Part shown: in pieces, positions 1 through 51,838 of the stretch
Position numbering within the stretch: the stretch's first letter is position 1
How the letters are laid out: every line of letters starts with the position of its first letter
Assembly (NCBI RefSeq): GCF_023151265.1
Contig: NZ_JAKLJH010000001.1
Span: 1-51,838 of the forward strand
Length of the DNA: 51,838 nt
DNA from: Flavobacterium sp.
GTDB lineage: Bacteria; Bacteroidota; Bacteroidia; Flavobacteriales; Flavobacteriaceae
Direction of reading: 5' to 3'
Program-made: the position numbers and the translations under genes
The notes under the pieces: generated by a model
The model's input: only the letters and a program-made list of their open reading frames with translations
The model's database searches: none
Told to the model about the DNA's origin: nothing

Positions 1-3
1 AAT

Positions 4-831
4 ATGAAAAGAAATAATTTTTTTAAAATAGCTCTTTTAGCTTTGTCTTTTTTTGCATTAAGTTGTGATAATTCAGATGATAATTTAAAGAGTTATACTG
101 GTAATATTGAAGCTTATTTGTTTAATTTACCTGCTTCTAATTTACCTGTAAGTAATTCAGGAGACTCTTTTGTAGAGGTTGAAGTTGGTGTTACAACTAA
201 GTCTAATGTTGATAGAACTATTACTTTATCTGTAGATCCTACTTCTACTGCTACTGCTGATCAATATACAATTGATGCTTCAACACTTGTAATTCCTGCA
301 AATGAGTATGTTGGTAAAGTAAGAATTAATGGTAATTATGCTAATTTAGTTGATAATGTTACTACTACATTAGTTTTAAACATTGATGCTGAAGATATTA
401 TACCAGGTAAAGACTCTCACACTGTTAGTTTATTTAGATTTTGTCCTACTGATTTAGCAGGTTCTTATTCAGTTACAACAACTTACAGTTATCATGACTT
501 TTTACCTTCGTATGCTTCTAATACTTTGACAGTCAATATTACTGAAACAGGTACAAACACCTATAAAGTTGATGATTTCTCTGGAGGTTTATATTCTACT
601 GGTCCTTATGCTACGAATTATGGTACTGGTGTTGCCGGACAAGCTGGAAATAGAGATTTAGTTTTTGCAGTTAATTGTGGCAATATTTCTTGGAGTGGTC
701 AAACTGATCCTTGGGGACAAATTCTTGCTGATGGTCCTTGTACGTATGATCCTGTTACAGGTGTTATTACAATTGCATGGACATGTACAGGTTACGGAGA
801 GACTGGAGTTTCAGTTTATACACCTAATTAG
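4..831 (+). CDS. putative surface lipoprotein with beta-sandwich-like repeat region
   Basis: ORF with lipoprotein signal peptide (FFALSC-DNSDDN), followed by a terminator hairpin. Confidence 0.7.
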   Translation: MKRNNFFKIALLALSFFALSCDNSDDNLKSYTGNIEAYLFNLPASNLPVSNSGDSFVEVEVGVTTKSNVDRTITLSVDPTSTATADQYTIDASTLVIPANEYVGKVRINGNYANLVDNVTTTLVLNIDAEDIIPGKDSHTVSLFRFCPTDLAGSYSVTTTYSYHDFLPSYASNTLTVNITETGTNTYKVDDFSGGLYSTGPYATNYGTGVAGQAGNRDLVFAVNCGNISWSGQTDPWGQILADGPCTYDPVTGVITIAWTCTGYGETGVSVYTPN

Positions 832-855
832 TTTTTCCGATAATTTTATTACTTT

Positions 856-888
856 AAAGACCATACATAGTATGGTCTTTTTTTTATT
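856..888 (+). terminator. Rho-independent terminator
   Basis: AAAGACCATAC-ATA-GTATGGTCTTT stem followed by T run. Confidence 0.85.
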
Positions 889-895
889 ATCTTTG
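888..895 (+). promoter_or_regulatory. Bacteroidota -7 promoter element (TATCTTTG)
   Basis: TAnnTTTG motif shortly upstream of the porin ORF. Confidence 0.5.
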
Positions 896-911
896 TCCAA
901 TATTTTTTTAT

Positions 912-2807
912 ATGAAATTTTTAGGCTTATTTTTTTTTCTTACCTCTATATGTTTTGGACAAATCGATACTACTTTTAATAAGAAAAAGGATATTGATAA
1001 GTTATTTTTAATTAATGATTCGCTTAGAATTAATTTATACAAAATCTACACCCTTCAAAAGGATACTACCTATGTAGATACATCACTTACCATTAAAAGT
1101 GAGTATAAGTACAATTTATTAAGAAAAGATATTTTTGGTTTGTTGCCTTTTGCAAATGAAGGGCATACTTACAATTCCTTAGATTTTGCTTTATCTAATA
1201 AAAATGCTATGCCTAACTTTGGATTTAAAGCCAAGCATTTTAACTATTTAGAAGCTACCGATATTAAATATTACAATGTTCCAACACCTCTTACGGATTT
1301 GTATTTTAAAACAGTAATGGAACAAGGTCAGGCTTTAGATGCTTTTTTAACTGTAAATACAAAGCCTAATTTAAATTTTTCTATTGCTTATAGAGGACTC
1401 CGTTCATTAGGTAAATATGTGAATAATTTAACCAGTTCTGGAAATTTTAGATTTACAAGTAGTTATTATACTATAGACAAGCGCTATTTTTTAAATGCCC
1501 ACTTTACAGGCCAAGACATTTCTAATCAAGAAAATGGTGGAATTGTAAATTTACAAGAATTTGAAACCAGCGAAGATCCGTTCAACGAAAGAGAACGTAT
1601 AAAGGTTTATTTTACTGATGCTACTTCGCTTTTAAAAGGGAATCGTTTTTTTATCGATCATTCCTTTAAATTGAATAAAGAAAACCCTAATAGCTTGGTG
1701 TTTACGCATCAATTTAATCAAGAATATAAATTTTTCGAGTTTACTCAGCCAACAGTCAATGAAAGATTCGGAGATACTTATACCAATAAAATAAGTAATA
1801 AGACGCGTTATAATCATTTGTATAATAAATTTGGAGTTGCCTATAAAACAAAATCATACGGTGATTTAGAATTTTTTATAGACGATAACAATTATAATTA
1901 CTATTATAATAGTGTTGTTTATGATATAAATGGAAATATCACGGTCCCTAATTCTGTTTCTGATAGAATTAATATGATAGGTGGTAATTACACTTATTTG
2001 ATTAATAGAATAAATGTAAGATTACACACTTCTCAATCTATTACAGATCAATCAATTTCAAATATTGAGGCTAGTGCAAATTATAAATTGAATGACGATT
2101 ACAATTTCCAATTCAAGTATCAGAAATTAAATAGCTTGCCTAATTTAAATTTTACTTTATATCAAAGTGGTTATATCGATTACAATTGGTTTAATAATTT
2201 TAAAAACGAAAAACTAAACCAATTCGAATTTTCCGCACAAACAAAATGGTTAAATGTTTCTGCAACATATAAAGTACTTAATGACTACCTGTTTTTTGAT
2301 AATCAAACAAACGACATTACAGAGTTAACGGTTAAACCTATTCAGTACGATAAAACCATTAATTATCTTTCAGTAAAAGCAAATAAAGAAATTAAGTTTT
2401 GGAAATTGGCTTTAGATAATACTATTTTGTATCAATCGGTCGAACAGTCTGACGATATTGTTAATGTGCCTCAAATTGTAACCCGAAATACGTTGTATTT
2501 TACAGATTATGTATTTAAAAAAGCAATGCTTTTGCAAACAGGAGTAACTTTTCAATATTTTTCTAAATATTACGCCAACGATTATAATCCTTTGATTGGT
2601 GAATTTTATGTACAAAATGAAACAAAAATAGGAGGATTTCCTATGTTCGATTTCTTTATAAATGCAAGAGTACGTCAAGCACGAATTTTTCTAAAAGCAG
2701 AACATTTCAACTCCGCTTGGACAGGTTATGATTTTTATTCAGCACCAAATTACCCATATCGCGATTTTATTGTCCGCTTCGGTTTGGTTTGGAACTTCTT
2801 TAGATGA
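912..2807 (+). CDS. putative outer-membrane porin (Bacteroidota porin family)
   Basis: signal peptide (FLGLFFFLTSICFGQ), many alternating beta-strand-like segments, C-terminal aromatic residue pattern (..VWNFFR). Confidence 0.65.
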   Translation: MKFLGLFFFLTSICFGQIDTTFNKKKDIDKLFLINDSLRINLYKIYTLQKDTTYVDTSLTIKSEYKYNLLRKDIFGLLPFANEGHTYNSLDFALSNKNAMPNFGFKAKHFNYLEATDIKYYNVPTPLTDLYFKTVMEQGQALDAFLTVNTKPNLNFSIAYRGLRSLGKYVNNLTSSGNFRFTSSYYTIDKRYFLNAHFTGQDISNQENGGIVNLQEFETSEDPFNERERIKVYFTDATSLLKGNRFFIDHSFKLNKENPNSLVFTHQFNQEYKFFEFTQPTVNERFGDTYTNKISNKTRYNHLYNKFGVAYKTKSYGDLEFFIDDNNYNYYYNSVVYDINGNITVPNSVSDRINMIGGNYTYLINRINVRLHTSQSITDQSISNIEASANYKLNDDYNFQFKYQKLNSLPNLNFTLYQSGYIDYNWFNNFKNEKLNQFEFSAQTKWLNVSATYKVLNDYLFFDNQTNDITELTVKPIQYDKTINYLSVKANKEIKFWKLALDNTILYQSVEQSDDIVNVPQIVTRNTLYFTDYVFKKAMLLQTGVTFQYFSKYYANDYNPLIGEFYVQNETKIGGFPMFDFFINARVRQARIFLKAEHFNSAWTGYDFYSAPNYPYRDFIVRFGLVWNFFR

Positions 2808-2836
2808 TTTGAAACGAATTGTTCGGGCGTTTTTGC

Positions 2837-2914
2837 TGTCCATTTTCCTGCTGTCCACTATAGTTTTTTGTTTTTAGCAAACAAAAAAGCTACCGTTCCC
2901 ATCAGGGTTAGTTA
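2837..2914. repeat. intergenic element with palindrome TTTTTTGTTT-TTAGC-AAACAAAAAA flanked by CTGTCCACTATAG / CCCATCAGGGTTAG
   Basis: palindrome visible directly; wording resembles dispersed intergenic elements recalled from Flavobacteriaceae genomes. Confidence 0.45.
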
Positions 2915-3068
2915 GCCAATCATTTTCTTTTTTGGATTCTTGTTTAAACAGCTAATCTTCTTAATTCAAACTTCTAATTTCTGAATTCAAAATTTCACAC
3001 TATCTTTGCAAAAAATTTGAAGACTTTGAGGTTTTCTAAATTCAAATTTCTAAATTCTAAATTTTACA

Positions 3069-4430
3069 ATGAAATACGCAAAAAATATATTAGAAACTAT
3101 AGGTAATACACCATTAGTACAATTAAACAAAGTTACAGCCGAAGTTGATGCATTAGTATTGGCTAAAGTAGAAACCTTCAATCCAGGAAATTCTGTTAAA
3201 GATAGAATGGCAGTTAAGATGATTGAAGATGCAGAAGCAGACGGTCGTTTAAAACCAGGAGGAACCATCATTGAAGGGACTTCAGGTAATACAGGAATGG
3301 GATTAGCTTTAGCAGCTATTGTAAAAGGTTATAAATGTATTTTTGTAATTTCAGATAAACAATCAAAAGAAAAATCAGATATTCTTCGCGCTGTTGGAGC
3401 AAAAGTAATCGTTTGTCCTACAGATGTTGAACCAACAGATCCTCGTTCATATTATTCAGTATCAAAAAAATTAGGTGAAGAAATTCCTAATTCTTGGTAT
3501 GTAAATCAATACGATAATCCAAGCAACGCAACCGCACATTACGAACAAACAGGTCCAGAAATTTGGGAACAAACAGAAGGAAAAATTACGCATTTCGTAG
3601 TAGGTGTTGGAACTGGGGGAACCATTTCTGGAGTAGCGAAATATTTAAAAGAAAAAAATCCAAATATTAAAATTTGGGGAATTGACACCTATGGTTCGGT
3701 TTTCAAAAAATACCACGAAACCGGAATTTTTGATGAGAACGAAATCTATTCTTACATCACAGAAGGAATCGGTGAAGACATTCTACCAAAAAATGTTGAC
3801 TTTTCATTAATCGACGGATTTACGAAAGTTACCGATAAAGATGCAGCTGTTTATACAAGAAAAATCGCATTAGAAGAAGGGATTTTTGTTGGAAACTCTG
3901 CTGGAGCAGCTGTAAAGGGTTTATTGCAGTTAAAAGAACACTTTGGTCCAGAAGATGTAGTTGTGGTCTTATTTCACGATTCTGGAAGCCGTTATGTTGG
4001 AAAAATGTTTAACGATGATTGGATGCGCGAAAGAGGTTTCTTAGAAGAAGAAATCACAAAAGCAGAAGATTTAATCAAAGAACATATCGAAAAGCCATTA
4101 GTAATTGTTCGTACTGAAGAATTAGTTTCACATGCTATCGAAAGAATGAGAAAATATAAAATCTCTCAAATTCCTGTAGTAGATGTAAATGGTTTTGTAG
4201 GTTCTGTTGATGAATCCGATTTATTTCAAAGTTTCATTACTGATAAAAACACTGCCGAAAGACCAATTCGCGAAGTTATGGGTAAGCCTTTTCCTATTGT
4301 AAAATTAGGAACGCCAGTTGAAGAAGTTTCTAAATTAATTACAAAAGAAAATCAAGCAGTTTTAATTGATTTAGGAAATGGTAAACATCACATTATTACG
4401 AAATATGATATTATTGGTTCAATAAAATAA
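3069..4430 (+). CDS. PLP-dependent cysteine synthase/cystathionine beta-synthase with C-terminal CBS domains
   Basis: N-terminal ILETIGNTPLVQLNKV, EGTSGNTGMGLA PLP motif, GTGGTISG; C-terminal CBS pair. Confidence 0.9.
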   Translation: MKYAKNILETIGNTPLVQLNKVTAEVDALVLAKVETFNPGNSVKDRMAVKMIEDAEADGRLKPGGTIIEGTSGNTGMGLALAAIVKGYKCIFVISDKQSKEKSDILRAVGAKVIVCPTDVEPTDPRSYYSVSKKLGEEIPNSWYVNQYDNPSNATAHYEQTGPEIWEQTEGKITHFVVGVGTGGTISGVAKYLKEKNPNIKIWGIDTYGSVFKKYHETGIFDENEIYSYITEGIGEDILPKNVDFSLIDGFTKVTDKDAAVYTRKIALEEGIFVGNSAGAAVKGLLQLKEHFGPEDVVVVLFHDSGSRYVGKMFNDDWMRERGFLEEEITKAEDLIKEHIEKPLVIVRTEELVSHAIERMRKYKISQIPVVDVNGFVGSVDESDLFQSFITDKNTAERPIREVMGKPFPIVKLGTPVEEVSKLITKENQAVLIDLGNGKHHIITKYDIIGSIK

Positions 4431-4437
4431 AAATTAA

Positions 4438-4463
4438 AGCCGTTCATTTGAACGGCTTTTTTA
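4438..4463 (+). terminator. Rho-independent terminator, possibly bidirectional
   Basis: AGCCGTTC-ATTT-GAACGGCT followed by T6. Confidence 0.85.
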
Positions 4464-4472
4464 TTTTGTCTT

Positions 4473-5270
4473 TTAATTTTTTACTATTTTTTGCGTTTTA
4501 ACTTTTCCTTCAGTAGAAGTTATTTTAGCAAAATAGGTTCCAGAATTTAATTCTGTTATATCAATCTTATTTGAATTTTCAGTAGCTTTTACTAGACTTC
4601 CTAAAATATTGAAAATTTCAATTCTTGATATAGCTTCAATAGCTTCAACATTCAAAATTCCATTTGTTGGATTTGGATAAATTGAAATCTGTTTGTCATC
4701 AAAAGATGGCGTGCTTAAAGTTCCTGTAACGTTAACATTATCAATAAACCAATTGTCGCCATCATCTTGAGTCATTACAAAAGCAATGTAAATTTGTTGT
4801 CCATTGTAAGCACTTAAATCTACTGTTTTTAAACTTGTTAAAGGTGCTGATAAAATATCTGTAAAATCAGCCTCGGCATAAGTAGCAACATTTGTAAATG
4901 AAGCGTGAGAGGTTTGTGAAGTTGTAGAAACTTTTACTTGATAAACTGTTCCGTACGGATCTGTATATTGTTGTCCTCCGTAGAAAGTTAAAGAACAGCT
5001 AGTTCTGTTAGATAAGTCAATTAAAGGTGTTACAAGCCAATCTTCTGCATTACCGCCGGTAACATTTTCATACCTTACAAAAGCAGAATTTCCAGGAGAG
5101 TAATTTCTGGCTGTACTTGTTCCCCAATCAAAACCAGTTCCTAAGTTGTTGGTTCCTCTAAAAGCGGTCCAACCAGCAGGAAGTGTTGTGGCGACATCAA
5201 AATTTTCGCTCAATTGAGCTTGTGTTAATTGAATTAACAACAAAAACGTTAAAGAGTAGAGTTTTTTCAT
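4473..5270 (-). CDS. T9SS type A sorting domain protein with choice-of-anchor J-like domain
   Basis: signal peptide MKKLYSLTFLLLIQLTQAQ, C-terminal ISIYPNPTNGILNVE...GTYFAKI...KTQKIVKN; start moved to internal Met. Confidence 0.85.
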   Translation of the reverse strand: MKKLYSLTFLLLIQLTQAQLSENFDVATTLPAGWTAFRGTNNLGTGFDWGTSTARNYSPGNSAFVRYENVTGGNAEDWLVTPLIDLSNRTSCSLTFYGGQQYTDPYGTVYQVKVSTTSQTSHASFTNVATYAEADFTDILSAPLTSLKTVDLSAYNGQQIYIAFVMTQDDGDNWFIDNVNVTGTLSTPSFDDKQISIYPNPTNGILNVEAIEAISRIEIFNILGSLVKATENSNKIDITELNSGTYFAKITSTEGKVKTQKIVKN

Positions 5271-5338
5271 AATAAAATTATTTAAATAATTAATTAATAA
5301 CAACAAATGTAGTTAAAATTATATAAATAATAAAAAAA

Positions 5339-7027
5339 TTATTCTCCTAGTAAAACTCCTGAAACATTCCAAGCGCTAAAACTTCCACCTTCATTTGGGC
5401 CTTGAGGGATTTTCACTTGTATCGTATGAGTTCCCGCTTTCAAATCTCCTAATTCAATATAAATCGGATTCGTGGCTGTACCTGGACACCAATTCGAACG
5501 ACTCAAATCAGATGAAGACAACCCATCGTTAAAATTTCCGGAAACTGGATTAAATAATCGGTAGCCACCACAATCTTGTCGCCATGGAATAAACGAAAAC
5601 AATTCTTTCCCGTTTAAAACAATCGTATTTCTTTTTGGAACAAATTCATCACCATTTTCCCAGCCACCATGTCCAGTCGAAATGTAACGTAGTTTCGCAT
5701 TTTTGATTTCTTTATCTAACGTGAAAGTAACTTCCAAACCTTTTTCATGATTGAACATCGTAGCATATTCTTGTTCTGCCATTTCCATTACGTTTGTTGT
5801 ATTAAATAACGGAATAGAAATATTGGTTTTGTCTAATGAACTCTCGCTCGGATTAATCGTAATATTCATCGAGATTTTATGTCCGCCTTTATCATAATTA
5901 CCAATAAAAGTTCCTACGTAAACGGTTTTTCCTGATAGATTCGATTTTAAATCAGTAATTTCCATTCGGTACGGAACAATTTCGTGCCAAGTTTTATCTT
6001 TCAACTGAATGTAGTTGTATTGTTTAATTCCGAAAGGAGTAAAAAAGCGCATTAATTCAATAATTGGAGAAAATTCTGTTGTAGCTACAACACCTTGATA
6101 TTTTTTTCCATTTCCGTTTTCATAAATAGGTAGAGTTTTAGCACCATTTTGCAAACCATCTAAAAACGATTGTTTCTTATCTTGCGGAATCACAAAAACT
6201 GAACCTGTTCTGTCATAAGCATCGCCATTTGATTGCTCAGTTAAATCTAAAAAGACTAAATCTCCTTTTTTAATTTCCGGAAAAGTGATTTTTTTTAAGA
6301 TGATGGTTCCGTTTGCAAATCGTAAGATACTGTCATTAGATTTTGAGCTTTCTGAAAAGTTAATGGTTTCATTTTTAAAAACTTTAATTGTTGTGAAACG
6401 ACTTTTCCAAACCAAATCTTTATAAGTTAATCCATCTAAAACAGGACTTTTGGTTGTACTTTTTTGTAATTCTAAACTCGGACTAACCGATTTTATTTTC
6501 TCGATTTTAGTAGCTGAAATCACAAAATTCCCATTACGAACCATTTCCAAAACCAGACCAATGTTTTGTCCTAATGTTGTTGGCGCTCCTTTAACTTGTA
6601 ACTCGTTAGTGTACCAAAGTTCCATTGTATTTGAGTTGACAATGATTTTTGCTTTTTGACATTTGTAACCTAAAATTGTTTTAGTCTCTGCTAGAAATTC
6701 GAAATTTTGTTTCGCTAAAGAAAGACTATCAACCGTAGTAACCGATTTCTCTTTTTTGAGTTGGGTTACTTGAACAATTTTATTTTCAGTGTGATTGATT
6801 AATGTTTGTTCAAAAGGAAAACCAGCTTTTCCAAAATTCATTTTTTCTGAAGTAACTAAAGTTTCTGTTGGATTTGTAAAAACTAAAATCGCATCTTGAT
6901 TTTCGATTAGTTTTCCATTTGAGCTTCTAGTGTAAGTAATTTTGAATCCTTTTGGCGGTTTTGCATTGGTTTGAGATTGTGCGAACGTAAAAAGGCTTAA
7001 TAATGTGATGGTTATAAAATTTTTCAT
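5339..7027 (-). CDS. secreted PNGase F-like protein with N-terminal GLPGLI-like domain
   Basis: DAYDRTGSVFVI (cf. PNGase F DEWDRYANVYV), GHGGWENGDEF...WRQDCGGYRLFNP...WCPGTATNPIYIELGDL; N-terminal ILGYKCQKAKI..ELWYTNEL. Confidence 0.8.
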   Translation of the reverse strand: MKNFITITLLSLFTFAQSQTNAKPPKGFKITYTRSSNGKLIENQDAILVFTNPTETLVTSEKMNFGKAGFPFEQTLINHTENKIVQVTQLKKEKSVTTVDSLSLAKQNFEFLAETKTILGYKCQKAKIIVNSNTMELWYTNELQVKGAPTTLGQNIGLVLEMVRNGNFVISATKIEKIKSVSPSLELQKSTTKSPVLDGLTYKDLVWKSRFTTIKVFKNETINFSESSKSNDSILRFANGTIILKKITFPEIKKGDLVFLDLTEQSNGDAYDRTGSVFVIPQDKKQSFLDGLQNGAKTLPIYENGNGKKYQGVVATTEFSPIIELMRFFTPFGIKQYNYIQLKDKTWHEIVPYRMEITDLKSNLSGKTVYVGTFIGNYDKGGHKISMNITINPSESSLDKTNISIPLFNTTNVMEMAEQEYATMFNHEKGLEVTFTLDKEIKNAKLRYISTGHGGWENGDEFVPKRNTIVLNGKELFSFIPWRQDCGGYRLFNPVSGNFNDGLSSSDLSRSNWCPGTATNPIYIELGDLKAGTHTIQVKIPQGPNEGGSFSAWNVSGVLLGE

Positions 7028-7059
7028 AAATGTTGAGTTGTTCAGCAAATATAATTTTT

Positions 7060-7067
7060 TATCTTTG
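7060..7067 (+). promoter_or_regulatory. Bacteroidota -7 promoter element (TATCTTTG)
   Basis: TAnnTTTG motif 27 nt upstream of the DUF2851 ORF. Confidence 0.5.
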
Positions 7068-7093
7068 TTTTTCAATTATATACGCCATACAGA

Positions 7094-8362
7094 ATGAAAG
7101 AAGATTTTTTGCACCACGTGTGGCAATTCAAGAAATTTGATATTGCCAATTTAAAAACTACAAAAGGAGAATCAATTCAAATTCTCAATTCGGGTCAATA
7201 TTTGCAACTTACGGGACCTGATTTTTTCAATGCGCAATTGATTATCGGAAATCAAAAATGGGCTGGAAATGTAGAAATTCATCTCAAGTCATCAGATTGG
7301 TATGTTCACAATCATGAGAAAGATTCCAATTATGATTCTGTTATTTTGCATGTCGTTTGGGAATATGATGTGCCTATTTTTAGGAAAGATGATTCCGAAA
7401 TTCCAACGTTAGAACTCAAGGAATATGTTGCTCTTACAGATTTGCATAAATATCAGTCGCTAGTAAGTCAGAAATCCTGGATTTATTGTGAAAATGAAAT
7501 TGGAAATGTAGATGATTTTATCTTTAAAAATTGGCAAGAACGTTTGTTTTTTGAACGCTTAGAACGAAAATCGCAACTAATTTTTGAATTAGCGGAAATT
7601 TCTAATCAAGATTGGGAAGCAGTTTTGTTTTGTCTTTTAGCTAAAAACTTCGGATTGAATACGAATGGTGAAATGTTTTATAAAATTGCTAAATCAATTC
7701 CGTTTTCGGTTGTTCGAAAAGAATCTTATTCTTCGGAATCGTTAGAAGCTTTATTATTAGGTCAAGCGAATTTGCTTTCACAAGATTTTCAAGATAATTA
7801 TGCGAAAGAGTTGCAAAAATCCTATAATTACTTAGTTCTGAAATATCAGTTGTGTGAAAAAGTATTTGGTTTGGTAGAATTCTTCAAACATCGTCCAGAT
7901 AATTTTCCTACTATTCGATTGGCGCAATTGGCTAATTTGTATTTTCATCAAAAGAATCTTTTCTCTTTGGTTATGAATGGTACTTCCATAAATGAATTGT
8001 ATCAGATTTTTAATGTAGGAGTAAGCCAATATTGGGAAACACATTATAATTTTGATAAAGATAGCTCGAAAAAGATGAAAAAACTTTCTAAATCATTTAT
8101 CGATTTATTGGTTATCAATACAATCATTCCACTTCGATTTGCTTATGCCAGAAGTCAACAAAAAGAAATCACACAGGAATTAATTGATTTAGCGATTTTA
8201 ATACCTGCAGAGAAAAACGCAATTCTTGAAAAATTTTATTCTTTCGGAGTCAACTCTCAAAACGCATATGAATCTCAATCCTTATTGCAATTAAAAAAGA
8301 ATTATTGCGATAATAAAAAGTGTCTAGATTGTGCTATCGGACATTTTATACTTAAAAAATAA
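7094..8362 (+). CDS. DUF2851 family protein
   Basis: MKEDFLHHVWQFKKFD...GNVEIHLKSSDWYVHNHEKDSNYDSVILHVVWE; C-terminal CDNKKCLDCAIG. Confidence 0.85.
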   Translation: MKEDFLHHVWQFKKFDIANLKTTKGESIQILNSGQYLQLTGPDFFNAQLIIGNQKWAGNVEIHLKSSDWYVHNHEKDSNYDSVILHVVWEYDVPIFRKDDSEIPTLELKEYVALTDLHKYQSLVSQKSWIYCENEIGNVDDFIFKNWQERLFFERLERKSQLIFELAEISNQDWEAVLFCLLAKNFGLNTNGEMFYKIAKSIPFSVVRKESYSSESLEALLLGQANLLSQDFQDNYAKELQKSYNYLVLKYQLCEKVFGLVEFFKHRPDNFPTIRLAQLANLYFHQKNLFSLVMNGTSINELYQIFNVGVSQYWETHYNFDKDSSKKMKKLSKSFIDLLVINTIIPLRFAYARSQQKEITQELIDLAILIPAEKNAILEKFYSFGVNSQNAYESQSLLQLKKNYCDNKKCLDCAIGHFILKK

Positions 8363-8388
8363 TCGTATTTTTGGAAAAAATATTAAAA

Positions 8389-8610
8389 ATGGTTCAAAAC
8401 CTATTGCATTTTTTTGAAAAACATGGATTTTTTGTGGCCACACGTTTGGCCGACCGTTTGGGTATGCGTGCTACTAACGTGCGTTTGTTTTTTATTTACA
8501 TATCTTTTATAACAGTAGGTTTAGGATTTGGATTGTATCTTACTTTGGCATTCCTTTTAAAGTTAAAAGATATGATAAAAACTAAAAGAAGTTCAGTTTT
8601 TGACTTATAA
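8389..8610 (+). CDS. PspC-domain small membrane protein
   Basis: GFFVATRLADRLGMRATNVRLFFIYISFITVGLGFGLYL; likely ATG start at 8389 rather than 8371. Confidence 0.75.
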   Translation: MVQNLLHFFEKHGFFVATRLADRLGMRATNVRLFFIYISFITVGLGFGLYLTLAFLLKLKDMIKTKRSSVFDL

Positions 8611-8633
8611 AATTTCATTAAGTGTAAGTTTTA

Positions 8634-8663
8634 TTTGAATTTTAGATACTTTTATTATCTTTG
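8634..8663 (+). promoter_or_regulatory. Bacteroidota promoter (TTTG - 18 nt - TATCTTTG)
   Basis: TTTG at 8634-8637 and TATCTTTG at 8656-8663, upstream of the transporter ATG at 8689. Confidence 0.65.
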
Positions 8664-8688
8664 AAGCATTAACAACCAATAAAATTAT

Positions 8689-10509
8689 ATGGCAGCAAAA
8701 GTAGAAGCGTGGGGTTCACGCGTAGGACTAATCTTGGCTATGGCTGGAAATGCTGTTGGATTAGGGAATTTTTTAAGATTTCCGGTTCAAGCAGTTCAAA
8801 ATGGTGGAGGGGCCTTTATTATTCCTTATTTAGTTTGTTTTTTATTAATGGGAATCCCATTATTGTTGATTGAATGGTCAACAGGTCGTTTCGGTGGAAA
8901 ATTTGGTAACCACAGTACACCTTATATATTAGATACAATGGCTAAAGGTCGTGTATGGAAATATATAGGTGTTTTTGGAATTTTTACTAATATTGCCGTT
9001 GCTGCATATTACTGTTATATCGAGTCTTGGACAATGTCTTATGTGTATCACTCAATTGTAGGAACATTTGACGGAATGAGTCAAGCAGACGTAGCAGGAT
9101 TCTTCAATTCTTATGTGGATATTTCTCAATCTACTACTGGAATTCCTTACGAAGCAGTTATCTTTTACATTTTATGTTTATTATTAAATACTTGGATTTT
9201 ATCTAAAGGTTTAGGAGGTATCGAGAAAGTTGCCAAAATTGGAATGCCATTATTGATTTTATTCGGTGTAATTTTAGCCGTAAGAGGAGTTACTTTAGGA
9301 ACTAGCGGAGCTTCAGATATTTTTCCAAATGCAAATGCATGGGATGGTCTAAATTTCTTATGGACACCACAATTTGATTCATTGGCAAATCCTAAGGTTT
9401 GGTTAGCTGCTGCAGGTCAAATTTTCTTTACGCTGTCAGTAGGTATGGGAACCATTCATTGTTATGCGGCTTACTTAAAAGAAAAAGATGATGTGGCATT
9501 AAATGCTGTATCTGCTGGATTTATGAATGAGTTCGTTGAAGTGGTTTTAGGTTCTTTAATTGTTATTCCTATTGCTGCTGGATACTTAGGATTAGATTGG
9601 GTTATTCAAAATGCAGGTTTTGGTATGGCTTTCCAAACAATGCCTTATTTGTTCCAACAATGGGGTGGTGTTTTAGCTATCTTAGCTGGTGTTTTTTGGT
9701 TCGGACTTTTATTCTTTGCCGGAATTACTTCTTCATTAGCTATGGGAACCCCATGGATGGGATTCATGTCTGATGAATTTGGCTGGTCTAAAAATAAAGG
9801 AGCATGGTCTTTTGGAGCCTTAGCTTTAATTATGGGATTACCAACGGTTATTTTCTATAATCAAGGAGTTTTTGATCAATATGACTATTGGGCAGGAACT
9901 GTGAGTTTGGTTGTATTTGCTTTCTTAGAAACCGTATTGTTTTCTTATATCTTTGGAATTAACAGAGGGTGGGAAGAAATCAACAAAGGAGCTGATATCA
10001 AATTGCCTAAATTCTTTAAATATGTAATTTTGATTATTACACCATTATTATTAGGTGCTGTTTTGGTGTCAAGTATTCCAGATTGGGTTAATCAAATTAA
10101 GAACAACGATACCAATAATAAAGAATGGTTTGCCGATAATTATTTTGCTGAAAACTTTGAAGGTTCGGGTGCTGTTTCTGGAAAAGTTATTGAGGTAAAA
10201 TCGGATTATATAAAATTTGAATTTGAAAGCGAAAGAAAGAAATTTGATAAAGTGTCGAATCAAGTTCTTGTTGAAAAATTCAATGATACAAAAGAATATA
10301 AATTTGATTCAAGTTTAAATCAAGAAGCTATTGTAAAAGTTGGAGATGTTATCAAACCAGGTGATGCAATTGCGAAAGGGAATTTTACAAACAATACATT
10401 ATATAAATTTATAGGAAGAATGTTATTGTTGTCACTTTTTGTATTTATTTCAATAATTGTTTACGTTGCTTACAAGAAACGTGTTAAAGAAGGGAGAGCT
10501 ACATTATGA
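8689..10509 (+). CDS. sodium-dependent NSS-family (SLC6-type) transporter with extended loop near C-terminus
   Basis: WGSRVGLILAMAGNAVGLGNFLRFP NSS signature; 12-TM-like pattern. Confidence 0.9.
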   Translation: MAAKVEAWGSRVGLILAMAGNAVGLGNFLRFPVQAVQNGGGAFIIPYLVCFLLMGIPLLLIEWSTGRFGGKFGNHSTPYILDTMAKGRVWKYIGVFGIFTNIAVAAYYCYIESWTMSYVYHSIVGTFDGMSQADVAGFFNSYVDISQSTTGIPYEAVIFYILCLLLNTWILSKGLGGIEKVAKIGMPLLILFGVILAVRGVTLGTSGASDIFPNANAWDGLNFLWTPQFDSLANPKVWLAAAGQIFFTLSVGMGTIHCYAAYLKEKDDVALNAVSAGFMNEFVEVVLGSLIVIPIAAGYLGLDWVIQNAGFGMAFQTMPYLFQQWGGVLAILAGVFWFGLLFFAGITSSLAMGTPWMGFMSDEFGWSKNKGAWSFGALALIMGLPTVIFYNQGVFDQYDYWAGTVSLVVFAFLETVLFSYIFGINRGWEEINKGADIKLPKFFKYVILIITPLLLGAVLVSSIPDWVNQIKNNDTNNKEWFADNYFAENFEGSGAVSGKVIEVKSDYIKFEFESERKKFDKVSNQVLVEKFNDTKEYKFDSSLNQEAIVKVGDVIKPGDAIAKGNFTNNTLYKFIGRMLLLSLFVFISIIVYVAYKKRVKEGRATL

Positions 10510-10661
10510 ATTCAGCAGCATTAATTACAATGGTTTTGGCACAAGGAATTGTTATTTGTTTAACACTTTATTTTTTCTATAAAGTTTTAAAAACTCCACC
10601 TGTACAGGAACCAGATTCCTTCTCTGATAATGATGAGGAATCAGTTAGAAAAAACGATTAA
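10506..10661 (+). CDS. MetS-like NSS transporter small subunit (51 aa, not in supplied ORF track)
   Basis: ATGA overlap with transporter stop; MNSAALITMVLAQGIVICLTLYFFYKVLKTPPVQEPDSFSDNDEESVRKND, one TM helix. Confidence 0.75.
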   Translation: MNSAALITMVLAQGIVICLTLYFFYKVLKTPPVQEPDSFSDNDEESVRKND

Positions 10662-10672
10662 ATAAAAGTAAA

Positions 10673-11551
10673 ATGAATAAAATAAAATCCTACTTCATGT
10701 TTTCAAGAGAACACCGAAGTGGGATTTTCTTGTTATTTGCAATCATCATTTTGGTACAGTTAAGTTATTTTCTTTTTAAGGATAATTTTACGTCAACAAA
10801 AAATAATCCTGAAGATAAAGCTTGGTTGTTAGTTCAAAATGAAATTGATAGCTTGAAAAGTATTCAATCAACAAAAAAAGATACAATTTATCCTTTTAAT
10901 CCAAATTATATAACAGACTACAAAGGATATAAGTTAGGAATGACAATTCAAGAAATTGATCGTTTACATGCTTTTCGTAAAACTGGAAAATTTGTAAACT
11001 CAGCAGAAGATTTTCAACAAGTTACTAAAGTTTCAAATGCATTTCTTTCTAAAATTAGCCCTTATTTCAAATTTCCAGATTGGGTAAAAAATAAGACCAA
11101 TGTTGCTTCAGAAAAGTTTCATAAGTTTTTACCAAAGGAAAAAGAAAAAATCATCCAAAAAGATATAAACACAGCAACTCGAGAAGATTTAATTGCAGTG
11201 TATGGTATTGGGGAAAAATTAGCGGATAAGATTTTATTAGAAAAAGAGAAGTTGGGATGTTTTGTGAGTATGGAGCAATTTCAGTTTATGTGGGGAATTA
11301 GCCCAGAAGCTTTGGCGGATTTAGAAAAAAGATTTACCGTAAAAACTCAAAACGGATTGAGTAAAATTGCAATTAATGATTTGTCTCAGAAAGAATTGGC
11401 AAAATTTCCCTATTTTAATTATGCATTGGCTAAAGAAATTGTCATTTATAGAACCATGAATAATGGAATTAAGAATATTGATGATTTAACAAAAATTAAG
11501 GGAATGCCTAACGAAAAAATAAAAATAATCGCCTTATATTTGGATTTTTAA
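10673..11551 (+). CDS. helix-hairpin-helix (ComEA-like) domain protein
   Basis: N-terminal TM helix, DINTATREDLIAVYGIGEKLADKIL HhH motif. Confidence 0.85.
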   Translation: MNKIKSYFMFSREHRSGIFLLFAIIILVQLSYFLFKDNFTSTKNNPEDKAWLLVQNEIDSLKSIQSTKKDTIYPFNPNYITDYKGYKLGMTIQEIDRLHAFRKTGKFVNSAEDFQQVTKVSNAFLSKISPYFKFPDWVKNKTNVASEKFHKFLPKEKEKIIQKDINTATREDLIAVYGIGEKLADKILLEKEKLGCFVSMEQFQFMWGISPEALADLEKRFTVKTQNGLSKIAINDLSQKELAKFPYFNYALAKEIVIYRTMNNGIKNIDDLTKIKGMPNEKIKIIALYLDF

Positions 11552-11590
11552 AAATATTACCAATAAAACAACCTATACAATTACAGATTT

Positions 11591-12760
11591 ATGAATTCAA
11601 TGTATTTCACAGAAGAACACGAATTATTCAGACAAAGTTTTAGAGATTTTTTACATAAAGAAGTGGTTCCTCACATTGAAAAATGGGAAAAAACAGGAAC
11701 TATTGAGCGTTTTATTTGGGAAAAATTTGGAGAAATGGGCTTCTTTGGATTAAATTATCCTGAAGCGTATGGAGGAATGAATTTAGATTTATTCTACACT
11801 GTTATATTTTTAGAAGAACTTCAAAAAGTAAAATCTTCTGGTTTTGCTGCAGCTATGTGGGCACATGCTTATTTAGCAATGACACATTTAAATGCTGAAG
11901 GAGATGAAAGAATTAAACAAGATTATTTAGCGCCAAGTATTGCTGGAAAAAAAATTGGAGCTTTGTGTATTACAGAGCCATTCGGTGGAAGTGATGTTGC
12001 TGGGATGAGAACAACAGCGGTAAGAAGTGGAGATAAATTTGTAATCAATGGTTCTAAAACATTTATCACAAACGGAGTTTATGCTGATTACTATGTTGTA
12101 GCCGCTAAAACAAACCCAGAATTAGGGAATAAAGGAATTAGTATTTTCTTAGTAGATGCAAAAAACCCAGGTATTTCTGCTACTAAGCTAGATAAATTAG
12201 GTTGGAGAGCATCAGATACTGCTGAACTTGCATTTGATAATGTTGAAATTCCTCTAGAAAATTTAATGGGTGAAGAAGGAAAAGGTTTTCCATACATTAT
12301 GCAGCATTTTGCTTTAGAGCGTTTAATTATGGCAATCAACGCTCATGCAAGAGCAGAATATGCGCTTGAGTATACTATAGAATACATGTCGCAACGTGAA
12401 GCTTTTGGTAGTAAAATCAACAAGTTTCAAGCTTTAAGACATACAATGGTAGAGCATGCAACAGAAGTAGAACATTGTAAAATATTTAACTATGCTGCTG
12501 TAGCTCGTTTAGATAAAGGTGAATATGTAGTTAAAGAAGCTACTATGGCAAAATTAAAATCGACTAAAGTGGCTGATTTAGCTATTTACGATTGCTTGCA
12601 AATGCTAGGTGGTTATGGTTACATGGAAGAGTATCCATTAGCACGTTTATTAAGAGATAGTCGTTTAGGTCCAATTGGTGGAGGAACTTCTGAGATTCTG
12701 AAAGAAATTTTATCAAAAATGATAATTGATAATCAGAATTATACACCAGCAGTTAAATAA
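11591..12760 (+). CDS. acyl-CoA dehydrogenase family protein
   Basis: CITEPFGGSDVAGMRTTA, INGSKTFITNGVYADYYVVAAKT, QMLGGYGYMEEYPLARLLRD. Confidence 0.93.
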   Translation: MNSMYFTEEHELFRQSFRDFLHKEVVPHIEKWEKTGTIERFIWEKFGEMGFFGLNYPEAYGGMNLDLFYTVIFLEELQKVKSSGFAAAMWAHAYLAMTHLNAEGDERIKQDYLAPSIAGKKIGALCITEPFGGSDVAGMRTTAVRSGDKFVINGSKTFITNGVYADYYVVAAKTNPELGNKGISIFLVDAKNPGISATKLDKLGWRASDTAELAFDNVEIPLENLMGEEGKGFPYIMQHFALERLIMAINAHARAEYALEYTIEYMSQREAFGSKINKFQALRHTMVEHATEVEHCKIFNYAAVARLDKGEYVVKEATMAKLKSTKVADLAIYDCLQMLGGYGYMEEYPLARLLRDSRLGPIGGGTSEILKEILSKMIIDNQNYTPAVK

Positions 12761-12802
12761 TTTTAATTTATAATTTTTAATTTATAATTTTTAATTCAGA
12801 AT
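12761..12802. repeat. 14-bp tandem repeat, about 3 copies (TTTTAATTTATAAT)
   Basis: two exact and one degenerate copy directly upstream of the rpsU promoter. Confidence 0.85.
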
Positions 12803-12809
12803 TATTTTC

Positions 12810-12817
12810 TACATTTG
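12810..12817 (+). promoter_or_regulatory. Bacteroidota -7 promoter element of rpsU (TACATTTG)
   Basis: TACATTTG; implied 5' UTR about 25 nt. Confidence 0.6.
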
Positions 12818-12830
12818 CACCCTTAACGAG

Positions 12831-12838
12831 AGGAGGTG
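12831..12838 (+). promoter_or_regulatory. strong Shine-Dalgarno sequence AGGAGGTG upstream of rpsU
   Basis: 8-nt complement of 16S 3' end (CACCUCCU); ATG at 12847. Confidence 0.85.
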
Positions 12839-12846
12839 TCTATATT

Positions 12847-13041
12847 ATGTTAATTATACCAATTAAAGACGGAGAAAATATCGATAGAGCATTAAAGCGC
12901 TATAAAAGAAAATTTGATAAAACAGGAACTGTTCGTCAGTTACGTGCACGTCAAGCTTTCATTAAACCATCTGTTGTAAACAGAGCTAAGATCCAAAAAG
13001 CATCTTACATTCAAGGATTAAGAGACTCATTAGAGAGTTAA
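12847..13041 (+). CDS. rpsU: 30S ribosomal protein bS21
   Basis: DGENIDRALKRYKRKFDKTGTVRQLRARQAFIKPSVVNRAK. Confidence 0.95.
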   Translation: MLIIPIKDGENIDRALKRYKRKFDKTGTVRQLRARQAFIKPSVVNRAKIQKASYIQGLRDSLES

Positions 13042-13060
13042 TTTTTGAATAAACTATACT

Positions 13061-13105
13061 AACCGCTAACTAATAAAGTGTAACTTTGTTGTTAGCGGTT
13101 TTTTT
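13061..13105 (+). terminator. terminator-like hairpin ending at the next gene's start codon
   Basis: AACCGCTAAC ... GTTAGCGGTT followed by T-run directly abutting ATG at 13106. Confidence 0.75.
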
Positions 13106-13996
13106 ATGTCTACAAATCTACAAGCATATCAAGATTATTTGGTTAAAGAGAAGAATTATTCTCCTTTAACGGTTCGTGCGTATTTAGATGATATCAAATC
13201 TTTTCAAGAATATCTTACTGGTCAATCTGTAAATCTCGATGAAGTTATTTATCCACATGTTAGAAATTGGATAGTAACTTTAGTAGAGCAAAATATTTCA
13301 ACCACTTCGGTCAATCGAAAAATATCAGCATTAAAATCGTATTATAAGTTTCTTTTAAAAGTAAAGCAGATTTCGGTTAATCCTTTATTGAAACATAAAT
13401 CATTAAAAACAGCCAAGAAAGTTCAAATTCCTTTTTCCGAAAAAGAGTTACAAGATGTTTTTTTAGATAATGATTATTCAAGTGACTTCGAAGGTGTTCG
13501 AAATAGATTTGTGATTGAACTTTTTTATGCTACAGGAATAAGAAGGGCTGAGTTGATAAATTTACAGTTAAATAGTGTAAACGAAATTCAAAAAACAATT
13601 CGGGTTGTTGGAAAAAGAAATAAAGAGCGAATTATTCCAATGTTAGATTGTACGTTAAATTTGTATAAGATGTACAAGGAACAACGAAATCATTTAGAGG
13701 TAATTAACGATAAAGAGATGTTAATTTTATCTAAAACTGGAAATAAAGTAAGCGAATCGTTTGTTTATCGGTTAATAAATGACTACTTTAGTGCTGTCTC
13801 GAAAAAAGAAAAGAAGAGTCCCCACGTTCTTAGGCATTCCTTTGCAACACATTTGTTGAACAATGGAGCCGATTTAAATTCCGTAAAAGAGTTATTAGGT
13901 CATGCTAGTTTGTCGTCTACTCAGATATATACCCACAGCAGTTTGGCTGAATTAAAAAAAGTGTATCAAGAAGCGCATCCTAGAAACAAAAAATAA
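13106..13996 (+). CDS. tyrosine recombinase, XerC/XerD type
   Basis: [46 protein letters not shown]. Confidence 0.93.
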
Positions 13997-14029
13997 CTCT
14001 ATTGTATAACCATTTTAATTAACAGAATT

Positions 14030-14332
14030 ATGAAAGTTAATGTGCAAGCAGTAAATTTTAATGTAGACAGAAAATTGGTAGATTTCATTCAAGAGCGAAT
14101 GGATAAATTGGAAAAATATTATGATAAAATAGTTTCGGCTGAAGTTTTTTTGAGGCTTGAAAATACGAGTGATAAAGAAAATAAAACAGTAGAGATAAAA
14201 ATTAATGTTCCAGGAGACGATTTTGTAGTTAAAAAAACAGCAAAAAGTTTTGAAGAGGGAGTAGATTTATCTGTTGATTCTTTAGAGCGAGTAATCTTAA
14301 AAAGAAAAGAAAAATTAAGAGCGCATTCATAA
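14030..14332 (+). CDS. hpf: ribosome hibernation-promoting factor / RaiA family
   Basis: QAVNFNVDRKLVDFIQERMDKLEKYYDKIVSAEVFLR; 100 aa short form. Confidence 0.88.
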   Translation: MKVNVQAVNFNVDRKLVDFIQERMDKLEKYYDKIVSAEVFLRLENTSDKENKTVEIKINVPGDDFVVKKTAKSFEEGVDLSVDSLERVILKRKEKLRAHS

Positions 14333-14355
14333 AAAGAAAAAAAACATAAAAAATG

Positions 14356-14386
14356 TTTTGATTCAAAAATAAATTATATACATTTG
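14356..14386 (+). promoter_or_regulatory. Bacteroidota promoter (TTTTG - 18 nt - TACATTTG) of tRNA-tuf operon
   Basis: TTTTG 14356-14360, TACATTTG 14379-14386. Confidence 0.75.
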
Positions 14387-14387
14387 C

Positions 14388-14414
14388 AGTCCGTTAGAAA
14401 TAGCGGACTTTTTA
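14388..14414 (+). terminator. promoter-proximal hairpin with T-tract
   Basis: AGTCCG-TTAGAAATAG-CGGACT then TTTTTATATTT. Confidence 0.6.
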
Positions 14415-14424
14415 TATTTAAGTT

Positions 14425-14498
14425 GCCGGTGTAGCTCAGCTGGCTAGAGCAGCTGATTTGTAATCAGCAGGTCGTGGGTTCGAGTCCCTCCATCGGCT
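14425..14498 (+). tRNA. tRNA-Thr(TGT)
   Basis: cloverleaf; anticodon loop TTTGTAA; acceptor GCCGGTG/CATCGGC; CCA not encoded. Confidence 0.93.
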
Positions 14499-14530
14499 CA
14501 AAGTTGTAAGTAGCTTAATATAAAAGGTTT

Positions 14531-14612
14531 GGGGAGATACTCAAGCGGCCAACGAGGGCGGACTGTAAATCCGCTGACTACGTCTTCGCAGGTTCGAATC
14601 CTGCTCTCCCCA
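14531..14612 (+). tRNA. tRNA-Tyr(GTA)
   Basis: acceptor GGGGAGA/TCTCCCC, long variable arm, anticodon GTA. Confidence 0.93.
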
Positions 14613-14683
14613 CGAGATTTTGAATTTAGAGAGAAGGATTTGGTTTTTCTGAATTCTGATGGCTAACTTCTGAATACACAAAA

Positions 14684-14755
14684 GCCGGTGTAGCTCAGGG
14701 GTAGAGTGCTTCCTTGGTAAGGAAGAGGTCACGGGTTCAATTCCCGTCATTGGCT
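14684..14755 (+). tRNA. tRNA-Thr(GGT)
   Basis: acceptor GCCGGTG/CATTGGC, anticodon loop TTGGTAA. Confidence 0.92.
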
Positions 14756-14812
14756 CTTAAAAAAGTTTATTTTTTGAACACTAATATATAACTAAGATTA
14801 AATTATTAAATC

Positions 14813-16000
14813 ATGGCAAAAGAAACCTTTGATCGTTCGAAGCCCCATTTAAATATTGGAACTATCGGACACGTTGACCACGGTAAAACTACGTTAACAG
14901 CTGCAATTACTAAAGTATTAGCTGATGCTGGTTTATCAGAAGCAAAATCATTTGATCAAATTGATAATGCTCCAGAAGAAAAAGAAAGAGGTATTACTAT
15001 TAATACATCTCACGTAGAATATTCTACAGCTAACCGTCACTACGCTCACGTTGACTGTCCAGGTCACGCGGATTACGTTAAGAACATGGTTACAGGTGCT
15101 GCTCAAATGGACGGTGCTATCTTAGTAGTTGCTGCTACAGATGGTCCTATGCCACAAACAAGAGAGCACATCCTTTTAGGTCGTCAAGTAGGTGTGCCTA
15201 GAATGGTTGTATTCATGAACAAAGTGGATATGGTTGATGATGCTGAATTATTGGAATTAGTAGAAATGGAAATTAGAGATTTATTATCTTTCTATCAATA
15301 TGATGGTGATAATGGTCCAGTTATCCAAGGTTCTGCTTTAGGTGGATTGAATGGTGATCCAAAATGGGTTGCTACTATCATGGAATTAATGGAAGCTGTT
15401 GACAACTGGATTGAATTACCAGCTCGTGATGTTGATAAGCCTTTCTTAATGCCAGTTGAAGACGTATTTACAATTACTGGTCGTGGAACTGTAGCTACAG
15501 GTCGTATCGAAACAGGAGTTGCTAATACAGGTGATGCTGTTGAAATCATTGGTATGGGAGCTGATAAATTAACTTCTACTATTACAGGAGTTGAGATGTT
15601 CCGTAAAATCCTTGATAGAGGTGAAGCTGGAGATAACGTAGGTTTATTATTAAGAGGTATCGCTAAAGAAGATATCAAAAGAGGAATGGTTATTGTTAAG
15701 CCAGGATCTGTTAAACCACACGCTCACTTCAAAGCTGAGGTATATATCTTGAAAAAAGAAGAAGGTGGACGTCATACTCCATTCCACAATAACTACCGTC
15801 CACAGTTCTACGTACGTACAACTGACGTAACGGGTACTATTTCTTTACCAGCTGGTGTAGAGATGGTTATGCCTGGTGATAACTTAACAATTGATGTTAC
15901 TTTGTTAAGCCCTATCGCTTTATCAGTAGGTTTACGTTTCGCTATCCGTGAGGGTGGTAGAACAGTAGGTGCTGGTCAGGTTACTGAAATTTTAGACTAA
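14813..16000 (+). CDS. tuf: elongation factor Tu
   Basis: [51 protein letters not shown]. Confidence 0.99.
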
Positions 16001-16019
16001 TTATAAGTCGATAATAATT

Positions 16020-16049
16020 AAAACCAGCAGTTCGCTGCTGGTTTTTTAA
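16020..16049 (+). terminator. Rho-independent terminator after tuf
   Basis: ACCAGCAG-TTCG-CTGCTGGT followed by T6. Confidence 0.92.
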
Positions 16050-16052
16050 CAA

Positions 16053-16124
16053 ACGGGCGTAGTACAAGGGCTAGTATAGTGGTCTCCAAAACCATTGATG
16101 GGGGTTCGAATCCCTCCGCCCGTG
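16053..16124 (+). tRNA. tRNA-Trp(CCA)
   Basis: acceptor ACGGGCG/CGCCCGT, anticodon loop CTCCAAA. Confidence 0.93.
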
Positions 16125-16139
16125 CAAATAAAGATTAAA

Positions 16140-16334
16140 ATGACAAAAGTAGTTAATTACATATCTGAAGCATTTCATGAATTGAAAACGAATGTTACTT
16201 GGCCAATTTGGGCAGATGTACAACGTTTGACAATTATTGTAGCTGTATTTTCAATTGTTTTCGCTCTATTAACTTGGGGTGTTGATGAATTATTTGTAAA
16301 AGCTCTTGAAGGTTTTTTTAACATTTTAAAATAG
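16140..16334 (+). CDS. secE: preprotein translocase subunit SecE
   Basis: short single-TM protein between tRNA-Trp and nusG; ATG at 16140 (track start at 16095 lies in the tRNA). Confidence 0.93.
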   Translation: MTKVVNYISEAFHELKTNVTWPIWADVQRLTIIVAVFSIVFALLTWGVDELFVKALEGFFNILK

Positions 16335-16344
16335 TACTTACAGT

Positions 16345-16896
16345 ATGGCTGATAATAATGTTAATAAGTGGTATGTAGTAAGAGCTGTAAGTGGTCAGGA
16401 AAACAAAGTTAAGGCTTACATTGAAACGGAAGCAGCAAGATTAGGTATGGCTGATTATATTTCTCAAGTTCTTGTTCCTACTGAAAAAGTAGTTCAAGTT
16501 AAAGATGGGAAAAAAATAGCTAAGGATAAAGTTTACTTTCCTGGTTATATTATGATCGAAGCTAACTTAACAGGTGAAATTCCTCATATCATCAAATCGA
16601 TTCCAGGTGTTATCGGTTTTTTAGGTGAAACTAAAGGTGGTGATGCTGTGCCATTAAGACAATCTGAAGTAAACAGAATGTTAGGTAAAGTAGATGAATT
16701 GTCAGTAACAGTAGATAATGTTGCTATTCCTTATGCTGTTGGTGAAACAGTAAAAGTGGTAGACGGACCTTTCAATGGTTTCAATGGAACTATTGAAAAA
16801 GTAAATGAAGAAAAGCGTAAACTTGAAGTAATGGTGAAGATTTTCGGAAGAAAAACACCTTTAGAGTTAAGTTTCATGCAAGTTGAAAAAGTATAA
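16345..16896 (+). CDS. nusG: transcription termination/antitermination protein NusG
   Basis: KWYVVRAVSGQENKVKAYIE, FPGYIMIE, VKVVDGPFNGFNGTIEKV KOW. Confidence 0.97.
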   Translation: MADNNVNKWYVVRAVSGQENKVKAYIETEAARLGMADYISQVLVPTEKVVQVKDGKKIAKDKVYFPGYIMIEANLTGEIPHIIKSIPGVIGFLGETKGGDAVPLRQSEVNRMLGKVDELSVTVDNVAIPYAVGETVKVVDGPFNGFNGTIEKVNEEKRKLEVMVKIFGRKTPLELSFMQVEKV

Positions 16897-16916
16897 TTTT
16901 CGTTACATATATAAAT

Positions 16917-16958
16917 CACATCAATCGCTTCCAATTGATAGATGTGCTAAATTTTTTT
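16917..16958 (+). terminator. terminator/attenuator-like hairpin upstream of rplK
   Basis: CACATCaATC...GATaGATGTG then T7, just before rplK ATG. Confidence 0.6.
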
Positions 16959-16962
16959 AAAA

Positions 16963-17400
16963 ATGGCAAAAGAAGTTAGTAAAGTAGTTAAACTACAAGT
17001 TAAGGGAGGTGCTGCGAATCCATCGCCACCGGTTGGACCTGCTTTGGGGGCTGCTGGGGTTAACATCATGGAGTTCTGTAAGCAATTTAATGCTAGAACG
17101 CAAGATAAGCCTGGCAAAGTTTTACCAGTACAAATTACTGTGTATAAAGACAAGTCTTTTGACTTTGTTGTTAAAACGCCACCTGCTGCAATTCAATTAT
17201 TAGAAGCAGCAAAATTAAAGTCTGGTTCAGGGCAACCTAACCGTAAAAAAGTAGCTAACGTTACTTGGGATCAAATTAGAACTATTGCTGAAGACAAAAT
17301 GGCAGACTTAAACGCTTTCGAAATCGAAAAAGCGATGAGTATGATTGCTGGAACAGCTAGATCTATGGGTATAACAGTAACAGGAAATGCTCCTTTTTAA
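16963..17400 (+). CDS. rplK: 50S ribosomal protein uL11
   Basis: [37 protein letters not shown]. Confidence 0.98.
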
Positions 17401-17421
17401 TCTCTAAAAAGAAATTAGACA

Positions 17422-18111
17422 ATGGCAAAATTGACAAAAAAGCAAAAAGAGGCTGCAGCAAAAATTGAGAAGAACAAACTTTACACTTTAAGAGATGCTT
17501 CTGCATTAATTAAACAAGTTGCTTCTGCAAAATTTGACGAGTCTGTTGATATCGCAGTGAAATTAGGGGTAGATCCTAGAAAAGCGAATCAAATGGTAAG
17601 AGGGGTTGTAACATTACCTCACGGAACTGGTAAAGATGTAAGAGTTTTAGCTCTTGTTACTCCAGATAAAGAAGCGGAAGCTAAAGCTGCTGGTGCAGAC
17701 CACGTAGGTTTAGATGATTATCTTCAAAAAATCAAAGACGGTTGGACAGATATTGATGTAATCATCACTATGCCAGCTGTTATGGGTAAATTAGGTCCAT
17801 TAGGACGTGTTTTAGGACCAAGAGGTTTAATGCCTAACCCTAAAACAGGAACTGTAACTATGGATGTTGCTAAAGCTGTTGCAGAAGTAAAAGCTGGTAA
17901 AATCGATTTCAAAGTTGATAAAACTGGTATCGTTCACGCTGGAATAGGTAGAGTATCTTTTGATGCAGATAAAATCTACGAAAATGCACACGAAATCGTT
18001 CAAACATTAATCAAATTAAAACCAACTGCAGCTAAAGGTACATATATTAAGTCTATTCACTTATCTTGTACAATGAGTCCTGCTATTGCTTTAGATCCTA
18101 AAGCAGTATAA
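17422..18111 (+). CDS. rplA: 50S ribosomal protein uL1
   Basis: [29 protein letters not shown]. Confidence 0.98.
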
Positions 18112-18133
18112 TTGGTAGTTAAAAATTTTTAGT

Positions 18134-18631
18134 ATGACTAGAGAAGAAAAATCAATCGCTATTGAAGATTTAACTGCACAGTTAGCGGATGTGAATGTTG
18201 TTTATTTAGCAGACATTTCAGGACTAGATGCAGATACTACTTCAAACTTAAGAAGAGCTTGTTTTAAAGCTGGTATTAAATTAGAAGTTGTTAAGAACAC
18301 ATTGTTAGAAAAAGCAATGGAAGCTTCTGATAACGACTTTGGTGATTTATCATCAGTTCTTAAAGGAAATACTTCTATGTTTATTGCTGATACAGCTAAT
18401 GGACCAGCAAAAATCATTAAAGAATTCCGTAAGAAAGGTGAAAAACCAATCTTTAAAGGAGCTTATATTAACCAAGAAATTTACATCGGTGACAACTTAT
18501 TAGACAGCTTAGTAGCTATCAAATCTAAAGAAGAAGTTATCGCAGAAATTATTGGATTATTACAATCTCCTGCTCAAAGAGTTATTGCAGCTCTTCAAAA
18601 TCAACCTAACAAGGAAGAAGGAGCAGAATAA
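18134..18631 (+). CDS. rplJ: 50S ribosomal protein uL10
   Basis: position between rplA and rplL; L10 N-terminal pattern. Confidence 0.96.
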   Translation: MTREEKSIAIEDLTAQLADVNVVYLADISGLDADTTSNLRRACFKAGIKLEVVKNTLLEKAMEASDNDFGDLSSVLKGNTSMFIADTANGPAKIIKEFRKKGEKPIFKGAYINQEIYIGDNLLDSLVAIKSKEEVIAEIIGLLQSPAQRVIAALQNQPNKEEGAE

Positions 18632-18686
18632 TAAGTACGCACAAATAAATTATATTTTTTACAAAACATTTTAAACGATAGAAAAA

Positions 18687-19058
18687 ATGGCAGATTTGAA
18701 ACAATTCGCAGAACAATTAGTTAACTTAACAGTTAAAGAAGTTAACGAATTAGCAACAATATTAAAAGATGAGTATGGTATCGAGCCTGCTGCTGCAGCT
18801 GTAGTAGTTGCTGCAGGTGGAGGAGATGCTGGTGCTGCTGCTGAGCAAACAGAATTTACAGTAGTATTAAAAGACGCTGGTGCTTCTAAATTAGGAGTTG
18901 TTAAAGCTGTTAAAGAATTAACAGGTTTAGGTCTTAAAGAAGCTAAAGATTTAGTTGATGCTGCTCCAACAAATGTTAAAGAAGGAGTTTCTAAAGATGA
19001 GGCTGAAGGTCTTAAGAAAGCTTTAGAAGAAGCAGGAGCTGTAGTTGAGTTAAAATAA
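18687..19058 (+). CDS. rplL: 50S ribosomal protein bL7/L12
   Basis: [39 protein letters not shown]. Confidence 0.98.
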
Positions 19059-19078
19059 TTTATACTCATAAATAAGCT

Positions 19079-19117
19079 AGGTTTAGGTCTTGAGAGTGTT
19101 CTCAAAGACCTAAACCA
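19079..19117 (+). promoter_or_regulatory. long imperfect hairpin in rplL-rpoB intergenic region
   Basis: GGTTTAGGTCTTGAGA-GTGT-TCTCAAAGACCTAAACC; weak T-tract. Confidence 0.7.
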
Positions 19118-19298
19118 TTTTGCGTATATTAAATTATTGTATTTTTTATGCGTTTAAAAGTAAACAATAACGAAGAAAAAAATTAAACTATCTTTCCTGG
19201 TTTATTTTAAAGATGTATTGTTTATTTAAAAGGAAGTATTGTTAAAACAGTGTATTTACACAAAAATTACTTTTTTTAAATCAAAATTTTATCCATTG

Positions 19299-22200
19299 AT
19301 GATTGCTAATCAGACTGAAAGATTAAATTTTGCTTCAACAAAAAACATTCCACAATATCCAGATTTTCTAGATATTCAAGTGAAATCGTTTAAAGATTTT
19401 TTTCAATTAGAAACTAAATCTGACGAAAGAGGCAACGAAGGGCTGTATAATACCTTCATGGAAAATTTTCCAATTACGGATACGAGAAATCAATTCGTAT
19501 TAGAATTCCTAGATTATTTTATTGATCCACCTAGATATACCATCGAAGAGTGTATTGATAGAGGCTTAACGTATAGTGTGCCTCTAAAAGCTAGATTAAA
19601 ATTATATTGTACTGACCCTGAACACGAGGATTTTGAAACAATCGTTCAAGATGTGTATTTAGGAACAATACCATATATGACGCCTAGCGGTACATTCGTA
19701 ATTAATGGTGCTGAGCGTGTAGTTGTATCGCAATTACATAGATCTCCAGGTGTATTCTTTGGTCAGTCTTTCCATGCAAATGGAACTAAATTATATTCTG
19801 CCAGAATTATTCCTTTTAAAGGTTCTTGGATTGAATTCGCTACCGATATCAATAACGTTATGTATGCGTATATCGATAGAAAGAAAAAATTACCTGTAAC
19901 TACTTTATTCAGAGCTATCGGATTTGAAAGAGATAAAGATATCTTAGAAATTTTCGACTTAGCTGAAGAAATTAAAGTATCTAAAACAGGTATCAAGAAA
20001 TATGCAGGAAGAAGACTTGCTGCACGTGTATTAAATACATGGCATGAAGACTTCGTTGATGAAGATACTGGTGAAGTAGTTTCTATTGAGCGTAACGAAA
20101 TTATCTTAGATCGTGATACGATTCTTGATAAAGATAATATCGAAGAAATAATTGAAGCAGACGTAAAAACTATTCTTTTACATAAAGAGGATAACAATGC
20201 GGCTGATTACACAATTATTCACAATACGTTACAAAAAGACCCAACAAACTCTGAAAAAGAGGCTGTTGAACACATTTACAGACAATTACGTAACGCGGAA
20301 CCGCCTGATGAGGAAACGGCTCGTGGTATTATAGATAAATTATTCTTCTCTGACCAACGTTATAACTTAGGTGAAGTAGGTCGTTACAGAATGAACAAAA
20401 AGTTAAACCTTGATATTCCTATGGAAAAACAAGTTTTAACGAAAGAAGATATTATTACAATCGTTAAATATTTGATCGAATTAATCAACTCCAAAGCTGA
20501 GATTGATGATATTGATCACTTATCAAACCGTCGTGTAAGAACAGTTGGTGAGCAATTATCAGCTCAGTTTGGTGTAGGTTTAGCTCGTATGGCTAGAACT
20601 ATCCGTGAGAGAATGAACGTTCGTGATAACGAAGTGTTTACACCTATCGATTTGATTAATGCTAAAACATTATCATCGGTAATTAACTCATTCTTTGGAA
20701 CTAACCAGTTATCTCAGTTCATGGATCAAACGAATCCATTAGCAGAGATTACTCACAAACGTCGTTTATCTGCCCTTGGACCTGGAGGTTTATCTAGAGA
20801 AAGAGCTGGTTTCGAGGTTCGTGACGTTCACTACACGCACTACGGAAGACTTTGTCCAATTGAAACTCCTGAGGGACCAAACATTGGACTTATTTCATCT
20901 TTAGGAGTTTATGCTAAAGTAAATGGAATGGGATTCATCGAAACGCCTTACCGTAAAGTAACGGATGGTGTGGTTGATTTAGAATCGACTCCAGTTTATT
21001 TAAGCGCTGAAGAAGAAGAAGGTAAAATGATTGCACAAGCAAACATTGAAATGGATGCTAAAGGTAAAATTACCGCTACGAATGTTATTGCACGTGAAGA
21101 AGGAGATTTCCCAGTGGTTGCTCCAACTGCCGTTCATTATACAGACGTTGCTCCAAATCAAATTGCTTCGATTTCAGCTTCATTGATTCCTTTCTTAGAG
21201 CATGATGATGCGAACCGTGCGTTGATGGGATCTAACATGATGCGTCAGGCCGTTCCATTATTACGTCCTGAGGCTCCAATCGTAGGTACTGGTTTAGAAA
21301 GACAAGTTGCTTCTGATTCAAGAGTATTAATCAATGCGGAAGGAAACGGAACTGTTGAGTATGTTGATGCCGATATGATCACTATCAAATACGACAGAAC
21401 TGAAGAAGAGCGTATGGTTAGTTTTGATACAGATGAGAAAACATATCAATTAATCAAATATAGAAAAACCAACCAAAGTACTTGTATCAACTTAAAACCT
21501 ATCGTTAGAAAAGGTGACAGAGTTCAATTAGGTCAAGTATTATGTGAAGGTTATGCTACTCAAAACGGAGAATTAGCAATCGGAAGAAACTTAAAAGTGG
21601 CGTTCATGCCATGGAAAGGCTACAACTTCGAGGATGCTATCGTAATTTCTGAAAAAGTAGTACGTGATGATATTTTTACATCATTGCATATTGATGATTA
21701 TACATTAGAAGTTCGTGATACTAAATTAGGTAACGAAGAATTAACTAATGATATTCCTAACGTTTCTGAAGAAGCTACTAAAGATTTAGATGAAAACGGT
21801 ATGATTAGAATTGGTGCTGAGGTTAAACCTGGCGACATTCTAATCGGAAAAATTACACCAAAAGGAGAATCAGATCCTACTCCAGAAGAAAAACTTTTAA
21901 GAGCTATCTTCGGTGATAAAGCAGGTGATGTAAAAGATGCTTCATTAAAAGCATCTCCATCTTTACACGGTGTGGTTTTAGATAAAAAATTATTTGCGAA
22001 AGCAGTAAAAGATAAGAGAAAACGTTCTAAAGATAAAGAAGATGTTGATAAATTAGAAACAGAATTCGAAGTTAAGTACAACGACTTGAAAGACAAATTA
22101 ATTGAAAAATTATTTGTTATCATCGATGGTAAAACTTCTCAAGGTGTAATGAACGATTTAGGTGAAGAAGTATTACCAAAAGGTAAAAAATTCACTAAAA

Positions 22201-23111
22201 AAATGTTACAAGGTGTAGAAGATTTTGCTCACTTAACTAAAGGTCAGTGGACAACAGATGAGCATACTAATGCAATGGTAAACGACTTAATTCACAACTA
22301 CAAAATCAAATTAAACGATTTACAAGGTTGGTTAAGAAGAGAGAAATTTACTATTACAGTTGGAGATGAATTACCTTCTGGAATTTTAAAACTTGCTAAA
22401 GTTTACATCGCTAAGAAACGTAAATTAAAAGTAGGGGATAAAATGGCAGGACGTCACGGTAACAAAGGTATTGTTGCTAAAATCGTTCGTCATGAAGATA
22501 TGCCATTCTTAGAAGACGGAACACCTGTTGATATCGTATTGAATCCACTTGGGGTACCATCTCGTATGAACATTGGACAGATTTATGAAACAGTTCTTGG
22601 TTGGGCTGGACAAAAACTGAACAAGAAATTTGCTACTCCAATTTTTGACGGTGCTACTTTAGATCAAATTAATGAATTTACAGACGAAGCTGGAATTCCA
22701 AGATTCGGTCATACCTACTTGTATGATGGAGGAACTGGAGAGCGTTTCCACCAACGTGCAACTGTGGGTGTAATTTACATGTTGAAATTAGGACACATGG
22801 TAGATGATAAAATGCACGCACGTTCTATTGGTCCATACTCGTTAATTACGCAACAACCATTAGGAGGTAAGGCTCAATTTGGAGGTCAGCGTTTTGGAGA
22901 AATGGAGGTTTGGGCACTTGAAGCATACGGTGCATCAAGTACTTTAAGAGAAATCTTAACTGTTAAATCGGATGACGTAATTGGTAGAGCTAAAACTTAC
23001 GAAGCTATCGTAAAAGGAGAAACTATGCCAGAACCAGGATTACCAGAATCATTCAATGTATTAATGCATGAATTGAAAGGTCTTGGATTAGACATCAGAT
23101 TAGAAGAATAA
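19299..23111 (+). CDS. rpoB: DNA-directed RNA polymerase subunit beta
   Basis: [13 protein letters not shown] start; [42 protein letters not shown]. Confidence 0.99.
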
Positions 23112-23121
23112 ATAAGAATGC

Positions 23122-23155
23122 AGTATTCAGTTCCGATTTCTCGGAGCTGAATACT
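23122..23155 (+). promoter_or_regulatory. strong hairpin in rpoB-rpoC intergenic region
   Basis: AGTATTCAGTTCCGA-TTTC-TCGGAGCTGAATACT. Confidence 0.75.
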
Positions 23156-23352
23156 TATTTATAATAAGTTTTTAAGGATTTATAACCGTAAACCGTTCCG
23201 ATTTTTTATTTAAACCTTTGGGTTTTTATAATTAGCACTTCAAAATTTTAGGTTTGAAGTTTAGAGAAGTAATTCGAGTCAACAGGAAAGTAGCTTGGCT
23301 ACAACTGTTCTAAATCAATTTTTAATTGCAAAGTAAATCAATAGTAAAAACT

Positions 23353-26300
23353 ATGATGAATAATAGAAATAATAAAGATAAAAACCAAATCAAAAGGTTT
23401 AACAAAATCACGATAGGATTAGCTTCTCCAGAATCTATTTTAGGAGAATCTAGAGGTGAGGTTTTAAAACCAGAGACTATCAACTATCGTACACACAAAC
23501 CAGAAAGAGATGGTCTTTTCTGTGAGCGTATTTTCGGACCTGTTAAAGATTACGAATGTGCTTGTGGAAAATATAAAAGAATTCGCTACAAAGGAATCGT
23601 TTGTGACCGATGTGGTGTTGAAGTAACAGAGAAAAAAGTACGTAGAGATAGAGTAGGACACATCAACCTTGTTGTGCCAATCGCTCACATCTGGTACTTC
23701 CGTTCGTTACCAAACAAAATTGGTTATATTTTAGGTTTACCATCTAAGAAATTAGATATGATTATTTACTACGAAAGATACGTAGTAATTCAAGCAGGTA
23801 TTGCTAAAAATGCTGATGGCGAATCATTACAAAGATTAGATTTCCTTACGGAAGAAGAGTATTTAAATATTTTAGATACACTTCCAATGGAAAATCAATA
23901 TTTAGATGATAACGATCCAAATAAATTCATCGCTAAAATGGGTGCTGAATGTATTATGGATTTATTAGCACGTACAGACTTAGATGAACTTTCTTATAGT
24001 TTACGTCACGCAGCTAATAACGAAACATCTAAACAACGTAAAACAGAAGCATTAAAACGTTTAAATGTTGTAGAATCATTCCGTGAGTCTAACTTAAACA
24101 GAGAAAACCGTCCTGAATGGATGATTTTAAAAGTAATTCCAGTTATTCCACCAGAATTACGTCCGTTAGTACCACTTGATGGAGGTCGTTTTGCAACTTC
24201 AGATTTAAATGATTTATACAGAAGAGTTATCATCCGTAACAACCGTTTAAAAAGATTAATGGAGATTAAAGCTCCAGAAGTTATCTTAAGAAACGAAAAA
24301 CGTATGTTACAAGAATCGGTAGATTCATTATTTGATAATACACGTAAAGCTTCTGCTGTTAAAACAGAATCAAACAGACCATTAAAATCTTTATCAGATT
24401 CATTAAAAGGTAAACAAGGTCGTTTCCGTCAAAACTTATTAGGAAAACGTGTGGATTATTCTGCTCGTTCAGTAATTGTCGTTGGACCAGAAATGAAATT
24501 GTTCGAATGTGGTCTTCCAAAAGATATGGCTGCTGAACTATACAAACCATTCGTTATTCGTAAGTTAATCGAGAGAGGAATCGTTAAAACAGTTAAGTCG
24601 GCTAAGAAAATTATCGACAAAAAAGAGCCTGTAGTATGGGATATTTTAGAGAATGTAATTAAAGGACATCCTGTATTATTAAACCGTGCTCCTACGCTTC
24701 ACCGTTTAGGTATTCAAGCATTCCAACCTAAGTTAATTGAAGGAAAAGCAATCCAGTTACACCCATTAGTATGTACGGCATTCAACGCCGATTTCGATGG
24801 TGACCAGATGGCGGTTCACTTACCATTAGGACCAGAAGCTATTTTAGAGGCACAATTATTAATGTTGGCTTCTCACAATATCTTGAATCCAGCTAACGGT
24901 GCTCCAATTACTGTACCTTCTCAAGACATGGTACTTGGTCTTTATTATATGACCAAAGAGCGTTTGTCTACTCCAGAAATGAAAATTTTAGGAGAAGGAT
25001 TAACTTTCTATTCTGCTGAAGAGGTAAATATTGCTTTAAACGAAGGAAGATTAGAGTTAAATGCTAGAGTGAAAATTAGAGCAAAAGACTTTAATGAAGA
25101 AGGTGAATTAGTAACAAAAATTATTCAAACTACAGCAGGTAGAGTATTATTTAATGAAGTAGTACCTGAAGCTGCAGGATATATTAATGAGGTATTAACT
25201 AAGAAATCATTACGTGATATTATTGGTAAAATCTTAGCGGTGACTGACGTTCCTACAACAGCAGCTTTCTTGGATAACATGAAAGATATGGGTTATAAGT
25301 TCGCATTCCGTGGAGGATTATCTTTCTCATTAGGTGATATTAGAATTCCAGAACAAAAAACGCAGTTAATCGCTGATGCTCGTGAGCAAGTTGATGGAAT
25401 TTCGATGAACTATAGTATGGGTCTTATTACCAATAACGAACGTTACAACCAAGTTATTGATATCTGGACTTCTGCTAATGCGCAATTAACAGAGTTAGCA
25501 ATGAAAAATATCCGTGAAGACCAACAAGGTTTCAACTCGGTATATATGATGCTTGATTCTGGAGCGAGGGGTTCTAAAGAACAGATTCGTCAGTTAACTG
25601 GTATGCGTGGTTTGATGGCTAAGCCTAAAAAATCAACTGCTGGTGGTGGTGAAATTATTGAAAACCCAATTCTTTCTAACTTTAAGGAAGGTCTTTCGAT
25701 TCTTGAGTACTTTATTTCTACTCACGGTGCGCGTAAAGGTCTTGCGGATACCGCTCTTAAAACTGCCGATGCAGGTTACTTAACTCGTAGATTACATGAT
25801 GTATCTCAAGATGTTATTGTAAACTCTGTAGACTGTGGTACTTTAAGAGGAATTGAAGTTTCTGCTTTAAAGAAAAACGAAGAAATCGTTGAAACTTTAG
25901 GAGAAAGAATCTTAGGACGTGTAGCTTTACAAAATGTAGTTAATCCTCTTGATAATGAAATATTAATTCATGCTGGAGAACAAATTACAGAAGCTGTCGT
26001 TAAGAAAATTGAAGCGTCTCCAATCGAAAGAGTAGAAGTACGTTCTCCATTAACATGTGAGGCTACAAAAGGTATTTGTGCTAAATGTTACGGAAGAAAC
26101 TTAGCTACAGGAAAAATGACTCAGAAAGGTGAAGCAGTTGGAGTTATTGCAGCGCAATCAATTGGTGAGCCAGGTACACAGTTAACACTTCGTACGTTCC
26201 ACGTTGGAGGGGTTGCTGGAGGTATCTCTGAAGAGTCTAGTATTGTAACTCGTTTTGCTGGTAAATTAGAAATCGAAGATTTAAAAACTGTTAAAGGAGA

Positions 26301-27660
26301 AGATGCTGATGGAAATACAGTTGATATCGTAATTTCTCGTTCTACAGAGCTTAAATTAGTTGATGCTAAAACTGGAATTTTATTAAATACACACTATATT
26401 CCTTACGGTTCAAGTATTTTTGTTAAAGACGGAGACGTTGTTGAAAAAGGTACTACAATTTGTAAATGGGATCCATATAATGGAGTTATTGTTTCAGAAT
26501 TTACAGGAAAAATTGCTTACGAAGATTTAGAACAAGGACAATCGTTCTTAGTTGAAATCGATGAGCAAACAGGTTTCCAAGAAAAAGTAATTTCTGAAGG
26601 TAGAAATAAAAAATTAGTTCCTACTTTATTAATTTATGGTAAAGATGGAGATTTAATTCGTTCTTATAACTTACCAGTAGGGGCTCACCTTATGGTAGAT
26701 GATGGAGAAAAAATTAAAGCGGGTAAGATTTTAGTTAAAATTCCTCGTCGTTCTTCAAAAGCGGGAGATATTACAGGAGGTTTACCAAGAATTACCGAGT
26801 TGTTAGAGGCTCGTAATCCTTCAAACCCTGCAGTAGTTTCTGAAATTGATGGAGTTGTAACTTTCGGAAAAATTAAGAGAGGTAATCGCGAAATCGCTAT
26901 CGAGTCTAAATTTGGTGAAGTGAAGAAATACTTAGTAAAACTTTCTAACCAAATCTTAGTTCAAGAAAACGATTACGTTAAAGCGGGAACTCCACTTTCT
27001 GACGGAGCAATTACACCAGAAGATATCTTAAGAATTCAAGGACCATCTGCTGTTCAACAGTATTTAGTAAATGAAATTCAAGAGGTTTATCGTTTACAAG
27101 GGGTAAAAATCAATGACAAACACTTTGAGGTGGTTATTCGTCAGATGATGCGTAAAGTAAGAATTGTTGATCCAGGAGATACTTTATTCTTAGAAGATCA
27201 ATTAGCTCATACAAGCGATTTCCTTGTTGAAAACGACAAATTATACGGAATGAAAGTAGTAGAGGATGCAGGTGACTCTGAGAATTTAAAACCAGGTCAA
27301 ATCATTTCTCCACGTCAGTTAAGAGACGAAAATTCGTTATTAAAACGTAATGATAAAAACTTAGTAGTAGCTCGTGATGTTATTACAGCAACTGCAACTC
27401 CAGTACTTCAAGGTATTACGAGAGCATCGTTACAAACGAAATCATTCATTTCTGCTGCATCGTTCCAGGAAACAACTAAAGTATTAAACGAAGCTGCAGT
27501 AGCAGGTAAAGTAGATACTTTAGAAGGATTAAAAGAAAATGTTATTGTAGGTCACAGAATCCCAGCTGGTACAGGTATGAGAGACTACGACAATACAATA
27601 GTAGGTTCTAAAGAAGAATACAATGAGTTAATGGCTGCTAAAGAAGAGTTTAACTACTAA
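23353..27660 (+). CDS. rpoC: DNA-directed RNA polymerase subunit beta'
   Basis: [12 protein letters not shown] motif; start at MMNNRN rather than 23326. Confidence 0.99.
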
Positions 27661-27682
27661 TTAGCTTCATTATTCCAATACA

Positions 27683-27717
27683 AAGCCTAACAGATTTTCT
27701 GTTAGGCTTTTTTTTTA
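27683..27717 (+). terminator. Rho-independent terminator after rpoC
   Basis: AAGCCTAACAG-ATTTT-CTGTTAGGCTT followed by T-run. Confidence 0.92.
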
Positions 27718-27837
27718 CCCAAATAATACTTATTCTTGTAAAAGATTTTCAAATAGTACTTAAATGAACTAATAACATAATATAGGTCAAATACATTTAA
27801 AAACTTCTATGACTTATATGTTTAAAAAATAAAAAAA

Positions 27838-28146
27838 ATGGAAAATAACAATCAACAAGGACAAATCAACATCGAGTTAGACGAGCAAACGGCTGAAGGA
27901 ATCTATTCCAACTTAGCAATTATCAATCATTCTAATTCTGAGTTTGTGGTAGATTTTGTAACGATTATGCCTGGAGTACCAAAAGCGAAAGTAAAATCTA
28001 GAATTATTTTAACGCCTCAACACGCAAAACGTTTATTAAAAGCATTAGGAGAAAATATTCACCGTTTTGAAAGTGCTCACGGAAAAATTGAAGAAAGCGA
28101 ACAACCACCAATTCCTTTAAATTTTGGTCCAACAGGACAAGCTTAA
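27838..28146 (+). CDS. DUF3467 domain-containing protein
   Basis: INIELDEQTAEGIYSNLAIINHSNSEFVVDFVTIMPGVPKAKVKSRIILTPQHAKRLL. Confidence 0.85.
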   Translation: MENNNQQGQINIELDEQTAEGIYSNLAIINHSNSEFVVDFVTIMPGVPKAKVKSRIILTPQHAKRLLKALGENIHRFESAHGKIEESEQPPIPLNFGPTGQA

Positions 28147-28152
28147 TAACCA

Positions 28153-28181
28153 AAAGTCTCGTATATTGCGAGACTTTTTTA
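28153..28181 (+). terminator. Rho-independent terminator
   Basis: AAAGTCTCG-TATATTG-CGAGACTTT followed by T-run. Confidence 0.85.
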
Positions 28182-28192
28182 GTTAATTACCT

Positions 28193-28690
28193 ATGAATTT
28201 GATAAAAACAAATACCGAACATATTCCTATTATCATCGACTTAACCAAGAAAATTTGGCCTGTAGCCTATGGAGAAATCTTATCCAAAGCACAATTAGAT
28301 TACATGATTGACAAGTTCTACGATGAAACTGCTTTGAGCCAATTAATGCAAAAAGGACACGTTTTTTATTTAGCACAAGATGATAAGGATAAGTACGTAG
28401 GTTTTCTTTCCTATGAAATTAACTCTGAACCTAACAAAACCAAAATTCACAAAATCTACGTGTTGCCCGAAACACAAGGAACAGGTTTAGGAAGACAATT
28501 CTTTGAATTTGTAAAAGAAAAAGCAATCGAAAATAACCAATATATTATTTTCTTAAACGTAAACAAATACAACAATGCCATACATTTTTACAATAAACTA
28601 GGCTTCTCAAAAGTAAAAGATGAAATAATTGATATTGGAAATGGTTATGTAATGGATGACTATGTGATGGAGGTTAATATTATGCAATAA
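28193..28690 (+). CDS. GNAT family N-acetyltransferase
   Basis: KIYVLPETQGTGLGRQFFEFV acetyl-CoA motif A. Confidence 0.88.
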   Translation: MNLIKTNTEHIPIIIDLTKKIWPVAYGEILSKAQLDYMIDKFYDETALSQLMQKGHVFYLAQDDKDKYVGFLSYEINSEPNKTKIHKIYVLPETQGTGLGRQFFEFVKEKAIENNQYIIFLNVNKYNNAIHFYNKLGFSKVKDEIIDIGNGYVMDDYVMEVNIMQ

Positions 28691-28746
28691 CAAATAAGAA
28701 TTATCGTTATACTAAAGTGAAAAATTGTATAATTAATCTTATAAAA

Positions 28747-30210
28747 ATGAAATATCTTTTATTAGCGTTCTTTTTTCTTCAAATTTCTTATTCTCAAAAT
28801 GTTTCAATTCAGTTAAAATTTCAAAATGCTTCTGATTCTATTCCTATAGTTGTTAGTAAATCAATAAATGAAAATGCGGCTTATTTTTTATATCATTCAG
28901 ACACAATTTATACAAAAAATAACAAAGCTGAATTAAAATTTGATGCTAGCAATCCTGGTTATCTTTACTTTGTGTTTTCTAAAGTTAATCCGGGAATAAA
29001 TATATTGTATGAACCAAATGAAACGATTGTTTTAAATGTTTCTAAAAATCAAGATAATAAATATCAGATTCATTATGAAGGTAGAAATAGCTCTATTTTA
29101 TTAGCAATAAATATAGATTCGATTTATAAATACCAAAAATTTTCACAAAAATTAAAACCGGTGATTTTTAATGCAAATAAAGGAACTGATATTTTGAATT
29201 TTATAAAGAATGAGCATAAATTAGAATCTGAAAGATTGAAAACTTTTTTTGAAAAAGGGGAAATCTCTAAAGATATTTATGAAATTTCAAAACTCTATCT
29301 CGAAACAACACTAGCTAATAATTCAAAAAGCATTATTGAAGATGTTTTTAGAATAGAAGAGGAGTTCACAAAGACAAAATTACCTAAAAGTGAGTTTTTA
29401 GATTTATTAAACAGTTTAATGACGGAATTTAATCCGTTTGATGATAAATTTAAAAATTTTACAACATTTGCTTTTTTTGATAATGTTCAATCATTTACAA
29501 GATTTATGAACGAAAGCGGTTTTGAGGAAAAACGTTATGATATGGGATTATGGAAGAATAAAAATGTTAGAGATTACTATAATTTTATTCCATTGCCTTT
29601 GCAAGAAAAATTATTTGTTCATTTATTTAGTAACGATAGATTAGATGAAAATGATTTTAAACAATTTAAAAAAGTATTTCCAAATAGTAGATACACAGCT
29701 TATTTAGAAGAATATTTGAGAAATAAAAAAGTTTCAGATTACAAACCTTATGCTTTTGGTTATTTTCTAAACGGAAAATTTGAATATAATAAACAAGTAA
29801 ATAGTGTTGATATAACTTCTATTATAAAAGATAATTTTAGCGGGAAAGCCGTTTTTGTTGATTTATGGGCTTCATATTGCGCACCTTGTTTTCAAGAGTT
29901 TTCTCATTCTCAAAAGCTATTTGCCTTTTTGAAAACAAATAATATCGAAATGTTATATTTAGCAATAGATAAAGACAAGGAAATTACCAAATGGCTTCCA
30001 AATATTAAAAATAATCATCTAGAAGGGAATCATATTTTTACGTCAGATAAAATTCAAGAATCTCTTCAGAAACTTTTAAACGAACCCAACGGTGTTTTTA
30101 TTCCGAGATATTTATTGTTTAATGAAAAAGGAGAGTTGGTTCTTCCATCCACAAAAAAACCTTCTGAAAGTCAAGTTTTGTATGATGAAATTTTAAATGC
30201 TTTGAAATAG
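28747..30210 (+). CDS. secreted TlpA-type thioredoxin-fold protein
   Basis: signal peptide MKYLLLAFFFLQISYSQ; VFVDLWASYCAPCFQEF CxxC motif. Confidence 0.85.
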   Translation: MKYLLLAFFFLQISYSQNVSIQLKFQNASDSIPIVVSKSINENAAYFLYHSDTIYTKNNKAELKFDASNPGYLYFVFSKVNPGINILYEPNETIVLNVSKNQDNKYQIHYEGRNSSILLAINIDSIYKYQKFSQKLKPVIFNANKGTDILNFIKNEHKLESERLKTFFEKGEISKDIYEISKLYLETTLANNSKSIIEDVFRIEEEFTKTKLPKSEFLDLLNSLMTEFNPFDDKFKNFTTFAFFDNVQSFTRFMNESGFEEKRYDMGLWKNKNVRDYYNFIPLPLQEKLFVHLFSNDRLDENDFKQFKKVFPNSRYTAYLEEYLRNKKVSDYKPYAFGYFLNGKFEYNKQVNSVDITSIIKDNFSGKAVFVDLWASYCAPCFQEFSHSQKLFAFLKTNNIEMLYLAIDKDKEITKWLPNIKNNHLEGNHIFTSDKIQESLQKLLNEPNGVFIPRYLLFNEKGELVLPSTKKPSESQVLYDEILNALK

Positions 30211-30227
30211 TACATTCTGATATTGCA

Positions 30228-32378
30228 ATGAAAAAAACACTAGTTATTTTATTTATTCTATTTGGTTTTACAATCTATTCACAAGAATTCAATCCAAAAA
30301 CAATAAATCTTTCACAAAATCCTGAAATCACAGATTTTAGTTTCTTAAAAGAAGAATTGAAAGATATTCAAGTAGTTATGCTTGGAGAAAATACGCATTT
30401 TGATGGAAATGTATTTGAAATGAAAACTAAAATCGTTCAATATTTGCATCAAGAGATGGGGTTTAATACAATCGCATTTGAATCTGGAATTTATGATGTA
30501 TGGAAAGCGCAAAAGAATATTGAGAAAGGTCAAAATGTAAAGGAATCACTTTCAAATTCTTTGTTTTCTATTTGGGCAAAAAGAAATGAATTTCAAAGTT
30601 TTATCGAGTTTTATAATCAGAATAAGAAAAATTTAAATCTGTTTGGTTTTGATTATCAGATTACTGGTAAGAATGGGACGGTTAATCTTTCTAAGGATTT
30701 TTTTAACTATTCTAAAAGAATTAATTATAAATTAAAGCTGAAACAAGAAGATTTTGAGTTGCTTTTAGAATCGATTACTAATTCTGGTATGTTTGATGAA
30801 GAAGACATTTCTTATGAGCAATTTAAAACCGAATTAACATCATTTAAAACTAAAATTAGTCAGCAAAAAGATTCTGAAGAAAAGTTTTATTGGAATCAAA
30901 TTGTAAAAAGTCTTTTAGAGTTAGGTTACGATGCTATTTCAAAAGAAGAGATTTCAAGTACTTTCAATACAACTTCATATGACAATATTCGCGATAAACA
31001 AATGGCGGATAATTTATTGGCTTACTTGAAACAAAATCCTGAGGCTAAAATAATTTGTTGGGGAGCCAACGTACATTTCGTAAATAATAAGAGTTCAATT
31101 ACTGAACCTATATTAAAAGAGTTTGTACCAATGGGTTCTTACATTAAAGGAGAACTAAAAAGCAAGGTGTATAGTTTAGCTGCTGTAACGGCTGAGGATT
31201 CTATTTATCTTCAAAATAAATGGCACAAAACACCAATTAAAAAGCACTCATTTGAGTATTTTTTAAAAGAAAAAAATGCGTCACCACATGTTTTCATTTC
31301 TTCAAATCAAATTGGAATGCAAATTTTAGCATGGAATCGACTTTTTAGCCCAATTACATTTGTGGAAAGTAAATTAAATGAGTTGCATGATGGTTATCTC
31401 TATTTTAGAAGTGTTACACCTTCCACTATAATAGATTCAGATGAAGAGAATAAAGTTTCTAAAACTAAAGATATACTAACGGCTAATTTATCAGAGCCTA
31501 ATGATGATGAACTTAAAAAAAGGGAATTAAATGAAGTTGTTATTTACGGAAAAAGAACAGCTTATCAGATAATGAAAAGCGTTATTGAGTCTTTGGAGAA
31601 AAATTATCCTGATAATCCCTTTAATTCATCGATGAAAACGAATATACAAGCCAAGATTGCAACGATTACTTATCTCGATTTTGATTTTTTTGCCGAACAA
31701 TATGATTTAGGTTACGTAAATCATATCAACAGAAGTACAAAAAATATAAAAGAGTTAAGATGGAATAAGAAAGGCGATTTTTTGTCCGACAACTTAAGAG
31801 AATATCATGGTTTGATGTACAATTGTCCAATAAAATATGCGCCTTTTTTGAAAAAAGGAAAGTTTCAGAAATTTATTTTTCAAATTGAAGAAACTAAGAT
31901 GTACAACAATGAAGAAGTTTTTGTGATTAATTATTCATCACCAAGAAATCATTCCACTTTTACAAGACGCGTTTTCTTAAGTGATTATTCAGGATATTTG
32001 TACGTGAATAAAAAAGATTTTGCTATTGTAAAGATTTTCGAAAATTGGTCAGTAACTGAGTTTCCAGAACATTTCAGAGAAGGATTTAATCTTAAGAATT
32101 CGTTGTCAAAATACACTTCAAAAGAATATAAAAACGAATCGATACTTACCGATTTTACAAAGATTGGTGAGTACTATTTCATTACACAATCTACAAGTGT
32201 TTTATGTGGAAATGTTTATAACAATACATCTGATAAAGATGAATTTGAAATTATCGTAAATTCAAATTGGAATGATTTTAACATTCAAAATCCTATTCAA
32301 ATAAAAAATAAAGAGGAAGAACATTCGTTTGAAAAAGTAAAATATAATGCTGGTTTTTGGAATGATTTTAAGTTTTAA
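30228..32378 (+). CDS. secreted erythromycin esterase-like protein with extra C-terminal domain
   Basis: VVMLGENTHFDGNVFEMK..IAFESGIYDVWKAQ, IICWGANVHFVNN; C-terminal LNEVVIYGKRTAYQIMKSVIESLEKNYPDNPFN. Confidence 0.75.
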   Translation: MKKTLVILFILFGFTIYSQEFNPKTINLSQNPEITDFSFLKEELKDIQVVMLGENTHFDGNVFEMKTKIVQYLHQEMGFNTIAFESGIYDVWKAQKNIEKGQNVKESLSNSLFSIWAKRNEFQSFIEFYNQNKKNLNLFGFDYQITGKNGTVNLSKDFFNYSKRINYKLKLKQEDFELLLESITNSGMFDEEDISYEQFKTELTSFKTKISQQKDSEEKFYWNQIVKSLLELGYDAISKEEISSTFNTTSYDNIRDKQMADNLLAYLKQNPEAKIICWGANVHFVNNKSSITEPILKEFVPMGSYIKGELKSKVYSLAAVTAEDSIYLQNKWHKTPIKKHSFEYFLKEKNASPHVFISSNQIGMQILAWNRLFSPITFVESKLNELHDGYLYFRSVTPSTIIDSDEENKVSKTKDILTANLSEPNDDELKKRELNEVVIYGKRTAYQIMKSVIESLEKNYPDNPFNSSMKTNIQAKIATITYLDFDFFAEQYDLGYVNHINRSTKNIKELRWNKKGDFLSDNLREYHGLMYNCPIKYAPFLKKGKFQKFIFQIEETKMYNNEEVFVINYSSPRNHSTFTRRVFLSDYSGYLYVNKKDFAIVKIFENWSVTEFPEHFREGFNLKNSLSKYTSKEYKNESILTDFTKIGEYYFITQSTSVLCGNVYNNTSDKDEFEIIVNSNWNDFNIQNPIQIKNKEEEHSFEKVKYNAGFWNDFKF

Positions 32379-32499
32379 ATCTTTTGAAATGTTTTTAAAA
32401 TATTAAAGTTTTTATTTTTTTGAAACGGGTTTTATAAATTGTAAGGAAGTACTGTGAATTGTGAAAAGAAAAATTTATAGATAATTATAAATATCACTT

Positions 32500-32916
32500 A
32501 TGAAAAAAATTCTATTAATTTTAATGGTTGCTCAATTTTTTATTAGTTGTAAGGATGAAACAAACAATCTTACAATTGATAATAAAAACTTTATTGTAGG
32601 TAATTGGGATTTCTTAATAGAAAATGGATTTAACTGTTATGAGTGCAATCAGATAGTATTCGAAACTAATGGAACTGGAAATCTTATAATTTCATCAACG
32701 GAAAAAATAGAATTTGTCTATGAACTATTTCCTAATAAAAAAATAAAATTTGACTTTATTGAAAAAGGAACTCAGACCTTTTTTAAAGAATCTGAAATGT
32801 TCTATTATAAAAATCAAACAATAAATGATATCGAATATTTTGATTTATTTGATTTAAAAAACAGAGAAATAATACATTCACTTATAAGAACTTCACCTAG
32901 CAAAAATATTAAATAA
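32500..32916 (+). CDS. hypothetical lipoprotein
   Basis: lipobox MVAQFFISC-KDE. Confidence 0.6.
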   Translation: MKKILLILMVAQFFISCKDETNNLTIDNKNFIVGNWDFLIENGFNCYECNQIVFETNGTGNLIISSTEKIEFVYELFPNKKIKFDFIEKGTQTFFKESEMFYYKNQTINDIEYFDLFDLKNREIIHSLIRTSPSKNIK

Positions 32917-32960
32917 AATTACCTTTTGCTCAGGTTAACTTTTTTAAATTAATATATTTT

Positions 32961-33749
32961 CTATCGATTCCTCTCCCCATAATTTCTCTTCCCAGTAAAC
33001 TTCCCTTTATTACTTGGTAAACTTGCTTCTTCGGTTTTGCTAGAAGGTTCTATTAATCTATTTAATTCTGTTATTTCAGCATCGGTTAAGTTTCGGTATT
33101 TGCCTTCTTGTACGTCTAAAGAAATGTTGATGATTCGAGTACGTTTTAAAGCCGTTACTTCGTAATCTAAATATTCACACATTCTACGAATTTGTCTATT
33201 CAAACCTTGCGTTAAAATAATTCGAAAAACGTATTTGCTAATTTGTTCTACTTTACATTTCTTGGTAATCGTTTCTAAAATCGGAATTCCGTTTGCCATT
33301 CGGTCTATAAATCTATCCGTAATTGGTTTGTTTACGGTTACGATATATTCTTTTTCGTGGTTGTTTCTTGCGCGAAGAATCTTGTTTACAATATCACCAT
33401 CATTCGTCATAAAAATCAAACCTTCACTGGCTTTATCCAAACGACCAATAGGAAAAATACGCTCTGGATAATTGATGAAATCAACAATGTTGTCACGCAC
33501 GCTCAAATTAGTAGTACATTCAATTCCAGCAGGTTTGTAAAACGCTAAATAAATAGGTTTCTCATTTTTCTGTTGTACCAATTCACCATTCACACGAACT
33601 TCATCACCAGGCGCAACTTTAGTGCCCATTTCCGGAATCTTTCCGTTAATAGTCACTCTACCTTGCTCAATCAAACGATCAGCTTCTCTACGAGAACAAA
33701 AACCGGTTTCCGATAAAAATTTGTTGATGCGTACTGTATTTTCTTCCAT
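32961..33749 (-). CDS. rluF: 23S rRNA pseudouridine synthase, RluF-like (S4 + PseudoU synthase)
   Basis: [51 protein letters not shown]. Confidence 0.88.
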
Positions 33750-33784
33750 AATGCAAAGATAAGTTTTTTTAGTGATTTTTTTGT

Positions 33785-33940
33785 CGCACAAAGTTTCTCA
33801 AAGTTTTCACAGAGTAACACAAAGTTACTTTATAAAATTTTGAATCAAAAAAAAGACAAGTAAAGCGCTCTGTGTAACTCTTTCAACACAATCAAAATCA
33901 AAAAAAACTCTGTGAAACTCTGTGTGATAAAAACAAAAAA
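33785..33940. repeat. imperfect inverted-repeat intergenic element (CACAAAGTTTCTCAAAG.../...CTCTGTGAAACTCTGTG)
   Basis: multiple CACARAG / CTCTGTG words in inverted orientation. Confidence 0.6.
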
Positions 33941-33990
33941 AAGCCCTTTTAAAAAAAAAAGGACTTTCATTTATTTGGAAAAGGATTCAA

Positions 33991-34770
33991 TTAGATGCTA
34001 GCAAATAATTTTTCCATTTTTTCTTTTTCTTCGTCAGCTAAAACACCGTCTACTAAGATTCTTCCACTGTGCTCATCTGTAATGATTTTTTTGCGAGCTG
34101 CAATTTCCATTTGCGTTTGTGGTGGAATTGTAAAGAATGAACCAGCAGAAGCGCCACGCTCAATAGAAACAACCGCTAAACCGTTTCTTACGCTGTTTCT
34201 AATTCTGTCGTAAGCAGCAATTAAACGCTCTTCAATTTGACCTCTTAATTCTTCTGATTTTGCTGATAAGAAGTTTTCTTCTTTTTCAGTTTCAGCCATA
34301 ATGTCGCTTAATTCTGCTTTTTTATGTTTTAAGTGGGTTTGTTTTCCATCTAGTTTTTCTTTAGTTTGAGCTACTACTTCTTTTTTGTGCTCAATAGAAG
34401 CTTTCATTTCTTTAATGTGTTTTTCAGCCAATTGAATTTCTAATTCCTGAAACTCCACTTCTTTAGTTAAAGAGTTGAATTCTCTATTGTTACGAACGTT
34501 TTTTTGTTGCTCTAAATATTTTTTAATCGCAGCTTTGTGCTCGTCGATAGCATTTTTCTTTTCTTTGATTTGATCGTCAATAGTCTCTAAATCACTTTTT
34601 AGTTTCTCTAAACGAGTAGAAAGTCCTGCAACTTCATCTTCTAAATCTTCTACTTCAAGAGGCAATTCTCCTCTTACATTTCTTATTTCGTCTATTTTAG
34701 AATCAACTAGTTGTAAAGCATAAAGGGCTCTTAACTTATCTTCTACACTTAGCTCTTTGATTGTTGCCAT
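33991..34770 (-). CDS. coiled-coil protein of the C4 Zn-ribbon (DUF164/CT398-type) family lacking Cys ligands
   Basis: long coiled coil; C-terminal GASAGSFFTIPPQTQMEIAARKKIITDEHSGRILVDG. Confidence 0.8.
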   Translation of the reverse strand: MATIKELSVEDKLRALYALQLVDSKIDEIRNVRGELPLEVEDLEDEVAGLSTRLEKLKSDLETIDDQIKEKKNAIDEHKAAIKKYLEQQKNVRNNREFNSLTKEVEFQELEIQLAEKHIKEMKASIEHKKEVVAQTKEKLDGKQTHLKHKKAELSDIMAETEKEENFLSAKSEELRGQIEERLIAAYDRIRNSVRNGLAVVSIERGASAGSFFTIPPQTQMEIAARKKIITDEHSGRILVDGVLADEEKEKMEKLFASI

Positions 34771-34772
34771 AT

Positions 34773-35888
34773 TTAAAAGTACTTAACTGGATTTGTATTT
34801 TCTTCTGATAAAATAATTCCGCATTGCAGCGAATTTGGTGCAAAATTAGTGATTTTTTCTTTAAGAAAATCAACAATATAATTTTTTGTAAATCTTTCGC
34901 TTTCAAAATGTCCAATATCGGCCAAAAGTAACTGATTTTCAGCTTCATAGAATTGGTGATATTTTATGTCGGCCGTAAGATAAGCATCTGCTCCTGAGGA
35001 AATTGCATTCTTGATTGCAAAACTACCACTTCCGCCTAAAACAGCTACTTTTTTTATTGATTTTCCGGTAAAAGCTGAATGTCTGATGCCGTCACATTCT
35101 AATTTTTCTTTTACCAATTGCAAAAATTCGGTTTCAGAAAGCGGATTTTCGAATTCACCCACGCGACCTAAACCAATATTTTGGTGTTTATTTTCCAATT
35201 GATAAATTTCATAAGCTACTTCTTCATACACATGATTTTTGAATAAAGCTTTCAAGATTTTCCCTTGTAAATGCTTTTCAAACGTCATTTCAATTTTAAT
35301 TTCTTCGTTTTCTACAAATTCAAAACGTTCGCCAATTTGCGGATTCGAATTTTCATTTCCCATATACGTTCCAATTCCTTTCGAACTAAAACTACAATCT
35401 TCATAATTTCCAATGGTTCCAGCTCCAGCATCAAATAAGGCATTTCGCAATTTTTCAACATTTTCTGGAATCGTATAAGTAACTAATTTTTGAATGTAAT
35501 TTTCTTTCGGAATTAAAACTTTCGAAAGTTTCAACCCTAACGCATCACAGAAAATTTTATTCACACCTTTTTGATGGTTGTCCAAAGCAGTATGAACCGC
35601 ATAAATTGCAATATCATTTTTTATTGCTTTTAAAATCGCACGTTCCACATAATTTTTACCCGTAATTTTCTTAATTCCCGAAAACAAAATAGGATGGAAG
35701 CAAACTACCAAATTACATTTTTTCGAAATCGCCTCATCAATAACCGATTCCAATGCATCATGACAAACTAAAACGCCATCAATTTCCTGATTCGGATTTC
35801 CAACTAAAAGTCCAACATTGTCAAAATCTTCGGCATAACCTAATGGCGCCATTTCTTCAAGAATAGAAAGTATATCGGAAAGTTTCAT
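34773..35888 (-). CDS. Nif3-like dinuclear metal center protein
   Basis: MKLSDILSILEEMAPLGYAEDFDNVGLLVGN, CFHPILFSGIKKITG, VAVLGGSGSFAI. Confidence 0.92.
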   Translation of the reverse strand: MKLSDILSILEEMAPLGYAEDFDNVGLLVGNPNQEIDGVLVCHDALESVIDEAISKKCNLVVCFHPILFSGIKKITGKNYVERAILKAIKNDIAIYAVHTALDNHQKGVNKIFCDALGLKLSKVLIPKENYIQKLVTYTIPENVEKLRNALFDAGAGTIGNYEDCSFSSKGIGTYMGNENSNPQIGERFEFVENEEIKIEMTFEKHLQGKILKALFKNHVYEEVAYEIYQLENKHQNIGLGRVGEFENPLSETEFLQLVKEKLECDGIRHSAFTGKSIKKVAVLGGSGSFAIKNAISSGADAYLTADIKYHQFYEAENQLLLADIGHFESERFTKNYIVDFLKEKITNFAPNSLQCGIILSEENTNPVKYF

Positions 35889-35972
35889 TTGTTTTAATTT
35901 ATATATCAAAGATAAAAATTCAATTCGTTTATATTATGATTTTTGGTAGAAAATATATTAGCACGATTTTTG

Positions 35973-35980
35973 TATATTTG
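35973..35980 (+). promoter_or_regulatory. Bacteroidota -7 promoter element (TATATTTG)
   Basis: upstream of antitoxin ATG at 36000. Confidence 0.5.
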
Positions 35981-35999
35981 TAAAACAAATTCATCTGTT

Positions 36000-36254
36000 A
36001 TGACAACAATAACCATAAAAATTAACGAGCGTTCAAAAAAGGGCAAAGCTTTCTTAGAGTTTGCAAAGACTTTTTTTGCCGAAGGTAAAGACGTTGAGAT
36101 AATTAAGTCCGATGATAAAAAAACCAAAAAAGAAAAGAGTATTTACAGCGATGCTTTTATTGCAAAAATGAAAAAAGCAGAGGAAAATATTAAAAATGGA
36201 GATTGTATAACGATTGATCCTAATGATGTATGGGGAAGTTTAGGCTTAAAGTAA
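36000..36254 (+). CDS. putative antitoxin paired with YoeB-like toxin
   Basis: small charged protein, overlaps toxin start by 25 bp. Confidence 0.7.
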   Translation: MTTITIKINERSKKGKAFLEFAKTFFAEGKDVEIIKSDDKKTKKEKSIYSDAFIAKMKKAEENIKNGDCITIDPNDVWGSLGLK

Positions 36255-36511
36255 CTAAAATTGCTCAAAAAGATATAGACAAGCATATAAAGTCAGGTAA
36301 TAAAAATTCAATCAAAGCCATAGAGAAAATTATGGTAGAACTAACTGAAAATCCTTTTGAAGGTTATGGAAACCCAGAAGCTTTAAAATACGAATTTTCC
36401 GGTTATTGGTCCAGAAGAATTAATGCTAAAGACAGAATGATTTATAAAGTTGAAGAAAATATTGTTACGGTAACTATAGTTTCTGCAATGGGACATTATT
36501 CTGACAAATAA
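36230..36511 (+). CDS. Txe/YoeB family mRNA interferase toxin
   Basis: NPFEGYGNPEALKYEFSGYWSRRINAKDRMIYKVEENIVTVTIVSAMGHY matches the YoeB pattern. Confidence 0.88.
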   Translation: MGKFRLKVTKIAQKDIDKHIKSGNKNSIKAIEKIMVELTENPFEGYGNPEALKYEFSGYWSRRINAKDRMIYKVEENIVTVTIVSAMGHYSDK

Positions 36512-36514
36512 CCT

Positions 36515-37528
36515 ATGGATTTCCTTCGAAAAATACTTTTTCCGTTAGCCTTTTTGTATTGGCTTATTACGTTTATCCGAAATTGGCTTTACGACAAAGG
36601 CATTTTCAAAAGTTATTCCTTTACTATTCCAATAATTGCTGTTGGAAATTTAAGCGTTGGTGGAACTGGAAAAACACCTCAAATCGAATATTTAATTCGT
36701 TTACTATCTGATAAATATAAAGTCGCGGTTTTGAGTCGCGGTTACAAACGAACTTCTGAAGGTTTTATTTTGGCGGACGAAAACGCAACTGCGAGCTCTA
36801 TTGGTGATGAACCTTTTCAGTTTTATTCAAAATTTCCAAATATTCAAGTAGCGGTTGATGCCAATCGTAAAAACGGAATTGAAAATTTATTACAACTCTC
36901 AAACAAGCCTGATGTTATTTTATTGGATGACGCTTTTCAACACAGAAAAGTAAAAGCTGGGTTTTATATTTTGCTTTCGGCTTATGACGATTTGTTTTGT
37001 GATGATTTTATTTTGCCTTTCGGGAATTTACGCGAACCGTCTTCAGGAAAAAAACGTGCCGATATGATAATTGTCACAAAATGTCCGAACGATTTGTCCG
37101 AACTTGCACAGCAGAAAATCAGAGAGAAGTTGAAGGTAAAGCAACAAGTTTTCTTCACTACAATTCAGTACGATGATTATGTTTTTGGAAATGATAGTCA
37201 ATTATTGGTTTCCGAAATTCAATCAGAAAGTAAAGTGTTGGTTGCTGGAATTGCAAAACCTAAATTGTTCTTCGATTTTCTACAAAGTGAAAAGGATGAT
37301 ACTTTGGTGTTTCCAGATCATCATCATTTTTCGAGACAAGATTGTGAGCAAATTTTAGCGAAAGCTAGCGGAAGAAAAATAATTACAACAGAAAAAGATT
37401 TTGTTCGTTTAAACGGATTATTGCCAAAATCGCAATTGTTCTATTTACCAATAAAATCTACTTTTTTAAATACAAATATTGATAAAACGATAGAAGATTA
37501 TGTGGGAAAAGGTTCAAGAAACAGTTAG
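36515..37528 (+). CDS. lpxK: tetraacyldisaccharide 4'-kinase
   Basis: VGNLSVGGTGKTPQIEYLIRLL, VAVLSRGYKR, VILLDDAFQHRKV. Confidence 0.95.
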   Translation: MDFLRKILFPLAFLYWLITFIRNWLYDKGIFKSYSFTIPIIAVGNLSVGGTGKTPQIEYLIRLLSDKYKVAVLSRGYKRTSEGFILADENATASSIGDEPFQFYSKFPNIQVAVDANRKNGIENLLQLSNKPDVILLDDAFQHRKVKAGFYILLSAYDDLFCDDFILPFGNLREPSSGKKRADMIIVTKCPNDLSELAQQKIREKLKVKQQVFFTTIQYDDYVFGNDSQLLVSEIQSESKVLVAGIAKPKLFFDFLQSEKDDTLVFPDHHHFSRQDCEQILAKASGRKIITTEKDFVRLNGLLPKSQLFYLPIKSTFLNTNIDKTIEDYVGKGSRNS

Positions 37529-38312
37529 TTATATTAAAAACAAAACCAATTTTACTCCAGAATACGGCGTAATTTTAGGTTCAGGATTAGGAGGATTTAC
37601 AGCGGATATTACTATCGAACATACATTGCCTTATTCAGAAATTCCAAATTTTCCAGTTTCAACGGTTCAAGGTCATCAAGGTGCTTTGGTTTTTGGAACC
37701 ATTCAAGGGAAAAAAGTGGTGGCAATGCAAGGACGTTTTCATTTTTATGAAGGCTACGATATGAAGCAAGTAACGTTTCCAGTTCGTGTAATGAAATATT
37801 TAGGAGTTGAAAGATTGATTGTTTCCAATGCTTCGGGAGGTGTTAATCCTGAATATGTTGTTGGAGATGTTGTGGTGATTACAGATCATATTAATATGAT
37901 GCCCGAACATCCATTACGAGGTCATAACGATGAACGTTTTGGACCAAGATTCGTAAATATGAGCGAGCCTTATTCTAAAGCTATGATTGAGAAAGCATTT
38001 GAATTGGCTGAGGATTTAAATATTTATCTTAAAACAGGAATTTATTTAGGATTACAAGGTCCAACCTTTGAAACCCTTGCTGAATATAAAATGGTAAAAG
38101 CCTTAGGCGCAGATTGCGTTGGAATGTCAACCGTTCCAGAAGTCATTGTTGCGCGTCACATGAATATGGAATGTTTTGGTGTTTCTGTAATTACCGATAT
38201 GGGTGACGAGGATAATATCGAAGAAGTAAACCATGAAGAAGTCTTACAAGCGGCTCAAAAAGCAGAACCTCATGTAAGAAACTTAATTAAGAATTTGATT
38301 GCTCAGTACTAG
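37500..38312 (+). CDS. purine-nucleoside phosphorylase
   Basis: VILGSGLGGFTADI, VQGHQGALVFGTIQGKKVVAMQGRFHFYEGY, DCVGMSTVPEVIVARHM. Confidence 0.95.
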   Translation: MWEKVQETVSYIKNKTNFTPEYGVILGSGLGGFTADITIEHTLPYSEIPNFPVSTVQGHQGALVFGTIQGKKVVAMQGRFHFYEGYDMKQVTFPVRVMKYLGVERLIVSNASGGVNPEYVVGDVVVITDHINMMPEHPLRGHNDERFGPRFVNMSEPYSKAMIEKAFELAEDLNIYLKTGIYLGLQGPTFETLAEYKMVKALGADCVGMSTVPEVIVARHMNMECFGVSVITDMGDEDNIEEVNHEEVLQAAQKAEPHVRNLIKNLIAQY

Positions 38313-40497
38313 TTAAGTATTTGGTAACAACCGTATAGAAATGCTCTGGTTCAAAAGGTTTGGTGATTACTTCATTCATGCCGTAGGACAAGAGCATTTC
38401 TCTGTTTTCATTAAGAGATATTGCTGTTAATGCCACAATAGGTGTGTGGTTGTTGAATTTTCTAATTTCACTAGTTGCTTCAGTTCCATTAATTCCTGGA
38501 AGGTGAACATCCATAAGAATTAAATCGTAGTTGTTTACTTTTGCATCTTCAATTGCATCTTCTCCATTGTCGATAATTTTACATGAAATGCCTCTTTTTT
38601 CAAGCATTTTTTGTGTAATCATTTGGTTGATTTTATTGTCTTCAACTAAAAGGACTTTTTTCTCGTTTAGTAGCGTAATATCAGGTTTAGTTTCAATTAT
38701 TTTAGTTTTGCTTGCAACTCCTTTTTCAAATTGTAATTCAAAACCAAAAGTACTTCCTTTTCCAGATTCACTTGTTAAGTGAATTTCACTTCCCATTAAT
38801 TCTAAGATTTTCTTCACAATGGAAAGTCCTAAACCTGTTCCTCCATAAGTGCGATTAATTTCAACCGATCCTTGGCTAAAACTGTCAAAAATGGCATCTT
38901 GTTTTTCTTTTGGAATTCCAATTCCGTTATCTTTTATTTCAAAAAATAAAGTTACATTATTTTCTGTTTCTTCTTTCTTTTTTATGGTGCACCAAACATC
39001 TCCGTTTTTACTAAATTTAATAGCATTATTGAGAAGATTAATAAGTATTTGCGATAATTTTGTTGGGTCACCTTTCAAATTATAATCAATAGATTTATCA
39101 ATATCTAGATGACATTTGATGTTATTTTCGTGTATAAATTCTTTGAAGGAAATCACGATGTTCTCTGTAAGCTCGGATAAGTTGAAATTTATTTTTTCGA
39201 GTACTACTTTATCCGATTCTAAACGGTTGATTTCTAAAATGTCATTGATGAAGTTAAGTAAATAATTTCCAGAAAATTCAAGTGATTTTAAATAGTTTAA
39301 TTGACTTGCTTTTGGTTTTTCTTGTAATAAAAGATAGGTAATACCATTAATGGCGTTCAAAGGCGTTCGAAGTTCGTGACTTACAGTTGATAAGAAATCA
39401 GCTCTAGCTTTTGATGCTCGTTCTGCTTTTTCTTTTTCAATGGTTAGTTCCTTGTTTTTCTCTTTTAAAAGTTTGTTAGTGCTAATTCTAATTTTGTTGT
39501 TTTTGTATAATGATAAACTCAATAACGATAAAATCGAAATCAGAGCAATACTCAAAATACTAATCAATTTAGAAAATCGTAGCGTTTTTTGCTGACTTTT
39601 TTTCTCTTTATCTAATTGTTCAATCGTTTTAAGTTGCTTATCAAATTGAATTTTATCAACGGTATTTTCAGCAACATAAGTGTTGTAATATTTTCCAATT
39701 GAATCCGTTAAATCAGCGTATTTTTTTAGATATAAATTAGCATTCGAAATGTTTTTACTCTTTTCATAAGTAGTACTAAGAAGTTTGTAAATACGTTTCG
39801 TAAGTTGGTAATCGTTATTGTTTGCTTCGTTGGTTTGATTGGCAAGATTTAGAAAATTAATTGCTTGCGAAAAATTTTTCTTAATGATTTCAATTTCTCC
39901 CAACTGAATATAAGCTTCAGTTTTTGTACTCAAAAAAGCATCATCGCTAATATTCTCAATTACTCTTTTTAAAATTATAGAGGCTTCGTTGTATTTTCCT
40001 TTTTCTTTTTTAATAATGGCTTTTTGAAGATTGATTAACTCAATAGCTTCAAGGAAATTTAAACTTTTATAAACAACAGTTGCTTTCTCAAAGTAAATTT
40101 CAGCAAAGGCGATATTGTTTTTTTTAAGATAACATTTTCCCAAACCATAGTAAGAAAGTGCAATATTTGAATTTGGCTCGCTTTTGCTAAAAATGCTAAT
40201 TGCTCTGATGTAATAATCAATGGCTAAGTCATTTTTTTCAAGTTCGTAAAAAATAGTAGCAAGTTGTAGATAGCAATCGGCTAATTTTTTGTCTAATTTA
40301 TTTTTTTTAGCATATTCAATCGCTTTTTCGGTATATAAAATGGCTTTTGTATATGATTTTTTAGCTTCTTTGTTAAAAAGACCAATTTCTAAATAGTAGT
40401 CAGTACTATCGCTAATTTTTCCTGCATCTTTATAGACAGACTGCGTGTAACCATTTATAGTTACGAGTAGAAATAATATGAAAAGTCGTTTAATCAA
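38287..40497 (-). CDS. TPR-containing hybrid sensor histidine kinase/response regulator
   Basis: signal peptide, TPRs, TM helix, FLSTVSHELRTPLNAI H-box, GTGLGLSIVK, receiver LILMDVHLPG. Confidence 0.93.
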   Translation of the reverse strand: MIKRLFILFLLVTINGYTQSVYKDAGKISDSTDYYLEIGLFNKEAKKSYTKAILYTEKAIEYAKKNKLDKKLADCYLQLATIFYELEKNDLAIDYYIRAISIFSKSEPNSNIALSYYGLGKCYLKKNNIAFAEIYFEKATVVYKSLNFLEAIELINLQKAIIKKEKGKYNEASIILKRVIENISDDAFLSTKTEAYIQLGEIEIIKKNFSQAINFLNLANQTNEANNNDYQLTKRIYKLLSTTYEKSKNISNANLYLKKYADLTDSIGKYYNTYVAENTVDKIQFDKQLKTIEQLDKEKKSQQKTLRFSKLISILSIALISILSLLSLSLYKNNKIRISTNKLLKEKNKELTIEKEKAERASKARADFLSTVSHELRTPLNAINGITYLLLQEKPKASQLNYLKSLEFSGNYLLNFINDILEINRLESDKVVLEKINFNLSELTENIVISFKEFIHENNIKCHLDIDKSIDYNLKGDPTKLSQILINLLNNAIKFSKNGDVWCTIKKKEETENNVTLFFEIKDNGIGIPKEKQDAIFDSFSQGSVEINRTYGGTGLGLSIVKKILELMGSEIHLTSESGKGSTFGFELQFEKGVASKTKIIETKPDITLLNEKKVLLVEDNKINQMITQKMLEKRGISCKIIDNGEDAIEDAKVNNYDLILMDVHLPGINGTEATSEIRKFNNHTPIVALTAISLNENREMLLSYGMNEVITKPFEPEHFYTVVTKYLTSTEQSNS

Positions 40498-40556
40498 GAA
40501 ATGCCTGAGTTAAATTTAACCCTGCAATTTAAGTTTTTTAGCGATAATAAAAAACT

Positions 40557-41555
40557 TTATTTTTTAGAAACGAACGTAATTAAATCAATTAATCTAGAAG
40601 AATAGCCTATTTCATTATCATACCAACCCACAATTTTAACCATTTTATCGATAACAGAAGTTAATTGCGCGTCAAATAAACAAGAGTTTTGATTTCCGAT
40701 AATATCCACAGAAACGATTGGATCTTCAGTATAATCTAAGATTCCTTTAAAATTAGTTTCAGCAGCTTTTTTAAATGCTTGGTTGATTTCTTCAATAGAA
40801 ACTTGTCGTTTAACATTGAATGTAATATCGGTCAATGAACCATCAGGAACTGGAACTCGAATACCACACCCACCAATTTTTCCTTCTAATTCTGGGAATA
40901 TTTTAGTCAAAGCTTTTGCTGCTCCAGTTGTTGTTGGAACAATTGATTGTGCTGCACCACGAGCTCGACGTAAATCTTTATGTGGTTGGTCGTGTAAACT
41001 TTGGTCAGTAGTGTAAGAGTGAACCGTGGTAATGTATGCTTGTTCAATTTCGCACAATTCCTGAATGATTTTAATCATCGGAGCGGCATTATTTGTCGTA
41101 CAACTTGCATTGGAAATTATCGTTTCGCTTCCATCTAAAATGTGTTCGTTAACCCCTAAAACAACGGTTTTTATTTCATCAACTTCAGATGGCGCTGAAA
41201 GAATTACCTTTTTCGCTCCAACTAAAATATGTTGGTTAATATCTTCAAACGTTTTGAATTTCCCTGTCGATTCAATAACAATATCAACATTAACTGATTT
41301 CCAATCTAAATTTTTAATTTCTCTTTCGTGAAAAAACAAATAGGATTTATCATCAATGATAATCGAATCGTCAGAAAACGAAACTTTATGATTCAAAACA
41401 CCGTGAATGCTATCGTATTTTACCAAATGCGCCATTGTTTTATTATCGGCAATGTCGTTTATGGCAACCACTTCAATAGTAGGATGATTCAAAAGCAATC
41501 GGAACAAATTACGTCCAATTCTTCCAAAACCATTAATAGCAATTTTTGTTTTCAT
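40557..41555 (-). CDS. gap: glyceraldehyde-3-phosphate dehydrogenase, type I
   Basis: KIAINGFGRIGRNLFR, SNASCTTNNAAP, WYDNEIGYSSRL. Confidence 0.96.
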   Translation of the reverse strand: MKTKIAINGFGRIGRNLFRLLLNHPTIEVVAINDIADNKTMAHLVKYDSIHGVLNHKVSFSDDSIIIDDKSYLFFHEREIKNLDWKSVNVDIVIESTGKFKTFEDINQHILVGAKKVILSAPSEVDEIKTVVLGVNEHILDGSETIISNASCTTNNAAPMIKIIQELCEIEQAYITTVHSYTTDQSLHDQPHKDLRRARGAAQSIVPTTTGAAKALTKIFPELEGKIGGCGIRVPVPDGSLTDITFNVKRQVSIEEINQAFKKAAETNFKGILDYTEDPIVSVDIIGNQNSCLFDAQLTSVIDKMVKIVGWYDNEIGYSSRLIDLITFVSKK

Positions 41556-41583
41556 TCTTAAGTTTAAAAGTTTATGGGTTTAA

Positions 41584-41633
41584 AAGTTTAAAAGGAAATT
41601 AAGTTTAGAGGTTTTGCCAACCCTTTTAAACTT
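41584..41633. repeat. inverted repeat AAGTTTAAAAGG ... CCTTTTAAACTT between lipA and gap
   Basis: 12-bp perfect arms, 26-nt spacer, inside a region of related repeated words. Confidence 0.7.
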
Positions 41634-41658
41634 ATAACCTTCTAACCTCATAACCTTT

Positions 41659-42534
41659 TTAATGAATATGTTTCTCTGCATGATAAGAAGAACGTACTAA
41701 AGCACCACTTTCCACATGTCTAAAACCTAATTCTTTTCCAATTTTTTCGTATTTCGCAAATTGTTCAGGTGTGATGTATTCTTTAACTGGTAAGTGTTTT
41801 TTACTTGGTTGTAAGTACTGACCAATCGTAACAATATCCACTTTTGCATCCGCTAAATCGTGTAAAACTTGAATTACTTCTTCTTCCGTTTCACCTAAAC
41901 CTAACATGATACCCGATTTCGTTCTTTTGATGCCTTGCTCTTTCAAGTAACGCAAAACCTCTAAACTTTTTTCATATTTCGCTTGAATACGAACTTCACG
42001 TGTTAAACGTTTTACGGTTTCCATGTTGTGGGAAACTACTTCTGGAGCAACTTCAATAATTCTATCTAAATTTCTAGTATTTCCTTGAAAATCTGGAATT
42101 AACGTTTCTAAAGTAGTATTAGGATTCATTCGGCGAATGGCTTTCACGGTTTCTGCCCAAATAATCGAACCCATATCTTTTAAATCATCACGATCCACAC
42201 TAGTAATAACCGCATGTTTGATGTTCATAATTTTGATAGAACGCGCTACTTTTTCAGGTTCGTCCCAATCCACCGTTTCTGGTCGACCAGTCTTCACACC
42301 ACAAAACCCGCACGAACGTGTACAGATATTTCCTAAAATCATGAAAGTTGCGGTTCCTTCGCCCCAACATTCGCCCATATTAGGACAACTTCCCGAAGTA
42401 CAAATTGTATTCAGTTTGTATTTGTCTACTAAACCTCTAAGTTCGGTGTAGTTTTTACCTGTTGGTAATTTTACGCGCAACCATTTTGGTTTGGGTTCTC
42501 TTGGTGGAAAAACATTATCAATAGCCGTGTCCAT
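41659..42534 (-). CDS. lipA: lipoyl synthase
   Basis: [36 protein letters not shown]. Confidence 0.97.
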
Positions 42535-42641
42535 AATCAAAATTTTGATAGGCAAAGATACGATTAGAAATTTAGAATTTAGAAGTAAGAATTTAGAAAA
42601 TGAGAAAACTTTAGGAAAGTTTTAGGAAATGTAAAAGAAGA

Positions 42642-43088
42642 TTATTTAAAATCGATTTTCTCTTTTTTCAATTTTTCAACAAAAGTAATTCGATTTCGTT
42701 CAATATGATCAAATAAGCCTATCGGATAATTACAATTATAAAAATGATCAAATCGATTTCCAGAAAATATTTTTGAAAAATTTACATACTCAATAGATTT
42801 CATAAAAATAATTGATAAATCTCCTTTTCTTAGGCAACTATTTTGTTTTATACAACTTTTAACATTTAATGATGTTGTATCTAATATACTTTCAATAATT
42901 GCATCTCTGTTTTTGATGTAATTAACTTTTAAATCATTAAAGTTTTTATTTTCAACAAAACGATTAGAGGATGAATCCCAAGTTAGAGTGTGATTAAAAT
43001 TGAATTCGATCTCAATATTATTAGTTTGCTTTTCAGAACACGAAGAAAGTAAAATTATAAAGGGCAAAAGCCATTTGATATTTTTCAT
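42642..43088 (-). CDS. hypothetical lipoprotein
   Basis: lipobox FIILLSSC-SEK. Confidence 0.6.
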   Translation of the reverse strand: MKNIKWLLPFIILLSSCSEKQTNNIEIEFNFNHTLTWDSSSNRFVENKNFNDLKVNYIKNRDAIIESILDTTSLNVKSCIKQNSCLRKGDLSIIFMKSIEYVNFSKIFSGNRFDHFYNCNYPIGLFDHIERNRITFVEKLKKEKIDFK

Positions 43089-43133
43089 ATGCTTTAATGA
43101 ATAGTTAAACTTCAGATAAAGTTAATAAAATAT

Positions 43134-43697
43134 TTACTTCCCCGAAATAATCTCAGCCAACAATTTCTTAGCTCGAAGTAACTTAATTTTGATGTTATTG
43201 AGTGGTTCATCAATTTGTTCTGCCATTTCTTGATACGTCATTTCTTGAAAATAACGCATTTGAATGACTTCCTGATAAGCAGGTTTCAATTGTTTGATGT
43301 ATTGTAGTAATTGGGCTAAATTTTGCTCGATAATCAATTCGTCTTCAGCAGAATTGGAATCATCAGCAACGCTGTAAGCTTGGTGGTCTTCTTCGTCATT
43401 CATTTCAATAAACAAAGATGATTTCTTTTTACGAAGCATGTCGATATGAACGTTTTTTGCAATCGCAATCAACCAAGTATTAAAACCATATTCGGGATTG
43501 TAGGTAGCGATTTTATCAAACGCTTTTGCGAAAGTTTCAATTACAATGTCTTCGGTATCGGTTTCGTTTTCAGTGCGTTTTAGCATGAATCCATAGACTT
43601 CATTCCAGAAAAAATCCAATAAAAACGTGAAAGCAACTTGGTCTCCCTTTTTTGCTTTTTCAATGTTTTCTTGAATGATTACCGAATTTACTTCCAA
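43134..43697 (-). CDS. RNA polymerase sigma-70 family factor (ECF type)
   Basis: sigma2 and sigma4 patterns: TEDIVIETFAKAFDKI, YNPEYGFNTWLIAIAKNVHIDMLR, MRYFQEMTYQEMAEQI. Confidence 0.9.
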   Translation of the reverse strand: MEVNSVIIQENIEKAKKGDQVAFTFLLDFFWNEVYGFMLKRTENETDTEDIVIETFAKAFDKIATYNPEYGFNTWLIAIAKNVHIDMLRKKKSSLFIEMNDEEDHQAYSVADDSNSAEDELIIEQNLAQLLQYIKQLKPAYQEVIQMRYFQEMTYQEMAEQIDEPLNNIKIKLLRAKKLLAEIISGK

Positions 43698-44797
43698 TGT
43701 ACAGGTTTTGAGATGAGATTTCTAAAAAATACGCTTAGTTGGGTAAAGATAAGCACAATTTCAATAATTGGATACCAATACATCACATCTTTTTCTTTTA
43801 GTTTTCCAGCGGCATAACCTAAAGAAATCCAAGTGAATAAATATCTAAAAACGATAATTCCAGTCACAATCATCCATTGGAATTGAAACGCCAGTAAAAC
43901 AATCGCTAAAACTAAAAACCAAAACTGACTAAAGAAAAATAATCCCAATTGAAATTTATCAAATCCTTTGTAGAATTTCGCAGTGGTAGCGTGTCTTCTT
44001 TTTTGATATACCCAAGACGAAAAAGTTGTTTTTGGTTCCGAAAAAGTAAAACTTTCTGGTGTGTATAAAATTGCTGTATTCTTTTTCGTAGCCGCTTGAT
44101 TAATAAATAAATCATCATCACCCGAACGAATTTTCATGTGATCCATAAAACCACGAACGTTGAAAAATTCTTCTTTTTTATAAGCTAAATTGCGCCCAAC
44201 ACCCATATAAGGTTTGCCAATTTTTGCCCAAGAAAAATATTGTGTAGCGGTTAACATCGTTTCAAAACGGATGATTTTGTTTAGGAAAGAATTCTTCACT
44301 TTTTCGTAAGCACCATAACCTAAAACAATCGTTTTTTCTTTGGTAAATTGAGTCGAAATTTGCAACAACCAATCGTTTGACGCTGGATAACAATCCGCAT
44401 CGGTAAATACTAAATACTCATTTTTTGCTGCTTTGATTCCTAAAGTTAGCGCGAATTTTTTATTGCCCCAAAACGCTTCGTTGTTTTGAACTTTTACCAA
44501 TTTCACATTCGGATATTGCTTTTCGTAACTTTCAAATAGTTCCAAAGTCTCATCGCTCGAAGCATCGTCAATTAAGACAATTTCGTAATCTGGATAATTT
44601 TGGGTAACCAAAGATTGAAAATATTTTTTGATATTTTCTTCTTCGTTTTTAGCACAAACAATTATGGAAATAGGTAAACGTTTCGGAGTTCCCTCGGTTT
44701 TTTTACCAAATGAGAATTTTCCGAAAATAAAAAGGTAATAAATAAATTGAATAAACACGATAACCGCAAAAGCGATTAAGAGTATTGTTAGTATCAT
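43688..44797 (-). CDS. membrane-associated glycosyltransferase family 2
   Basis: ISIIVCAKNEEENIKKYF, EIVLIDDASSDETLE, VFTDADCYP, C-terminal TM helices. Confidence 0.9.
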   Translation of the reverse strand: MILTILLIAFAVIVFIQFIYYLFIFGKFSFGKKTEGTPKRLPISIIVCAKNEEENIKKYFQSLVTQNYPDYEIVLIDDASSDETLELFESYEKQYPNVKLVKVQNNEAFWGNKKFALTLGIKAAKNEYLVFTDADCYPASNDWLLQISTQFTKEKTIVLGYGAYEKVKNSFLNKIIRFETMLTATQYFSWAKIGKPYMGVGRNLAYKKEEFFNVRGFMDHMKIRSGDDDLFINQAATKKNTAILYTPESFTFSEPKTTFSSWVYQKRRHATTAKFYKGFDKFQLGLFFFSQFWFLVLAIVLLAFQFQWMIVTGIIVFRYLFTWISLGYAAGKLKEKDVMYWYPIIEIVLIFTQLSVFFRNLISKPVHWK

Positions 44798-44809
44798 AAA
44801 TTTTGAAAA

Positions 44810-45013
44810 TTAAGAGTGCGAAGGTTCGCTGCAGTCTTTCATTTGTTCAGGAGTTTTTCCGCAGTAGCTACAGTTTTCTCCATCTTTATTTAAAAACGGA
44901 CTTTGGCTAGCACAAGTTCCAGCAAATTTTCCGTCTTTTTTTGCCCAAATTTTTATCGCGATACCTGCAAACGCAAGTCCTAAAAGTCCAATGGTTACCA
45001 ATACAAGTTTCAT
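44810..45013 (-). CDS. small single-TM four-cysteine protein, NqrM (DUF539)-like
   Basis: one TM helix followed by FAGTCASQSPFLNKDGENCSYCGKTPEQMKDCSE. Confidence 0.55.
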   Translation of the reverse strand: MKLVLVTIGLLGLAFAGIAIKIWAKKDGKFAGTCASQSPFLNKDGENCSYCGKTPEQMKDCSEPSHS

Positions 45014-45157
45014 CTTTTTCTATTTTGAACTGCAAAATTAATTAAAATCCAAATAACAAATCCCAAATTTCAAACAAATCTCAAAAAACAAATTCAAAAT
45101 TTTTGGAACACAGATTTAAGAAATGGAAGAAATCTTTAAAGTTAGAAAATTTAGCAC

Positions 45158-45205
45158 GCGGATAGAACAGATTTGCTAATGCAAAACGCAGATTTAAACG
45201 GATTT
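45158..45205. repeat. left copy of inverted repeat flanking murB
   Basis: GCGGATAGAACAGATTTGCTAATGCAAAACGCAGATTTAAACGGATTT. Confidence 0.75.
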
Positions 45206-45316
45206 CTTATGTTAACTATGCAGAGTGAAACGTCCAGCTTCGGACTAAAATCTAAACAAAGCAAACCTAATGTGTCTATGTGTTTTAAAAAGAATACAAA
45301 GATTTTAAACTCCCAA

Positions 45317-46324
45317 CTAAATAATGTTAACTTCTGCTTCTATTGCAATTCCGAATTTTTCTAAAATCGTTTGTTGGATATTTCTCGAAAGTGCTACAAT
45401 TTGGGCTCCTGTTGCAGTTCCGTAATTGACTAAAACCAAGGCTTGATTTTTATGTACACCCGCATCACCAAAACGTTTTCCTTTAAAACCAGCTTGTTCA
45501 ATTAACCAACCAGCAGGAACTTTTACTTCGGTTTCTGAAACCACATAATGCGGCATTTCTGGGTGAAGTGCTTTTGCTTTTTCGTAAGCTTCTTTTGCGA
45601 TAATTGGGTTTTTAAAGAAACTTCCACTATTACCTAATTCTTTCGGGTCAGGTAATTTACTTTGACGAATAGCAATTACAGCGTTACTAACGTCTTTTAA
45701 TGTTGGGTTTTCTATTCCGTTTTGTTTTAATTCGGTTTCGATAGCACCATAAGTAGTAGAAACTTTATGATTTTTCTTCGTTAATTTAAAACTGACAGAA
45801 GTTATGATGTATTTATTTTTCAATTCGTTTTTGAACACACTTTCACGATATTCGAATTTACATTGTGCATTGGTAAACGTTTCGATTTCTAATGATTTCA
45901 GGTTTAAAGCTTCACAAGAAAACATAGTGTCTTTAATTTCCACACCATAAGCTCCAATATTTTGAATTGGAGTCGTACCAACATTTCCTGGAATTAAGGA
46001 TAAATTCTCAATTCCGCCAAAATTTTGGTCGATGCACCAAAGTACAAACTCGTGCCAATTTTCGCCAGCTTGTGCTTTTACAATTACAAAATCATCATTT
46101 TCTTCAACAATTTCTCTTCCTTTCAAATTAACATGAACGACTAATTTTTCAATGTCTTGCGTTAACAACATATTGCTTCCGCCACCCAAAATAAAAATAT
46201 CGTTGTTCGCTGTCAATACTTCTTTCAATTCAGAAATCGAAGTTACCGAAACAAATTGTTTGGCTTTAGCGTCAATTCCGAAAGTATTGTAGTTTTTTAA
46301 AGAGAAATTGGTTTGAATATTCAT
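45317..46324 (-). CDS. murB: UDP-N-acetylmuramate dehydrogenase
   Basis: NTFGIDAKAKQFVSV, FILGGGSNMLLTQD, NLSLIPGNVGTTPIQNIGAYGVEI, GNSGSFFKNPI. Confidence 0.95.
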   Translation of the reverse strand: MNIQTNFSLKNYNTFGIDAKAKQFVSVTSISELKEVLTANNDIFILGGGSNMLLTQDIEKLVVHVNLKGREIVEENDDFVIVKAQAGENWHEFVLWCIDQNFGGIENLSLIPGNVGTTPIQNIGAYGVEIKDTMFSCEALNLKSLEIETFTNAQCKFEYRESVFKNELKNKYIITSVSFKLTKKNHKVSTTYGAIETELKQNGIENPTLKDVSNAVIAIRQSKLPDPKELGNSGSFFKNPIIAKEAYEKAKALHPEMPHYVVSETEVKVPAGWLIEQAGFKGKRFGDAGVHKNQALVLVNYGTATGAQIVALSRNIQQTILEKFGIAIEAEVNII

Positions 46325-46437
46325 TAGAATAATTTTTTTCAAATGTAATGTTTATGTGGTAATTTTCAAATTAAAGGATACTTAGTGTAAATTTAAACGC
46401 AAAGGTCGCCAAGTTTTTTCTCAAAGCACGCAAAGCA

Positions 46438-46488
46438 AAATCCGTTTCATTTGCGTTTTGTAGAATCCGTTTTATCCGCGTTCCAAAA
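46438..46488. repeat. right copy of inverted repeat flanking murB
   Basis: AAATCCGTTTCATTTGCGTTTTGTAGAATCCGTTTTATCCGCGTTCCAAAA; reverse complement aligns to 45158-45205. Confidence 0.75.
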
Positions 46489-47568
46489 TTAAATTGGAAA
46501 TATTTTATACGATTGATGCGTTTCTTTAATAATCATCTCCGTTCGTTCGGCATGTGTGTCGGAAATGAATATTTGTCCAAAAACGGCATCATTCACCATG
46601 GTAACGATTTTTTGCACACGCGTTTCGTCTAATTTATCGAAAATATCATCAAAAAGAAGAATCGGTAATTCGCCACTTTGTTTTTTCATAAATTCGAATT
46701 GAGCCAATTTCAGAGCAATCAAAAATGATTTCTGTTGGCCTTGCGAACCAAATTTTTTAATTGGGAAACCATCAATTTCAAAAACCAAATCGTCTTTGTG
46801 AATTCCGGAACTTGTATATTGTATAATTCGGTCTTTTTGTAACGATTCTTCTAAAAGCGATAGTAAATCTTTTTCGAACAACTGACTTTCGTAACGCAAG
46901 GCAACCGATTCATTTCCGCCAGAAATATTCGTGTGATGTTTTTCGAAAATTGGAATAAAATCGTTTAAAAATTGGTTTCTTTTTTCGAAAATTAGTTGTC
47001 CAGAATTGCTTAAATGTTCGTTGTAAATGGATAAATTATCCGCGTCAAAAGTCTGATTCAAAGCGAAATATTTCAATAAAGCATTGCGTTGCGCTAACGT
47101 TTTTTGGTATTGAATCAGCAATTGTAAATACGAATTGTCTAAAGTTGCAATAACGCTATCTATGAATTTTCTTCTTGTTTCGCTTCCTTCTACAATTAAA
47201 TCGGCATCAGAAGGTGATATAATCACTAACGGAATTAATCCTAAATGTTCAGATAGCTTATCGTAAACTTTTCCGTTTCTTTTAATTGTTTTTTTTTGTC
47301 CTTTTTTTAAACTGCAAACAATTTTTTCTTCTTTACTGTTTTTTTCAAGTAAAGCATCAATCACAAAAAACTCTTCACCATGTTTGATATTTTGAACCGC
47401 TAACGGATTGAAATAGCTTTTTCCGTAGGCCAAATGGTAAATAGCATCTAAAATATTGGTTTTTCCAACGCCGTTTTTCCCAACAAAACAATTGATTTTA
47501 GCGTCAAAATCAAATTCGATTTGGGCTAAATTCTTATAATTAAGTAAAGATAACTGTTTTAAAAACAC
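46489..47568 (-). CDS. recF: DNA replication and repair protein RecF
   Basis: [58 protein letters not shown]. Confidence 0.96.
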
Positions 47569-47673
47569 AATAAATAAGGGTTGTTAGATGACTAAAAGTA
47601 AGACTTCCTGCAAAAGTAAATTGAAAATCTTAAAAATATCTACAAAAATGGTTTTAAATTTTAATAAAAATTA

Positions 47674-47681
47674 TATTTTTG
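47674..47681 (+). promoter_or_regulatory. Bacteroidota -7 promoter element (TATTTTTG)
   Basis: upstream of the TPR protein ATG at 47704. Confidence 0.5.
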
Positions 47682-47703
47682 CACCTCATTAAATTAAAAA
47701 TAA

Positions 47704-48489
47704 ATGGCAACATATAACAAAAGAGGTTACAAAGCTCCAAAACCTGAAGAAGCAAAAGTTGAAAACGAGTTTGAAGAAGTAGAAGCAGTTGATGTAAAAG
47801 ATAGTACTACAGCTGAGGTTTTCAATACTTTAGATGAGACAGCTTCAAAAACTGAGGATTGGGTAGCAAAAAATCAAAAAGTACTTTTAGGTATTGTAGG
47901 TGCAATTGCGATTGGAACTTTAGGATATTTATTATTCAATAGATTTGTTGTTGAGCCAAAAGAAGAGAAAGCAGCAAACGAAATTTTTCAAGCACAACAA
48001 TATTTTCAACAAGCAGTTGATGCTACAGAAAAGAATGATTCTTTATACAATTTGGCACTTAAAGGTGGGGAAGGTAAATTAGGTTTCTTGGCAATAGCAG
48101 ATCAATACTCTGGAACTGCAGCTGGAAACTTGGCTAACTACCACGCTGGTATGGCTTACTTAAATTTAGGTGATTTTAAAAATGCAATTGCTTATTTGGA
48201 GAAATTCAAATCGGATGATGCTATTTTAAAGCCTATCGCTTTAGGAGCTATAGGAGATGCTTTATCTGAAACAAATAAAGTTGATGATGCTATTTCATAC
48301 TATAAAAAAGCAGCTGAAGCTTCAGATAACGATTTTACTACGCCAAGATTTTTATTCAAAGCGGCTCAATTATATTTAACTGCTGGTAAAAAAGCAGAAG
48401 CTCACAAATTATTTGTTGAGATTAAAGAAAAATATGAAACTTCTAAAGAAAGTTTAAATATTGATGCTTTCATTGCAATGACAGAATAA
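47704..48489 (+). CDS. membrane-anchored tetratricopeptide-repeat protein
   Basis: single N-terminal TM helix and TPR-like region (YHAGMAYLNLGDFKNAIAYLEKFK). Confidence 0.8.
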   Translation: MATYNKRGYKAPKPEEAKVENEFEEVEAVDVKDSTTAEVFNTLDETASKTEDWVAKNQKVLLGIVGAIAIGTLGYLLFNRFVVEPKEEKAANEIFQAQQYFQQAVDATEKNDSLYNLALKGGEGKLGFLAIADQYSGTAAGNLANYHAGMAYLNLGDFKNAIAYLEKFKSDDAILKPIALGAIGDALSETNKVDDAISYYKKAAEASDNDFTTPRFLFKAAQLYLTAGKKAEAHKLFVEIKEKYETSKESLNIDAFIAMTE

Positions 48490-48491
48490 GA

Positions 48492-48977
48492 ATGGCAACA
48501 GAAAATAAAAATTTATCCAATTACGATAAAAACACAATCCCAAACGCGAAAGATTTTCGGTTTGGGATTGTTGTTTCAGAATGGAACGAGCAAGTAACAG
48601 AAGGTTTGTATAACGGAGCTTTTGCAGCTTTGACTGATTGTGGTGCTTTGCCAGAAAACATCATCCGTTGGAACGTACCAGGAAGTTTTGAATTGATTTT
48701 CGGAGCGCGCCAAATGCATGAAAAATTAGAGCTAGATGCTGTAATTGTGATTGGTTGTGTGATTAAAGGCGAAACCATGCATTTCGAGTTCGTTTGCGAA
48801 GGTGTTACACAAGGGATGAAAGACTTAAATCTTTTATACGATGTACCAACCATTTTTTGTGTGCTAACCGATAATAACATGCAACAGTCGTTAGATAGAA
48901 GTGGAGGAAAACACGGAAACAAAGGAGTAGAAGCAGCTATTGCGGCAATTAAAATGGTTGATTTGAATAGAAAATAA
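48492..48977 (+). CDS. ribH: 6,7-dimethyl-8-ribityllumazine synthase
   Basis: RFGIVVSEWNEQVTEGLYNGA, VPGSFELIFGARQM, VIVIGCVIKGETMHFEFVCEGVTQG. Confidence 0.97.
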   Translation: MATENKNLSNYDKNTIPNAKDFRFGIVVSEWNEQVTEGLYNGAFAALTDCGALPENIIRWNVPGSFELIFGARQMHEKLELDAVIVIGCVIKGETMHFEFVCEGVTQGMKDLNLLYDVPTIFCVLTDNNMQQSLDRSGGKHGNKGVEAAIAAIKMVDLNRK

Positions 48978-49005
48978 AAGGATATCCTTTTAAAATCAAT
49001 ATACT

Positions 49006-49031
49006 AATCCCGATTTTCATCGGGATTTTTT
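49006..49031 (+). terminator. Rho-independent terminator after ribH
   Basis: AATCCCGAT-TTTC-ATCGGGATT followed by T-run. Confidence 0.88.
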
Positions 49032-49093
49032 GTTAACAAAAATTTGGAGATTAAACGCGTAAAAATCCTTAAATTTGAAAAAAATAATGCAAC

Positions 49094-49387
49094 ATGATTA
49101 AGTTTGGAAAAGGTAGAATGCCAAAGAATAAAAGATTTAATTACACGCCTCGTCATTACGAAGGTAAAACGGTTGATAATCCATTTGATTTTGATTCTCC
49201 AATACGACGCGATAGAGAAACGGCAAGTTATAACGACATGAGAGCGTTATGGAGTGATGCAAGAGATGCTAGTAGAAATAGAAAAAATCGTTCTTTCAAT
49301 ATGCGTGTTATTGTCATTGCCTTAATTTTGGTTTTGATCTTTTTCTTTATCATCGATTTTGATTTTTCCATATTTAGAAGAAAATAA
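49094..49387 (+). CDS. small C-terminally anchored membrane protein of unknown function
   Basis: basic soluble N-terminus, single C-terminal TM helix; not a riboflavin synthase. Confidence 0.75.
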   Translation: MIKFGKGRMPKNKRFNYTPRHYEGKTVDNPFDFDSPIRRDRETASYNDMRALWSDARDASRNRKNRSFNMRVIVIALILVLIFFFIIDFDFSIFRRK

Positions 49388-51243
49388 TGGCAGCGAGTAT
49401 TATTCAACTTTTACCCGACCATGTTGCCAATCAAATTGCTGCAGGAGAAGTGGTGCAACGTCCAGCTTCTGTAGTTAAAGAGTTGTTGGAAAATGCTGTT
49501 GATGCTAAATCAACAGATATTAAATTAATCGTTAAAGAAGCCGGAAAAACATTAGTTCAAGTTATCGATAACGGTTTAGGTATGAACACTACCGATGCGC
49601 GTTTGTGTTTCGAACGTCATGCGACTTCTAAAATTCGAAAAGCAGAAGATTTATTTGATTTGCATACCAAAGGTTTTCGTGGCGAAGCATTGGCTTCTAT
49701 AGCTGCGATTGCGCATGTAGAAATGAAAACCAAACAAGACCAAGAAGAATTAGGAACACATATCGTTATTGAAGGAAGTAAATTGGTCACCCAAGATGTT
49801 GCGGTTTTACCAAAAGGAACTTCGTTTGCCGTTAAGAATTTGTTTTTCAATATTCCGGCCAGAAGAAATTTCTTAAAATCGGAAACGGTAGAATTTCGTC
49901 ATGTAATGGATGAATTCCAACGTGTAGCAATGGCACATCCGTCAATTTCGTTCACTTTGATTCATAATGGAAGCGAATTGTATAATTTGCCAAGTTCAAA
50001 TTATCGTCAACGCATCGTTAATATTTTTGGTGGAAAAACCAATGAAAAATTAGTCCCAGTTTCGGAAGAAACCGAGTTAATCAATATCACAGGATTTGTT
50101 GGAAAACCAGAATTCGCTAAAAAGAGTAGAGGCGAACAGTTTTTCTTTGTAAACGATAGATATATCAAAAGTGCGTATTTGCATCATGCGATTATGAGTG
50201 CTTATGAAGGTTTGCTAAAAGAAGGTAATCAGCCTAGTTATTTCTTGTATTTGCAAGTGCCACCGCATACGATTGATATCAACATTCATCCTACCAAAAC
50301 TGAAATTAAGTTTGATGACGAGCATTCGTTATATGCTATTTTGCGTTCGGCTGTAAAACATAGTTTAGGGCAATTTAACGTAGCGCCAGTTTTAGATTTT
50401 GAGCGTGATTCCAATTTAGACACGCCGTATCAATACAAAGATAAAGAAGCTGATTTTCCTACAATTCAAGTAGATTCCAGTTTCAATCCATTTGCTAATG
50501 ATAAACCAGCGGCTAAATCGCTTTCTTCTTTTGGAAGTTATAAAAAAGAAACTTCTACGGCAAATTGGGAAAGTTTATACGTTGGATTAAAGCAGGATAC
50601 GCAAGAATTAGAGCAATTTTCGTTTGAAAGCGAAGAAGTAACTGGAAAATTATTTGATGATGAGGTTGAGGAAACAAAATCTTCTTCGACGTATCAAATT
50701 CAAAAGAAATATATTATTAGCGCCATAAAATCGGGTATGTTAGTCATTAATCAGCAACGTGCACATGAGCGTATTTTGTATGAACAATTTTTGACTAATA
50801 TTACGGTTCAGAAAGCGTCGAGCCAACAATTGTTGTTTCCTTTAGAATTGTATTTTTCTTCGGAAGAAATGGTTTTGATAAACGAATTGCAATCATCGTT
50901 AGAAAATACTGGATTTGTTTTTGATGCTTTTAATGCAGATTCAGTTCAAATTTCTGGATTGCCAATTGGTATGCCAGAAAGCGAAGTTTCGATTGTTTTA
51001 GAAGAATTAATTAGTAATCTACAAAACGAAATTCCAGAAAGTAGTTTTTCACAAAGCGATAGTATTGCCAAATCGATGGCAAAAAGCATGGCTGTGAAAA
51101 CAGGAACGTATTTGACGGTGAAGGAACAAGAAAATTTAGTAAATTCGTTATTTGCATGTAAAGATCCTAATGTTTCTCCATTTCAAAAACTCACATTTAT
51201 TACCTTAACGGTAGAAGATTTAGATAAAAGATTTGCCTTATGA
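49387..51243 (+). CDS. mutL: DNA mismatch repair protein MutL
   Basis: IIQLLPDHVANQIAAGEVVQRPASVVKELLENAVDA, GFRGEALASIAAI. Confidence 0.97.
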   Translation: MAASIIQLLPDHVANQIAAGEVVQRPASVVKELLENAVDAKSTDIKLIVKEAGKTLVQVIDNGLGMNTTDARLCFERHATSKIRKAEDLFDLHTKGFRGEALASIAAIAHVEMKTKQDQEELGTHIVIEGSKLVTQDVAVLPKGTSFAVKNLFFNIPARRNFLKSETVEFRHVMDEFQRVAMAHPSISFTLIHNGSELYNLPSSNYRQRIVNIFGGKTNEKLVPVSEETELINITGFVGKPEFAKKSRGEQFFFVNDRYIKSAYLHHAIMSAYEGLLKEGNQPSYFLYLQVPPHTIDINIHPTKTEIKFDDEHSLYAILRSAVKHSLGQFNVAPVLDFERDSNLDTPYQYKDKEADFPTIQVDSSFNPFANDKPAAKSLSSFGSYKKETSTANWESLYVGLKQDTQELEQFSFESEEVTGKLFDDEVEETKSSSTYQIQKKYIISAIKSGMLVINQQRAHERILYEQFLTNITVQKASSQQLLFPLELYFSSEEMVLINELQSSLENTGFVFDAFNADSVQISGLPIGMPESEVSIVLEELISNLQNEIPESSFSQSDSIAKSMAKSMAVKTGTYLTVKEQENLVNSLFACKDPNVSPFQKLTFITLTVEDLDKRFAL

Positions 51244-51838
51244 TGAATAATATGACCGACACCGTAAAACAGTTATTAATTATTAACGTTTTATTTTTTA
51301 TAGGAAGTTATTTTGTGCCACAAGCTAATGAATTATTGTCGCTTCATTATTTTGAAAGTGACGGCTTTAAGTTTTGGCAACCTATAACGCATATGTTTAT
51401 GCACGGAAGTCCTATGCATATTTTCTTTAATATGTTTGCGTTGATTTCTTTTGGAAGCGCATTGGAGCATTTTTGGGGCGCTAAAAAATTTTTATTCTTT
51501 TACCTTTCTTGTGGATTGGGAGCTGCTTTAATTCATTCGGGAGTTAATTATTATCACTTTCACGACGCTCAAAATTTCTTACTGCAAAGTGGTGTTTCTA
51601 TTGCAGATATTAAAACTTTATTAAATGGAGGAAGTGTAAATATTAATGCTTCTGATACGGCTTTGCTTCAAAACTATGTAAATCAAATGGGTGATGCATT
51701 CAACACACCTGCTGTTGGAGCCTCTGGAGCAATTTACGGATTATTAGTGGCTTTTGCTTTTATGTTTCCAAATGCCGAGTTGATGATGATGTTTATTCCC
51801 GTTCCCATTAAAGCTAAATATTTTGTACCTGTAATTGT
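51240..51838 (+). CDS. rhomboid family intramembrane serine protease (truncated by window end)
   Basis: WQPITHMFMHGSPMHIFFNMFALISFGSALEHFWG, AVGASGAIYGLL; ATGA overlap with mutL; not in ORF track. Confidence 0.93.
   Translation, partial: MMNNMTDTVKQLLIINVLFFIGSYFVPQANELLSLHYFESDGFKFWQPITHMFMHGSPMHIFFNMFALISFGSALEHFWGAKKFLFFYLSCGLGAALIHSGVNYYHFHDAQNFLLQSGVSIADIKTLLNGGSVNINASDTALLQNYVNQMGDAFNTPAVGASGAIYGLLVAFAFMFPNAELMMMFIPVPIKAKYFVPVI

Follow-up and report, generated by a model that had tools for sequence, protein, structure and literature searches.

An erythromycin-esterase-fold protein with a CarbopepD_reg-type tail in Flavobacterium: a candidate exported hydrolase of modified peptides

What does an erythromycin-esterase (Ere)-like enzyme do when it carries a second domain and an apparent signal for export? 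The question is raised by a 51,838-nucleotide stretch of a Flavobacterium sp. genome (contig NZ_JAKLJH010000001.1, positions 1 to 51,838; hereafter the window), in which an open reading frame with an ATG start encodes a protein of 716 aa. The original prediction, made from the DNA sequence, described an Ere-like enzyme fused to a C-terminal domain typical of Bacteroidota surface proteins and suggested a secreted hydrolase. We analyzed the domains of this protein, its relatives, and the genes around them. The features of the locus are collected in Table 1.

The N-terminal half belongs to the erythromycin-esterase family. PF05139 (Erythro_esteras) matched the window protein with 65.2 bits (E = 1.1e-17; cut-off 26.4), so the search of the esterase family, whose failure would have spoken against the prediction, did return a match. 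The predicted esterase motifs are in place, GENTHFDGNVFEMK at residues 53-66 and IICWGANVHFVNN at residues 275-287. The closest solved structures by sequence are those of the B. cereus proteins 2QGM (E 1.5e-9) and 2RAD/3B55 (1.1e-7), followed by EreC 6XCQ (5e-4). Catalysis by EreC has been assigned to E47, H50, E78, R261, and H289, with H50 as the catalytic base (PMC7979712). Sequence alignment to EreC maps these residues to E54, H57, E85, R255, and H283 of the window protein; H283 faces an Asn in the alignment because 6XCQ bears the H289N mutation. All five residues are invariant across 29 relatives, at identities down to ~21%. The PF05139 score and the retained catalytic set thus bear out the Ere-like domain. 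Against the NCBIfam macrolide-esterase models EreA, EreB, and EreD the window protein reached 24-37 bits, compared with cut-offs of 750-800; EreC was compared via 6XCQ only.

The C-terminal half had no match of its own in a Pfam scan, and a profile search of the PDB with this tail gave no match. A search with the tail profile matched the C-terminal half of stand-alone proteins composed of a signal peptide, CarbopepD_reg_2, and the tail (E down to 6e-14), and hhalign aligned the tail with these proteins at a probability of 99% (E 3e-18). The stand-alone proteins (L047-L053) are 405-473 aa long and come from other genera and families. Their homologous C-terminal domain stands in the same order after LxEVx, but they have no Ere domain and have kept CarbopepD_reg_2. 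Judged by these profile matches, the C-terminal ~280 residues are the domain that comes after CarbopepD_reg_2 in other Bacteroidota envelope proteins, much as had been predicted, and this homology rules out a standard EreA C-terminus. DUF5686 proteins (CarbopepD_reg_2 plus PF18939) show weak, partial similarity to the tail profile; they differ in forming a ~670-position family with proteins of ~820 aa.

Every family relative of the C-terminal half carries an N-terminal Ere domain, and the fusions come in two sizes: (i) a short type of ~710-726 aa, and (ii) a long type of ~780-814 aa. The additional residues of the long type are CarbopepD_reg_2 (PF13715), which still lies between the two halves in 17 of 29 members and was mapped directly in L004, L006, L025, and others. 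A Pfam scan found no PF13715 in the window protein. The region matching window residues 395-440 spans 105-127 residues in long types and 46-56 in short types, which therefore have no room for the 88-position domain. In L004, PF13715 covers residues 420-503 (model positions 1-88 of 88) and residue 504 is aligned with window residue 440. The LNEVVI segment of the window protein is aligned with the final PF13715 positions of L004, and we therefore regard it as what is left of that domain's last strand. The ancestral protein had, in order, a signal peptide, Ere, CarbopepD_reg_2, and the tail. In a tree of the Ere and tail regions without the linker, the 12 short types, including the window protein, group together with a single state change (support 79/79); as read from this tree, CarbopepD_reg_2 was lost once, in the window protein's clade of 12. 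We note that at one locus (L074:7741-10160, genome G426) a short-type fusion without CarbopepD_reg_2 has, directly upstream of it, genes for a TlpA-like protein and for two CarbopepD_reg_2 proteins of 280 and 508 aa. The lost domain is perhaps supplied there in trans.

The whole architecture is kept at ~21-30% identity in other genera, and a full fusion with CarbopepD_reg_2 (L245, 859 aa) was found outside the order, within the same class. By these comparisons the architecture is conserved far more than chance would explain. PF05139 occurs in 60 of 396 genomes of the phylum, mostly in solo proteins of ~400-490 aa. The genus also has solo Ere proteins, which a tree places outside the clade of fusions (support 86/72), and no second Ere was found in the window genome. 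PHROGs profiles gave no match for the fusion, nor was a relative found in viral contigs. The genes of relatives are simple ORF calls rather than curated annotation. Among them, one fusion gene is broken into two ORFs of 586 and 216 aa, apparently by a frameshift (L027/L098; G322:C1:1065578-1067870), and genome G033 carries long-type fusions in tandem copies (L087, L010, L011). Other long PF05139 proteins of the phylum (L215, L217, L237, L238; ORFs of 585-673 aa) may be different fusions.

The N-terminus of the window protein, MKKTLVILFILFGFTIYSQ followed by E, was judged by eye to be signal-peptide-like and without a lipobox. Relatives likewise begin with a hydrophobic stretch with A/S-Q at its end. 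Library profile scans found no T9SS C-terminal signal in the window protein. From the putative signal peptide and a tail of the kind found in envelope proteins, we infer that the fusion is exported and located in the envelope. The "surface protein" of the original prediction is upheld as far as the CarbopepD-type tail is concerned, but with neither a lipobox nor a T9SS C-terminal signal a surface location is unproven.

Table 1. Features of the fusion gene and its upstream neighbor, in window coordinates.
Feature	Position	Strand	Basis
TlpA/thioredoxin-like secreted protein, outside the conserved unit	28717..30210	+	absent in L013, L014, L015 at same locus
Ere-fold/CarbopepD-tail fusion protein, 716 aa	30228..32378	+	ORF call, profile scan, alignment of relatives
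Putative signal peptide, residues 1-19, without lipobox	30228..30284	+	sequence reading
Erythromycin-esterase-fold domain, residues ~33-395	30324..31412	+	PF05139 best stretch 74-348; 2QGM match 18-334
E54 and H57 (GExxH), equivalent to EreC E47 and H50 (catalytic base)	30387..30398	+	EreC mapping; roles from PMC7979712
E85, equivalent to EreC E78	30480..30482	+	EreC mapping; relatives' alignment
R255, equivalent to EreC R261	30990..30992	+	EreC mapping; relatives' alignment
H283, equivalent to EreC H289 (N in mutant 6XCQ)	31074..31076	+	EreC mapping; relatives' alignment
Short linker, residues 396-433; site of CarbopepD_reg_2 in 17/29 relatives	31413..31526	+	linker lengths; PF13715 scan
LNEVVI, residues 434-439, last-strand remnant of lost CarbopepD_reg_2	31527..31544	+	alignment with L004
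C-terminal domain of CarbopepD_reg proteins, residues 440-716, no Pfam family	31545..32375	+	profile matches L047-L053; hhalign 99%

The gene was also predicted to follow a secreted TlpA-type protein by 17 bp. The measured gap is indeed 17 bp, and the upstream ORF matches Redoxin (E 1.7e-7) and DUF4369 (E 3e-4). Among the close relatives compared, the TlpA gene is present in the window and L012 only, and the spacing is therefore a recent local feature. The other three of four close relatives (L013, L014, L015) carry the fusion at this locus but lack TlpA, which argues against TlpA as part of the system and rules it out as a functional partner. In the nearest species the gene order is rpoC, DUF3467, GNAT, fusion, rluF, zfC4, NIF3, and this position beside rpoC/rluF is stable across five related species. 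More distant relatives of the fusion occupy other sites, and two further fusion subclades are found within or close to this rluF-zfC4-NIF3-LpxK-PNP block. With three separate subclades in or beside it (window:28193-38312; L080-L082, L091, L097, L098), this block downstream of rpoC looks like an accessory-gene hot spot; it also houses the TlpA gene of the window and a Schlafen/AlbA_2 gene in L012 (7257-8285). Between the fusion and rluF, the window encodes a small putative lipoprotein (32500-32916) with no family match above cut-off, which was not seen at the same place in L012-L015.

A neighbor scan revealed the LANTHIPEPTIDE link: class I lanthipeptide genes at 3 of about 27 fusion loci, in three Flavobacterium genomes, against a chance expectation of ~0.004 loci (a rough figure from average gene numbers). 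At the first locus (L095, genome G407), a short-type fusion 57% identical to the window protein stands in the order LanB-N, LanB-C, fusion, LanA, LanC, C39-peptidase ABC transporter, HlyD. Its ATG comes directly after LanB-C, and the precursor is a 52-aa GG-leader peptide, MKKLKLNKKTISVLDKKEMKTVKGGDQPEFLSIVSCRASNSGWDCCSSGPCV, encoded at L095 10792-10947. This split-LanB operon (5452-15795) lies downstream of relaxase and DnaG-like genes and is therefore probably on a mobile element. The other two fusions are of a diverged long type; the order is LanA, fusion, LanC, LanB in both, with a small gap between fusion and LanC in L096 and an overlap in L097. These two loci have one LanB/LanC type in common (about 52% identical) and may represent a single recruitment event.

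When we counted from the side of the lanthipeptides, the fusion was present in the same 3 of 60 LanC loci of the genus and phylum, with no Ere in the remainder. It is therefore neither required by nor typical of lanthipeptides. Conversely, ~24 of 27 fusion loci, that of the window included, have no lanthipeptide gene nearby, and our own filter found no GG-leader peptide near these orphan fusions. LanB, LanC, and LanA are missing beside the fusion in the window. Searches of the window genome matched neither LanC nor LanB; the control for the LanB search was silent, so the absence rests on LanC. The window copy is therefore an orphan. In genome G249 the fusion occupies the chromosomal site that it has in G290, but LanC, LanB, and the precursor are missing. 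Hence, either orphans arise beside operon copies, or an orphan came first and the operon was assembled around it. At a separate LanC locus (L167; G302:C1:1701500-1718500) we observed about a dozen GG-leader lanthipeptide precursors that closely resemble one another, whose cores have SGPYVSWCHGC or a similar sequence at their end.

The L095 precursor has relatives in three operons (L174, L205, L207) that have no fusion and instead encode a secreted Hydrolase_4 alpha/beta hydrolase, which adjoins LanA or lies upstream of LanB. LanB-N, LanB-C, and LanC of L207 are 70, 69, and 66% identical to those of L095, and the genomes of the sister operons (G242, G320, G204) contain no full-length fusion. 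Such a hydrolase is present in 4 of 60 LanC contexts. These gene contents show two unrelated, putatively secreted hydrolases swapping between sister operons. The precursors of all three fusion operons also have a hydrophobic-S-hydrophobic segment directly before the first Cys (FLSIVSC, ILSIGKIC, FLSIGTTC). Elsewhere among LanC loci with candidate precursors, the motif was seen in 2 of 4 alpha/beta-hydrolase operons and 1 of 39 others (Fisher p about 9e-5, for a motif picked after seeing the data).

We hypothesized that the window gene product is an exported, catalytically competent Ere-fold hydrolase, which its CarbopepD_reg-type tail would probably place in the periplasm or at the outer membrane. 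As proposed for EreC, H57, oriented by E54, would activate water together with E85 and H283, and R255 would assist. The enzyme would cut an acyl bond in a modified peptide that has been exported, or in a comparable small molecule, rather than in a macrolide. Lanthionine rings contain no ester, so that the target of an Ere-type esterase would have to be an amide bond or an ester not yet known. In lanthipeptide operons the fusion would take over the role of the secreted alpha/beta hydrolase, in one of two ways: (i) immunity, in which the product would be destroyed outside the cytoplasm; or (ii) trimming, in which residual propeptide would be removed after the C39 transporter has cut at GG. Immunity fits better with orphan copies in non-producers, and the segment before the first Cys would fit trimming. 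The window copy would most likely be an orphan protective enzyme that degrades the peptides of neighbors. We assign a probability of roughly 0.4 to an exported hydrolase whose substrates are exported modified peptides, in immunity or trimming, with substrate and activity deduced from sequence and gene context. That these fusions form an undescribed Bacteroidota class of lanthipeptide-acting hydrolases for immunity or final trimming, interchangeable with secreted alpha/beta hydrolases and with orphans defending non-producers, is a more doubtful proposition.

The main rival is a general periplasmic or outer-membrane hydrolase of an ester in envelope polysaccharide, lipid, or a secreted metabolite, unrelated to peptides, with three operon recruitments for immunity or by hitch-hiking. 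This would suit the many fusion loci without a lanthipeptide gene and the stable rpoC/rluF locus. It would also suit the nearest solved relatives, B. cereus BcR135/BcR136 (2QGM, 2RAD, 3B55), which are named succinoglycan biosynthesis proteins, themselves lack a CarbopepD-type tail, and have p-nitrophenyl butyrate as the only esterase activity mentioned (PMC7979712). However, a general hydrolase leaves unexplained both why, in two distant subclades, the gene is tightly packed with LanB/LanC/LanA and why it is exchanged with secreted alpha/beta hydrolases, and we consider it possible but rather doubtful. The motif common to the three precursors and the position beside LanA could also indicate a lanthipeptide maturation protease, which would strip the acidic pro-segment still left ahead of the LSI-type motif after the C39 cut at GG, with orphans serving precursors elsewhere or persisting as relics. 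We know of no protease activity in the Ere branch; with no LanC detected in the window genome and no GG-leader peptide near orphan copies, this explanation is unlikely.

EreA, EreB, EreC, and EreD share with the window protein the fold family and the catalytic set assigned in EreC, which would be expected of a macrolide esterase conferring erythromycin resistance. Yet the fusion scores far under the Ere subfamily cut-offs, is nearer 2QGM/2RAD than EreC by sequence, and is predicted to be exported rather than cytoplasmic. It also has a C-terminal domain, ancestrally with CarbopepD_reg_2, and another genomic setting, with a chromosomal site and a lanthipeptide context, and macrolide resistance is highly improbable as its function. 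A folded, inactive pseudo-enzyme acting as a binding protein would be in keeping with the strong divergence and the gain of binding-type appendages, but is hard to reconcile with five invariant catalytic residues, and we give it the least credence.

In the literature we found no paper joining erythromycin esterase with a carboxypeptidase regulatory domain, and only a graspetide study joining erythromycin esterase, lanthipeptide, and Bacteroidetes (PMC8939145). Its account of "cluster 575" places an Ere homolog beside GG-leader peptides and suggests resistance or modification. The likeness lies in an Ere-type gene beside a GG-leader RiPP precursor; the differences are the Gammaproteobacteria host, the ATP-grasp peptides, and, within that account, no description of a tail domain.

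An "erythromycin esterase" annotation is often counted as a resistance gene. The present branch retains the Ere chemistry, but it is apparently exported, bears an envelope-type tail, and occurs in lanthipeptide operons, which probably makes such an annotation misleading. If the link to peptides is true, the fusion would offer a testable candidate for the immunity or trimming step that is still missing for Bacteroidota lanthipeptides, and part of the Ere family would have a natural substrate beyond macrolides.
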